From Collimonas silvisoli (GTDB taxonomy: Bacteria > Pseudomonadota > Gammaproteobacteria > Burkholderiales > Burkholderiaceae_D), in NCBI RefSeq assembly GCF_018305005.1, contig NZ_JAGQEG010000044.1, positions 1-45,053 of the forward strand: 45,053 nt of DNA, given 5' to 3'. Numbering within the stretch: the first letter of the stretch is position 1; each line of letters begins with the position of its first letter. Positions 1 to 45,053 of this stretch are shown piece by piece. The notes under the pieces are model-generated. The model did no database searches. It had not been told where the DNA came from and saw only the letters and a program-made list of their open reading frames with translations. The position numbers and the translations under genes are program-made.

Positions 1-248
1 CGCCACGCGCCTTGCCACCACACGTTTTGGTTGGAACGCATCTCCCAAATCAATTGTTAACAGGCCCTAGCCTTTGGGCTGATCGCCCGGATCCGATAGC
101 GTCATCGGTATTAAACAATAGAACAAGCGCACCCGATATGCAACGTTTTTTTCAATTAAATTTAATTTAGAATTTTATTTTCACGCATTGCATTCGGTGC
201 ATGAAAAATCTTTATAATTGCTTCACGACATATATCAGAAAGAACACC
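1..248. other. Left-edge non-coding region upstream of the RpiR gene
   Basis: No convincing coding region is visible. The stretch from about 140 to 200 is very AT-rich, unlike the GC-rich genes around it, and contains the perfect 14-bp palindrome aattaaatttaatt at 154-167. This is where the promoter and an autoregulatory site of the following RpiR-type gene would be expected, but no clear -35/-10 pair was recognised. The left part (1-120) may be the end of an intergenic region belonging to a neighbour outside the window. Confidence 0.4.
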
Positions 249-1115
249 ATGGCAGATACGCCGACTGTCGACCAGTTGATGCTGCAGATCGCGGAGCAAT
301 ACGCAACGCTTTCGCGCCAGTTGAAAATCATCGCCACTTATGTAGAGCAGCATCGCAGCAGCCTGATGCTGGAGAGAATCAGCGACATCGCCGAGCACTG
401 CAATGTGCAACCGTCCGCCATCGTGCGCTTTGCCAAGCAATTCGGTTTCAGCGGCTTTAGCGAAATGCAGGCGGTTTTCCGCGATGCCTATACAGCGCAG
501 GCGATACCGTCGCAAAACTACCAGCAACGCATCCGCAAGCTGATCGACGCCAAACAGACGCCGTTGAGCAGCGGTTCAATGGCGCGCGAGTTCATCGACG
601 CCAGCCGCAGCGGCCTGGATGAGCTGTTGAACGGCATGGACGACACGCAGTTTGAAGCGGCGGTCAAACTGCTGCAAAAGGCGGAAAATATTTACGTGGT
701 CGGCGTGCGCCGCTCTTTTCCTATCGCCAGTTATATCGTGTATGCCTTGCAGCATACGAATAAGCGGGTACACCTGCTGTCAGGCCTGGGCGGCATGTTC
801 CGCGAGCAGATCCGCAGCATCGGCAAAAACGATGTGGTGATCGCCATCAGCTTTACCCCCTATGGCAAGGAGACTCAGGCTTGCGTCCGCCTGGCGCATC
901 TGCATCAGGCAAAATCGCTGATCATCACGGATAGCCAGTTGAGCCCCTTGGCCAAACATGCGTCGGTATTGTTGACCGTCAAGGAAGGCAGCGCGTTTGC
1001 ATTCCGCTCGCTGACCAACGCCATGTGCTTGTGCCAGGCCTTGTTTATTGCCTTGGCTTACAAGCTGGAGCTGAACATCGAAGAGATTTCGGATCCGGGC
1101 GGCTACGACGATTGA
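249..1115 (+). CDS. RpiR/MurR family transcriptional regulator (HTH + SIS)
   Basis: A 288-residue protein with the RpiR layout. It has an N-terminal helix-turn-helix (about residues 20-75, with ISDIAEHCNVQPSAIVRFAK typical of HTH_6) and a C-terminal SIS sugar-phosphate binding fold (about 130-270, with ENIYVVGVRRS and DVVIAISFTPYGKET). Such proteins bind phosphosugars or related polyols and usually repress nearby catabolic genes. The start at 249 (MADTPTVDQ) is preferred to an in-frame ATG at 201 because it is preceded by a purine-rich AGAAAGA and matches the usual family length. The gene is convergent with two Gfo/Idh/MocA dehydrogenases and a transporter, so it probably controls inositol or related polyol use in the manner of proteobacterial RpiR-type IolR proteins; that link is inference from context. 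Confidence 0.88.
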   Translation: MADTPTVDQLMLQIAEQYATLSRQLKIIATYVEQHRSSLMLERISDIAEHCNVQPSAIVRFAKQFGFSGFSEMQAVFRDAYTAQAIPSQNYQQRIRKLIDAKQTPLSSGSMAREFIDASRSGLDELLNGMDDTQFEAAVKLLQKAENIYVVGVRRSFPIASYIVYALQHTNKRVHLLSGLGGMFREQIRSIGKNDVVIAISFTPYGKETQACVRLAHLHQAKSLIITDSQLSPLAKHASVLLTVKEGSAFAFRSLTNAMCLCQALFIALAYKLELNIEEISDPGGYDD

Positions 1116-1213
1116 CCGCGGAGGACCGGCGCACCCAGGTTCCTGGCCGGCGAGTTGCTTTGCATTGGCGCCGGCCCCGACCTGTTATGTCAATTTACAG
1201 CACACAGCCGCGT

Positions 1214-2263
1214 TCATAACATAATTGGCTGTTTCGACAGCAATGATTCGCGCAAGGCGATGCCGATACGGGTTGCTTCGGTGGCGTCGGCCAGCGTCAA
1301 TTCCAGCTTGCGCTGCTGGCGTATCGCATCCACAAAGGTACTGACCTCGGTCAGGAAGGCGTCTTCGAAACGCTCGAAGAAACTCGGCAGGCATTCGTTG
1401 CGAACACCGTGGGCATCGGCAATTTCCAGGCGGTTCTTGCGCGGGTTGCGGCCCACAGTCAGGCGCCCGGCCGTGCCGGTGATTTCAGTCATGGTGTCAT
1501 GCCCATGCGGCATGGTGCGCGAGGCATAGAAGGTAGCGATCTTGCCGTTGTCGAACTCGCAGATGGCGACGCCGTTATCGACATCTTGAAACTGTTCTAA
1601 ATCCTGGTGGATGGCGCGGGCGCCGCTGGCGTAGACCCGGAGCGGCTGCGGATTGCCGAGCAGCCAGCGCGCCAGATCGATATCGTGCACGCTGCAATCG
1701 AGGAATATGCCGCCGCTGGTAGCAGCGAATTTGACGAAAAAGCCATCCGGATCATATTGGTCGCAAGTCTGCGAATACACCATGAAGGGCGCACCGATCG
1801 CGCCCTGCTGGATTTTTTCATAGGCGTCTTGATAGCTGGCGTCGAAGCGGCGCACAAAACCTATCATCACCTTGAGTTGCGGGTGGCGCGCCGCTTCGGC
1901 GCTGACGCGGCGGCAATCCTCCAGATCCAGCGACAAGGGCTTTTCGCAAAACACATGTTTGCCGGCTTGCAAAGCCTGGATGATCTGCTGCGGATGGAGC
2001 GAGGTCGGCGTCACCAGGAACACCGCATCCAGCCCGTCGTGGGCCAGCAGGGCTTCGTAATCGGCATACAGATGCGGTACCTGCAGCGTGTCGCGCGCCC
2101 ATGCCAGCTCTGCCGGCAACGGGCTGCAAGCTGCCACCAGCTCAGCGCCTGCGACCCGCGACGCCAGGTTTTCCGCGTGACGCCGCCCTAACCTTCCGAG
2201 CCCGACGATGCCGACTTTCAGCGTTGGCGCGTTTGCTGGGGAGTGATGCATTTGGCCGCTCAT
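1214..2263 (-). CDS. Gfo/Idh/MocA family NAD(P)-dependent oxidoreductase
   Basis: A 349-residue protein with an N-terminal Rossmann fold (GIVGLGRLGRRHAE at about residues 18-31) and the family signature CEKPLSLD near residues 108-115, followed by the alpha/beta substrate domain containing DCSVHDIDLARWLLG. Enzymes of this family oxidise or reduce sugars, inositols and their derivatives with NAD(P). The substrate cannot be read from the sequence. The ATG at 2263 overlaps the stop of the upstream iolG-like gene by 4 nt (ATGA), implying translational coupling and a shared pathway. A second possible ATG lies at 2251. A scyllo-inositol, inosose or sugar dehydrogenase role is plausible but unproven. 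Confidence 0.88.
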   Translation of the reverse strand: MSGQMHHSPANAPTLKVGIVGLGRLGRRHAENLASRVAGAELVAACSPLPAELAWARDTLQVPHLYADYEALLAHDGLDAVFLVTPTSLHPQQIIQALQAGKHVFCEKPLSLDLEDCRRVSAEAARHPQLKVMIGFVRRFDASYQDAYEKIQQGAIGAPFMVYSQTCDQYDPDGFFVKFAATSGGIFLDCSVHDIDLARWLLGNPQPLRVYASGARAIHQDLEQFQDVDNGVAICEFDNGKIATFYASRTMPHGHDTMTEITGTAGRLTVGRNPRKNRLEIADAHGVRNECLPSFFERFEDAFLTEVSTFVDAIRQQRKLELTLADATEATRIGIALRESLLSKQPIML

Positions 2264-3252
2264 TTGAGCAACTCGATAGTACGATTTTCACGCCACGACA
2301 GGGTTGCTGCCTCGGCCAGCTCCAGCGCTTTGACGCCATCCTCAATCGTAGTACGCACTGCAGCCTTGTTGACGGCCGCATCGAAAAAGTGGGCGATCTC
2401 GCGGGCGTAGGCGGCACGGTAACGTTCGAGGAAAAAATGTTCCGGCTTGTCCTGGCTGACGCTCTGTCCGGTGGCTGCAATCACTTCAGTCGGCTTATGA
2501 TTTCCCGCCTGCAGCATGCCTTTGCTGCCCAATACTTCAAAGCGCTGATCGTAGCCGTAGGCGGCACGGCGGCTGGTATTGATCTGGCACAGGCGGCCAC
2601 GGCGGCTGCGGATGGTGACTGCGGCGCAATCGATGTCGCCGGCTTCGGCGATCGCCGGGTCGGTCAGGCAGCTGCCGGTGGCGGAAATGCTGACCGCCTC
2701 GTCATCCAGTATCCAGCGGAAAATATCGAAATCGTGGATCAGCATGTCCTTGAAAATGCCGCCCGAGCTTTTGATATAGGACACCGGCGGTGCGCCGGGA
2801 TCGCGGCTGGTGACGATCAGCATTTCAGGATCGCCGATTTCACCTGCAGCCAGACGCGTCTTGAGCGCATCGAAGGTCGGATCGAAGCGGCGCTGGAAAC
2901 CGATCATGCAAGTCACTTTGGCGTCTGCAACAGCGCGCGCGCATGCCTTGGCGCGTTCCAGCGTGAGGTCGACCGGCTTTTCGCAAAAGATCGCCTTGCC
3001 GGCTGCTGCCGCCCGCATGATCAGGTCGGCGTGGGTATCGGTGCTGGAGGCGATCAGCACGGCGCCGATGCTCGGATCGGCCAGGGCGCTATCGATATCC
3101 GTCACTTGCGCGCCATGCCGGGCAGCCAGCTCTTGCGCGGCTTGCTGATTGACATCGCTGACATATTTCAGATTGGCGCCGGCTTGCAGCACCAGGTTGC
3201 CCGCGTGAATCTTGCCGATACGGCCGGCGCCGAACACCGCTACATTGATCAT
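2260..3252 (-). CDS. iolG: Inositol 2-dehydrogenase-like oxidoreductase
   Basis: A 330-residue Gfo/Idh/MocA protein with an N-terminal Rossmann motif (FGAGRIGKIHAGN, residues 7-19), FCEKPVDL at 89-96, and the substrate-domain segment KDMLIHDFDIFRWIL, which contains the Asp/His pair expected for the active site. Length and motifs match bacterial IolG, which oxidises myo-inositol to 2-keto-myo-inositol with NAD+ as the first step of inositol catabolism. The assignment to inositol rather than another polyol is by similarity recalled from the family. It is the first gene of a pair with the downstream dehydrogenase (ATGA overlap), and a 21-bp palindrome lies 74-94 nt upstream of the start, a good operator candidate. 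The other iol genes are absent from this window. Confidence 0.78.
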   Translation of the reverse strand: MINVAVFGAGRIGKIHAGNLVLQAGANLKYVSDVNQQAAQELAARHGAQVTDIDSALADPSIGAVLIASSTDTHADLIMRAAAAGKAIFCEKPVDLTLERAKACARAVADAKVTCMIGFQRRFDPTFDALKTRLAAGEIGDPEMLIVTSRDPGAPPVSYIKSSGGIFKDMLIHDFDIFRWILDDEAVSISATGSCLTDPAIAEAGDIDCAAVTIRSRRGRLCQINTSRRAAYGYDQRFEVLGSKGMLQAGNHKPTEVIAATGQSVSQDKPEHFFLERYRAAYAREIAHFFDAAVNKAAVRTTIEDGVKALELAEAATLSWRENRTIELLK

Positions 3253-3325
3253 GTTTAGTCTCCGTTTTTACTGTCTATGTGTTTTGGTTTTACTGTCGCT
3301 TTCTGCCATTGTAGGCACGAATCCA

Positions 3326-3346
3326 GAAAAATAGAAACTATTTTTC
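3326..3346. promoter_or_regulatory. Perfect palindromic operator candidate upstream of iolG
   Basis: The arms GAAAAATAG and CTATTTTTC are exact reverse complements separated by AAA, giving a 21-bp palindrome in the 168-nt gap between the MFS transporter stop and the iolG start. Its size and symmetry suit a dimeric repressor such as the RpiR-type protein encoded at 249-1115. Binding is inferred, not shown. Confidence 0.5.
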
Positions 3347-3420
3347 GTTTATTTTTTTAATCGAATATTTTTTGCATGGCAGACAAGCCAAGTTGGCTGC
3401 CATGCGCCCCTAAACAGGGA

Positions 3421-4737
3421 TTAACGCAAGCGCAATCTATAACGCGCAGCAAGCGTGGCGATCACGCTCAGCAATGCCCCGCCGATCACATAGAAGGTCA
3501 CCGCCAGCTTGTTTTCGGTAACCGCAATCAGCCACGTAATCGTCATGCCGGCGAAACCGCCGAAAATCATCACGGCGATGTTGTAGCTCAGGGACATGCC
3601 GGTGCCTCTAGTCTGGACCGGAAAGATATCGGACAGCAGCGCCGGCATCGATGCGAAATACATGGTCATCAGCAAACCGATGACGCCTTGCGCCAGCAAC
3701 AGATTGATGAAGCTCGGGTTGAACGACAGCCAGGAGAACAACGGGTAAGTCAGCAGGACGAACAACACGCTGCTGCTCAACATGAACGGCGTGCGGCCAT
3801 ATTTGTCGGACATCTCGCCGACCAATGGCGAAAACAGCAGCATGATCACGCCGGCCAGGATGGTGGCGCTGAACGACGCGGTCGAGCTCATGCCCAACTG
3901 CTTGACCGCATAGGTCGGCATGTAGACCACCAGATACACCGACACAGTGGCCATGATGACGCTGCCGGAACCGATCAGCAAACGCACTTTCTGACTGGTC
4001 ACGATATCGCGCAGCGGCGTGCGGGTGGCGTCGGCTTGGGCGAATTCAGGCGACTCTTCCAGATTCTTGCGGATGTAGTAGCCGGCAGGACCGATCAGCA
4101 GGCCAAAGAAAAACGGCAGGCGCCAGCCCCAGGATTCCAGTTGATCGGGGGAGAGCTGCGATGACAGCAACGCACCGGCCAGCGCCGCCAGCACGATACT
4201 CAAGCCTTGGCTGGCAACCTGCCAGCTGGAAAAAAATCCTCGTCGATGCGGTGCATGTTCAACCAGGAACGCCGTCGAACTGCCGAATTCGCCGCCGGCG
4301 GAAAAGCCTTGCAGCAAGCGCGCAAGGACAATGCCAGCCGGCGCCCACAGGCCGATTTGCGCATAGGTCGGCATGATGGCGATCAGCAATGTGCCGATCA
4401 TCATCAGCAGGATCGATAGCGTCAATGCCGACTTGCGGCCGACACGATCAGAATAGGCGCCGATCACGACTGCCCCCAGCGGACGCATGAAAAACGACAC
4501 CCCGAAGGTGGCAAAGGTAATCAACAGCGACACGGTCTGGTTCGCGGTCGGAAAAAAAAGCTTGGCGATGGTGACCGCCATGGCGCTGTAAAGCAAGACA
4601 TCGAACCATTCCAATGCATTGCCGATTGACGACGAAATGACAGCGCGCCAGGTTTGCGGGTGCTGTTCGAATGATGTAGCGGTATTGTTGACCGCGGTGC
4701 CGCTGATTGCCGTGCTGTCGATTGCCGTGCTGCTCAT
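3421..4737 (-). CDS. MFS transporter, metabolite:H+ symporter (MHS) type
   Basis: A 438-residue protein with twelve predicted membrane segments and the MFS signature between helices 2 and 3 (GAYSDRVGRKSALTLS). The segments SSIGNALEWFDVLLY near the N-terminus and RLLQGFSAGGEFGSS in helix 4-5 are typical of the MHS subfamily, which imports organic acids, shikimate, betaines and similar solutes with protons. The ATG at 4737 is chosen because AAGGGGGA lies just upstream (4745-4752); an in-frame ATG at 4767 lacks such a site. Residues 2-21 are a degenerate five-residue repeat (STAID, STAIS, GTAVN, NTATS) encoded by a 15-bp tandem repeat. It probably feeds the two downstream dehydrogenases, but the substrate is unknown. 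Confidence 0.88.
   Translation of the reverse strand: MSSTAIDSTAISGTAVNNTATSFEQHPQTWRAVISSSIGNALEWFDVLLYSAMAVTIAKLFFPTANQTVSLLITFATFGVSFFMRPLGAVVIGAYSDRVGRKSALTLSILLMMIGTLLIAIMPTYAQIGLWAPAGIVLARLLQGFSAGGEFGSSTAFLVEHAPHRRGFFSSWQVASQGLSIVLAALAGALLSSQLSPDQLESWGWRLPFFFGLLIGPAGYYIRKNLEESPEFAQADATRTPLRDIVTSQKVRLLIGSGSVIMATVSVYLVVYMPTYAVKQLGMSSTASFSATILAGVIMLLFSPLVGEMSDKYGRTPFMLSSSVLFVLLTYPLFSWLSFNPSFINLLLAQGVIGLLMTMYFASMPALLSDIFPVQTRGTGMSLSYNIAVMIFGGFAGMTITWLIAVTENKLAVTFYVIGGALLSVIATLAARYRLRLR
4675..4734. repeat. 15-bp degenerate tandem repeat in the MFS gene
   Basis: About four 15-bp units encode the N-terminal residues after Met. The two nearest the start codon (4705-4719 and 4720-4734) share GATTGCCGTGCTG exactly on the plus strand; the others are more diverged. 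The period equals five codons, so copy-number change keeps the frame. Confidence 0.6.
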
Positions 4738-4921
4738 AGTTAAATCCCCCTTATATGGTCTGACCATCGTGCTTATCCGGATGCTGTTTTTCTGAACCGA
4801 TTATTGTTCTTGGTTTTCCCTCTCCTCGCTCTTTTTACTTCCGCATGCACACAGGATTGCATCTGAATCAGTCTGAGACAATAGCGCAGACTGCCGGCTC
4901 TTGCAGCGTTTCCGCAAGACG

Positions 4922-4951
4922 AAAAAAAACCCCGTTGTGCAAACAACGAGG
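4922..4951 (-). terminator. Intrinsic terminator after the phosphoribosyltransferase gene
   Basis: On the minus strand CCTCGTTGT and ACAACGGGG form a 9-bp stem (one G-T pair) around TTGC, followed directly by eight T residues. It lies about 22 nt beyond the stop codon of the gene at 4974-5510 and closes the hisZ-purA unit. Confidence 0.85.
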
Positions 4952-4973
4952 CTTTCTTGTCAAGCGTGTCCGA

Positions 4974-5510
4974 TTATCTCGATACGCCTTTTTTACTCCA
5001 GGCTTCCAGCTGGTGCGGACGCAAGCTGTCGTATTCTTCGAACGGCTGATGAATCCACGGATTGGTAGGCAGGTAATCGACGTAAAAATCCGGCTTGAGC
5101 GACGAGCAGGCTTTCCACCAGATCACCGCCGACTTTACCTCGGTCACCGGCTCATAATTTTCTTTCAGGTGATGTAAAACCTTATCCAGCGTGACGCCGG
5201 AATCGACCAGATCGTCCACGACCAGAACCCGCCCGGACAAGGCGCCGCGGCTCATGGTGATGTGCTTGCCGATGTCGAGTTCGCTGCGTGTGGTGCCGGC
5301 GTCTTCGCGGTAAGAACTGGTCGACAGGATCGCCAGCGGCACATCGAAAATACGCGAGAACACATCGCCTGGACGCAAACCGCCGCGTGCCAGGCACAAG
5401 ACCTGGTCAAACTGCCAGCCGGAGGCGTGCACATTCAATACCAGTTTTTCAATTATGCGGTGATACTCTTCCCACGAGACCCACAGGTCTTTTTCATCTG
5501 ATTTGTTCAT
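4974..5510 (-). CDS. Purine-type phosphoribosyltransferase
   Basis: A 178-residue type I phosphoribosyltransferase. The PRPP-binding loop is RVLVVDDLVDSGVTL (about residues 94-108), preceded by LCLARGGLRPG, which is usual in Gpt/Hpt-like proteins. Such enzymes transfer ribose 5-phosphate from PRPP to a purine base; guanine, xanthine or hypoxanthine is likely given the position 7 nt behind purA, but the base cannot be read from sequence. The start at 5510 (MNKSDEKDLW) is chosen because a longer form from 5555 would run 38 nt into purA. It is the last gene before a strong terminator and may supply IMP or GMP by salvage next to the AMP branch enzyme. Confidence 0.82.
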   Translation of the reverse strand: MNKSDEKDLWVSWEEYHRIIEKLVLNVHASGWQFDQVLCLARGGLRPGDVFSRIFDVPLAILSTSSYREDAGTTRSELDIGKHITMSRGALSGRVLVVDDLVDSGVTLDKVLHHLKENYEPVTEVKSAVIWWKACSSLKPDFYVDYLPTNPWIHQPFEEYDSLRPHQLEAWSKKGVSR

Positions 5511-5517
5511 ATTGCTT

Positions 5518-6834
<1,317 letters not shown>

Positions 6835-7983
6835 TTAGTCCAAATTTTTGATAATCCAGTTTCCATTTTCGAGTACGACCGCGCGGTCGCAATCGAACTC
6901 GTCTTGATCGTTTTCATGGCCGGGCAGACTCTGGATCACAACTTCCCCAGCCTTGCGCAATTCAACGATCTTTTCCTTCAAACCTGCTTCTACTCCCCAA
7001 GGCGCATGAATCGCGCGCTTGCGGATTGCTACCGGAATCAGTCTTGCCAATTCGCGTAAATCCATCGAAAAGCCGGTGGCCGGACGCGAGCGGCCGAATG
7101 CCGCACCGACGTCATAACGGCCGCCGCGCAGTATCGCGTTCGGCAAACCGGGCACATAGGCAGCGAAAATCAAGCCACTTTCGTAATGATACCCGCGTAA
7201 ATCGGCTAAATCGACGGTAACGCAATCTTTCCCTGCCGCTTCTGCCAGAGTTTCCAGCTCATCCAGCGCCTTGACGATGGCCGGCAGCGCCGGCAGCACC
7301 TGCCGTGCCTGCTGCAGCACGCTGGCATCGCCGTACAAACCAGGCAACGCCAGCAAGGCGGCGCGGGTTTGCGGCTTGTAATTGACGCTGATGGTGCGCA
7401 GCCCGGGCAGATCCTTGGCTTCCAGCAAGGCAACCAATTCGATCTCGTCCACTTTGGCGGCCTCATCGCCGCCGATAATCGTGCGCAAGATGCCAACATG
7501 ACACAAATCCAGGCGTACTTGCGTGATCCCGGCCAGGGCCAGGGTGGCCAGCGCCAGTTCCTGGATTTCAGCATCGGCTTCGAGGCCGAGATGACCGTAG
7601 ATTTCTGCCCCGATCTGTAGTGGCTCGCGGGTGGCGTGCAAGCCGATCTGACGGGTATGCAAGACGCTGCCGACATAGCACAGGCGGGTGACTGATTCGC
7701 GATTGAGCAAATGGGCGTCGATGCGCGCCACCTGGGTGGTCATGTCGGCGCGGATGCCAAGGGTGCGGCCGGATAACTGATCGACCAGCTTGAAGGTGCG
7801 CAGATCGGTGTCCTGGCCGGCGCCGGCCAGCAAGGATTCCAGATATTCCAGCATGGGCGGCATGACCAGCTCGTAGCCGTACAAGCGGAAATTATCCAGT
7901 ATCAAACGACGCAGATCTTCGATCTTGCGCGCTTCGGACGGCAAGACGTCGGCGATATTTTCAGGGAGAAGCCAATTTGGCAT
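6835..7983 (-). CDS. hisZ: ATP phosphoribosyltransferase regulatory subunit HisZ
   Basis: A 382-residue protein related to class II histidyl-tRNA synthetases but lacking the anticodon-binding region. Visible synthetase-like elements are the N-terminal [28 protein letters not shown] (motif 2-like) and LRGGRYD near residues 300-310. HisZ partners the short form of HisG and is needed for its activity and histidine feedback in the first step of histidine biosynthesis. The frame stays open upstream to 8160, but those residues have no family resemblance, so the start is placed at 7983. The gene is separated from hflC by 214 nt that include a terminator, and leads directly into purA, linking two PRPP- and ATP-consuming pathways. 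Confidence 0.93.
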
Positions 7984-8111
7984 AGGAAAAATGAATCTAA
8001 AAAAATACTTTCCGCTGACAAGATACAAACAAGATCCAAAGACCAGCGGAACAACTTCGTTGACAAAACCTGCGCCTGACTCTGGCAGAGCAGAAACACG
8101 TATAAGCGGCC

Positions 8112-8153
8112 GTCGAAAATAAGGAATGGCGCCTCTAACGAGGGCGCCATTCC
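8112..8153 (-). terminator. Intrinsic terminator-like hairpin after hflC
   Basis: The sequence GGAATGGCGCC (8123-8133) and its exact reverse complement (8143-8153) form an 11-bp stem with a 9-nt loop. Reading the minus strand, TTATTTT follows the stem. It lies 45 nt beyond the hflC stop codon and separates hfq-hflXKC from hisZ-purA. Confidence 0.72.
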
Positions 8154-8197
8154 CAGACAACTATTTACTTATTACAGCGGCTGGCTTACTTGCCGGC

Positions 8198-9094
8198 TTA
8201 CTTCTTGGCAGGAGCGTTTACGCCGCCACCGGCTGAACTACGGAAGTACTTAAAGAATTCCGAATTCGGATCAATCACCATCAAGTCCTGGCGCGTCTTG
8301 AAGCTGGCGCGATAGGCTTCGAGGCTGCGATAAAACTTGTAAAACTCTGGATTCTGACCAAATGCCTGAGCATAAATCTGCGAAGCTTTGGCGTCGCCCT
8401 CACCGCGCATCTTTTCAGCATCGCGATAGGCTTCCGCCAGAATCACCGTACGCTGCTTGTCGGCATCGGCGCGGATCTTTTCCGAATCGGCAGAACCGGT
8501 CGAACGCAATTCATTGGCAACCCGCAGACGCTCTGACTTCATGCGGTCGTACACCGAGGCGTTGATCTGGTCGACGTAATCCACCCGTTTCAGACGCACA
8601 TCAATGATCTCTACACCGATCTGCTGGGACTCATCTTGCACCTTTTGACGAATCGAATCCATCACCTTGCCGCGCTGGCCGGAGATCACTTCGCGTACAG
8701 TGCGCTTGGTGATTTCATCATTCAACGCCGCTTTGACGATTTGCGACATACGGTCCTGCGCACGCTTTTCATCGCCGCCGAAACTGACGAAATACAACTT
8801 CGGATCGGTAATCCGCCATTTCACAAAGGCGTCGATCAGAATGTTCATTTTTTCCGCTGTGATGAAGCGGTCTGTATCGGGCGGATCGATGGTCAGAACC
8901 CGCTTGTCCAGGAACAGCACGTTCTGGAACGGCGGCGGCAATTTGAAATGCAGGCCAGGCTGGTTAATCACCTGCTTCACTTCACCAAAGGCAAACAAGA
9001 TGGCGTACTGGCGCTGATCAACCACAAAGATGGTTGAAAACATCAGCCATAGTGCGACGAAAACACATATCAGCAACGAGATAAGGCGATTCAT
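8198..9094 (-). CDS. hflC: HflC, FtsH-modulating band 7 membrane protein
   Basis: A 298-residue protein with one N-terminal membrane anchor (about residues 4-24) and an SPFH/band 7 (prohibitin-like) domain (about 25-190) in the periplasm, followed by a long coiled-coil-rich region. HflC forms a large cage with HflK around the FtsH protease and modulates its access to membrane substrates. The TAATG junction with hflK overlaps by 1 nt, so the partners are coupled. The C-terminus ends in a short Gly/Ala/Lys-rich tail after the conserved DPNSEFFKYF. Confidence 0.95.
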   Translation of the reverse strand: MNRLISLLICVFVALWLMFSTIFVVDQRQYAILFAFGEVKQVINQPGLHFKLPPPFQNVLFLDKRVLTIDPPDTDRFITAEKMNILIDAFVKWRITDPKLYFVSFGGDEKRAQDRMSQIVKAALNDEITKRTVREVISGQRGKVMDSIRQKVQDESQQIGVEIIDVRLKRVDYVDQINASVYDRMKSERLRVANELRSTGSADSEKIRADADKQRTVILAEAYRDAEKMRGEGDAKASQIYAQAFGQNPEFYKFYRSLEAYRASFKTRQDLMVIDPNSEFFKYFRSSAGGGVNAPAKK

Positions 9095-10383
9095 TATCTG
9101 CCCTCCCGATCACGCAAGTCGCGGCTATCGCGCGAACGGTCTTCCGGCTGCGGCCGTGATTCGATCGTGCTGGCGCCATCCTTCATCGCCGATGGCGCGC
9201 TTACCCCCGCGCTGCCAGCAGCGGCGCCTGGCGCGGCGTTAGCCACCGATTGTGAAATCAGCTTATCCAATGGCAAATACAATAAATTACTCCCGCTTTT
9301 AGCATCAACCATTACTTTTGTCGTATTCGCAAAAATCTGTTGCATGGTATCCAGATACATCCGGTCCCGCGTCACGGCAGGCGCTTTCTGATATTCAGTC
9401 AGAACCTGCTTGAAGCGTGAGGCGTCACCCTCGGCATTGGCGGTAACGCGGGCACTGTACGCTTCCGCTTCCTGCAGCAAGCGCGATGCCGCGCCGCGTG
9501 CTTTTGGAATCACGTCGTTAGCGTAAGCCTGGCCTTCGTTTTTCTGGCGTTCGCGGTCCTGCCCGGCTTTCACCGCGTCGTCGAACGCAGCTTGCACCTG
9601 CTCCGGCGGCTGTACGCCTTGCATCGTGACATTGGTAATTTGTACGCCTGCCTTATAGCGATCCAGGATTTGCTGCATCAACTGACTGGTGTCCAGCGCC
9701 ACTTTTTCGCGGCCCTCGTACAAGACGAAGTCCATCTTGTTTTTACCGACGATTTCACGGATCGAGGTTTCCGCCACCTGACGCACGGTTTCTTCCGGAT
9801 CGCGGATGTTGAAAATCCAGTCGGATGCGCTTTTCAGTGTGTATTGGACGGCAAACTGAATATCGATGATGTTTTCATCATCGGTCAGCATCAAGGCTTC
9901 TTTCGGTTGCTTGTTCTTGGCATTGGCGCGATAGCCGACCTCGACTGTACGCACCTGGGAAACGTTGACGATTTCATGGCTTTGAATCGGATAAGGCCAG
10001 CGCCAGTTGAAACCCGGTGTGGTCGAATGGCTGAGTTTGCCAAAAGTCATCACAACTCCGGTCTGACCTTCTTGCACGGTAAAGAAACCGCTCGCCAGCC
10101 ACAACAAGACCACCACGCCGGCAATCGCGCCGACGCCGACGCCGGCGCCCTTCATGCCTTGGTTGAAGCCGCCATTGGAATCGCCGCCGCCACCGCTCTT
10201 GTTGCCCAGCAGGCGCGTCAGACGCTGATTAAAATCCTGCCACAGCTTGTCCAGATCCGGCGGACCGTTATTTGGCTTTTTGCCATCATTATTTTGCTTG
10301 TTGTCATTTTGCGAATTCCGTCCCCATTGCGGGTCGTTCAACGAAAATTTCAAACCAAGTTTTTTGAATAAGGTACCAAGCAT
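9094..10383 (-). CDS. hflK: HflK, FtsH-modulating band 7 membrane protein
   Basis: A 429-residue partner of HflC. A Gly/Asn-rich cytoplasmic N-terminus (SLNDPQWGRN then an Asn/Lys/Pro-rich stretch) precedes a single membrane helix (about residues 82-102, VGAIAGVVVLLWLASGFF), then the SPFH/band 7 domain beginning VQEGQTGVVMTFGKL, coiled coil, and a polar low-complexity tail with repeated RDSRD/RDREG motifs. The start at 10383 (MLGTLFKKLG) is the conserved N-terminus for the family; an in-frame ATG at 10413 is less likely. It follows hflX by 93 nt and overlaps hflC by 1 nt. Confidence 0.95.
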   Translation of the reverse strand: MLGTLFKKLGLKFSLNDPQWGRNSQNDNKQNNDGKKPNNGPPDLDKLWQDFNQRLTRLLGNKSGGGGDSNGGFNQGMKGAGVGVGAIAGVVVLLWLASGFFTVQEGQTGVVMTFGKLSHSTTPGFNWRWPYPIQSHEIVNVSQVRTVEVGYRANAKNKQPKEALMLTDDENIIDIQFAVQYTLKSASDWIFNIRDPEETVRQVAETSIREIVGKNKMDFVLYEGREKVALDTSQLMQQILDRYKAGVQITNVTMQGVQPPEQVQAAFDDAVKAGQDRERQKNEGQAYANDVIPKARGAASRLLQEAEAYSARVTANAEGDASRFKQVLTEYQKAPAVTRDRMYLDTMQQIFANTTKVMVDAKSGSNLLYLPLDKLISQSVANAAPGAAAGSAGVSAPSAMKDGASTIESRPQPEDRSRDSRDLRDREGR

Positions 10384-10476
10384 TCGATCGTTATCTTTAA
10401 GTAAATAAAACAAATAGGTTGGAATGCTCGTTAGAGGCGCTTACTTAGCTTACTTAATTAAAACTTTAGAACGGAT

Positions 10477-11595
10477 TTACATCTGCTGCGTGTTCTCGGC
10501 GACGGCTACCGAATATGCCGTTGCTATCGGATTGCGGGTCACGAATTCGGCGATGGCCTGTCGTAGTAAATCCAGACCTACACCCTTTTGCGCGCTAATA
10601 AAAACTCGTTGAATTTTATCATACTCATCACGCTCGACCGCCGGCTCCAGTTCCGCCACATCGATCTTGTTCCATACCAGAATCTGAGGAATATGGTCAG
10701 CGCCGATTTCTTTCAGCACCAGGTTCACCTGTTCGATTTGCTCCATGCGGGCCGGACTGGCCGCATCCACCACATGCAATAACAGATCGGCATGGATGGT
10801 TTCTTCCAGCGTTGCCCGGAATGCAGCGACCAACTGATGCGGCAATTCGCGAATGAAGCCGACCGTATCGGAAATCACTACACTGCCCGCCTCGCCCAGA
10901 TAAACCCGACGGGAAGTAGTATCCAGCGTGGCGAACAATTGATCCGCCGCATACACGCCGGCTTTCGCCAATGCATTAAACAAGGTCGATTTGCCGGCAT
11001 TCGTGTAACCCACCAGTGAAATCGAAATCGTCGCACTGCGCCCGCGCGCGCGCCTTTGCGTTGCGTGTTGCCGATGCAATTTATCCAGCCTGGCACGTAG
11101 TGCCTTGACCCGGTCGCCTAGCAGACGGCGGTCGGTTTCAAGCTGGGTTTCACCCGGACCGCGCAAACCGATACCACCCTTTTGCCGTTCCAAGTGAGTC
11201 CAGCCGCGTATCAGCCGCGTCGCCAGATGTTGCAACTGCGCAAGTTCCACCTGCACTTTACCTTCATGGCTTTTGGCTCTCTGGGCAAAGATGTCGAGTA
11301 TGAGACTGGTGCGATCCAGGACTCTTACTTTTAGTACACGTTCGAGATTGCGTTGCTGGGCTGGCGACAAGGCGTGATTGAAAATGACGATTTCAAGTTC
11401 ATCATCAAACACGGCGTCGGCTATTTCCTGTGCTTTGCCGGAACCGACAAACAAGGCGGCGTCCGGGCTGCCGCGCTTGCCGGTAATCGTGACAACCGGG
11501 ATCGCGCCGGCAGACGTGGCCAGCAAGGACAGTTCTTCGAGACTTGCGGCAAAGTCACCTTTGCCGAAATCCATTCCGACTAGCGCTGCGCGCAT
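10477..11595 (-). CDS. hflX: Ribosome-associated GTPase HflX
   Basis: A 372-residue GTPase. The N-terminal HflX domain contains the glycine-rich GGIGLRGPGETQLETDRR signature (140-157), and the G domain has G1 GYTNAGKS (196-203), DTVGF (G3) and NKID (G4). HflX splits stalled or heat-damaged 70S ribosomes in Escherichia coli. No ATG, GTG or TTG occurs between the in-frame hfq stop and the ATG at 11595, so the start is fixed there, although it makes the protein shorter at the N-terminus than the E. coli form and no strong ribosome binding site is seen. It follows hfq by 45 nt. Confidence 0.95.
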   Translation of the reverse strand: MRAALVGMDFGKGDFAASLEELSLLATSAGAIPVVTITGKRGSPDAALFVGSGKAQEIADAVFDDELEIVIFNHALSPAQQRNLERVLKVRVLDRTSLILDIFAQRAKSHEGKVQVELAQLQHLATRLIRGWTHLERQKGGIGLRGPGETQLETDRRLLGDRVKALRARLDKLHRQHATQRRARGRSATISISLVGYTNAGKSTLFNALAKAGVYAADQLFATLDTTSRRVYLGEAGSVVISDTVGFIRELPHQLVAAFRATLEETIHADLLLHVVDAASPARMEQIEQVNLVLKEIGADHIPQILVWNKIDVAELEPAVERDEYDKIQRVFISAQKGVGLDLLRQAIAEFVTRNPIATAYSVAVAENTQQM

Positions 11596-11640
11596 GGGAA
11601 CATTCGCGTCGTAGCTGCGGCCCTCGCCGGCAGTGAATAG

Positions 11641-11877
11641 TTATTCTGCTTCAGTTTCAAGATTCAGATTGACAGCGCGGGCAGGAACTACGGTTGAGAT
11701 GGCGTGTTTGTATACCATTTGGGTAACGGTATTACGCAGTAAAACTACGTATTGATCGAAGGATTCGATATGGCCTTGAAGCTTGATGCCGTTGACCAGA
11801 TAGATGGAAACGGGGACGTGCTCTTTACGCAAGGCGTTCAAAAACGGGTCTTGTAACAATTGCCCTTTATTACTCAT
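11641..11877 (-). CDS. hfq: RNA chaperone Hfq
   Basis: A 78-residue Sm-like protein. Sm1 runs from about residue 8 to 50 with [27 protein letters not shown], and Sm2 contains MVYKHAIST with the YKH motif that binds U-rich RNA 3' ends. Hfq hexamers pair small RNAs with mRNAs. The short C-terminal tail (LNLETEAE) is typical of betaproteobacterial Hfq, in contrast to the roughly 100-residue E. coli protein. GGAG lies upstream of the ATG. The preceding 148-nt AT-rich gap after der probably holds its own promoter, though none could be assigned. Confidence 0.98.
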
Positions 11878-12025
11878 GGCTACTCCACTGTGTTGTTGTG
11901 ATTAGAAGTCAAATGCAAATATTAAATATAGAACCAATATGATTCTAAGCGGATGACTCGGTGGGTGTTTTACGAATGTAAACGATTTTCGGATTTACTG
12001 CTCAGAAAAAAGTGTTTTTAAAAAA

Positions 12026-13369
12026 TTATTTTTCCTGGCGCGCGTAGGGGTTCCGACTGGATCTGAACTCGATGCGTAATGGAGTCCCAACCAGCGAAAA
12101 AGTTTCTCGGAAATGTTTTTCCAGATAACGTTTGTAGTTGTCTTCGATCGATTCCAAGGCATTGCCGTGGATGACGACGATAGGCGGATTCATGCCGCCT
12201 TGGTGGGCATAACGCAGCTTCGGACGGATCGAACCCTTGCGCCGCGGCTGCTGATGCTCTACCGCTTCGATCAAGGCGCGTGTCAGCTTTGGCGTAGTCA
12301 GATTTGACATGGCCGCTGCATATGCGGAATCTATCGATTTCATCAAAGGCGTAATGCCGGTCGACTTCAACGCTGAAATAAAATGGAATTTCGCAAATGA
12401 AAGGAAATTCAGCTTGCGATCCATATCCATCTTGATTTCATCGCGGCGGTCGCTGGTCAGGCCATCCCATTTGTTGACGCCGACCACCAATGCGCGTCCG
12501 GTTTCCAGCACGAAGCCGGCGATGTGCGCATCCTGCTCGGAGATATCCTGCTGAGCATCGAGCAACAGCAAGACCACATTGGCTTCTGAAATAGACTGCA
12601 AAGTCTTGACCACGGAAAATTTCTCGATGGCTTCGAAAACCTTGCCGCGACGACGGATACCTGCGGTATCGATCAAGGTGTATTTTTTACCGTCGCGCTC
12701 AAACGGGATTTCGATCGAGTCGCGGGTAGTGCCCGGCATGTCAAACGCAATTACTCGTTCTTCGCCCAGCAAGGTGTTGACCAGCGTCGATTTGCCGACA
12801 TTAGGACGACCGACAATAGCAATCTTGATGCCGCGATCCTTGCTCTCCGGCTCTTCCACTTCAGGCGGCCGTTGCGCGAACGCCAGATCCAGCGACTCTT
12901 CCACCAGATCAACAACGCCGTCGCCATGGGCGGCGGAAATGACATAGGGATCGCCCATGCCGAGTTCATAGAATTCGGCGGTGACCGAGGTGTACTTCAT
13001 ACCCTCGGACTTATTCACCACCAGCATCACGGAGCGGCCGGATTTGCGCAGGAAATCGGTGATGGTCTTGTCGTGCGGCGTCAAACCTTGACGGCCGTCG
13101 ACGATAAAGATCACCACGTCAGCTTCGGCCACCGCCTGCTTGGTCTGCTTCGCCATTTCGTGCATGATGCCGTCTTTGGCAACCGGCTCGAAACCGCCAG
13201 TATCAATCACCAGGAATGGCCGTTCGCCGATCCGCCCTTCACCATAGTGGCGATCGCGGGTCAAGCCGGGCAAATCGGCGACTAACGCGTCACGGGAACG
13301 CGTCAGGCGATTAAATAACGTCGATTTGCCGACATTGGGACGTCCTACAAGTGCGATTACTGGCTTCAT
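12026..13369 (-). CDS. der: Ribosome biogenesis GTPase Der (EngA)
   Basis: A 447-residue protein with two consecutive G domains, the hallmark of Der. The first P-loop is GRPNVGKS at residues 9-16, and the second is identical at 187-194. Each is followed by DTGG/DTAG and NK(S/W)xG motifs, and a KH-like domain forms the C-terminus. Der acts in late assembly of the 50S ribosomal subunit. It starts 8 nt after the bamB stop, an arrangement widespread in beta- and gammaproteobacteria, so the two are cotranscribed. Confidence 0.98.
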
Positions 13370-13377
13370 TAAGTTAA

Positions 13378-14520
13378 TTACTCTGTCGCTATAGCGATCA
13401 AGGTTCCTGCTTTGGTTTGAAAAATCACATTAGAGCCTGCTACCACCGGATTCGGCAGTACCGGGCTGCTGTCTGCACGAATGCGTGCTATCAGTGCGCC
13501 GTCTTGACGTGACAAGAAGTGAATATATCCTTCAAAATCACCTACGACTATCGCTTTTTCCAGCACTGCCGGCGTAGTCAGCACACGATTGGCGAGTTGC
13601 TTGTTTTGCCACACAACCGCCCCGCTCTCCAGAGTGAACGCCGATACCGCGCCACGCTCATCGGCCGCATACACGTTACGACCGTCGCTGCCGACGCCGA
13701 CGTCGCTGGAAAACGGTTTGACCCAATGCGCGACACCGCTGCCGGCGTCAAAACAGCCAACCCGGCCCTGGTAGGCGACGGCGCAAACTTCACGGCCGAC
13801 AATCAGCGGCGTGCCGGAAGCATCGGCGACCCGTTCCAGCTCAGTGGTGCCGCGCGGATCGCCGATCGCCATTTCCCACCACGGACCACCGTTAGTCAGG
13901 TTCAGCGCTGACAGACGGCCGCCGGGCAAGGACAAGAAGCTTGCTTGCGGCACAATCAGAATCCCTGGCGCCGAACGTAAAGTCAGCGGCGGCAAAGTGC
14001 GTAACACGGTCCAGCGGCGCTCGCCGGTTTCGGCATCATAAGCGGCAATCCGATTATCCTGGCTACGCACGATAACCAGCCCTTGGCCTACCGCCGGCGC
14101 CGACAGGATCTCGCTGGAAGCCTGTGCCTGCCAGCGTTTCTTGCCCTGGGCGTCGAACGCCAGCACAATCCCTTTTTCTCCTGCCACTGCAACGGTGCTG
14201 CCATCGCTGCCGGCGCCGCCGGTCAGATGCATGCCAGCGTTGATGCGCCAGGCAACCGTACCGTTAGCGGCATCGATGCGCGCCAAAGTGCCGTCAGCCG
14301 CGGCAGCGTAGACGCTGCCGTCGGCAGCTGCCGGCGAGAATGCGAAGATGGAGGCGCTGCCAATCGACTGCTTCCAGACCGGTTGTACTTTGAGGCTTTG
14401 CGCAAACTCAACCAAAGGCGCTGGCGGATTACTTGGTTTCTTGCCGCTGAACAAGGAGCAGCCGCCCAATATCAACAAAGCACCGGCACAGGCAACCGCT
14501 CGCATAGTCTTCACACGCAT
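13378..14520 (-). CDS. bamB: Outer membrane protein assembly factor BamB
   Basis: A 380-residue lipoprotein. A signal peptide ends in the lipobox LGGC (Cys at about residue 21), followed by an eight-bladed PQQ-type beta-propeller with repeated VYAADxxGxxxALD-like strands, for example [19 protein letters not shown] and [11 protein letters not shown]. BamB is an accessory lipoprotein of the BAM complex that folds beta-barrels into the outer membrane. AAGGAAG lies just before the ATG at 14520. It sits 21 nt after the YfgM-like gene and 8 nt before der, the classical order. Confidence 0.96.
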
Positions 14521-14541
14521 ATTCTTCCTTTTTTCGAATTA

Positions 14542-15192
14542 TCAGGCCGCGGCTTTGGCGGGGGCTCCGCCAATCGCATCAAGTTTCAATTGAATCAATT
14601 CCTTACCTGGATTCTTGCTTTCCATCTTATCCAAAGCCAATTGATAAGCGGCGCGCGCTTCGTCCAGCTTGTTCTGCGCTACCAGGATGTCGCCTTTGCG
14701 ATCAGCCGCTGCGCTGGCGAAAGGCGCCGGCAGATCCGCCGCCAGCACTTTCAAGCCATCGTCATAGGCCTTCTGATCAAGCAGGATGCCGGCCAGCCGG
14801 ATTCTGGCCAGCGCCTTATAGTCTTCGTCGCGGCCGTGATCGACCACCCATTGCAACTGTTCTTTCGCTGCATTCAGGTCGTTAGCGTCAAAAGCCACTT
14901 TAGCGGCCGACAACGCAGCCATGCCGGCATAGGCGGTGCGGCTGAATTTCTGCTGTATGTCAGCGGCGGCGCGCTGTACCTTGGCGTTGTCTTTGCTTGC
15001 CACGGCTTTTTGCTGCTCGTCGTAAAGCTGCGACGCCTGCAACGACTGGTTGCGCTGATAGTAATTCCAGCCGGACCAGCCGGCGTAGGCCGCCAGGGCG
15101 ATAATCAGCAGCCAGGTCGTCAGATTGCCGTATTTACTCCACCAATCCTTAAGCGTTGCCAGTTGTTCCTGTTCGTCGAGATCGAATGCCAT
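14542..15192 (-). CDS. YfgM-like tetratricopeptide membrane protein
   Basis: A 216-residue protein with a short cytoplasmic N-terminus (MAFDLDEQEQLATLKDWWSK), one membrane helix (about residues 24-43) and periplasmic TPR-like helical repeats. The N-terminal motif and its place between hisS and bamB identify it as the YfgM/DUF2133 family. In E. coli YfgM is an inner-membrane partner of PpiD at the SecYEG translocon and helps periplasmic proteins fold. Here it lies 37 nt downstream of hisS, and the intervening sequence is part of a 12-bp repeat that also encodes the end of HisS. Confidence 0.9.
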   Translation of the reverse strand: MAFDLDEQEQLATLKDWWSKYGNLTTWLLIIALAAYAGWSGWNYYQRNQSLQASQLYDEQQKAVASKDNAKVQRAAADIQQKFSRTAYAGMAALSAAKVAFDANDLNAAKEQLQWVVDHGRDEDYKALARIRLAGILLDQKAYDDGLKVLAADLPAPFASAAADRKGDILVAQNKLDEARAAYQLALDKMESKNPGKELIQLKLDAIGGAPAKAAA

Positions 15193-15205
15193 ATGATTTT
15201 AGTTT

Positions 15206-15241
15206 TTGATGATGGTTTTAGTGATGAATTTAGTGGTGATA
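15206..15241. repeat. 12-bp degenerate triplicated repeat spanning the hisS stop
   Basis: On the minus strand three consecutive 12-mers occur: TATCACCACTAA, ATTCATCACTAA and AACCATCATCAA. The first contains the last codons and stop of hisS. The next two are in the hisS-yfgM gap and are in the same frame, so the His-codon pattern continues past the stop. Confidence 0.6.
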
Positions 15242-16609
15242 ATGAACATGCTCATGATCGCCATGGTCATGGCCGTCACCTGCGCCGACTATCTGATCGA
15301 CCAGATAATCGCTTACCGCATCGAACGGTACGACACTTTGATTGCCGGCACTAGCTTTTTCGACATCGCCGTCGCCCTCGGCGCGCAAGGTCTTGACGGT
15401 AGCGGTATGGCTGGCCACTTCGTCTTCGCCGATAATGATGGCGTATGCGGCGCCGCTGGCGTCAGCGCGCTTCATCTGCGACTTGAAGCTGCCGCCGGCG
15501 TTGGCCGCGGCGCAATGTAACACAACATCCAGCCCGGCATTGCGCAGACGCTCGGCCAGCACGAACGATTGCAGTTGCGCCGCCTCGCCCTGGTGCACCA
15601 GATAGACGTCGCATTCGTTGCGCACGGCTTGTTCGCCGTTAGCGCGCATCAATTCCAGCAAGCGCTCGATACCCATCGCGAAACCGCAGGCCGGGGTCGG
15701 CTTGCCGCCGAACATTTCCACCAGCGAATCATAGCGGCCGCCGGCGCACACCGTACCTTGTGCGCCAAGCTGATCGGTGACCCATTCAAACACGGTGCGG
15801 TTGTAGTAATCCATGCCGCGCACCAGGCGTGGATTAATGGTGAAGGGAATATTGTTGTGATTCAGGATTTTTTGCACGCCCTCGAAATGAGCGCGCGATT
15901 CCTCGCCCAGGTAGCCGAGCAGCTGCGGCGCACCGTTGACCATTTCCTGCATGGCCGGATTCTTGGTGTCCAGAATCCGCAGCGGGTTGCTGTGCAAACG
16001 CCGTTGCGCGTCGGTGTCCAGCAAATCCCGATGCTGTTCAAAATAGGCGATCAGGTCGGCACGGTGACGATTGCGCTCTTCGGCATCGCCAATCGAATTC
16101 AATTGCAGCTTCACATCCTGCAAGCCGAGATCGTCCCACAAGCGCTGACACATCATGATCAGTTCGGCATCGATATCCGGGCCGGTAAAGCCGAGAGCTT
16201 CGGCGCCGACCTGATGGAACTGCCGATAGCGGCCGCGTTGCGGCCGCTCATGGCGAAACATCGGACCGTTGTACCAAAGCCGTTTAGGGCCGTCGTATGT
16301 CAGATTATGTTCGATCGCCGCACGCACTACGCCGGCAGTGCTTTCCGGACGCAGAGTCAGGTTGTCGCCGTTCATCGAATCGGTGAACGAGTACATTTCC
16401 TTTTCGACGATATCGGTCACTGCGCCCAGGCCGCGCGCAAACAAGGCGGTAGCTTCGACGATGGGCGTACGGATCATCTGGAAGCCGTAGCTCTTCAGCA
16501 CCGACTCCACCGTGTTTTCAAACAATTCCCACAAGGCCGCATCGGCTGGCAGGATATCGTTCATACCTTTTACGCCGACGATTTTTTCGGTTTTCTTATT
16601 TTCTGACAT
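15230..16609 (-). CDS. hisS: Histidyl-tRNA synthetase with His-rich C-terminal tail
   Basis: A 459-residue class II synthetase that charges tRNA-His. Motif 2 is [18 protein letters not shown], the histidine-binding signatures are [15 protein letters not shown] and GGRYDSL, and motif 3 is [10 protein letters not shown]; an anticodon-binding domain follows. The enzyme is otherwise normal in length but ends in [14 protein letters not shown] (residues 446-459), with seven His in the last thirteen residues, which looks metal-binding and is not part of the catalytic fold. The coding DNA for this tail is part of a short repeat that runs on past the stop. It is the gene before the YfgM-like protein and bamB, a conserved order. 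Confidence 0.96.
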
Positions 16610-16649
16610 TCTTTTTCAATACACTGATAGTGACTAATCTATATTCGGA

Positions 16650-17915
16650 TCAGACTGCTGGCTGGCCATAACGGCTCTTCACATAATCCAGCACCACCGC
16701 CTGAAACTCTTCGGCAATCCGCTCGCCGCGCAGCGTTAGTTTTTTCTCGCCATCGATGAACACCGGCGCCGCCGGCGATTCGCCGGTGCCGGGCAAACTA
16801 ATGCCGATGTTGGCGTGCTTCGATTCGCCAGGGCCATTCACGATACAGCCCATCACCGCCACGTTCATGCCCTCGACGCCGGGATAGGCTTTTTTCCAGA
16901 GCGGCATCTGATCGCGCAGATAGGTCTGGATCTTGTCCGCCAGATCCTGGAACACGGTCGAAGTGGTGCGGCCGCAACCAGGACAGGCAATCACCATCGG
17001 CGCGAATTTGCGCAAGCCCATGGTTTGCAGAATCTCTTGGCCGACAATCACTTCCCTGGTGCGATCGCCGCCCGGTTCCGGCGTCAGCGAAATCCGTATG
17101 GTGTCGCCGATGCCCTCTTGCAGCAGCACCGACAAGGCTGCAGTCGAGGCGACAATTCCCTTGCTGCCCATGCCGGCTTCAGTCAAGCCAAGATGCAACG
17201 GGTAATCGCAGCGCCGCGCCAGTTCGCGGTACACGGCGATCAGATCCTGCACTCCGGATACCTTGCACGACAAGATGATGCGGTCGGCAGCCAAGCCCAG
17301 CTCTTCCGCTCTTTGCGCGTTCTCGATCGCCGAGGTAACCAAGGCTTCATACATCACCGCTTGCGCCGGCCACGGCTGGCTGCGCAAGGCATTCTCATCC
17401 ATGATGCGCGCCAGCAGCGCCTGATCCAGGCTGCCCCAGTTGACGCCGATCCGCACCGGCTTGTCATACTTGCAGGCGACTTCGATCATTTGCGCATACT
17501 GGGTATCGCGCTTGGCGCCTTTACCGACGTTGCCCGGATTGATCCGGTATTTCGACAATGCCTGAGCACACTCCGGATAGTCGTTCAACAAGGTGTGGCC
17601 GTTGTAGTGAAAATCCCCAACCAGCGGCACATCTATGCCCATCTTGTCCAACTGTTCGCGGATCGCCGGCACTGCAGCGGCGGCTTCCGGATTATTCACC
17701 GTAATGCGCACCAGCTCGGAACCGGCGCGCGCCAGATCCTTGATCTGGATCGCGGTGCCGATCGCATCGGCGGTATCGGTGTTGGTCATCGACTGCACCA
17801 CCACCGGCGCGCCGCCGCCAACCATGATCTTGCGTTCGCCATAACTGATCAGCGCGCCGCGGCTAAGGCGTCGCAGGCCAGGACCTGAGCCGATCGGCAG
17901 ATTCGTATGCGGCAT
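16650..17915 (-). CDS. ispG: 4-hydroxy-3-methylbut-2-enyl diphosphate synthase (IspG/GcpE)
   Basis: A 421-residue iron-sulfur enzyme of the non-mevalonate isoprenoid pathway, converting MEcPP to HMBPP. The N-terminal TIM-barrel part has [16 protein letters not shown], and the C-terminal part carries the [4Fe-4S] ligands in CPGCGR and in GCIVNGPGE. The start at 17915 (MPHTNLPIG) is preferred because AGAGAAG lies just upstream; an ATG at 17933 and a GTG at 17936 are alternatives. It is 23 nt downstream of rodZ and 40 nt upstream of hisS, in the order rlmN-pilW-rodZ-ispG-hisS common in proteobacteria. Confidence 0.97.
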
Positions 17916-17938
17916 GGGCTTCTCTCTTTCCATCACGC

Positions 17939-18928
17939 TTATTTCAAGTTCAATCTGGCCACATTGGTTTTGGAACCGGCTTTCAGATCCAGCGGCGCAC
18001 CGCGCAGCGTGGCGTCGACACCGGCAAGATTGCCGATAATGATGTTGACCGGCTGCGACATGTCGACCGCTTCGGTGCTGCCTGCCTTGACCAGGCGCGA
18101 GATCAGCACCGTGTTATCGGCGCGCTTGATTTCGACCCATGAGTCCTGCCGGAAGTTCAGGCTCAGCTCGCCACCGCCAGTAGCAGTAGCAGCCGGAGCG
18201 GCGGCCACGGCAGTTGCCGGCACAGCATTCGTCCCCACTTCGGGCACGGCTGCGCCATCTGCAGACGCAGCGGCAGTAACAACAGGAGCGGCAGTCAAAG
18301 CGGCGTTAGCCGCCGCATCGGCAGCCTGTGTCTCGGCGGCGATAGGGGCGACAGGCAGGCTAGCCTTATCTTCGGCGCTTGCTGCGGCCGCTGTAGCTGC
18401 CGTGGCTGCAGTTGACTTTTCAGCCAGCGACTGCAGCCCGGCCTGCAGACCGGGCAATACATCCAGCCGTATCGCGACTGCCAGCAGCAATAGCAGCACG
18501 GCCAGCACTACCAGCCATTTGTAGGCAAATTTATTGCGTCCCATCAAATTGAAACGAGACTCGGAGAAAGGCGTCGACAACTGGCTATGGACTGCACTGC
18601 TTGCCGGTTGCGCCGCAACCGCAGGTGAAATGGTCGCCAGCAAAGCGTTCGCATCCAGGCCCAGCAATTTTGCGTAGGAACGGATAAAGCCACGCGTCAT
18701 CACCATAGTCGGCAGCGCAGCATAGTTGTCGGTTTCCATGGCGTCGATCTGACGCGGCGCCAACTTCAGATGGCTGGCGACATCCGGCACCGACCAGCCC
18801 AGTTGTTCACGCTTGCTGGCTAATTGCGCACCGAGCGAAAGCGGGCTGGCACTGACAGTTTCAGCAGCAACATTTTCCACGTTCGCCGACTCGACATCCG
18901 CGGCTTTCAGCTGATGAGACTCACTCAT
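17939..18928 (-). CDS. rodZ: RodZ-like cell-shape protein (HTH, TM, DUF4115)
   Basis: A 329-residue protein with a Cro/C1-type helix-turn-helix (about residues 33-95, [20 protein letters not shown]), one membrane helix (about 153-175, [20 protein letters not shown]), a long Ala-rich periplasmic linker, and a C-terminal DUF4115 beta domain ending [17 protein letters not shown]. RodZ links MreB filaments to the elongasome and sets rod shape. The start at 18928 (MSESHQLK) overlaps the pilW stop by 8 nt; an upstream in-frame ATG at 18973 would lie deep in pilW and is rejected. The linker is low-complexity alanine and so poorly conserved. Confidence 0.9.
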
Positions 18929-19763
18929 TGAACGCCCCGCGCTGATAGGCTGCGAACTCCGGGGAGCCGGCAAAACGACGGCGTAATTGCGTCACTAAAC
19001 TTGCTTCTGCAGCTGTGTCACCCAACTTTCGCTCCACTTTGATTGCTGTCCATAATGCTTCCGCATTTTGCACATCGGTTTTCAATACGAGACCAATATA
19101 AAACCGAGCCCGTTCATAATCGTTGCGGTCATACGCCAGTTGCGCCAGCTTGGCGTTCGTCAGCGGATTGCCGGCATCAAACTGAAACGCCTGCAACAGA
19201 TAACGTTGCGCCGCCACCGCATCGTTTAATTTGAGGCTGCAAATCCCGGCGTTCGTCAGCGCTTTTGCCGGCGATTGATAAGTGCGGCTTTTCAGTGCAG
19301 TCTCGAAATGGGCAATCGACTCCTTTGCCCGCCCGTTCTGGCACAGAAACCAGCCATAGTTGTTGGCATAATCCGGATTGTTCGGCGAGAGCCGCAAGGC
19401 GCGCTGGAAATTATCGTCGGCCAGCCGGTTTTCACCCATGTCCATATAGATCAGCCCGCGCACGCTATAGGCATCGGCCAGTTCAGGATCGGCCGCCAAA
19501 GCCTGCTTGATCTCGTCCAGCGCCACCTCCAGCTGACGCTGCTCGTAGTAACCGACCGCCAGTTGCAAACGAATGCCGGCACGGCGTTGCGCTTCTGTCT
19601 GATCGGAGCTGGTAGCCAGCTCACGGCGTGAACCGCCTTCGCTATCGCTGCTGAGCGGCGGATTGCTGCAAGCACTCAAGCCGGTCAATAGCGACAACGT
19701 GGCGGCGGCCAACAATAGCCGGCCACGCCAGCTCTCCAGCTTGATACTTACTTGTTCTATCAC
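18921..19763 (-). CDS. pilW: Type IV pilus biogenesis/stability lipoprotein PilW (PilF)
   Basis: A 280-residue lipoprotein with a signal peptide ending in the lipobox LSAC (Cys at about 32) and a run of TPR repeats (for example [28 protein letters not shown] split over residues 98-125). PilW/PilF is the pilotin that helps the PilQ secretin insert and multimerise in the outer membrane. The start is the GTG at 19763, which overlaps the rlmN stop in GTGA; the end overlaps rodZ by 8 nt. Translational coupling on both sides fits the conserved rlmN-pilF-rodZ order. Confidence 0.93.
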
Positions 19764-20935
19764 TGAGACACCTCGATGATGCGGCCAAAGTTCTTCCCGA
19801 ATTTTTGCTGATATTCAGTCATTTTCTGCATGCGCTCTTGTACTCTGGTCCGGTCCTGCACCTCGCCGGCGAGCTGGCCGCAAGCAGCATCGATATCGTC
19901 GCCGCGCGTCTTGCGCACGGTAGTGACGATGCCGGCGTCCATCAGAATCTGGGCAAAAGCCTTGATGCGCGGATTATTCGAGCGCTTCAATCCCGATTCC
20001 GGGAAAGGATTGAACGGAATCAGATTGAATTTGCAAGGGACGGCGGGGCCGCCTGTGTGGCCCTGCACCAAGGCGATCAGTTCGCGCGCATGGACGTCGG
20101 TATCGTTGACGTCGTCCAGCATACAGTATTCAAAAGTAATGAAATCGCGCGGCGCGAATTCCAGATAACGCTTACAAGCAGCCATCAGCTCGCGCAAAGG
20201 ATATTTTTTATTCAGGGGCACCAAGCCATCGCGCAGCGTGTCGTTGGAAGCATGCAGCGATACTGCCATCGCCACCGCGCAATCCTGCGACAGCTTATCT
20301 ATCATCGGCACCACACCGCTGGTAGACAAAGTCACGCGGCGGCGCGATAAACCGTAGGCGTTATCGTCCAGCATCAGCTTCAGCGCCGTCACTGTCGGTT
20401 CGTAGTTCAGCAAAGGCTCGCCCATGCCCATCATCACCACGTTGGTGATCTGGCGCTCGCCTTTATGGCCGGGCTCGACACCCTTGGACTTGCGCAATTC
20501 AAACTCGGCCATCCACAGCTGGCCGATAATTTCACCGACTGTCAGATTGCGGCTGAAGCCTTGCTTGCCGGTGGAACAAAAGCGGCAATTCACCGCGCAG
20601 CCGGCCTGCGTCGAAATGCACAGGGTGCCGCGGTTTTCTTCGGGGATGAACACTGTCTCGACCGCATTGCCCTGACCGACGTCGAGCAGCCACTTGCGGG
20701 TGCCGTCGGATGAGGTGTGATCGCTGATCACGGCGGGAGCGGCGATGATCGCCCGGGTAGCCAGCTTGTCACGCAATGACTTGGCCAAATCTGTCATTGC
20801 ATCGAAATCGTGTGCGCCGAATTGATGAATCCAGCGCAGCAGTTGTTTTGCGCGAAACGGCTTCTCACCCAACTCGCCGCAATAAGCGGTCAGTTGTGCG
20901 GGATCCAGATCCAGCAGGTTGGTGAGAGCAGTCAT
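19760..20935 (-). CDS. rlmN: Dual-specificity rRNA/tRNA adenine-C2 methyltransferase RlmN
   Basis: A 391-residue radical SAM enzyme that methylates C2 of A2503 in 23S rRNA and A37 in a set of tRNAs. The [4Fe-4S] CxxxCxxC motif is CAVNCRFC (Cys 113, 117 and 120). The GEPLLNYEP segment binds SAM, and the C-terminal [15 protein letters not shown] carries the cysteine that forms the covalent RNA adduct. Length is normal. It lies 78 nt after ndk and overlaps pilW by 4 nt. Confidence 0.97.
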
Positions 20936-21013
20936 GGCATTTCCAATCTATACCGGCAGCCGGGCATTCCCGGGCCACCGACAAGTTTCAAATCAAAACA
21001 ATCAATACAGCAA

Positions 21014-21430
21014 TTAAGCCTTCAGCGCTGGGAAGAAATAAGCAATTTCAACTTTTGCTGTTTCCACTGCGTCCGAACCGTGTACTGCGTTAGCGTCGAT
21101 CGAAGCAGCGAAGTCAGCACGGATAGTGCCTTTTTCTGCCTTCTTAGGATCGGTCGCGCCCATCAGGTCGCGGTGCTTCAATACTGCGTTTTCGCCTTCC
21201 AGCGCTTGAATGATCACTGGACCGGAGATCATGAAATCGACCAGATCCTTGAAGAAAGGACGCTCGCGGTGAACTGCGTAGAAGCCTTCTGCCTCTTCGC
21301 GCGACAGCTGCGTCATGCGAGCAGCAATGATTTTCAGGCCAGCGTTTTCAAAACGGGTGTAAATTTGACCGATTACGTTTTTTGCGACTGCGTCCGGTTT
21401 GATAATCGACAGGGTGCGTTCAATTGCCAT
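21014..21430 (-). CDS. ndk: Nucleoside diphosphate kinase
   Basis: A 138-residue enzyme that balances nucleoside triphosphate pools by phosphate transfer from ATP to other NDPs. The active-site motif NAVHGSDA contains the phosphorylated histidine (His117), and the N-terminal [12 protein letters not shown] and FENAGLKI segments are typical. It heads the minus-strand run that continues through rlmN, pilW, rodZ, ispG and hisS. The 260-nt intergenic region to the divergent YccA-like gene must hold its promoter. Confidence 0.98.
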
Positions 21431-21690
21431 CTGAAAAACTCCAATAAAATGAAAGGGTTAAAGTGCTTATTTAAATGACTGGTTAATAGTTCAATCAACC
21501 TTTGATTTTAACACGAAACACCCATGTAGAATCGTCAAAACTAGGCAAAACGCAAGCTGCAGAGCGTATAAGACCCGCAGAGTGACCTTAGAGAACCACT
21601 TTCCCGCTTTGCTGTCAGATGTAAAGATGTTGTTGGTAGTGCTATGATCGCAACAGTTTAATACTTTTGCAATTTCCAAAGGAGTCCCTG

Positions 21691-22386
21691 ATGAACCAAA
21701 ATCTGCAACCGACCTACTCACCGGGCAGCACCGCGCTGAGCGTACAACACCGCGTGCTGCGCAACACGTACTGGCTGCTGGCATTGTCCATGCTGCCGAC
21801 GATTGCGGGCGCATGGCTTGGGGTACAGATGGATTTTAGTTTCTTTAGAAACAGTCCGCTGATCGGCTTCATGGCCTTCATGGCCGTGGCATTTGGTTTC
21901 TTCTATGCAATTGAAAAAACCAAAAATACCGGCTGGGGCGTCCTGCTCCTGCTCGGCTTTACTTTCTTCATGGGCCTGATGCTGTCACGTCTGATCGGCC
22001 ATACGCTGATCGGATTTTCCAACGGCGCCACACTGATCATGATGGCTTTCGGCGGCACTGCCAGCGTTTTTGTCGTCATGGCGAGTATCGCGACAGTCAG
22101 CAAGCGCGATTTCTCTTCCATGGGAAAATGGCTGTTTGCCGGCGTGGTGGTGTTGCTGCTGGCGTCCTTGGCCAATGTCTTCCTGCAAGTACCAGCGCTG
22201 TATCTGGCGGTATCGGTAATCGCCATCGCGATTTTCTCGGCCTATATCTTGTATGACGTGCAACGCATCATCAACGGCGGCGAGACAAATTATATTTCGG
22301 CAACACTGAGTCTGTACCTGGATGTCTACAATATCTTTGTCAACCTGCTTTCCCTGCTAGGCATTTTCGGCGGCAATCGGAATTAA
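21691..22386 (+). CDS. Bax inhibitor-1/YccA family membrane protein
   Basis: A 231-residue protein with seven hydrophobic segments, matching the UPF0005/Bax1-I family. The C-terminal ILYDVQRIINGGETNYISATLSLYLD split over residues 190-215 is a family hallmark, including the acidic residues of the pore region. E. coli YccA interacts with the FtsH-HflKC protease and protects SecY from degradation; the presence of hflKC elsewhere in this window fits but is not specific. The ATG at 21691 has AAAGGAG 7-8 nt upstream. A TATGAT at 21644-21649 could be the -10 element. A bidirectional terminator follows. Confidence 0.92.
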   Translation: MNQNLQPTYSPGSTALSVQHRVLRNTYWLLALSMLPTIAGAWLGVQMDFSFFRNSPLIGFMAFMAVAFGFFYAIEKTKNTGWGVLLLLGFTFFMGLMLSRLIGHTLIGFSNGATLIMMAFGGTASVFVVMASIATVSKRDFSSMGKWLFAGVVVLLLASLANVFLQVPALYLAVSVIAIAIFSAYILYDVQRIINGGETNYISATLSLYLDVYNIFVNLLSLLGIFGGNRN

Positions 22387-22407
22387 GCAGGACGGGTCAC
22401 TGAAAGC

Positions 22408-22436
22408 AAAAAAGCCGACCCTTGTGTCGGCTTTTT
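22408..22436. terminator. Bidirectional terminator between yccA-like gene and rlmD
   Basis: AAAAAGCCGAC and GTCGGCTTTTT form a stem of about 11 bp with a short loop (CCTTGT). T tracts on both strands suit termination of the two convergent genes. Confidence 0.88.
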
Positions 22437-22455
22437 CATTGATAGTCAAACCAAC

Positions 22456-23805
22456 TCAAGGCAGATCGAACACCGCAATCGACTCCACGTGTGCAGTGTG
22501 CGGGAACATATTCACCACCCCGGCCTGGCTCAAGCGATAACCGCCGGCGATCAGCAAGCCGACGTCACGCGCCAAGGTCGACGGGTTGCAGGAGACGTAC
22601 ACAATCCGCTTCGGCATCAATGTCTTATCAATTTCCGCCAGTCCGACAATCGCTTCGCACACCGCCGCGGCGCCGTCGCGCGGCGGATCGATCAGCATCC
22701 GGTCAAACTTGCCCAGCGCGACAAAATCCTCGGCACTTGCCTCAAACAGATTGCGGCAATAAAAAGTGGTTTTGCCGGCCAGTTGATTTACCGCTGCATT
22801 TTCGCCAGCACGGTCGATCAAGGCTTGGCTGCCTTCGATACCGACCACCTGTTGCGCTTGGGTGGCCAAGGGCAAAGTGAAATTCCCCAGGCCGCAAAAC
22901 AGATCGGCCACTCGATCGAGCGGCTGCACGTCCAGCAGGCGCAAGGCGCGCGCCACCAATACCCGGTTGATTTGATGGTTCACCTGGGTGAAATCGGTAG
23001 GCTTGAAAGGCATGCGCACGCCAAATTCAGGCAGGGTGTAATACAGCTCACCCTGCGCCGGATAAAACGGATAGGCGCTGTCCGGGCCTGCGGTCTGCAA
23101 CCACCAATTCACTTGATACTGGTCGGCAAACGCCTTCAACTTGATTTCGTCGTCAACCGTCAGGGCCGCCATAATGCGCAATACCAACGCCGTAACCTTG
23201 CCTTGCGGCCCCTCGCCTACCGCCAGCTCGATTTGCGGAATCTGGTCAATCAGGCTGAGCGAAGCAATCAGGTGACGCAGCGGCACCAGCATCGCCGATA
23301 CATTCGCCGGCAGTACCTCGCAGGCTTTCATGTCCGTAACGAAAGATGATTTCCTTTCATGGAAGCCGACCAGCACGCCGCCCTTTTTAGGCACGTTGCG
23401 CACCGATATGCGAGCGCGATAGCGATAACCCCAGGTCGGCCCATAAATCGGGCGCAGCATGGATTCAGCCTTGACCTTGCCGATATGCCATAGATTGTCT
23501 TCCAGCACGCGTTGCTTGATGGCTACCTGGGCAGTCGGCTCCAGGTGTTGCATGGCGCAGCCGCCGCATATGCCGAACACGGCGCAATGCGGCTTCACCC
23601 GCAACACTGATTCGTTGTGCAAGGCGGTCATGGTGGCCGCTTCCCATTTCGCCTTCTTGCGATACGACAAGAAACTGACCCGCTCGCCCGGTAAAGCACC
23701 CTCGACAAAAATAACCTTGCCCTGGCTGCCGTCCTCATTTTGCAAATGGCCGATCCCGCGCGCATCCATGTCGAGGGATTTGATATCGATAGTATCTTGT
23801 TGCAT
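22456..23805 (-). CDS. rlmD: 23S rRNA (uracil-1939-C5)-methyltransferase RlmD
   Basis: A 449-residue enzyme with an N-terminal TRAM domain (about residues 2-60), iron-sulfur cysteines in CAVFGICGGC (Cys 74, 80 and 83, with a further Cys about residue 165) and a C-terminal SAM methyltransferase fold. The methyltransferase region shows DLFCGLGNFTLPL, DPPRDGA and VYVSCNPSTLARD with the catalytic nucleophile Cys. It methylates U1939 of 23S rRNA. The frame stays open to 23928, but the added residues are unrelated to the family, so the start is placed at 23805. It is downstream of rpoS across a 150-nt gap with a possible terminator. Confidence 0.95.
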   Translation of the reverse strand: MQQDTIDIKSLDMDARGIGHLQNEDGSQGKVIFVEGALPGERVSFLSYRKKAKWEAATMTALHNESVLRVKPHCAVFGICGGCAMQHLEPTAQVAIKQRVLEDNLWHIGKVKAESMLRPIYGPTWGYRYRARISVRNVPKKGGVLVGFHERKSSFVTDMKACEVLPANVSAMLVPLRHLIASLSLIDQIPQIELAVGEGPQGKVTALVLRIMAALTVDDEIKLKAFADQYQVNWWLQTAGPDSAYPFYPAQGELYYTLPEFGVRMPFKPTDFTQVNHQINRVLVARALRLLDVQPLDRVADLFCGLGNFTLPLATQAQQVVGIEGSQALIDRAGENAAVNQLAGKTTFYCRNLFEASAEDFVALGKFDRMLIDPPRDGAAAVCEAIVGLAEIDKTLMPKRIVYVSCNPSTLARDVGLLIAGGYRLSQAGVVNMFPHTAHVESIAVFDLP

Positions 23806-23905
23806 AGGAAATTCTAAAATTGCGGGGCAGAGTTTAAGGGCGCCAAGGTGAGCCTTGGGACGAATTACTCTGCTCCAGCTGATCAGATGAAAGGGTTGGA
23901 TTATA

Positions 23906-23938
23906 AAGAAAAATAGTGGCGGCGCCATACCTGGCCGC
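23906..23938 (-). terminator. Possible intrinsic terminator after rpoS
   Basis: On the minus strand GCGGC and GCCGC can pair around a 10-nt loop, followed by CACTATTTTTCTTT. The stem is short but the T-rich tail and the position 18 nt after the rpoS stop fit a terminator. Confidence 0.45.
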
Positions 23939-23955
23939 GCAAGCGTTTCATCCCT

Positions 23956-24981
23956 CTAAAGAAAGGAATCCTTACCAACCCCTTTTGCACCCAGCAAACG
24001 CTTCAGCTTAAGCAGCGCCTCTTGTTGAATCTGCCGCACCCGCTCGCGCGTAACGCCTATTTCGGCTGCCAGTTCTTCCAGCGTCGACGGATCGTCGTTA
24101 TCCAGGCCGAAACGACGCATGATGACATTGCGCTGCTTGTCCGTCAGTTTTTCCAGCCAGACTCTTACGAGAATAGACATTTCCTGCTGTTCAGCGCGCG
24201 AATCGGGATTTTCCTCGGTGGCGCTCGGCAGCAGATCCATCAGGCTGGCCAGCGGATCCTGGTCCAGTGGCGCATCCAGCGATGCGGCGTGCTCGGACAG
24301 CGCCAGTACGTCTTGTACATCTTCCACCGGCCGGTCCACCAGATGGGCGATATCTTCGGCACTGGCGTCCTTGCCGTCGTGGTGCTGCGCTTCCAGATGA
24401 TATTTAGCGCGCAGGATCTGGTTCAATTCGCGCACCATATGCACCGGCAGGCGCACGGTGCGCGCCTGATTCATGATAGCGCGCTCGATACTTTGACGTA
24501 TCCACCAGGTGGCATAAGTAGAAAAACGGAAACCGCGCTCGGGCTCGAATTTGTCGATCGCCCGCATCAGGCCGAGATTGCCTTCCTCGATCAGATCGAG
24601 CAAGGCGACACCACGGTTGATATAGTGCTTGGCGATCGAAACCACCAGGCGTAGATTGTGCTCGATCATTTTCTGCCGAGCTTCGAAATTGCCTTGTTTC
24701 GCCAGAGTGGCGAAATGCACTTCCTCGCTCACCGACAACAGCGGCCGGGTACCGATCTGATTCAAATAGTGTTGCGTGGTATCGGTCGACAGCTCAGCTG
24801 CCAATACCTTCTTCAGCTCTTCGACGCCATCGACCACCACCACCACGCCGTCAACCACGACTTCGTCGTCAACGTCCTGCTCGGCGGCGACAGCATCAAC
24901 ATCATCTTGCCCATCATCGGCAAGCTGCTCCGATGAGACGTCAAGCTCGTCATCCTGATGATCTGTCGGCCGTTTGCTCAT
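23956..24981 (-). CDS. rpoS: RNA polymerase sigma factor RpoS (sigma-38)
   Basis: A 341-residue sigma-70 family protein for stationary phase and general stress. Region 1.2 begins [11 protein letters not shown], region 2 contains [20 protein letters not shown] and [16 protein letters not shown], and region 4 ends with the helix-turn-helix [20 protein letters not shown]. The N-terminal 55 residues are acidic and low in complexity, with a striking Val/Asp stretch at residues 37-53 encoded by GTG/GTC/GAC runs. The start codon directly abuts the nlpD stop (TAAATG), so it can be read through from nlpD; in related bacteria the main rpoS promoter lies inside nlpD. Confidence 0.96.
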
Positions 24982-25965
24982 TTATCGATTAGGTAAGAAT
25001 TTCGATGGATCCACAGGTTTGCCCTGCTGGCGAATTTCGAAGTGCAGCTTGACTGCATCGCTGTCCGAATTCCCCATTTCGGCAATTTTCTGGCCCTTGC
25101 TCACCGTCTGCCCTTCTTTTACCAGGATGCTCTTATTATGCGCGTAAGCGGACAATAAGTTACTGGTATGTTTGATGATAACCAAATTACCATAACCCCG
25201 AATGCCGCTACCGGCATACATCACCTTGCCACCGGCGGCGGCAACCACAGTCTGCCCGGCCTTGCCGGAAATATCGATGCCTTTCTTGCCCTGATCGAAA
25301 GCCGCGGTCTGCTTGCCTTCCGCCGGCCACATCCAGTCCACACGCTCCTCATCGCCGGATGCCGGCGCCGCTGTCGAAGCTGCGCTGCTGGCGGCGGCGG
25401 TAGCGGCCGGGGCCGCCACGACCGGCGCCGTTGCTGGTTTCGACACTTCGCCGGACGAGGCTGTATCCGGTTTCTGCAACTCAGCCAGGGCGCTGTCGGA
25501 ATATGGGCGCTTGTCGCCGCGCGGCCCGCTCTTGTTGCCGCCATTGCCCGCGACTGCGGCTGACGGCGCACTGCCCAGAGATCTTACTTCCACTCCTGAA
25601 CCGGATGCCACATTGCCAACCTGGGCGCCGCCGGCCGCCCCCGAACTACCGTCCGGAGGTTGCACCCGCAGCACTTGGCCGACCTTGATGTCGTTGGCGT
25701 TTTCCAGCTTGTTCCAAGTCACGATATCGCGATAGCTTTGACCGAATTCAAGCGCAATCCGATACAAGGTATCGCCTTGTTTGACGGTGTAAGAGCCGCG
25801 CCCGTCAGCGGCCCGTGGCGTATCGGCCGCAGCCGCGGTGGCTACAGCGCCGTTGCCGCCCGGCCGCCGCTCAACTACCGGGGCGGGAGTGCGCGGAGTG
25901 GTACATGCGGCAAGCGTACCTATCATTAATCCTAAAGCTATAAAGCGAGTTTTCTTCATTCTCAT
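24982..25965 (-). CDS. nlpD: NlpD-like murein hydrolase activator (LysM + degenerate M23)
   Basis: A 327-residue lipoprotein with a signal peptide ending in the lipobox LAAC, a LysM peptidoglycan-binding domain (YTVKQGDTLYRIALEFGQ, about residues 58-102), a Gly/Ala/Pro-rich linker and a C-terminal LytM/M23 domain. The metal ligands of active M23 peptidases are missing: the HxxxD position reads KKGID and the HxH position reads KLHFEI. This is the pattern of EnvC/NlpD proteins, which activate N-acetylmuramoyl amidases during septum splitting instead of cutting themselves. The start is placed at 25965 (MRMKKTRF), with 25959 and 25989 as alternatives. It abuts rpoS with no gap. Confidence 0.92.
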   Translation of the reverse strand: MRMKKTRFIALGLMIGTLAACTTPRTPAPVVERRPGGNGAVATAAAADTPRAADGRGSYTVKQGDTLYRIALEFGQSYRDIVTWNKLENANDIKVGQVLRVQPPDGSSGAAGGAQVGNVASGSGVEVRSLGSAPSAAVAGNGGNKSGPRGDKRPYSDSALAELQKPDTASSGEVSKPATAPVVAAPAATAAASSAASTAAPASGDEERVDWMWPAEGKQTAAFDQGKKGIDISGKAGQTVVAAAGGKVMYAGSGIRGYGNLVIIKHTSNLLSAYAHNKSILVKEGQTVSKGQKIAEMGNSDSDAVKLHFEIRQQGKPVDPSKFLPNR

Positions 25966-26094
25966 TACATTTATTAGTATGTGCGACATGGTCGCTGATT
26001 ATTCGTCAATTTATTCCGCCAGCTACAACAATAGATTCAACCTTATTTCCAGCCTTGCTTTCGACCGCATTTGCAACCGTATTTGCAATCTTGC

Positions 26095-26973
26095 TCAGAC
26101 CGTCCCGGCACGCAAAGGCACAAAATGACAGTCTTCCAGTGTGGTACTGGTCCAATCAAATTTACTTGTTCGCTGGATGAGCTGCAGTACTTGATGACGG
26201 GCGCCGACCGGCGCCACCAAGCGGCCGCCGATCGTCATTTGGTCCAGTAAAGCTTGCGGTACTTCGAGACCGGCTGCAGCCAGTATGATACCGTCGAAAG
26301 GCGCCACCTGCGGCAGCCCAAGCATACCATCTCCGTAATGCAAACGGATGTTGGCAATCCGCAGCGGACGCAAGTTGCTTCTTGCCAGTTCGTGCAAGGG
26401 CTTGATCCGCTCTATCGAATAAACTTCCTTGGCAACCAGAGACAACACCGCCGCCTGATAACCGCAGCCGGTGCCGATTTCCAGCACGCGATGCAAGACG
26501 CCGCCTTGCTGGTTGTCACGCATGATCTCTATCATGCGCGCCACGATATACGGCTGGGAAATTGTCTGATGATGACCGATCGGCAGCGAGGCGTCGATGT
26601 ATGCCTGGCTGGACAAGCCCGGCTCCATGAACATATGGCGTGGCACCGCCTCCATCGCGGCCAGCACTTTGGCGTCGCTCACCCCCTGCCTGGCAATCCG
26701 GTCCACCATGGCTTTGCGCACCCCGTCGGACACCATCGAGCCTGAACGCTCGACATGGCTTGCGGTTTGCATCGGACGTGACATCGGCTTGCTTGCCAGC
26801 GCCGTTGGCGCCGCGCCGGCAGCATTGCGCGGTGTCGACCGGGAATTTTCCCAAGCAACGTTTGTGGTTGCAGTCTGCGGGGTGGCGACGCTGCGCTTGT
26901 TCTGGTCAGCGCTGGATTTCTTATCGACCAGCGACGATAGCGTCAGCGGGAAACGCTTGGTCTTGTCGGTCAT
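26095..26973 (-). CDS. pcm: Protein-L-isoaspartate O-methyltransferase with N-terminal extension
   Basis: A 292-residue enzyme that methylates L-isoaspartyl residues in damaged proteins for repair. The catalytic part begins around residue 80 with [18 protein letters not shown]. It shows the substrate loop [18 protein letters not shown], the SAM motif [15 protein letters not shown] and the C-terminal GGRLVAPVG. About 75 residues precede the catalytic domain and are polar, Ser/Thr/Ala-rich and without domain features, longer than in E. coli Pcm. The ATG overlaps the surE stop by 4 nt (ATGA), so the surE-pcm pair is coupled as in other proteobacteria. Confidence 0.94.
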
Positions 26974-27707
26974 GACAAGTCTTTCCTTAGCGCGGCCAAT
27001 TGCGCCGCATGCGTCAAATCTATTTGCAAGGGAGTGATCGAAACGTGGCCGTTGGCCGTCGCATGGAAATCGGTGCCCTCGCCGGCGTCGCGTGCGGCGC
27101 CCGGCGGCCCGATCCAGTATATGTCGCGGCCATGCGGATCTTTATCCTTGATGACCGCCTCCGACTCATGCCGTTTTCCCAAGCGGGTCGCCACGATCGG
27201 CTTCAACTGATCGTAAGGCAGGTTGGGAATATTGACATTCAACAGATACGGCTGCGGCAGATTATCGAAACGGCGCTCGACAATTTCTCGCGCCACCATG
27301 GCCGCCGCCTCCAATTCATCCCAGCCCTTGTGCAGTTGCGAAAAAGCGATGGCGGGAATGCCAAACAAAAAACCTTCGGTGGCCGCCGCCACGGTGCCGG
27401 AATAAAGCGTGTCGTCGCCCATGTTCTGACCCTGATTAATGCCAGACACAATCAGATCCGGTCGAAAATTGAGCAAGCCGGTTAAAGCTATATGCACGCA
27501 ATCAGACGGGGTTCCGTTAACAAAGTAAAAACCGTTCTCTGCACGTTGCACGGTTAGAGGGCGGTCCAGGGTCAGCGAATTGGAAGAGCCGGAGCGATTG
27601 CTGTCCGGCGCCACCACCACGATTTCGGCAATCGGCGTCAGCGCATTCGCCAGCGCGATGATGCCCGGCGCCAAGTAACCATCGTCGTTGCTGATCAAAA
27701 TTTTCAT
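26970..27707 (-). CDS. surE: 5'/3'-nucleotidase SurE
   Basis: A 245-residue phosphatase acting on nucleoside monophosphates and short polyphosphates under survival conditions. The N-terminal [11 protein letters not shown] carries the metal ligands Asp8 and Asp9, and [15 protein letters not shown] and [19 protein letters not shown] complete the active site. It is the first gene of the surE-pcm-nlpD-rpoS operon, which combines damage repair, cell separation and stationary-phase control. The promoter should be in the 380-nt region upstream. Confidence 0.96.
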
Positions 27708-28087
27708 ATTTGGATTTTACCCGAAGCAATGTTACGGATTTATGAAGATTTTGGGATTGTAACCAAGTACGCTCTGCTGTGGTGTTTGATAAACGACAGA
27801 GCCCAGAAGTAACGACTTCTACGCCAGTCTAGTGCAAACCCGAGCGACAGCATCTGACTTAGTTGCTTTTTCTGATGTCAATAAGCAAATTGCAAAATTA
27901 TGTTGCAGCGCCACATAAAACTTACAGCGGTGGTATAAAAAGAGGTATTGTTAGCGCTATCAAATTATTCAAGTATGCGGTTTTGAGTGGTTGCATGCTT
28001 GTCCGACAATATCGGACAAGCATGCAACCCACTGCACGACCACCCTTTAAATCACCTCGCCTGTCGTCAGACTATCAAGGAGTCACC
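27708..28087. other. Divergent intergenic region surE / phasin
   Basis: This 380-nt region separates the divergent surE operon and phasin gene and must hold both promoters. It contains a perfect 18-bp inverted repeat near the phasin end (separate entry) and an AT-rich stretch with TTGCA-type words (about 27887-27910). No convincing protein-coding gene is seen; an open frame leading into the phasin from 27863 has no family resemblance. AAGGAG precedes the phasin ATG. Confidence 0.6.
27989..28029. promoter_or_regulatory. Perfect 18-bp inverted repeat upstream of phasin gene
   Basis: The left arm GGTTGCATGCTTGTCCGA (27989-28006) and the right arm (28012-28029) are exact reverse complements around the 5-nt loop CAATA. 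The similarity continues outward with one bulged base (AGTG on the left, CACT on the right). It ends 58 nt before the phasin ATG and has no T tract, so it is more likely a regulatory site or 5' leader hairpin than a terminator. Confidence 0.75.
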
Positions 28088-28576
28088 ATGAAATCGTACC
28101 GAGTCCACGACACCGGCCCTTTAGGCGCCTGGACCGATCTGCTGTTCAAAACCGGGGAAATGGTCAACGCTTCCGCACAGGTGATCGGCCACCGCACCGC
28201 CCGCCTGGCGCTGGCCGGGCCGGCGCCAAGCCAGCGCGACCGCAATGAATTCAATCTGATGAGCCAGGAAAAAATGGAAGCGGCAGCAGAATCGGCGCAC
28301 GCCATGGCGATCCGGATGATGAGCCTGCATCAGGAAGTTGCCAGGCTGGCGATCCAGCACATGCTGAACGGCACCGCCAACCTGATGTCGGTGGCCAGCA
28401 GCAGCACACTGCGCCAGTCGGGACATCGCCAGAGCAAGCTGGCACATGACACCATGCGCAACTCGGCGGAAGCGGTGTCACAGCTCAACACTTCACTAGC
28501 GAATATTGCCCAAACCGGATTGCATCCGATTCATGCACGGGCAACAGCTAACGCAAAACGTCTGAAAGAACTCTGA
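28088..28576 (+). CDS. Phasin-like polyhydroxyalkanoate granule-associated protein
   Basis: A 162-residue, largely helical protein with no signal peptide or membrane helix. Segments such as WTDLLFKTGEMVNASAQVIGHRTARLA and the alternating Ala/Met/Gln-rich amphipathic helices resemble the phasin family that coats polyhydroxyalkanoate granules and controls their size and number. AAGGAGTCACC immediately precedes the ATG. It stands alone between divergent surE and a convergent lipoprotein operon. The assignment rests on overall composition and family feel, so phasin is likely but not certain; storage-granule function would fit its position next to the rpoS block. Confidence 0.72.
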   Translation: MKSYRVHDTGPLGAWTDLLFKTGEMVNASAQVIGHRTARLALAGPAPSQRDRNEFNLMSQEKMEAAAESAHAMAIRMMSLHQEVARLAIQHMLNGTANLMSVASSSTLRQSGHRQSKLAHDTMRNSAEAVSQLNTSLANIAQTGLHPIHARATANAKRLKEL

Positions 28577-28659
28577 GATATGTTAAGCAGCCGCAGCCAG
28601 TATGAAGCGAAAGTGCTGCAAAAACACTGGCTGGGTATTTGAAATTTTGAAAGCCATAT

Positions 28660-28684
28660 GGCCATGCCAAACCTTGGCATGGCC
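28660..28684. terminator. Hairpin between phasin and convergent lipoprotein operon
   Basis: GGCCATGCCAA and TTGGCATGGCC form a perfect 11-bp stem with a 3-nt loop (ACC). It lies 84 nt after the phasin stop and 14 nt beyond the stop of the converging operon. No T tract follows on either strand, so it is only a probable transcript end. Confidence 0.45.
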
Positions 28685-28697
28685 AATCCGGATTACA

Positions 28698-29360
28698 TCA
28701 ATCAGTACCGTATTTCGGTGAATGCGGACCGTACAGGATGCCGTTAGGCTGGCGAGTCGAAAGCAAACGCTGGCTGGTCAAACCAGCAATAGTATGACCT
28801 CTATCGGAAACGTTATTGACAATTTGATTGACGGCTGCTGCAACCAGCGCCCCAATCAGACCACCCCCGCCATTATTACTTCCTTCAGCGCTGGAAGCAC
28901 TAGCCGTGCCTGACCACAGCAGAGCTCCGCTTTTCAAGTCAATCAACTTGGCATTGGCGGTTACCACGACGGCGCTGTTAATCACTGTATAAACGGAACC
29001 GTATTTGCTGACAGTGACGTACAGTGCGGCGTCGGCGCCGAAGATCTCCTGCAATTTAAGCGGCGCTATGGCATGGATGTCTGCGGCGGCGATCATGCCG
29101 TTTTGCTTGAGCGTCTCATCGACCAACGCCACCGGCAACACGTAATAACCAGCCTCGGCCAACGGATAGCTCATCTGCGACAACATGCTGTAGGTCGCCT
29201 TGACATCAGGCGATTCATTCAGCGGCGGCAATATCAAGATGGTTTTAGGCCGACTTTGCTTGAACGCCGTATAGTCAAGCTGCTTGACGGGCGCAGCACA
29301 ACCTGCAGCCAGAATCACCACCGACAGGCAAACAAATGATTTCAGAATCTTTTCTAACAT
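28698..29360 (-). CDS. DUF799 / GNA1162-family lipoprotein
   Basis: A 220-residue lipoprotein with a signal peptide and lipobox LAAGC (Cys at about residue 21). The body shows KTILILPPLNESPDVKATYS, YPLAEAGYYVLPVALVDETL and FGADAALYVTVSKYGS, characteristic of the DUF799 family typified by the meningococcal antigen GNA1162. Its function is not established; the fold resembles TolB-like and CsgG-related domains. The ATG at 29360 is preferred to that at 29366 because GAGG lies six bases before the former but abuts the latter. It is the last of three lipoprotein genes, 10 nt behind the DUF4810 gene. Confidence 0.85.
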   Translation of the reverse strand: MLEKILKSFVCLSVVILAAGCAAPVKQLDYTAFKQSRPKTILILPPLNESPDVKATYSMLSQMSYPLAEAGYYVLPVALVDETLKQNGMIAAADIHAIAPLKLQEIFGADAALYVTVSKYGSVYTVINSAVVVTANAKLIDLKSGALLWSGTASASSAEGSNNGGGGLIGALVAAAVNQIVNNVSDRGHTIAGLTSQRLLSTRQPNGILYGPHSPKYGTD

Positions 29361-29370
29361 GTCCATCCTC

Positions 29371-29742
29371 TTATTTTTTGAATTTTCTCATCAGGAAATC
29401 CATGTAGGCCGATGACTCCGGAAACAGTTCTTTCTCTGTCTGGAACTCCTGCACCACCTGCTCCTCTTTTCCAAGGCTGGCATATAACATTCCCAGTTGA
29501 GCGTGATAACCGGGTGGCGGCATATTTCCTGCTGCACGGATTTTCTGCAGATCCCGCTCCAGCGCTGTCACCTGCTCTACCGAAGCCTGCCCCTTGAAGT
29601 ATTCGTAGACCTGCGGCTGATAACTTTCCCACTGATAAAGCGGCTTCGGTGGCGTGTTGCAGCCTGCCAGCAAGACGCAAGCCGTCAAGGCAAATGGCAA
29701 CGAAAATGGTAAGACATGCCGTTTTGCAAATTTGTTCTTCAT
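29371..29742 (-). CDS. DUF4810 lipoprotein
   Basis: A 123-residue lipoprotein with a signal peptide ending in the lipobox LAGC (Cys at about 28). The short helical body contains LYQWESYQPQVYEYFKG and PPPGYHAQLGMLYASLGKEEQ, the DUF4810 pattern. No biochemical role is known. It sits between a CsgG-like and a DUF799 lipoprotein, with gaps of 23 and 10 nt, so the three are one transcription unit and probably one envelope assembly. Confidence 0.85.
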   Translation of the reverse strand: MKNKFAKRHVLPFSLPFALTACVLLAGCNTPPKPLYQWESYQPQVYEYFKGQASVEQVTALERDLQKIRAAGNMPPPGYHAQLGMLYASLGKEEQVVQEFQTEKELFPESSAYMDFLMRKFKK

Positions 29743-29765
29743 GTATTTGGCGTTCTGAGTTGTTG

Positions 29766-30443
29766 TTATTTAGTAGGTTGCCAAGTGCCGGAATCGATAG
29801 CGGCGACCAGGTTATTGATAGCTTCACGCATCGCCAGGTCAAGCACTTTGCCATTCAGCGTAGAGTCGTAGCTGGCGGTACCGCCGAAACCTATGATCTC
29901 GCGTGCGGCCAGATTGTATTCACCTGCGCCTTGGGTGGAGAACACCACTTCAGAAGTCTTGATATTGACGATGTTCAGATTCACCTTGGCATACGCGGTC
30001 TGCGTCTTGCCGCGGCCCAGGATGCCGAACAGCTGCTGGTCGCCGACTTCCTTGCGGCCGAACTCGGTGACGTCGCCGGTGACGACATAATCCGCCCCCT
30101 TCAGGGTCTGGGCTTGCTTCTTCAAAGCAGCCTCTTGCTTGATCTCTTCCATATTGTCCCGATCCAGGACATTGAAGCGGTTGGTTTGCTGGAGATGGGT
30201 AATCAGAATGGTCTTTGCTTGTCCACCCAGGCGATCGACGCCATCCGAAAAAATGCCGCGCATATAGCTGGAGCGATTGTCAAACTTGCCGACGGCAATC
30301 TGGGTGCGCGCGCCATTGTAGGGCTTGTTGGCAGTCTCCACCTTCTGCACCGGCAGCGCGTTGGAAGTCTCGGTAGCGCAACCACCCAGCGCTGACAACA
30401 AGGCTGTGGCGGCCAGTATCGGAATCACTCTAATTTGTTTCAA
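29766..30443 (-). CDS. CsgG/HfaB-family outer-membrane lipoprotein (TTG start)
   Basis: A 225-residue CsgG-like protein. The signal peptide ends in the lipobox LGGC, followed by IAVGKFDNRSSYMRGIFSDG, RFNVLDRDNMEE, GADYVVTGDVTEFG and a C-terminal MREAINNLVAAI. In curli secretion CsgG forms a nonameric export pore; this relative is shorter and lies with DUF4810 and DUF799 partners and no curlin genes, so its cargo or role is unknown. No ATG or GTG gives a sensible signal peptide; the TTG at 30443 does, and GGAG lies eight bases upstream, so it is taken as the start. An ATG or similar at 30509 would add 22 non-signal residues. Confidence 0.85.
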   Translation of the reverse strand: MKQIRVIPILAATALLSALGGCATETSNALPVQKVETANKPYNGARTQIAVGKFDNRSSYMRGIFSDGVDRLGGQAKTILITHLQQTNRFNVLDRDNMEEIKQEAALKKQAQTLKGADYVVTGDVTEFGRKEVGDQQLFGILGRGKTQTAYAKVNLNIVNIKTSEVVFSTQGAGEYNLAAREIIGFGGTASYDSTLNGKVLDLAMREAINNLVAAIDSGTWQPTK

Positions 30444-30897
30444 TTGCTCTTCTCCAAAACTCCCCCTTGGGGGCAATCGACAATAAGATATAAATAGCTG
30501 AATACCCAATTGATGCTATCAACAGAAATCAGCCTTAGTTTCTGACCACCCCCAGAGTTCGCATTTCAACTCGGAAAGTTATCAGGGCGCAAAACTTAAC
30601 ATTCCCATAAAATTCCGTCCATAAAAAAAAGTACAATTTTGCAATGTTTGATGATGTGTTGTTTTTAAGCACGACAACATCCAATCGATGCTCACGCGAC
30701 GAACAATGCAATCCGCCTGAAACCGCTAGGGTCTGTTCATACAAAATCTGCGCTCTCAAGAATATTTCTTGACACCCATGCTTACCTATACGGTCGCCGT
30801 AACCGTAGTTGTTTGTAACATCTAGCGAACAGCGCAGGTCGAGGACGTATCATTAGCGCTGCGTCGCAACACCCCCAAAGTCAACCACTACCCTACT
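30444..30897. other. Divergent intergenic region CsgG operon / polysaccharide deacetylase
   Basis: This 454-nt region is AT-rich compared with its neighbours and holds no supported gene. It contains an inverted repeat TCAAGAA-TAT-TTCTTGA at 30756-30772 that could be an operator, followed by TTGACA at 30769-30774 resembling a -35 box without a well-spaced -10. Both divergent promoters are expected here. Confidence 0.5.
30756..30772. promoter_or_regulatory. 7-3-7 inverted repeat, possible operator
   Basis: TCAAGAA and TTCTTGA are exact reverse complements around TAT. It lies about 125 nt before the deacetylase start and partly overlaps TTGACA. The assignment as an operator is only by symmetry and position. 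Confidence 0.3.
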
Positions 30898-31866
30898 GTG
30901 CGCCATCTCCTGCCTTCGCTTCCCGTTTCATTGCTGCCATTGCACAACGTCATTTCTGCCTCATCACGACATATCAAAAAGATCATTTCCGGTTTGATCG
31001 TGATTTTCGTGACGATCGGTGCTACAGGTTGCGCTATTGAACCGGTTCCTGTGTCGCCTCAAACTACCGAGCGATTGAAATCTCAACCGCCGATTCGGTT
31101 CCTGCTGACTTTCGACGATGGCCCGGCCAGACCAAGGACTGACAATCCGACGCTATCCATACTGAACACGCTCGCGCACAATCCGCTGCAACCCGGCATC
31201 AAAGCCCTCTTTTTTGTGCAAACCCGTTCATCTGGTGCTGGTGAGACGGACTTTGGGCGAAACATACTGCGGCGTGAAATTGATGAAGGGCATTTGCTTG
31301 GCTTTCATACTGCCACGCCACGCCATGCAAACCATCGCTTCCTCAGCCCCGAAATATTCGAGCAATCGCTAAACGATGGCATTGCCGACATTGCTGCCAT
31401 TCAGGGAAGCGCGCCGAAACTGGTTCGGCCGCCGTTCTGGAACTACGACAAGCGTACTTTTGATGTTTACCAACAGCATGGCATGCACATTTTGCTGACC
31501 GATTTGAGCGCGAACGACGGCAAGATATATGGCTTCAAGGCCAGCCTGAGAAGACGCTCCAACATGCTGCATCTGTTGACTGACGTGCGCGAGCGGATTG
31601 CCGCAGGCGAGTTGCCGGCGGTCGATGGAAGCATCCCGGTGGTGGTGACTTTTCACGATATAAATAGTTACACCGCCGATCATATGGCGGAATATTTGCA
31701 GATACTGATGGATTGCGCGCGTGCGGTCCAGCTGCCGACTGCAACCCAGCCGTTTTACGACGACAAGGCCGCGCTGGAACATGCCGCCCTGGCAAGAAGC
31801 ATGCGTGACAGTGCACAAGTTGCGCGCCTGCCCGGGTTCTGGAACTGGCTATGGGAGCGGATATAG
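30898..31866 (+). CDS. NodB-type polysaccharide deacetylase, predicted lipoprotein
   Basis: A 322-residue protein with an N-terminal hydrophobic segment ending in a lipobox-like IGATGC (Cys at about 49), then a NodB domain. Motif 1 is LTFDDGP (the catalytic and metal-binding Asp), motif 3 is VRPPFWNYD, and VVVTFHDIN supplies a conserved His. Motif 2 is unusual, reading HTATPRHANH instead of the compact HSxxH, so the metal ligands are spaced differently. Such enzymes remove N-acetyl or O-acetyl groups from chitin-like, peptidoglycan or exopolysaccharide chains; the substrate is unknown. The start is taken as GTG at 30898 and is uncertain; a later start near residue 19-40 would still leave the signal. 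It is convergent with the pigment cluster and not part of it. Confidence 0.8.
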   Translation: MRHLLPSLPVSLLPLHNVISASSRHIKKIISGLIVIFVTIGATGCAIEPVPVSPQTTERLKSQPPIRFLLTFDDGPARPRTDNPTLSILNTLAHNPLQPGIKALFFVQTRSSGAGETDFGRNILRREIDEGHLLGFHTATPRHANHRFLSPEIFEQSLNDGIADIAAIQGSAPKLVRPPFWNYDKRTFDVYQQHGMHILLTDLSANDGKIYGFKASLRRRSNMLHLLTDVRERIAAGELPAVDGSIPVVVTFHDINSYTADHMAEYLQILMDCARAVQLPTATQPFYDDKAALEHAALARSMRDSAQVARLPGFWNWLWERI

Positions 31867-31966
31867 GCAACCGTCGTTATCCGGCTCGCTGCGCGTTTTG
31901 CATCCTTTGTGGCGTTAACGGCTGCGGTACTTTGGTTGAAGTGAATGTCGACACGCCCTAAGGAAA

Positions 31967-32686
31967 TCAGTCGCCGTCCAACTGTTGCGACCAGGCCGAC
32001 GGCGTAGCGCCAAGCAGGCATATCCGCGGCGCTACCGAGTGCAAGCGATTGCCGCTGCATAGCGTAATTACCAAGCCTTGCTGTGACCAGGTACGCGCAT
32101 GCCATCCTGGCCCTGATCGCAAACGTGCCCCCGCAACTACCTGCTCAACTACCTGCTCAGATGATGAAGTACCTCTGCGCTGAGACGACATAAGTTTAAA
32201 CAGCGCCTCTTTGCTGCTCCACAAGGTATAAAAGTTCGCCACCTTATCTTCAGCGGGACGGCTGGATAACCAGTTGCTCTCGGCCGCAGAAAAAGCCGCG
32301 CGGCCAATAGCATCCACATCGCGTTCGGCATCCAGCATCTCTATGTCGAGACCCAGAGCCGTATCAACGCTGGCGGCACAAGCGACCCAGCCGCGGCTAT
32401 GCGACAAGCTGAAGCGAGGGTGCATAGTGCTGGCAACGGGCAGTTGCACCAATGGCGCTTGGTTTTTACGCTCGGTGACATGCACGGCATCAGGCCCGAT
32501 GCCGGCCAGGCGCGAGACAGCAAAGCGCAGCAATATCCGGCCTAATAAAAATTCACGCTGACGCAGCGGCCGCAGGAAACGCCGGTAACGCAACCGCTCC
32601 GTTTCACTTAAACAGGCAAGAAAACGGTCGCGATCGTGATCCGCCAGTTGATTGGCGTTGTGCAGAAAAATGACAGCGGATGGCAT
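31967..32686 (-). CDS. 4'-phosphopantetheinyl transferase (Sfp-type)
   Basis: A 239-residue Sfp-type transferase. The magnesium-binding LGLDIE (Asp114, Glu116) and the second signature WSSKEALFK (156-164) are intact. It would load phosphopantetheine onto the acyl carrier proteins of the aryl polyene synthase. It begins 8 nt after the ketosynthase stop and ends the cluster. The segment EQVVEQVV (177-184) comes from a perfect 12-bp tandem duplication at 32136-32159 and lies in the loop after the catalytic helix, so it is probably tolerated. Confidence 0.92.
   Translation of the reverse strand: MPSAVIFLHNANQLADHDRDRFLACLSETERLRYRRFLRPLRQREFLLGRILLRFAVSRLAGIGPDAVHVTERKNQAPLVQLPVASTMHPRFSLSHSRGWVACAASVDTALGLDIEMLDAERDVDAIGRAAFSAAESNWLSSRPAEDKVANFYTLWSSKEALFKLMSSQRRGTSSSEQVVEQVVAGARLRSGPGWHARTWSQQGLVITLCSGNRLHSVAPRICLLGATPSAWSQQLDGD
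32136..32159. repeat. Perfect 12-bp tandem duplication in the PPTase gene
   Basis: ACTACCTGCTCA occurs twice head to tail (plus strand), encoding EQVV twice on the minus strand. The period is a multiple of three, so the frame is kept. Confidence 0.9.
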
Positions 32687-32694
32687 TTGCGGCG

Positions 32695-33939
32695 TTAATC
32701 CAGGCGCTTGAAGATCAACGATGTATTGATGCCGCCGAACGCAAAATTATTCGACATGAAATATTCGCATTGCAAACTACGTCCCTGATCGACAATGTAG
32801 TCCAGGTCAGCGCATAGCGGATCCACTTGTTTCAGATTGATGGTCGGCGCAAACCAGTCGGAACGCATCATTTCGATGCCGATCCAGGCTTCCAGAGCGC
32901 CGCAGGCGCCTAGCGTATGTCCGGTATAACTCTTGAGTGAACTGATAGGCGTGCGCCGGCCAAATACGGCAGCGGTTGCGTAGGACTCGGCAATATCGCC
33001 CTGTTCGGTGCCGGTGCCATGGGCATTGATATAGCCAATCGCTTCTACCGGCAATGCGGCGTCAGCCAGCGCCAGCGTCATCGCCACCTGCATGGTATCG
33101 GCGTTCGGATGGGTGACGTGACAGCCGTCGCTATTGGTGCCAAAGCCGACGATTTCGGCGTACATCTTTGCGCCTCTGGCACGCGCGTGTTCGAAATCTT
33201 CCAGAATCAAGCTGCCCGCGCCCTCGCCTATCACCAAACCATCGCGGTTGCTGTCAAATGGACTAGGCGTCATGGCCGGCGTGTCATTGCGCACGCTGGT
33301 GGCAAACAGCGTATCGAACACCGCCGCTTCGGTAGCGCACAATTCTTCGGCGCCGCCGGCGATCATGATTTGCTGGCGGCCGCCGCGGATTGCTTCATAA
33401 GCGTAGCCAATCCCCTGGCTGCCGGAAGTACAGGCGCTGGAAGTGGTGATCACCCGCCCGGTAATGCCGAAAAACACACCGATATTGACCGGCGCGGTGT
33501 GCCCCATCATTTTGATATAGGTAGTAGCGGTGATACCGCGCGTACTGCGTTCATCCATCATCCTGCCAAAATCGCCGATCGCCGTCGGCGTACCGGCGGA
33601 AGAGCCGTAGGCGATTCCGCAGGCGCCGCTTTTCAGCACCGGATCGTCAATCAGGCCGGCATCGATCAGGGCCAGTTCGCTAGCGCGGGTCGCCATCAAA
33701 GCGACCCGTCCCATGCTGCGCATGGTCTTGCGGTTATAGCGATCGGACAAGGTGAATTCTGCGGCAGGGGCGCCCAACTGGGTGTTCAAGCCATCGTAAC
33801 CGGCCCAGTCTTCCATGCGTACTACGGCGTTGCGATAACTGCCGAGATGAGCGCGAATGCTGCTCCAGTCGTTACCGATCGGGCTGATGCCGGCCATGCC
33901 GGTCACCACTACCCGACGTGCTGTTGCTGTGCCGGTCAT
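32695..33939 (-). CDS. Beta-ketoacyl-ACP synthase (FabF-type), ApeR-like
   Basis: A 414-residue KAS II-type condensing enzyme with the catalytic Cys170 in TSSACTSGS, His307 in NAHGTGTEQGD and His341 in YTGHTLGACG. The TGMAGISPIG N-terminus and C-terminal NNFAFGGINTSLIF are family features. With the second ketosynthase, ketoreductase and dehydratase in this cluster it would extend the polyene chain on a carrier protein. In the E. coli APE cluster the matching positions are ApeO and ApeR; this one corresponds in order to ApeR. Its ATG overlaps the ketoreductase stop by 4 nt. Confidence 0.94.
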   Translation of the reverse strand: MTGTATARRVVVTGMAGISPIGNDWSSIRAHLGSYRNAVVRMEDWAGYDGLNTQLGAPAAEFTLSDRYNRKTMRSMGRVALMATRASELALIDAGLIDDPVLKSGACGIAYGSSAGTPTAIGDFGRMMDERSTRGITATTYIKMMGHTAPVNIGVFFGITGRVITTSSACTSGSQGIGYAYEAIRGGRQQIMIAGGAEELCATEAAVFDTLFATSVRNDTPAMTPSPFDSNRDGLVIGEGAGSLILEDFEHARARGAKMYAEIVGFGTNSDGCHVTHPNADTMQVAMTLALADAALPVEAIGYINAHGTGTEQGDIAESYATAAVFGRRTPISSLKSYTGHTLGACGALEAWIGIEMMRSDWFAPTINLKQVDPLCADLDYIVDQGRSLQCEYFMSNNFAFGGINTSLIFKRLD

Positions 33940-34703
33940 GCCATGCCTCCGTTAACCGAAATCACCTGGCGCGTGATATATGCAGCGTCGCCATGCATCA
34001 GGAAAGCCACCGTCGCCGCCACTTCCTCCGGTTTGCCGACCCGACGCGCAGGAATCAGCTTGAGCGCTTCATCCAACGGCGCCTCATCGATCATGTCGGT
34101 CTCTATCAAACCAGGCGCGACGCAATTGACCGTGATGTTGCGCTTGGCAAGTTCGATCGCCAGTGCTTTGGTAGCGCCGATAATCCCCGCCTTGGCCGCG
34201 CTGTAGTTGACTTGGCCGCGGTTGCCAATCAATCCCGATACCGAAGCCAGAGTCACGATACGGCCAGGCGCACGGCGCTGCACCAACGGCATCACCAGGG
34301 GATTGAGGACATTGTAGAAACCATCCAGATTGGTCTTCAGGACCAGATCCCAATCCTCCCCCGGCATGGCAGGAAAAGCATTGTCGCGCGCCACGCCGGC
34401 GTTGCACACCACGCCGTAGTAACAGCCGTGCTGCTCGACGTCTGCCAGCAAGGCAGCGGCGCTGGTCTCGCGATCGCCTATGTCGAATTGCAAGACGCGC
34501 GCCTGCATGCCCAGCTCGCGCACGCTCTGCGCCACTGCGTCAGCTGCCTCACGTTGCCGATGGCAATGCAATACGATATCGTAACCGTCGCGCGCCAATC
34601 GCAATGCAATCGCTTTGCCGATCCCTCGGCTGGAGCCGGTGACCAGCACGGTCTTGTCTAGCCTGGTAGTTGGGGGTTCTGCCATGTTCAATTCCAACGT
34701 CAT
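33936..34703 (-). CDS. 3-ketoacyl-ACP reductase (FabG-type SDR), ApeQ-like
   Basis: A 255-residue short-chain dehydrogenase with NAD(P)-binding TGSSRGIG (22-29), the NAG motif at 101-103, and the catalytic Ser154, Tyr167 and Lys171 (YSAAK). It reduces the beta-keto group formed by the ketosynthases. Its ATG overlaps the dehydratase stop (ATGA), and its stop overlaps the next ketosynthase start the same way. A second in-frame ATG at 34685 (MAEPPTTRL) would shorten the N-terminus by six residues. Confidence 0.95.
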   Translation of the reverse strand: MTLELNMAEPPTTRLDKTVLVTGSSRGIGKAIALRLARDGYDIVLHCHRQREAADAVAQSVRELGMQARVLQFDIGDRETSAAALLADVEQHGCYYGVVCNAGVARDNAFPAMPGEDWDLVLKTNLDGFYNVLNPLVMPLVQRRAPGRIVTLASVSGLIGNRGQVNYSAAKAGIIGATKALAIELAKRNITVNCVAPGLIETDMIDEAPLDEALKLIPARRVGKPEEVAATVAFLMHGDAAYITRQVISVNGGMA

Positions 34704-35233
34704 TCACTACTTCCCTCAAGAAAAACAGCCGCATCAGCCGGCTGAAACACGGTAACGGTGGCGTTGGCCAGTTGCTGCCCGGCGGCGTGGATATGGCATT
34801 CGAACGATCCAATCCCGTTGTCTGCCTGCAGTATTCTGTGCACATGTACCTTCAACACGCTGCCGATTGCAAAATAGGAACAATTGGCTTCGTAGCGCCG
34901 GGTGCCCAGCAAAAAACCAATCTTCACCGCCTCGTTGCGCAACTGCGCGGCATAACCGGCGTAGGCGGCAATTGCCTGCGCCATGTACTCGACGCCGACC
35001 CAGCCAGGTACGCCATGTGCGTCGCAGAACATACTGTCCGGCCGGATAGTCACCTCAGCCCATAAATCTTCGGGCCCGGCTTCCAGCAGCAGGTCCAGCA
35101 ATACCATAACACCGGAGTGCGGTAAAAAACGGCGAATATCCAGAGCCTCGACCGTGCTTGATTGACTCATGTTGAATTGACTCATGTTCAATTGACTCTT
35201 GCTCAATTGAACAATGCTTGACTGACTCATCAT
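34700..35233 (-). CDS. 3-hydroxyacyl-ACP dehydratase (hotdog), ApeP-like
   Basis: A 177-residue hotdog-fold protein with RRFLPHSGVMVLLDLLLEAG near the N-terminus (PHxxxM is typical of FabA/FabZ-like enzymes) and PGWVGVEYMAQAIAAYAG in the central helix, which carries the conserved Glu. It would dehydrate the 3-hydroxyacyl intermediate to the conjugated double bond. The first 27 residues are a Met/Ser/Gln/Asn-rich repeat encoded by a 15-bp tandem repeat. The start at 35233 overlaps the ketosynthase stop by 4 nt; ATGs inside the repeat at 35185 and 35170 would give versions closer to the family length. Confidence 0.9.
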   Translation of the reverse strand: MMSQSSIVQLSKSQLNMSQFNMSQSSTVEALDIRRFLPHSGVMVLLDLLLEAGPEDLWAEVTIRPDSMFCDAHGVPGWVGVEYMAQAIAAYAGYAAQLRNEAVKIGFLLGTRRYEANCSYFAIGSVLKVHVHRILQADNGIGSFECHIHAAGQQLANATVTVFQPADAAVFLEGSSE

Positions 35234-35236
35234 TCA
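35162..35236. repeat. Five-copy degenerate 15-bp tandem repeat at the dehydratase start
   Basis: Units on the plus strand begin at 35162, 35177, 35192, 35207 and 35222. The first two, TTGACTCATGTTGAA and TTGACTCATGTTCAA, differ at one base; the third differs at two more, and the last two are more diverged. The array spans the overlap between the ketosynthase stop and the dehydratase start. Confidence 0.85.
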
Positions 35237-36417
35237 CGCCCCAACAGCAAACTTGCATTAGCGCCGCCAAATGCAAAAGAGTTACTCAAAGCCAAGCGCA
35301 AAGGTCGTCCGAGACGGGCGCCGATGGGCAACAGATTGAGCTGCGGCAAACCAGGATCGCTGAGGCCATCCCACAAATGCGGCGGCAACTTGCCCTGCGG
35401 ATTATTGTCCTGCATGGCCAGCCAACACAAACCCGCCTCGACCGCACCGGCTGCTCCCAGCGCGTGACCGGTGAAAGGCTTGGTCGAGCTGAGCGCCACA
35501 TGGTCTGCGAACATGGCGGCAACCGCCCGCCCTTCCATGGCATCGTTTTGCACGGTAGCAGTGCCATGCAAGTTGATGTAATCGATTTGTTGCGGCGTTA
35601 CGCCGGCGCGCGCCAGAGCTTGTGCCATCGCTCTGCGAGCACCCGCGCCGGACGGATCCGGCGCTGAAATATGATAGCCATCTGAAGATTCGCCCCAACC
35701 GCGCAAACTCACGGTTGCCTCAGCCTTGCTCATCAAGAACAAGGCAGCGCCCTCCCCGATATTAATGCCGTTGCGATTGGCGCTGAACGGATTGCAGCGC
35801 GCTACGCTGACCGATTCCAGCGCGGCAAAGCCGGCCACAGTAAAGGCGCACAGAGAATCAACCCCGCCGGTCAACACCGCATCGCATAAGCCCATATTGA
35901 TCAAACGCGCAGCGCTAGCCATGGCCTTGCTGCTCGACGCACAGGCGCTGGAATGCACATACGCGGGCCCGGTCACGCCCAGCACCGATGCCAGCGTCGC
36001 CGCCGGCGAAGCCATTTCTTGCTGCGCATAACCGAAATCGGCAGGAAACTCACCGTTCGCCAGCCGATAGCGGAACGCCGCTTCGCTCTGCGCTATGCCA
36101 GAGGTGCTGGTACCAAGCACGATCGCCACCCGGTCCGCGCCAAACTGTTGTATGGCCGCATCCACTTGCGGCCGGATCTGCGCCAGCGCCGCCAATGCCA
36201 GTTGATTGTTGCGGCTGCGCTGGCCCAACGGCAAGCCGCTGATATCCGGCAGAACAGTCTCCACGCAACCCAGCGCCAGACTCTGCTCCGGCGCCCGTCC
36301 CGACGAATAGCGCGGCGTCATGGCAACGCCGCTGTCACCAGCGAACAGGCGGCGGCTGATCTCCGCGTGGTTTTCACCAAGCGGACAAATCATGCCGAGT
36401 TGATTGAGATAAAGCAT
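35230..36417 (-). CDS. Beta-ketoacyl-ACP synthase, ApeO-like
   Basis: A 395-residue condensing enzyme with the catalytic Cys159 in HSSACASSS, His284 in NLHGTATVQND and His318 in FTGHALGAAG. The N-terminus is truncated relative to FabF (it begins MLYLNQLGMICPLGE), which is usual for the ApeO branch. It would act with the ApeR-like enzyme to elongate the polyene. It starts 2 nt after the DUF3261 gene and overlaps the dehydratase start by 4 nt. Confidence 0.93.
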   Translation of the reverse strand: MLYLNQLGMICPLGENHAEISRRLFAGDSGVAMTPRYSSGRAPEQSLALGCVETVLPDISGLPLGQRSRNNQLALAALAQIRPQVDAAIQQFGADRVAIVLGTSTSGIAQSEAAFRYRLANGEFPADFGYAQQEMASPAATLASVLGVTGPAYVHSSACASSSKAMASAARLINMGLCDAVLTGGVDSLCAFTVAGFAALESVSVARCNPFSANRNGINIGEGAALFLMSKAEATVSLRGWGESSDGYHISAPDPSGAGARRAMAQALARAGVTPQQIDYINLHGTATVQNDAMEGRAVAAMFADHVALSSTKPFTGHALGAAGAVEAGLCWLAMQDNNPQGKLPPHLWDGLSDPGLPQLNLLPIGARLGRPLRLALSNSFAFGGANASLLLGRE

Positions 36418-36419
36418 GC

Positions 36420-37043
36420 TTATGGCGCCGGAGTGTCAGCGGCAGTATCGCTGACCGATTCGATCGTCAAGCGATAGTGATAGCGCAGGTTATTCAGTTC
36501 CACTTTGCCGCCCCACGGCGTCGGCGTGCTGTAGTTGATTACCATCACTGTTTCTCCTTGCAACGACAGGGTTCGCTGCAATCCTTGTTGCTCGATTGCC
36601 CAGCCCGCGGGCAGCGCCTGGCGAATCGCCGCCAGTGGCCACAATGTCAATTGCGTATCTTCCAACACATCTTCGGCCCGTACCTGGGACGGCAGCATAG
36701 GATGACGCCAGGATTGCAAAGTCTGTCCATCATAATGCAGGCTCAGGACCCGCTGGCCAAACGCCAGTCCGACCATGGTGAATTGCTGTTGATCGATTTC
36801 CACCGCGGCATCGAGCTGATCGATACGACCGTTGCGTTCAACCGTCAAATGCTGTTGCAAACTGATATTGGCGCCTAAGGTTGCCGGCGCCAGTTTCAAT
36901 CCCAGCCGTGCCGGCGCTTGCGACGCCGGCGTAGTTGTACAAGAGGCCAGTAAAGAGGCTAGTACAAGCGCACCCAGCAGCATGCCAGACCGCAAGCCGC
37001 CAAGGCCCTGCCAGCCACTGCGACCAGGCAAGTTCAACTGCAT
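36420..37043 (-). CDS. DUF3261 lipoprotein, ApeN-like
   Basis: A 207-residue lipoprotein with a signal peptide and lipobox LLASC (Cys at about 35), then a beta-rich region containing LSLHYDGQTLQSWRHPMLP and TQLTLWPLAAIRQALPAGW, the DUF3261 pattern. The family is found in aryl polyene clusters beside an MMPL exporter and LolA-like protein and is thought to help move the aryl polyene lipid to the outer membrane; its exact role is unproven. GGAGG precedes the ATG, which overlaps the halogenase-like gene by 10 nt. Confidence 0.88.
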   Translation of the reverse strand: MQLNLPGRSGWQGLGGLRSGMLLGALVLASLLASCTTTPASQAPARLGLKLAPATLGANISLQQHLTVERNGRIDQLDAAVEIDQQQFTMVGLAFGQRVLSLHYDGQTLQSWRHPMLPSQVRAEDVLEDTQLTLWPLAAIRQALPAGWAIEQQGLQRTLSLQGETVMVINYSTPTPWGGKVELNNLRYHYRLTIESVSDTAADTPAP

Positions 37044-38278
37044 ATCTCCTCCAAAGTATTCAGGCGCCGCTTGCTTTCCTTTACATACGGATTGCTGTCA
37101 TCCCAAGCATAGCCGGCCAGGATCGCAGCAATCATGCGACGTATTTCCGGCTGCTGTTGTTCGTAAAAAATCACTTTCTGGAAGCCGCCCGAGTACCAGG
37201 AATCAACAAAGGTACGGAAAGTATCGACGCCTTTTTTCAGTGGAATTGCATATTCATTTTCCCAATCGACGGCTACTCCGGCAAACTGGCGCTGCAAGAT
37301 GGCGGCGGCCAGGCTGGCGGACTTGACGGCGATCGTGACTCCGGAAGAAAACACCGGATCAAGGAATTCCCCGGCGTTGCCAAGCAAAGCATACCCCTTG
37401 CCCCACAGCGACTTGACGTTGGAGGAGTAACCAACGATCTGGCGTGCCGGCGTATCCCAGCGGGCATTCTTCAGCAAGCTGCGCGATGCCGGATCTTGCA
37501 TTACCAGCGTCTGCAGGCGTTCGCTCTCGCTACCCTTGAATTGCTCCAGGAAAGCCGTTTCCGCCACCACGCCGATGGAACAGCGGCCGCCGGCAAAAGG
37601 AATCAGCCAATACCAGACATCGCAATGCTCCGGATGCACGGTAATGCGGATCTTGTTGCGATCGAAACCAGGCACATCGATGCCATCCTCAATGTGGGTG
37701 AAGATAGCGCCGCGCACCGGAAAATTCGATGGCGTTTCCAATGCCAGCAGGCGCGACAATACTCTTCCGAAACCGCTGGCGTCCAGCACAAAACCAGCTT
37801 CCACTATGTATTCCGAGCCGTCCGCCGAATCATCCATATGATGCACAGTGACCCGCGGCTTTTCTGCACTAGCATCAAATGCCGTGACGGTGTGCTGATA
37901 GCGCACTTGCGCGCCTTGGCGTTCGGCTTCATTGGCCAGCAATTGGTCGAAATGCGCGCGTTGCACTTGGTAGGTGGTGCCCCAGCCTGCAGAATGCTTG
38001 TCGCGGAAATCGAAGTCGGTGTAGCGCTCTCCGCGCACAAAGGCAGCGCCGTTCTTGTATTGAAAGCCGGCTTCCACCACGGCTTGCAACATACCCGCCT
38101 GCTGCAGATACTCCATGCTTTGCGGCAGCAGGCTTTCGCCTATGCTAAAACGCGGAAACTGTTCTCGCTCCAGCACCAGCACTTGCCGCCCTTGCTGCAA
38201 CAACAATGCGGCAGCCACCGAACCTGCCGGGCCGGCGCCAATTACCAGTACATCACACTGCTCAATTCTTGTTTGCAT
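37034..38278 (-). CDS. FAD-dependent oxidoreductase, flavin-dependent halogenase-like
   Basis: A 414-residue flavoprotein with the FAD-binding GAGPAG (residues 14-19) and GESLLP (47-52). Further on are Lys75 in GFQYKNGAAF at the place of the catalytic lysine of flavin-dependent halogenases, WYWLIP (222-227) matching WxWxIP, and FLDPVFSSG (305-313) matching the FxxPxxSxG motif. These are the hallmarks of halogenases acting on phenols or pyrroles bound to carrier proteins. A plain FAD oxidoreductase or hydroxylase cannot be excluded. It overlaps the MMPL exporter gene by 17 nt and the DUF3261 gene by 10 nt, so it is integral to the aryl polyene operon. Halogenation of the aryl head group, as in brominated xanthomonadins, is the favoured inference. 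Confidence 0.82.
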   Translation of the reverse strand: MQTRIEQCDVLVIGAGPAGSVAAALLLQQGRQVLVLEREQFPRFSIGESLLPQSMEYLQQAGMLQAVVEAGFQYKNGAAFVRGERYTDFDFRDKHSAGWGTTYQVQRAHFDQLLANEAERQGAQVRYQHTVTAFDASAEKPRVTVHHMDDSADGSEYIVEAGFVLDASGFGRVLSRLLALETPSNFPVRGAIFTHIEDGIDVPGFDRNKIRITVHPEHCDVWYWLIPFAGGRCSIGVVAETAFLEQFKGSESERLQTLVMQDPASRSLLKNARWDTPARQIVGYSSNVKSLWGKGYALLGNAGEFLDPVFSSGVTIAVKSASLAAAILQRQFAGVAVDWENEYAIPLKKGVDTFRTFVDSWYSGGFQKVIFYEQQQPEIRRMIAAILAGYAWDDSNPYVKESKRRLNTLEEICS

Positions 38279-40715
38279 TTTTTTCTTCTTTTCCCGGTTG
38301 TAAATCCTGGTTAAAACAAGGTGCGATCAACCAGACAATCGCAATTCCGATCAACATCGTGAATCCAAATGCATGCAACGGCGGCGTCGCGGACAACGCC
38401 AGCAAACCGAACGACAGCAAGGCGCTCGCTGCCGACAAACTGACCGTGAGCCAGGCGAAGCGATCGCGCTGCATGCCTTGTTCTTGCAAGAAAATGCCGT
38501 AGTCCACGCCAAGACCGAGAATCAGCATCAGCGCCAGCACATGAAACAGCTGCAAAGGCTGTCCCAGCAAGCCAAGCAAAGCCAGGGTAGCGATACTGGC
38601 GACGGCCGGCGGCGTCAGCACGCGCCAAGCCGCGCTACGGTAGCGTGCAAACAACAGCAGGTAGATTGCGGCGTAAGCACCTAGCAATACCCACCCCATA
38701 TATTGCCGGTAGTGGCCCAGCACTGAAGATATTTCGCTGACCTTGTCGACCCATGACACGCCATCCAGTTGCTCGGCGGCCTGCTTCAAGGTGGGCAGGT
38801 TGCCATAATTATCGAGCCCGCGCAAAGCGACGATGCTGGCGTAGACACTGCCTTGTGCGCCTTCGACCGCATTGTCGACTTTTCCCAGCCAAAGATGGCG
38901 CGACGGCTCGCTGGCGGCGCTCTTCAGAAATTCAGCCGGGGTAAGACCGTGGCCGCCATTCGCGCTTGCCGCCGCGCTCAGCGCCCTGCTGCGCATTTGC
39001 GCGATCCAGCTGTCGTCTTCTCCCAGTTGCGCCGCCAATGTCTTCAATGGGCCGTCTGCAGCAAGCAAGGCCTGCGTGACCAAAGCCCGATTCGCCGCTT
39101 GTGCCTGCAGCGACGGCGTCCAGTCAGACATCGCCTGATAGCCGCTGATGACACGCTTGGCAATCAAGGGTTCCAGCCGCTGCTTTAGCGTTTCCTCGCG
39201 CTGCAATACCTGTTCCGCGCTGGCGCCACGCACCAGGTAGAACTGCACCGGCGTTGGCGCATCGAGTAATTTCCCCAGCTTGATCTGATCCGCCAACAGT
39301 GCTTTCGGCGGTGTCTGCAAAGAGCGGATATCGTCGTTCACCGTCAGACGCATTATGCCGGCCACGGCAAAAATCCCGAACAATAGCGCTATCAGCGCCG
39401 AAGCGCGATTCAAGCGCAGCAACGGCCAATGCCGTCGAGTCTGGCCGACCCAGCGTGCAAAAGGCGAGCTTTTCAGCGTAGCCGCAGTTAACAATGTCGG
39501 AAACCAGAAAATTACCGTCAGCCAGGCGAACACCAAACCCAGCACCGAAAACAGTGCCATCTGCCGCAAACCCGGAAACGGCGTCAGCGCCAGGCCGATG
39601 TAACCGATCGCCGCGGCGGCCAGGGTCAATGCCAGGCCGGGCAACAGGCATCGCAGCAATTGCCAGGATCCCAGCGACTGATCGGCAGAAACCCGGCTGC
39701 ACAAGAAATAAATCCCATAATCCTGGGCCACGCCGATCAAGCTGGCGCCGAATACCAGCGTCAGCAAATGCACTTGTCCGAAAATCATCCAGCACAGGGA
39801 AAAGGCCGCCAGGCAGCCGATGCCGATCGACAGCATGATCAACGCAATCGGCCGCAATGAACGGAAGGTCAGCCACATCAGCAGTACGATGCCCAACAGC
39901 GAGCCGATGCCGATGGTCGACATCTCCCGGCTGGCTTGCGCACTGCCGGCTCCCGCATGCAGGACCACCCCGGCGCTAATCAGCTCGACCGCCGGCGCCG
40001 CCTGCCGCGCTGCTTTGCCAGCCTGTTCCAGCAGCGGCAACAATGCCTGTTGAGTCGCCATCGAAAATGCCGGCTGCCGCAAATTCATCAGCAGCATGAT
40101 GTAAGGACGCCCCTTGTCCTCGATGAACAGATAACCGTCGCGCGGGCGCACCGGCGTTTCCTGCGCACGGGCTTGCACCCAGCCGCTGAACAAGCCGAAC
40201 GGATCGTCTTGCCAGGCGCCCAGCTTAGGCCCGGAAAACGGGCTGTACAACTGCTGCAGCGCACTGTCGACCCAATATTTTGGGGATTGCGTACGCAGCG
40301 CTGTCTGTTGCGCCGGCGTCAGCAAGCTGAGCCGCATCTGTTGCGAGGGCGCCAGCCAGTCTTGCTGGTTTTGCGCCGACAGTTGAACCCCGCTCTGCAG
40401 CAGAGCCGGATGCTTGGCCAGCACCGCGCTGTAGGCGTCGGCAGCGGCGCGGGCATGCTCCCAGTCATCGGCGCCGACCAGTACGATCACGCGTTGCTGG
40501 GCGGCGTCGACCATATGCGTGAACGCCTGTTGCAGCACCGGGTCGCGCTGCTCGACCGGCAACAAGGCCAGGATGTCGGTGTCCGGCACCACGCCCTTGA
40601 CCAGCCACAGGTAGCCGCCATGCGCCAGCAGCAAGGCAACCGCCAAGGCCCATATCAGCGCCATGCGCCTCGGCCAACTGGTTTTCAAGTTGCCGCTGCG
40701 GCCGGAATCACTCAA
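38262..40715 (-). CDS. MMPL-family exporter, ApeM-like
   Basis: An 817-residue RND/MMPL-type transporter. The layout is one N-terminal helix, a large periplasmic loop, five or six helices (about residues 265-420), a second membrane helix near 440 and periplasmic loop (about 455-660), and a final set of helices. Repeated GVAQDYGIYFL and GLGVDYGIFLQ segments carry the conserved Asp-Tyr pair of the proton pathway. In aryl polyene clusters this protein is thought to move the lipid-linked product across or out of the inner membrane. The start overlaps the LolA-like gene by 8 nt. Confidence 0.93.
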   Translation of the reverse strand: MSDSGRSGNLKTSWPRRMALIWALAVALLLAHGGYLWLVKGVVPDTDILALLPVEQRDPVLQQAFTHMVDAAQQRVIVLVGADDWEHARAAADAYSAVLAKHPALLQSGVQLSAQNQQDWLAPSQQMRLSLLTPAQQTALRTQSPKYWVDSALQQLYSPFSGPKLGAWQDDPFGLFSGWVQARAQETPVRPRDGYLFIEDKGRPYIMLLMNLRQPAFSMATQQALLPLLEQAGKAARQAAPAVELISAGVVLHAGAGSAQASREMSTIGIGSLLGIVLLMWLTFRSLRPIALIMLSIGIGCLAAFSLCWMIFGQVHLLTLVFGASLIGVAQDYGIYFLCSRVSADQSLGSWQLLRCLLPGLALTLAAAAIGYIGLALTPFPGLRQMALFSVLGLVFAWLTVIFWFPTLLTAATLKSSPFARWVGQTRRHWPLLRLNRASALIALLFGIFAVAGIMRLTVNDDIRSLQTPPKALLADQIKLGKLLDAPTPVQFYLVRGASAEQVLQREETLKQRLEPLIAKRVISGYQAMSDWTPSLQAQAANRALVTQALLAADGPLKTLAAQLGEDDSWIAQMRSRALSAAASANGGHGLTPAEFLKSAASEPSRHLWLGKVDNAVEGAQGSVYASIVALRGLDNYGNLPTLKQAAEQLDGVSWVDKVSEISSVLGHYRQYMGWVLLGAYAAIYLLLFARYRSAAWRVLTPPAVASIATLALLGLLGQPLQLFHVLALMLILGLGVDYGIFLQEQGMQRDRFAWLTVSLSAASALLSFGLLALSATPPLHAFGFTMLIGIAIVWLIAPCFNQDLQPGKEEKNANKN

Positions 40716-41313
40716 ATGCCGCCCCTTCTTCCGCAGTCATCGCACTGCTGCCGCTTTGCAGGCCAGAAAAACTGATTTCCGTGTGATCGCCGCTGGCTTC
40801 GTTGATAGTCACCGTCTTGACGTAAGCGCCACCAGTCAGGGCCAATGTGCCGATGGCCTTGGCCAACGCCGGTTCGCGCGCTTTCAGCGCGACTTTCCAG
40901 CTATTGCCCTGCACGCTGCCGTCCAGTTCAAACAAGGTTTCCAGTTGTCCGAGATCGCCGGCCAGCAATGAGAACAGCACGCCGTTAATCATCCTGACTA
41001 CCGGTTCTTGCTTGGCGTCCATGCGCATGGCAACCCGATCGCCCTGCATTTGCACGATTTCGTCGCGCTTCAGGCGTAGCGTATTGGGAAACGGTTGCAA
41101 AGTGCGCCATAGAACGCCCTTGCCGTTCACCACGCAAAACCGACCGTTCGACAGCAATGGCTTCTTGATGCCGACCAGTTGCTTGCTTTGGTCGAAACGG
41201 CCGCACAAGATCGGCGGCCGCGCCAGCATAGCCTGGATTTTTTCCACTGGCGCGACAGCAAGCGCCGGCAAGGCGGTACTGACTAAAAGGATGGCGACAA
41301 AACTTCGTTTCAT
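40708..41313 (-). CDS. LolA-like periplasmic carrier, ApeL-like
   Basis: A 201-residue protein with a cleavable signal peptide (MKRSFVAILLVSTALPALA) and a LolA/LolB-type half-barrel pattern (ILCGRFDQSKQLVGIKKPLLS, VLWRTLQPFPNTLRLK). LolA-fold proteins carry lipids or lipoproteins across the periplasm; with the MMPL exporter and DUF3261 lipoprotein it makes a plausible transport route for the aryl polyene lipid. The start at 41313 is chosen for the signal peptide and the ATGA overlap with the thioesterase; an in-frame ATG-like start at 41364 would lie inside that gene. Confidence 0.87.
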   Translation of the reverse strand: MKRSFVAILLVSTALPALAVAPVEKIQAMLARPPILCGRFDQSKQLVGIKKPLLSNGRFCVVNGKGVLWRTLQPFPNTLRLKRDEIVQMQGDRVAMRMDAKQEPVVRMINGVLFSLLAGDLGQLETLFELDGSVQGNSWKVALKAREPALAKAIGTLALTGGAYVKTVTINEASGDHTEISFSGLQSGSSAMTAEEGAAFE

Positions 41314-41756
41314 ACTTGCTCGATTCCTAATTTTTGAAATAACACGGGCGGCGACGCAAAGCACATTTCGCGCGTCGCCATATCCACCGCAACCTGCGTC
41401 GTGGTGCCACGGCTAAGGCGCTGGCCGCTAACGCTGTCGGTAATCACGTAGGCGATCTTGAGCCGGTTTTCCCACTCGATGATGCTGGCGCGCACCTTGA
41501 CACGCTGCCCGAATGCTGCCGGATGAGCATAGCGCAGGTGCAAATCGATGATCGGCCAGGTATAACCGGACGCCTGCATTTCCGGATAGTTGTAATGCAA
41601 CATATCCAATAGCGCGCAACGCGCCACTTCCAGGTACTTGACGTAATTGCCGTGCCATACGATCAGCATGGGATCGAGATCAAAGAACTGCACTTGCAGC
41701 TCTACCTCTGCCGACCAGCGTTCTTTGGTATGCCAGCTAGTCACGGTTTTACTCAT
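41310..41756 (-). CDS. 4-hydroxybenzoyl-CoA-thioesterase-family hotdog protein, ApeK-like
   Basis: A 148-residue hotdog-fold protein with VQFFDLDPMLIVWHGNYVKYLE near the N-terminus. The FxDxDxM..V.H.xY pattern is that of the 4-HBT/YbgC family, with Asp26 or Asp28 as the likely catalytic residue. In the aryl polyene pathway it probably releases or edits acyl intermediates. It overlaps the ammonia lyase by 8 nt and the LolA-like gene by 4 nt. Confidence 0.9.
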   Translation of the reverse strand: MSKTVTSWHTKERWSAEVELQVQFFDLDPMLIVWHGNYVKYLEVARCALLDMLHYNYPEMQASGYTWPIIDLHLRYAHPAAFGQRVKVRASIIEWENRLKIAYVITDSVSGQRLSRGTTTQVAVDMATREMCFASPPVLFQKLGIEQV

Positions 41757-43344
41757 ACAACTGCCATTGCTTGAGGCGTATGCGCTCCAGCAGGCGGCGC
41801 AAATCCGGCTCCAGCATGCGGTCCTCCTGTATCACGGCAATGTCGGCCGCCAGCAATTCCATCATCTGCTGCAGATTCTGTTGCGGCCGCGCCGCGCCAT
41901 CAAGCCGGCAACGCAACCAGACTCCCTGGCGCACGCTGATCAACAGTGCGGCTACCACTTGTTCGGTCAGTTGCAGCACGCGCAGGCAATCACGGGCGGC
42001 AATCGTGCCCATGCTGACCTTGTCTTGATTGTGGCATTCGGTAGAACGCGAAAACACCGAAGCGGGCATGGTCTGCTTGAGCGCTTCGGCGGTCCACGCG
42101 GAGGCGCTGATTTGCAAGGCCTTCAAGCCGTGGTTAATGCTGGCGCGCGGCCCTTCGGCACCGGATAAATTGGCCGGCAAGCCGTGGTTGTAACGGCTAT
42201 CGACCAGCAAAGCCATCTGCCGATCGAGCAAATCGGCGACATTGGCGACAGCATTTTTCATGCTATCCATGGCGAACGCAATGTGGCCGCCGTAGAAATG
42301 GCCGCCATGCAGCACCCGCTCATTTTCAGCGTCGATGATCGGATTGTCGTTGGCGCTATTCAATTCGTTTTCAATCGACTCGCGCATCCAGGGCAAAGCA
42401 TCGGCCAGCACGCCGATCACATGCGGTGCGCAGCGGATGGAATAGCGATCCTGCAGACGTTTTTGATTGCGCGGTGCATCGTCCACCGGCAAATCCTGCC
42501 GCAGCCAGGCGGCCACTTGCTGTTGGCCCGCGTGTGGCTTGACGGCAAACAACGTGGCGTCGAAATGATGGGCGTTGCCATCCAGAGCGAAACTCGCCAT
42601 GGCGGTAATGCGGGTGGCGATACGCACCAGATATTGCGCACGGTCATAAGCCAGGCAAGCCAAGGCTGTCATTACCGCAGTGCCGTTCATGATCGCCAGC
42701 CCTTCTTTCGGCCGCAGGCGCAGTGGCGTAATACCGGCTGTCGCCAGGGCTTCTGCTGCGCCGACCTTGACGCCGTCGCGCCAGACTTCGCGTTCGCCGC
42801 ACAGCACTGCGGCCAGGTACGAAAGTGGCGTCAGGTCGCCACTGGCGCCGACCGATCCTTCGGACGGGATCAAGGGTAGCAAATCCTCTTTCAGCAAGCG
42901 GGCAATCTGTTCCAGCAGACCGACGCTAACGCCGGAGTAGCCTTTGCTGAGCGACGCCAGCCGCGCTGCCATGATGGCCCGTGTTTGCGCAGGGCTAAAC
43001 AGCTCACCCAAGCCGCAGCCGTGATAGGTGTACAAATGATGCGGCAATTCAGCGATCAGTTCGGACGGGACGTTAACGGTGCAGGAATCGCCATACCCGG
43101 TGGTGACGCCGTAAATGGTGCCATCCTCACGCAGCAGGCGATCCAGGAAATCGGCGCCGCGGCTAATCGCGGCACGGAACGCCGGCGCATCGGACAAGGC
43201 AACCTGCGCCGCTCCGGACGCGATATCGACAATGTCTTCGATCGTCAATCGGCCCTGGTCAAACAGGACGGCGCGTTGTCGAGGCGCCGGCGGCGTCAGC
43301 GATGCTGGTAGTGCAGACAGCTCTTTCAGTTCAGCGAGATGCAT
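41749..43344 (-). CDS. HAL/PAL/TAL-family aromatic amino acid ammonia lyase
   Basis: A 531-residue enzyme with the MIO-forming triad ASG at residues 167-169 in SVGASGDLTPLSYLA, the catalytic Tyr78 in GTIYGVTTGYGD, and the active-site region HGGHFYGGHIAFAMDS and HNQDKVSMG. It removes ammonia from His, Phe or Tyr. The substrate-selecting pair, which in known enzymes lies before the (G/A)xGxG turn, reads Tyr107-His108 (LYTYHGCGLGE), neither the Ser-His of typical histidase nor the His-Leu of tyrosine lyases, so the substrate is open. In this cluster a cinnamate or coumarate product could be the starter unit of the polyene, as tyrosine lyase does in flexirubin synthesis. It overlaps the acyltransferase gene by 14 nt. 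Confidence 0.93.
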   Translation of the reverse strand: MHLAELKELSALPASLTPPAPRQRAVLFDQGRLTIEDIVDIASGAAQVALSDAPAFRAAISRGADFLDRLLREDGTIYGVTTGYGDSCTVNVPSELIAELPHHLYTYHGCGLGELFSPAQTRAIMAARLASLSKGYSGVSVGLLEQIARLLKEDLLPLIPSEGSVGASGDLTPLSYLAAVLCGEREVWRDGVKVGAAEALATAGITPLRLRPKEGLAIMNGTAVMTALACLAYDRAQYLVRIATRITAMASFALDGNAHHFDATLFAVKPHAGQQQVAAWLRQDLPVDDAPRNQKRLQDRYSIRCAPHVIGVLADALPWMRESIENELNSANDNPIIDAENERVLHGGHFYGGHIAFAMDSMKNAVANVADLLDRQMALLVDSRYNHGLPANLSGAEGPRASINHGLKALQISASAWTAEALKQTMPASVFSRSTECHNQDKVSMGTIAARDCLRVLQLTEQVVAALLISVRQGVWLRCRLDGAARPQQNLQQMMELLAADIAVIQEDRMLEPDLRRLLERIRLKQWQLYE

Positions 43345-44293
43345 CTTTGTACCCGGATAAATGCCAAAAATCGTAAAAATTGAACCACTGCAGCGGAGCC
43401 TTTAGGCAAAATTGCTCCAATCTTGCCGCATAGGCGGCGGCCAGTTCATGCAGGACTTGATCGCGACTCTTGCGCGGCAAATGAATCGCTTCTCGAAACA
43501 ATTCGAAATGACATTCCGAGTGGCGGTTTTTTGTGATCGAAAACAACAGGTAGACCGGACACTGCAGCAAGCTCGCCAGTACATAAGGGCCGACCGGAAA
43601 GGCCGCTGTCTCGCCTAAAAATGAGGCGTGCGCCACGCGTGGCGTGGCCGACACCGGAATACGATCGCCGGCAATCGCCACAAACTCACCGCGCCCTACC
43701 TTCTCAGCCAGTAGCATGGCGGTGGCAGGCGTCATCTCGCTTACCTGCATCAGGTTCAACTGGCTGTCCGGATCAAGCTTTGCCAGCAGTCGGTTAAACG
43801 CCTGGGCGTGCTTGGTATGCACCAGCACCGTTATCCGCAGCTCGTGGCGCTGGCGCGACAATACCCGGCACAACTCCAGATTGCCAAGATGCGCACAAAT
43901 CAACAAACCGCCACGCTGCGTCTGTACGTTTGCCAGCATCTGTTCGCGGCCGAACGAAACTACGTCCGCGGTTTTGAACATGCCGCCCCACAACAACATC
44001 TTGTCGAGGATATTTTCGGCAAAAGCGGCAAAATGTTGAAACACTCCGCGCCAGCCCGGTCGAACCCGGTTAAGCCTGGCCGCGCTCGGATTAAAAGCAC
44101 AAAGCCGTTGCAAATAAGCTAAGGAAGCGCGCCGCGCCGCCGGTTTACTCAGCAAATACCAGCCTAGCACCGGATACAGTGTCAAACGAAACGGCCAGCG
44201 CCCGGCGATCCGGTATATCCAGAACAATAGCCGCATGCCGCTGACGAAGCCGGCTTCGTTGATCTGCGCCCAATGGCGCTGGTCCGCCCTCAA
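43331..44293 (-). CDS. LpxL/HtrB-like acyltransferase
   Basis: A 320-residue member of the LpxL/LpxM acyltransferase family with the HX4E motif in HLGNLE (His135 to Glu140) and typical NxYxxxxxE-like regions. It has an N-terminal hydrophobic segment. In aryl polyene clusters a paired acyltransferase and glycosyltransferase attach the chain to its lipid anchor. The TTG at 44293 overlaps the glycosyltransferase stop (TTGA) and begins MRADQRHWAQINEAG, the usual start of the family; a start at the ATG about 19 codons later is less likely. In some relatives the two domains are fused in one protein. Confidence 0.88.
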   Translation of the reverse strand: MRADQRHWAQINEAGFVSGMRLLFWIYRIAGRWPFRLTLYPVLGWYLLSKPAARRASLAYLQRLCAFNPSAARLNRVRPGWRGVFQHFAAFAENILDKMLLWGGMFKTADVVSFGREQMLANVQTQRGGLLICAHLGNLELCRVLSRQRHELRITVLVHTKHAQAFNRLLAKLDPDSQLNLMQVSEMTPATAMLLAEKVGRGEFVAIAGDRIPVSATPRVAHASFLGETAAFPVGPYVLASLLQCPVYLLFSITKNRHSECHFELFREAIHLPRKSRDQVLHELAAAYAARLEQFCLKAPLQWFNFYDFWHLSGYKDASR

Positions 44294-45053
44294 GATCGGC
44301 CTCGGCTTAAACCCAGGCGACGTCCAAGCAGACGCGGCGCACGCCAGAGCATGCCAAAGAACAAGGTGGCGTGCATACGGGAAATCAGCAGATTGTCGAG
44401 ACCGACGCGAAAATGGGAAATGCCGTCCGTGGGATAAGTCACGCGGGTCGGCAGATTGACGACGGGCACGCCGTCCCAGTACAGACGCACCAGCACCTCA
44501 GTATCGAAATTCATCCGCTCGCCCAGTTGCTTGCGTTGCGTCAGACGCATCAGGGACGGCAAGGGATAGACCCGGAATCCGCACATCGAATCCCTGATGT
44601 CCAGCGACAAGGTGTTAATCCAGACCCAGACATGAGTTAAATAGCGCGCATAGAAACGCACAGACGGCACACTGTCGTCATATTGAGGACAACCGGCAAT
44701 CAAGCTTTGCGGCTTGGCGGCGGCTTGTTGCAAAAACCGCGGAATATCGTCGGTGCAGTGCTGGCCGTCGGCATCGATCTGCAGCGCATGAGTATAGCCG
44801 GCAGCGGCAGCATGATGGACGCCAGTCAGCACCGCCCCGCCCTTGCCGCGATTGACGGCATGGCGCAACAAGGTGACTTGCCCGGGATGAGCGATTGCCA
44901 ATGCATCAAGTACCGTTGCGCACGAGGCCGAACTGGCGTCATCCACCAGTACGCAGGGCAAATCATGCGCCAGCACTGCCGCCAGCACCGCACCGATGGC
45001 ATGTTCATGGTTATAGACCGGGATCACCGCGCACGGCCTGAATTGCCCGGTTT
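44290..45053 (-). CDS. Family 2 glycosyltransferase, partial (N-terminus beyond window edge)
   Basis: The visible 253 codons encode a GT2 glycosyltransferase. They include PCAVIPVYNHEHAIG at the start of the nucleotide-binding fold, LVDDASS, the metal-binding QIDADGQH and SMCGFRVYP, a membrane segment and a basic C-terminus. The reading frame runs off the right edge in phase, and the codons before the GTG at 45027 continue the GT2 pattern, so the true start lies outside the window. It is the first visible gene of the aryl polyene unit and overlaps the acyltransferase by 4 nt. It would glycosylate or help anchor the product on a lipid. Confidence 0.9.
   Translation of the reverse strand, partial: TGQFRPCAVIPVYNHEHAIGAVLAAVLAHDLPCVLVDDASSASCATVLDALAIAHPGQVTLLRHAVNRGKGGAVLTGVHHAAAAGYTHALQIDADGQHCTDDIPRFLQQAAAKPQSLIAGCPQYDDSVPSVRFYARYLTHVWVWINTLSLDIRDSMCGFRVYPLPSLMRLTQRKQLGERMNFDTEVLVRLYWDGVPVVNLPTRVTYPTDGISHFRVGLDNLLISRMHATLFFGMLWRAPRLLGRRLGLSRGRS

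Follow-up and report, generated by a model that had tools for sequence, protein, structure and literature searches.

The 414 aa protein encoded at positions 37034-38278 of the Collimonas silvisoli contig analyzed here (45,053 nucleotides, hereafter the window) is probably a flavin-dependent halogenase of the phenol/pyrrole carrier-protein type, which would tailor the phenolic head group in an aryl polyene (APE) pathway of the ammonia-lyase, or "flexirubin-like," kind. The place of this halogenase-type enzyme within the APE pathway is strongly supported; halogenase chemistry appears likely by analogy with the family, and the enzyme probably decorates the pigment ring. The chances that the final pigment of C. 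silvisoli is halogenated are about even. Halogenase-type enzymes are a regular part of this widespread kind of yellow-pigment (APE) clusters.

The gene lies within an array of 13 genes, all on one strand, given here from the glycosyltransferase to the phosphopantetheinyl transferase:

44290-45027, minus strand, family 2 glycosyltransferase (GT2), ending 26 bases before the contig end
43331-44293, minus strand, lipid A-type acyltransferase, resembling one of the halves of the fused ApeJ
41749-43344, minus strand, aromatic amino acid ammonia-lyase, HAL/TAL-like
41310-41756, minus strand, 4HBT-type thioesterase, ApeK-like
40708-41364, minus strand, LolA-like carrier, ApeL-like, matching the flexirubin LolA2 model below cut-off
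38262-40715, minus strand, MMPL/RND-type exporter, ApeM-like, with a 17-bp overlap with the start of the halogenase-type gene
37034-38278, minus strand, flavin-dependent halogenase-type protein, 414 aa, ATG start, with K75, WYWLIP (222-227) and FLDPVFSSG (305-313)
36420-37043, minus strand, DUF3261 LolB-like protein, ApeN-like, with a 10-bp overlap with the end of the halogenase-type gene
35230-36417, minus strand, beta-ketoacyl synthase, ApeO-like
34700-35233, minus strand, ApeP-like dehydratase (PF22817)
33936-34703, minus strand, 3-ketoacyl-ACP reductase, ApeQ-like
32695-33939, minus strand, beta-ketoacyl synthase, ApeR-like
31967-32686, minus strand, 4'-phosphopantetheinyl transferase (PF01648)

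The cluster of a congener (G003) extends further, to an AMP ligase, ApeI, two ACP-sized ORFs (recognized by size only), an acyltransferase and a chain-length factor, and these components together with the 13 window genes correspond to an ammonia-lyase APE cluster, in which the ammonia-lyase is the likely source of the aromatic starter. The E. coli apeA-R cluster shares the gene order thioesterase-LolA-MMPL-DUF3261-KS-DH-KR-KS but contains neither a halogenase gene nor an ammonia-lyase, the MMPL gene directly adjoining the DUF3261 gene, and it has a methyltransferase. ApeN itself is described as a DUF3261/LolB-like protein (PMC8253772, accessible part). The first-pass annotation had assigned the halogenase-type gene to the pathway on the strength of its overlaps with the exporter gene (end coordinate 38262) and the DUF3261 gene (start coordinate 37043); both overlaps are present, APE-type ketosynthase and ketoreductase genes recur nearby in relatives (see below), and membership of the gene in the APE operon is strongly supported.

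The gene is found in 14 of the 15 genomes of the genus and, at E<=1e-60, in 17 of 369 genomes sampled from the class and 30 of 299 sampled from the phylum, with the genome of the window included in all three counts. One family of 121 genomes, which we take to be Vibrionaceae, contains matches in 54. The genus, class and phylum searches yielded 51 clade loci besides the window, with wide regions available for 35. Gene context was analyzed in 36 clade regions, comprising 33 of these 51 loci, two loci from the 121-genome family and one Pseudoalteromonas record; L067 (11.4 kb) and L091 (4.9 kb) were left out as short contigs in which only the halogenase gene was recognized. All 36 regions contain KS_O-type and KR-type genes, and most also encode a chain-length factor (34/36), an AMP ligase (35/36) and an ammonia-lyase (26/36). 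Carriers include at least Photobacterium, Grimontia, Vibrio, Shewanella, Pseudomonas, Stutzerimonas, Acidovorax, Achromobacter, Cupriavidus, methanotrophs, Corallococcus and Glaciimonas; Aliivibrio does not appear among the matches listed in the contig search. Among 71 named full-length loci, KR and KS_O genes are both found within 10 kb in 59 and an ammonia-lyase in 58. The 12 loci without the KR and KS_O pair are nine from Photobacterium, Grimontia or Vibrio, one from Motilimonas and two from Cupriavidus. Other APE genes adjoin the halogenase gene in L124, L130 and L139, and a KR gene alone is found beside it in L168 and L177 from Cupriavidus. Of the 39 named loci in the alignment, Glaciimonas immobilis has the nearest protein (82%), and its locus (L201) shows the same arrangement as the window. 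The context of a Bacteroidota homolog was seen on one plasmid only (Aureispira).

The ORF is genuine and starts with ATG, and the four halogenase landmarks named in the first-pass annotation are all found in it: GAGPAG from residue 14, GFQYK from residue 71 (K = 75), WYWLIP from residue 222 and FLDPVFSSG from residue 305. The window contains 160 open frames of 100 aa or more; WxWxIP and FxxPxxSxG each occur once among them, in this same frame, so their co-occurrence is not due to chance. The WxWxIP, FxxPxxSxG and lysine motifs are each present in all 55 proteins from the genome searches (the window protein, three xanthomonadin-type rows and other clade members), and GxGPxG in 54, the exception being L033, which lacks the N-terminus. 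All four motifs are also found in 80 of 80 named loci. These loci were retrieved with the peptide patterns FPRF[SV]IGES and [EG]FLDP[VI]FSS, so the conservation of FxxPxxSxG among them reflects selection in part, and that of the lysine and WxWxIP is unaffected. In an alignment of the window protein with 39 of the 80 loci, K75, W222, W224, I226, P227, F305, P308, S311 and G313 are invariant (40/40), the FLDPVFSS positions again partly by selection.

Family models are less specific. The Pfam Trp_halogenase model matches the window protein (E=9.6e-25, 87.8 bits, cut-off 21) but is also above cut-off in five of 14 control genomes, including E. coli and three archaea; this match alone is thus not diagnostic, and the weight is carried by the motifs and the comparisons. 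The best 25 of 67 NCBIfam matches all fall below their own cut-offs (for the CmlS model, 158.4 vs. 900). Public records label the gene either "NAD(P)/FAD-dependent oxidoreductase" or "tryptophan 7-halogenase." A defence-system library gave one weak partial match.

Among the best 60 of 71 solved sequences, the closest to the window protein is 3nix (358.7 bits), followed by CndH, 8zop (FasV), Bmp2, ChlB4, Mpy16, CmlS, PltA and RadH (155-101 bits), PltM and CtcP (62-59 bits) and VibO (45.6 bits), the remaining proteins scoring at most 37.3 bits; 5wgv and its kin, a known halogenase group, reach just 25-27 bits, under some non-halogenases. A profile of 40 clade members retrieved 14 sequences at E<=1e-15, all of which are halogenases or 3nix. 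In a sequence alignment, K75 lies opposite a lysine in all seven chains included (3nix, CndH, FasV, Bmp2, ChlB4, Mpy16 and PltA), which agrees with the earlier reading of this residue as the halogenase lysine and would place it in the active-site register of halogenases within the shared fold. The AlphaFold model of the window protein (pLDDT 91.7, pTM 0.91) retrieved 3nix first in Foldseek (TM 0.92-0.93), then PltA, Mpy16, ChlB4, FasV, Bmp2 (entries 5bul and 5bva; 5buk is Mpy16), RadH, CmlS, CndH, CtcP and PltM. Within the best 50 rows, ranks 1-29 are 3nix or halogenases and the first hydroxylase is at rank 30, suggesting that the modeled fold resembles that of halogenases more closely than that of hydroxylases or reductases. 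PltA, Mpy16, ChlB4, Bmp2 and CndH, which are carrier-protein dependent, share with the window protein the fold (TM 0.72-0.85), the lysine and both motifs but are only 25-29% identical to it and act in different pathways on different substrates.

The protein 3nix, from Cytophaga hutchinsonii, is a structural genomics target deposited as "flavoprotein/dehydrogenase," with no function reported in the records covered. It is 42% identical to the window protein over the full length, carries the same lysine, WxWxIP and FLDP[VI]FSSG, and belongs to the same clade (24 rows including 3nix, support 100/99) in a midpoint-rooted tree of 23 clade proteins (the window protein among them), three xanthomonadin-type proteins and seven PDB chains. 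The literature and structure records covered contained no demonstrated activity for any member of this clade. Given the long stem of the clade (1.63 changes per column), its function could have changed, and the enzyme might have retained the halogenase fold while hydroxylating or oxidizing the head group or the polyene, similarly to flavin monooxygenases annotated as QhpG-type. We consider this rather unlikely. It is consistent with the separation of the clade from characterized halogenases, with the dehydrogenase label of 3nix, and with NCBIfam matches to the QhpG (103.4 bits) and geranylgeranyl-reductase (117.5 bits) models, both of which are below cut-off, but K75, WxWxIP and FxxPxxSxG are retained in every clade protein checked, and the fold and profile searches favor halogenases.

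Some flexirubins are chlorinated, and the published APE of Vibrio fischeri reportedly carries methyl groups and no halogen. The V. fischeri cluster has been termed "flexirubin-like" (PMC10286705, accessible part). According to the accessible part of PMC3691225, a halogenase gene is present in the xanthomonadin clusters of two species of Xanthomonas, a genus whose pigments have 0-2 Br, and in Lysobacter enzymogenes the halogenase gene is missing and no bromine pattern is seen for the pigment. Steroidobacter 35Y is described in the text available for PMC5979037 as having a xanthomonadin cluster and producing a dibrominated pigment. Conversely, MS data led to the assignment of arcuflavin as an aryl heptaene lacking bromine, even though arcA in its cluster has a halogenase annotation (PMC3949708); finding a halogenase gene in a cluster is thus no assurance that the pigment is halogenated. 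The window enzyme could also be a working halogenase whose product is transient or substoichiometric, either because halide is scarce in the laboratory or because the halogen is later removed, and the isolated pigments would then look non-halogenated. The arcuflavin case, which involves a different clade, and the variable bromine content of the Xanthomonas pigments speak for this scenario, but no dehalogenase family match was found in the 13 window cluster genes scanned and no chemistry on the clade of the window protein, or on the pigment of its organism, was found in the literature; on balance we regard it as distinctly unlikely.

Halogenases of the xanthomonadin/arcuflavin (arcA) type were recognized in the present analysis in L070, the locus of G021 (tree row L017), by the neighboring MipA and chorismatase genes. 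In this locus, MipA, the halogenase-type gene and an FkbO/Hyg5-type chorismatase are side by side, followed by a GT2, a UbiE-type methyltransferase, two ACP-sized ORFs and a weak AMP-ligase match. The same three neighbors are found in another order in Azoarcus BH72, as arcC (MipA), arcB (XanB2 chorismatase) and arcA (halogenase), in the accessible part of PMC3949708. The L068 and L069 regions, from the same clade as L070, gave no chorismatase match. Orthology of the window enzyme with these proteins, with a xanthomonadin-like brominated polyene as the product, is highly improbable and was rejected. Both are halogenase-type enzymes in APE-type pigment loci, but the xanthomonadin-type proteins (L015-L017, which are the remaining three matches of the genus search) are only 34-39% identical to the window protein and form a clade of their own, also at 100/99, and the gene contexts differ, with an ammonia-lyase in the window vs. 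a chorismatase in L070. The separation involves three xanthomonadin-type rows, and the split that groups them with CndH, FasV, PltA, Mpy16 and ChlB4 is supported at 86/72 only. The first-pass annotation, which had argued from brominated xanthomonadins to a halogenated pigment in this organism, was therefore right in describing a halogenase-type member of an APE pathway, whereas its step from xanthomonadins to the window gene does not hold given the separate clade and the low identity. APE-type pathways appear to have acquired halogenases from two lineages; given the midpoint root, the three xanthomonadin-type rows and the very long branch of Bmp2, the number of origins is suggested rather than shown. 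Finally, it is hardly credible that the protein is only a geranylgeranyl-reductase-like flavoprotein, an alternative that the first-pass annotation had raised and that was rejected: the TIGR02032 match (E=9.1e-34) stays below the cut-off of 158.8 bits, a geranylgeranyl-reductase-like structure scores 27.3 bits by sequence and the first such entry in Foldseek is at rank 40, and the lysine matches in all seven aligned chains.

For a head-group halogenase of the carrier-protein type, the general mechanism of the family, which involves flavin, a C4a-hydroperoxide, hypohalous acid and a lysine, can be laid onto the window protein as follows. FADH2 from a separate flavin reductase would bind at the GxGxxG fold and react with O2 to form the C4a-hydroperoxide, which would be attacked by a halide near S312/G313 of FLDPVFSSG; the resulting hypohalous acid would pass through a tunnel past WYWLIP to K75, and K75 would deliver X+ ortho to the phenol of the aryl or aryl-polyenyl group, the substrate most likely being tethered to the ACP of the cluster at this stage. 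The present analysis shows the motifs, the lysine alignment, the fold, the operon overlaps and the recurrent linkage to APE genes; the chemistry is taken over from the family, and the substrate, its tethering to the ACP, the identity of the halide and the retention of halogen in the final pigment are what we infer beyond that.

Halogenase genes in APE clusters are already in print, in the Figure 5 legend of PMC3691225 and in Table 1 of PMC3949708, and a "probable halogenase" is mentioned in the accessible part of PMC8776678. In the literature on halogenases of aryl polyenes, xanthomonadins and flexirubins, of which few subscription papers were covered, none of the titles or opening lines of abstracts is about an enzyme of the window clade, and the accessible parts of PMC11839114, PMC11964084, PMC4528175, PMC7551054, PMC10202176 and PMC11021962 contain nothing on the window enzyme. 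The wide spread of the halogenase-type gene among APE clusters may be under-appreciated. We also consider it possible, at somewhat less than even chances, that a halogenase lineage independent from that of xanthomonadin is dedicated to APE clusters, chiefly those with an ammonia-lyase, in Pseudomonas, Vibrionaceae, Shewanella, Burkholderiales, methanotrophs and Corallococcus. In that case, outer-membrane aryl polyene lipids bearing halogen would be common but overlooked, and xanthomonadin would represent one of two separate routes. The recurrence of this apparently uncharacterized lineage in APE clusters yields a testable prediction for many genera, namely a Cl or Br isotope pattern that is lost on deletion of the gene; should the enzyme prove to be non-halogenating, it would be a clean case of what halogenase motifs leave untold.

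In several of the clusters that were inspected closely, the halogenase-type gene abuts a methyltransferase gene. This is the case in Pseudomonas (L174 and L160) and in L114, L124, L130, L139 and L213. A gene of the Methyltransf_2 type is located directly upstream in Grimontia, Vibrio, Motilimonas and genus g440, and a UbiE-like gene is found on the 3' side in the two Pseudomonas loci, with a 3'-end overlap in L174. This adjacency would fit a role in head-group decoration. The cluster of the congener G003 yielded no methyltransferase, leaving the halogenase-type enzyme as the sole tailoring candidate seen there, and a search of the window's own genome with the L114 methyltransferase gave no match. 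We weighed the idea that the halogenase replaces the methyltransferase and abandoned it. After best-hit filtering, the 36 clade regions contain no methyltransferase of the E. coli type, four of the L114 type and four of the UbiE type (the one in G385 weak and distant); unfiltered, matches to the three types occur in 10, 10 and 23, respectively, of the 71 full-length named loci. By Pfam, the E. coli-type and L114-type methyltransferases are the same kind of protein, and the two queries probably match the same genes.

Halogenase genes of the clade that includes the window halogenase (37034-38278, -) and the solved flavoprotein 3nix are paired with a methyltransferase gene of one of two types in the loci below:

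L174:9995-11979 (Pseudomonas), halogenase with a UbiE-like methyltransferase gene downstream
L114:1483-3828, halogenase with a Methyltransf_2-type gene upstream
L213:15082-17427, halogenase with a Methyltransf_2-type gene upstream

The L213 pair is oriented divergently from the other genes of its cluster. A different arrangement is found in two Cupriavidus loci, L168 (9848-12016) and L177, where the halogenase gene is followed by that of a ketoreductase resembling the window ketoreductase (33936-34703, -) at 74%; beyond these two genes, no other aryl polyene (APE) genes were recognised within 10 kb in either locus. Cupriavidus sp. amp6 carries a further locus of this clade (L166).

In the plasmid collection, a homologue with 44% identity to the window halogenase is encoded on plasmid pAUEa of Aureispira anguillae (Bacteroidota; L207:10821-12074), close to a gene for an AMP-binding protein and one for a fused MMPL/acyltransferase/methyltransferase. 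The collection also holds H21 and H22, which bear the label Neisseria gonorrhoeae and are perhaps chromosomes, given their size (>2 Mb); each aligns with the window halogenase as two separate segments, with roughly 55% identity.

Outside the window, the same genome encodes a second halogenase-like protein of 612 aa (L206:757-2595, contig C168), which matches Pfam Trp_halogenase with E = 1.3e-19. It contains WVWIIP and a version of FxxPxxSxG with T replacing F; among solved proteins, its top matches are CmlS and PltA.

The window ammonia-lyase (41749-43344, -) has Tyr-His, within HLYTYHGCGLG, at what we take, by eye, to be the position occupied by His-Leu in tyrosine ammonia-lyases and by Ser-His in histidine ammonia-lyases.

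The APE cluster is bordered by a gene on the opposite strand:

30898-31866, +, polysaccharide deacetylase

A polysaccharide deacetylase gene, arcN, is likewise listed for the arcuflavin loci (PMC3949708).
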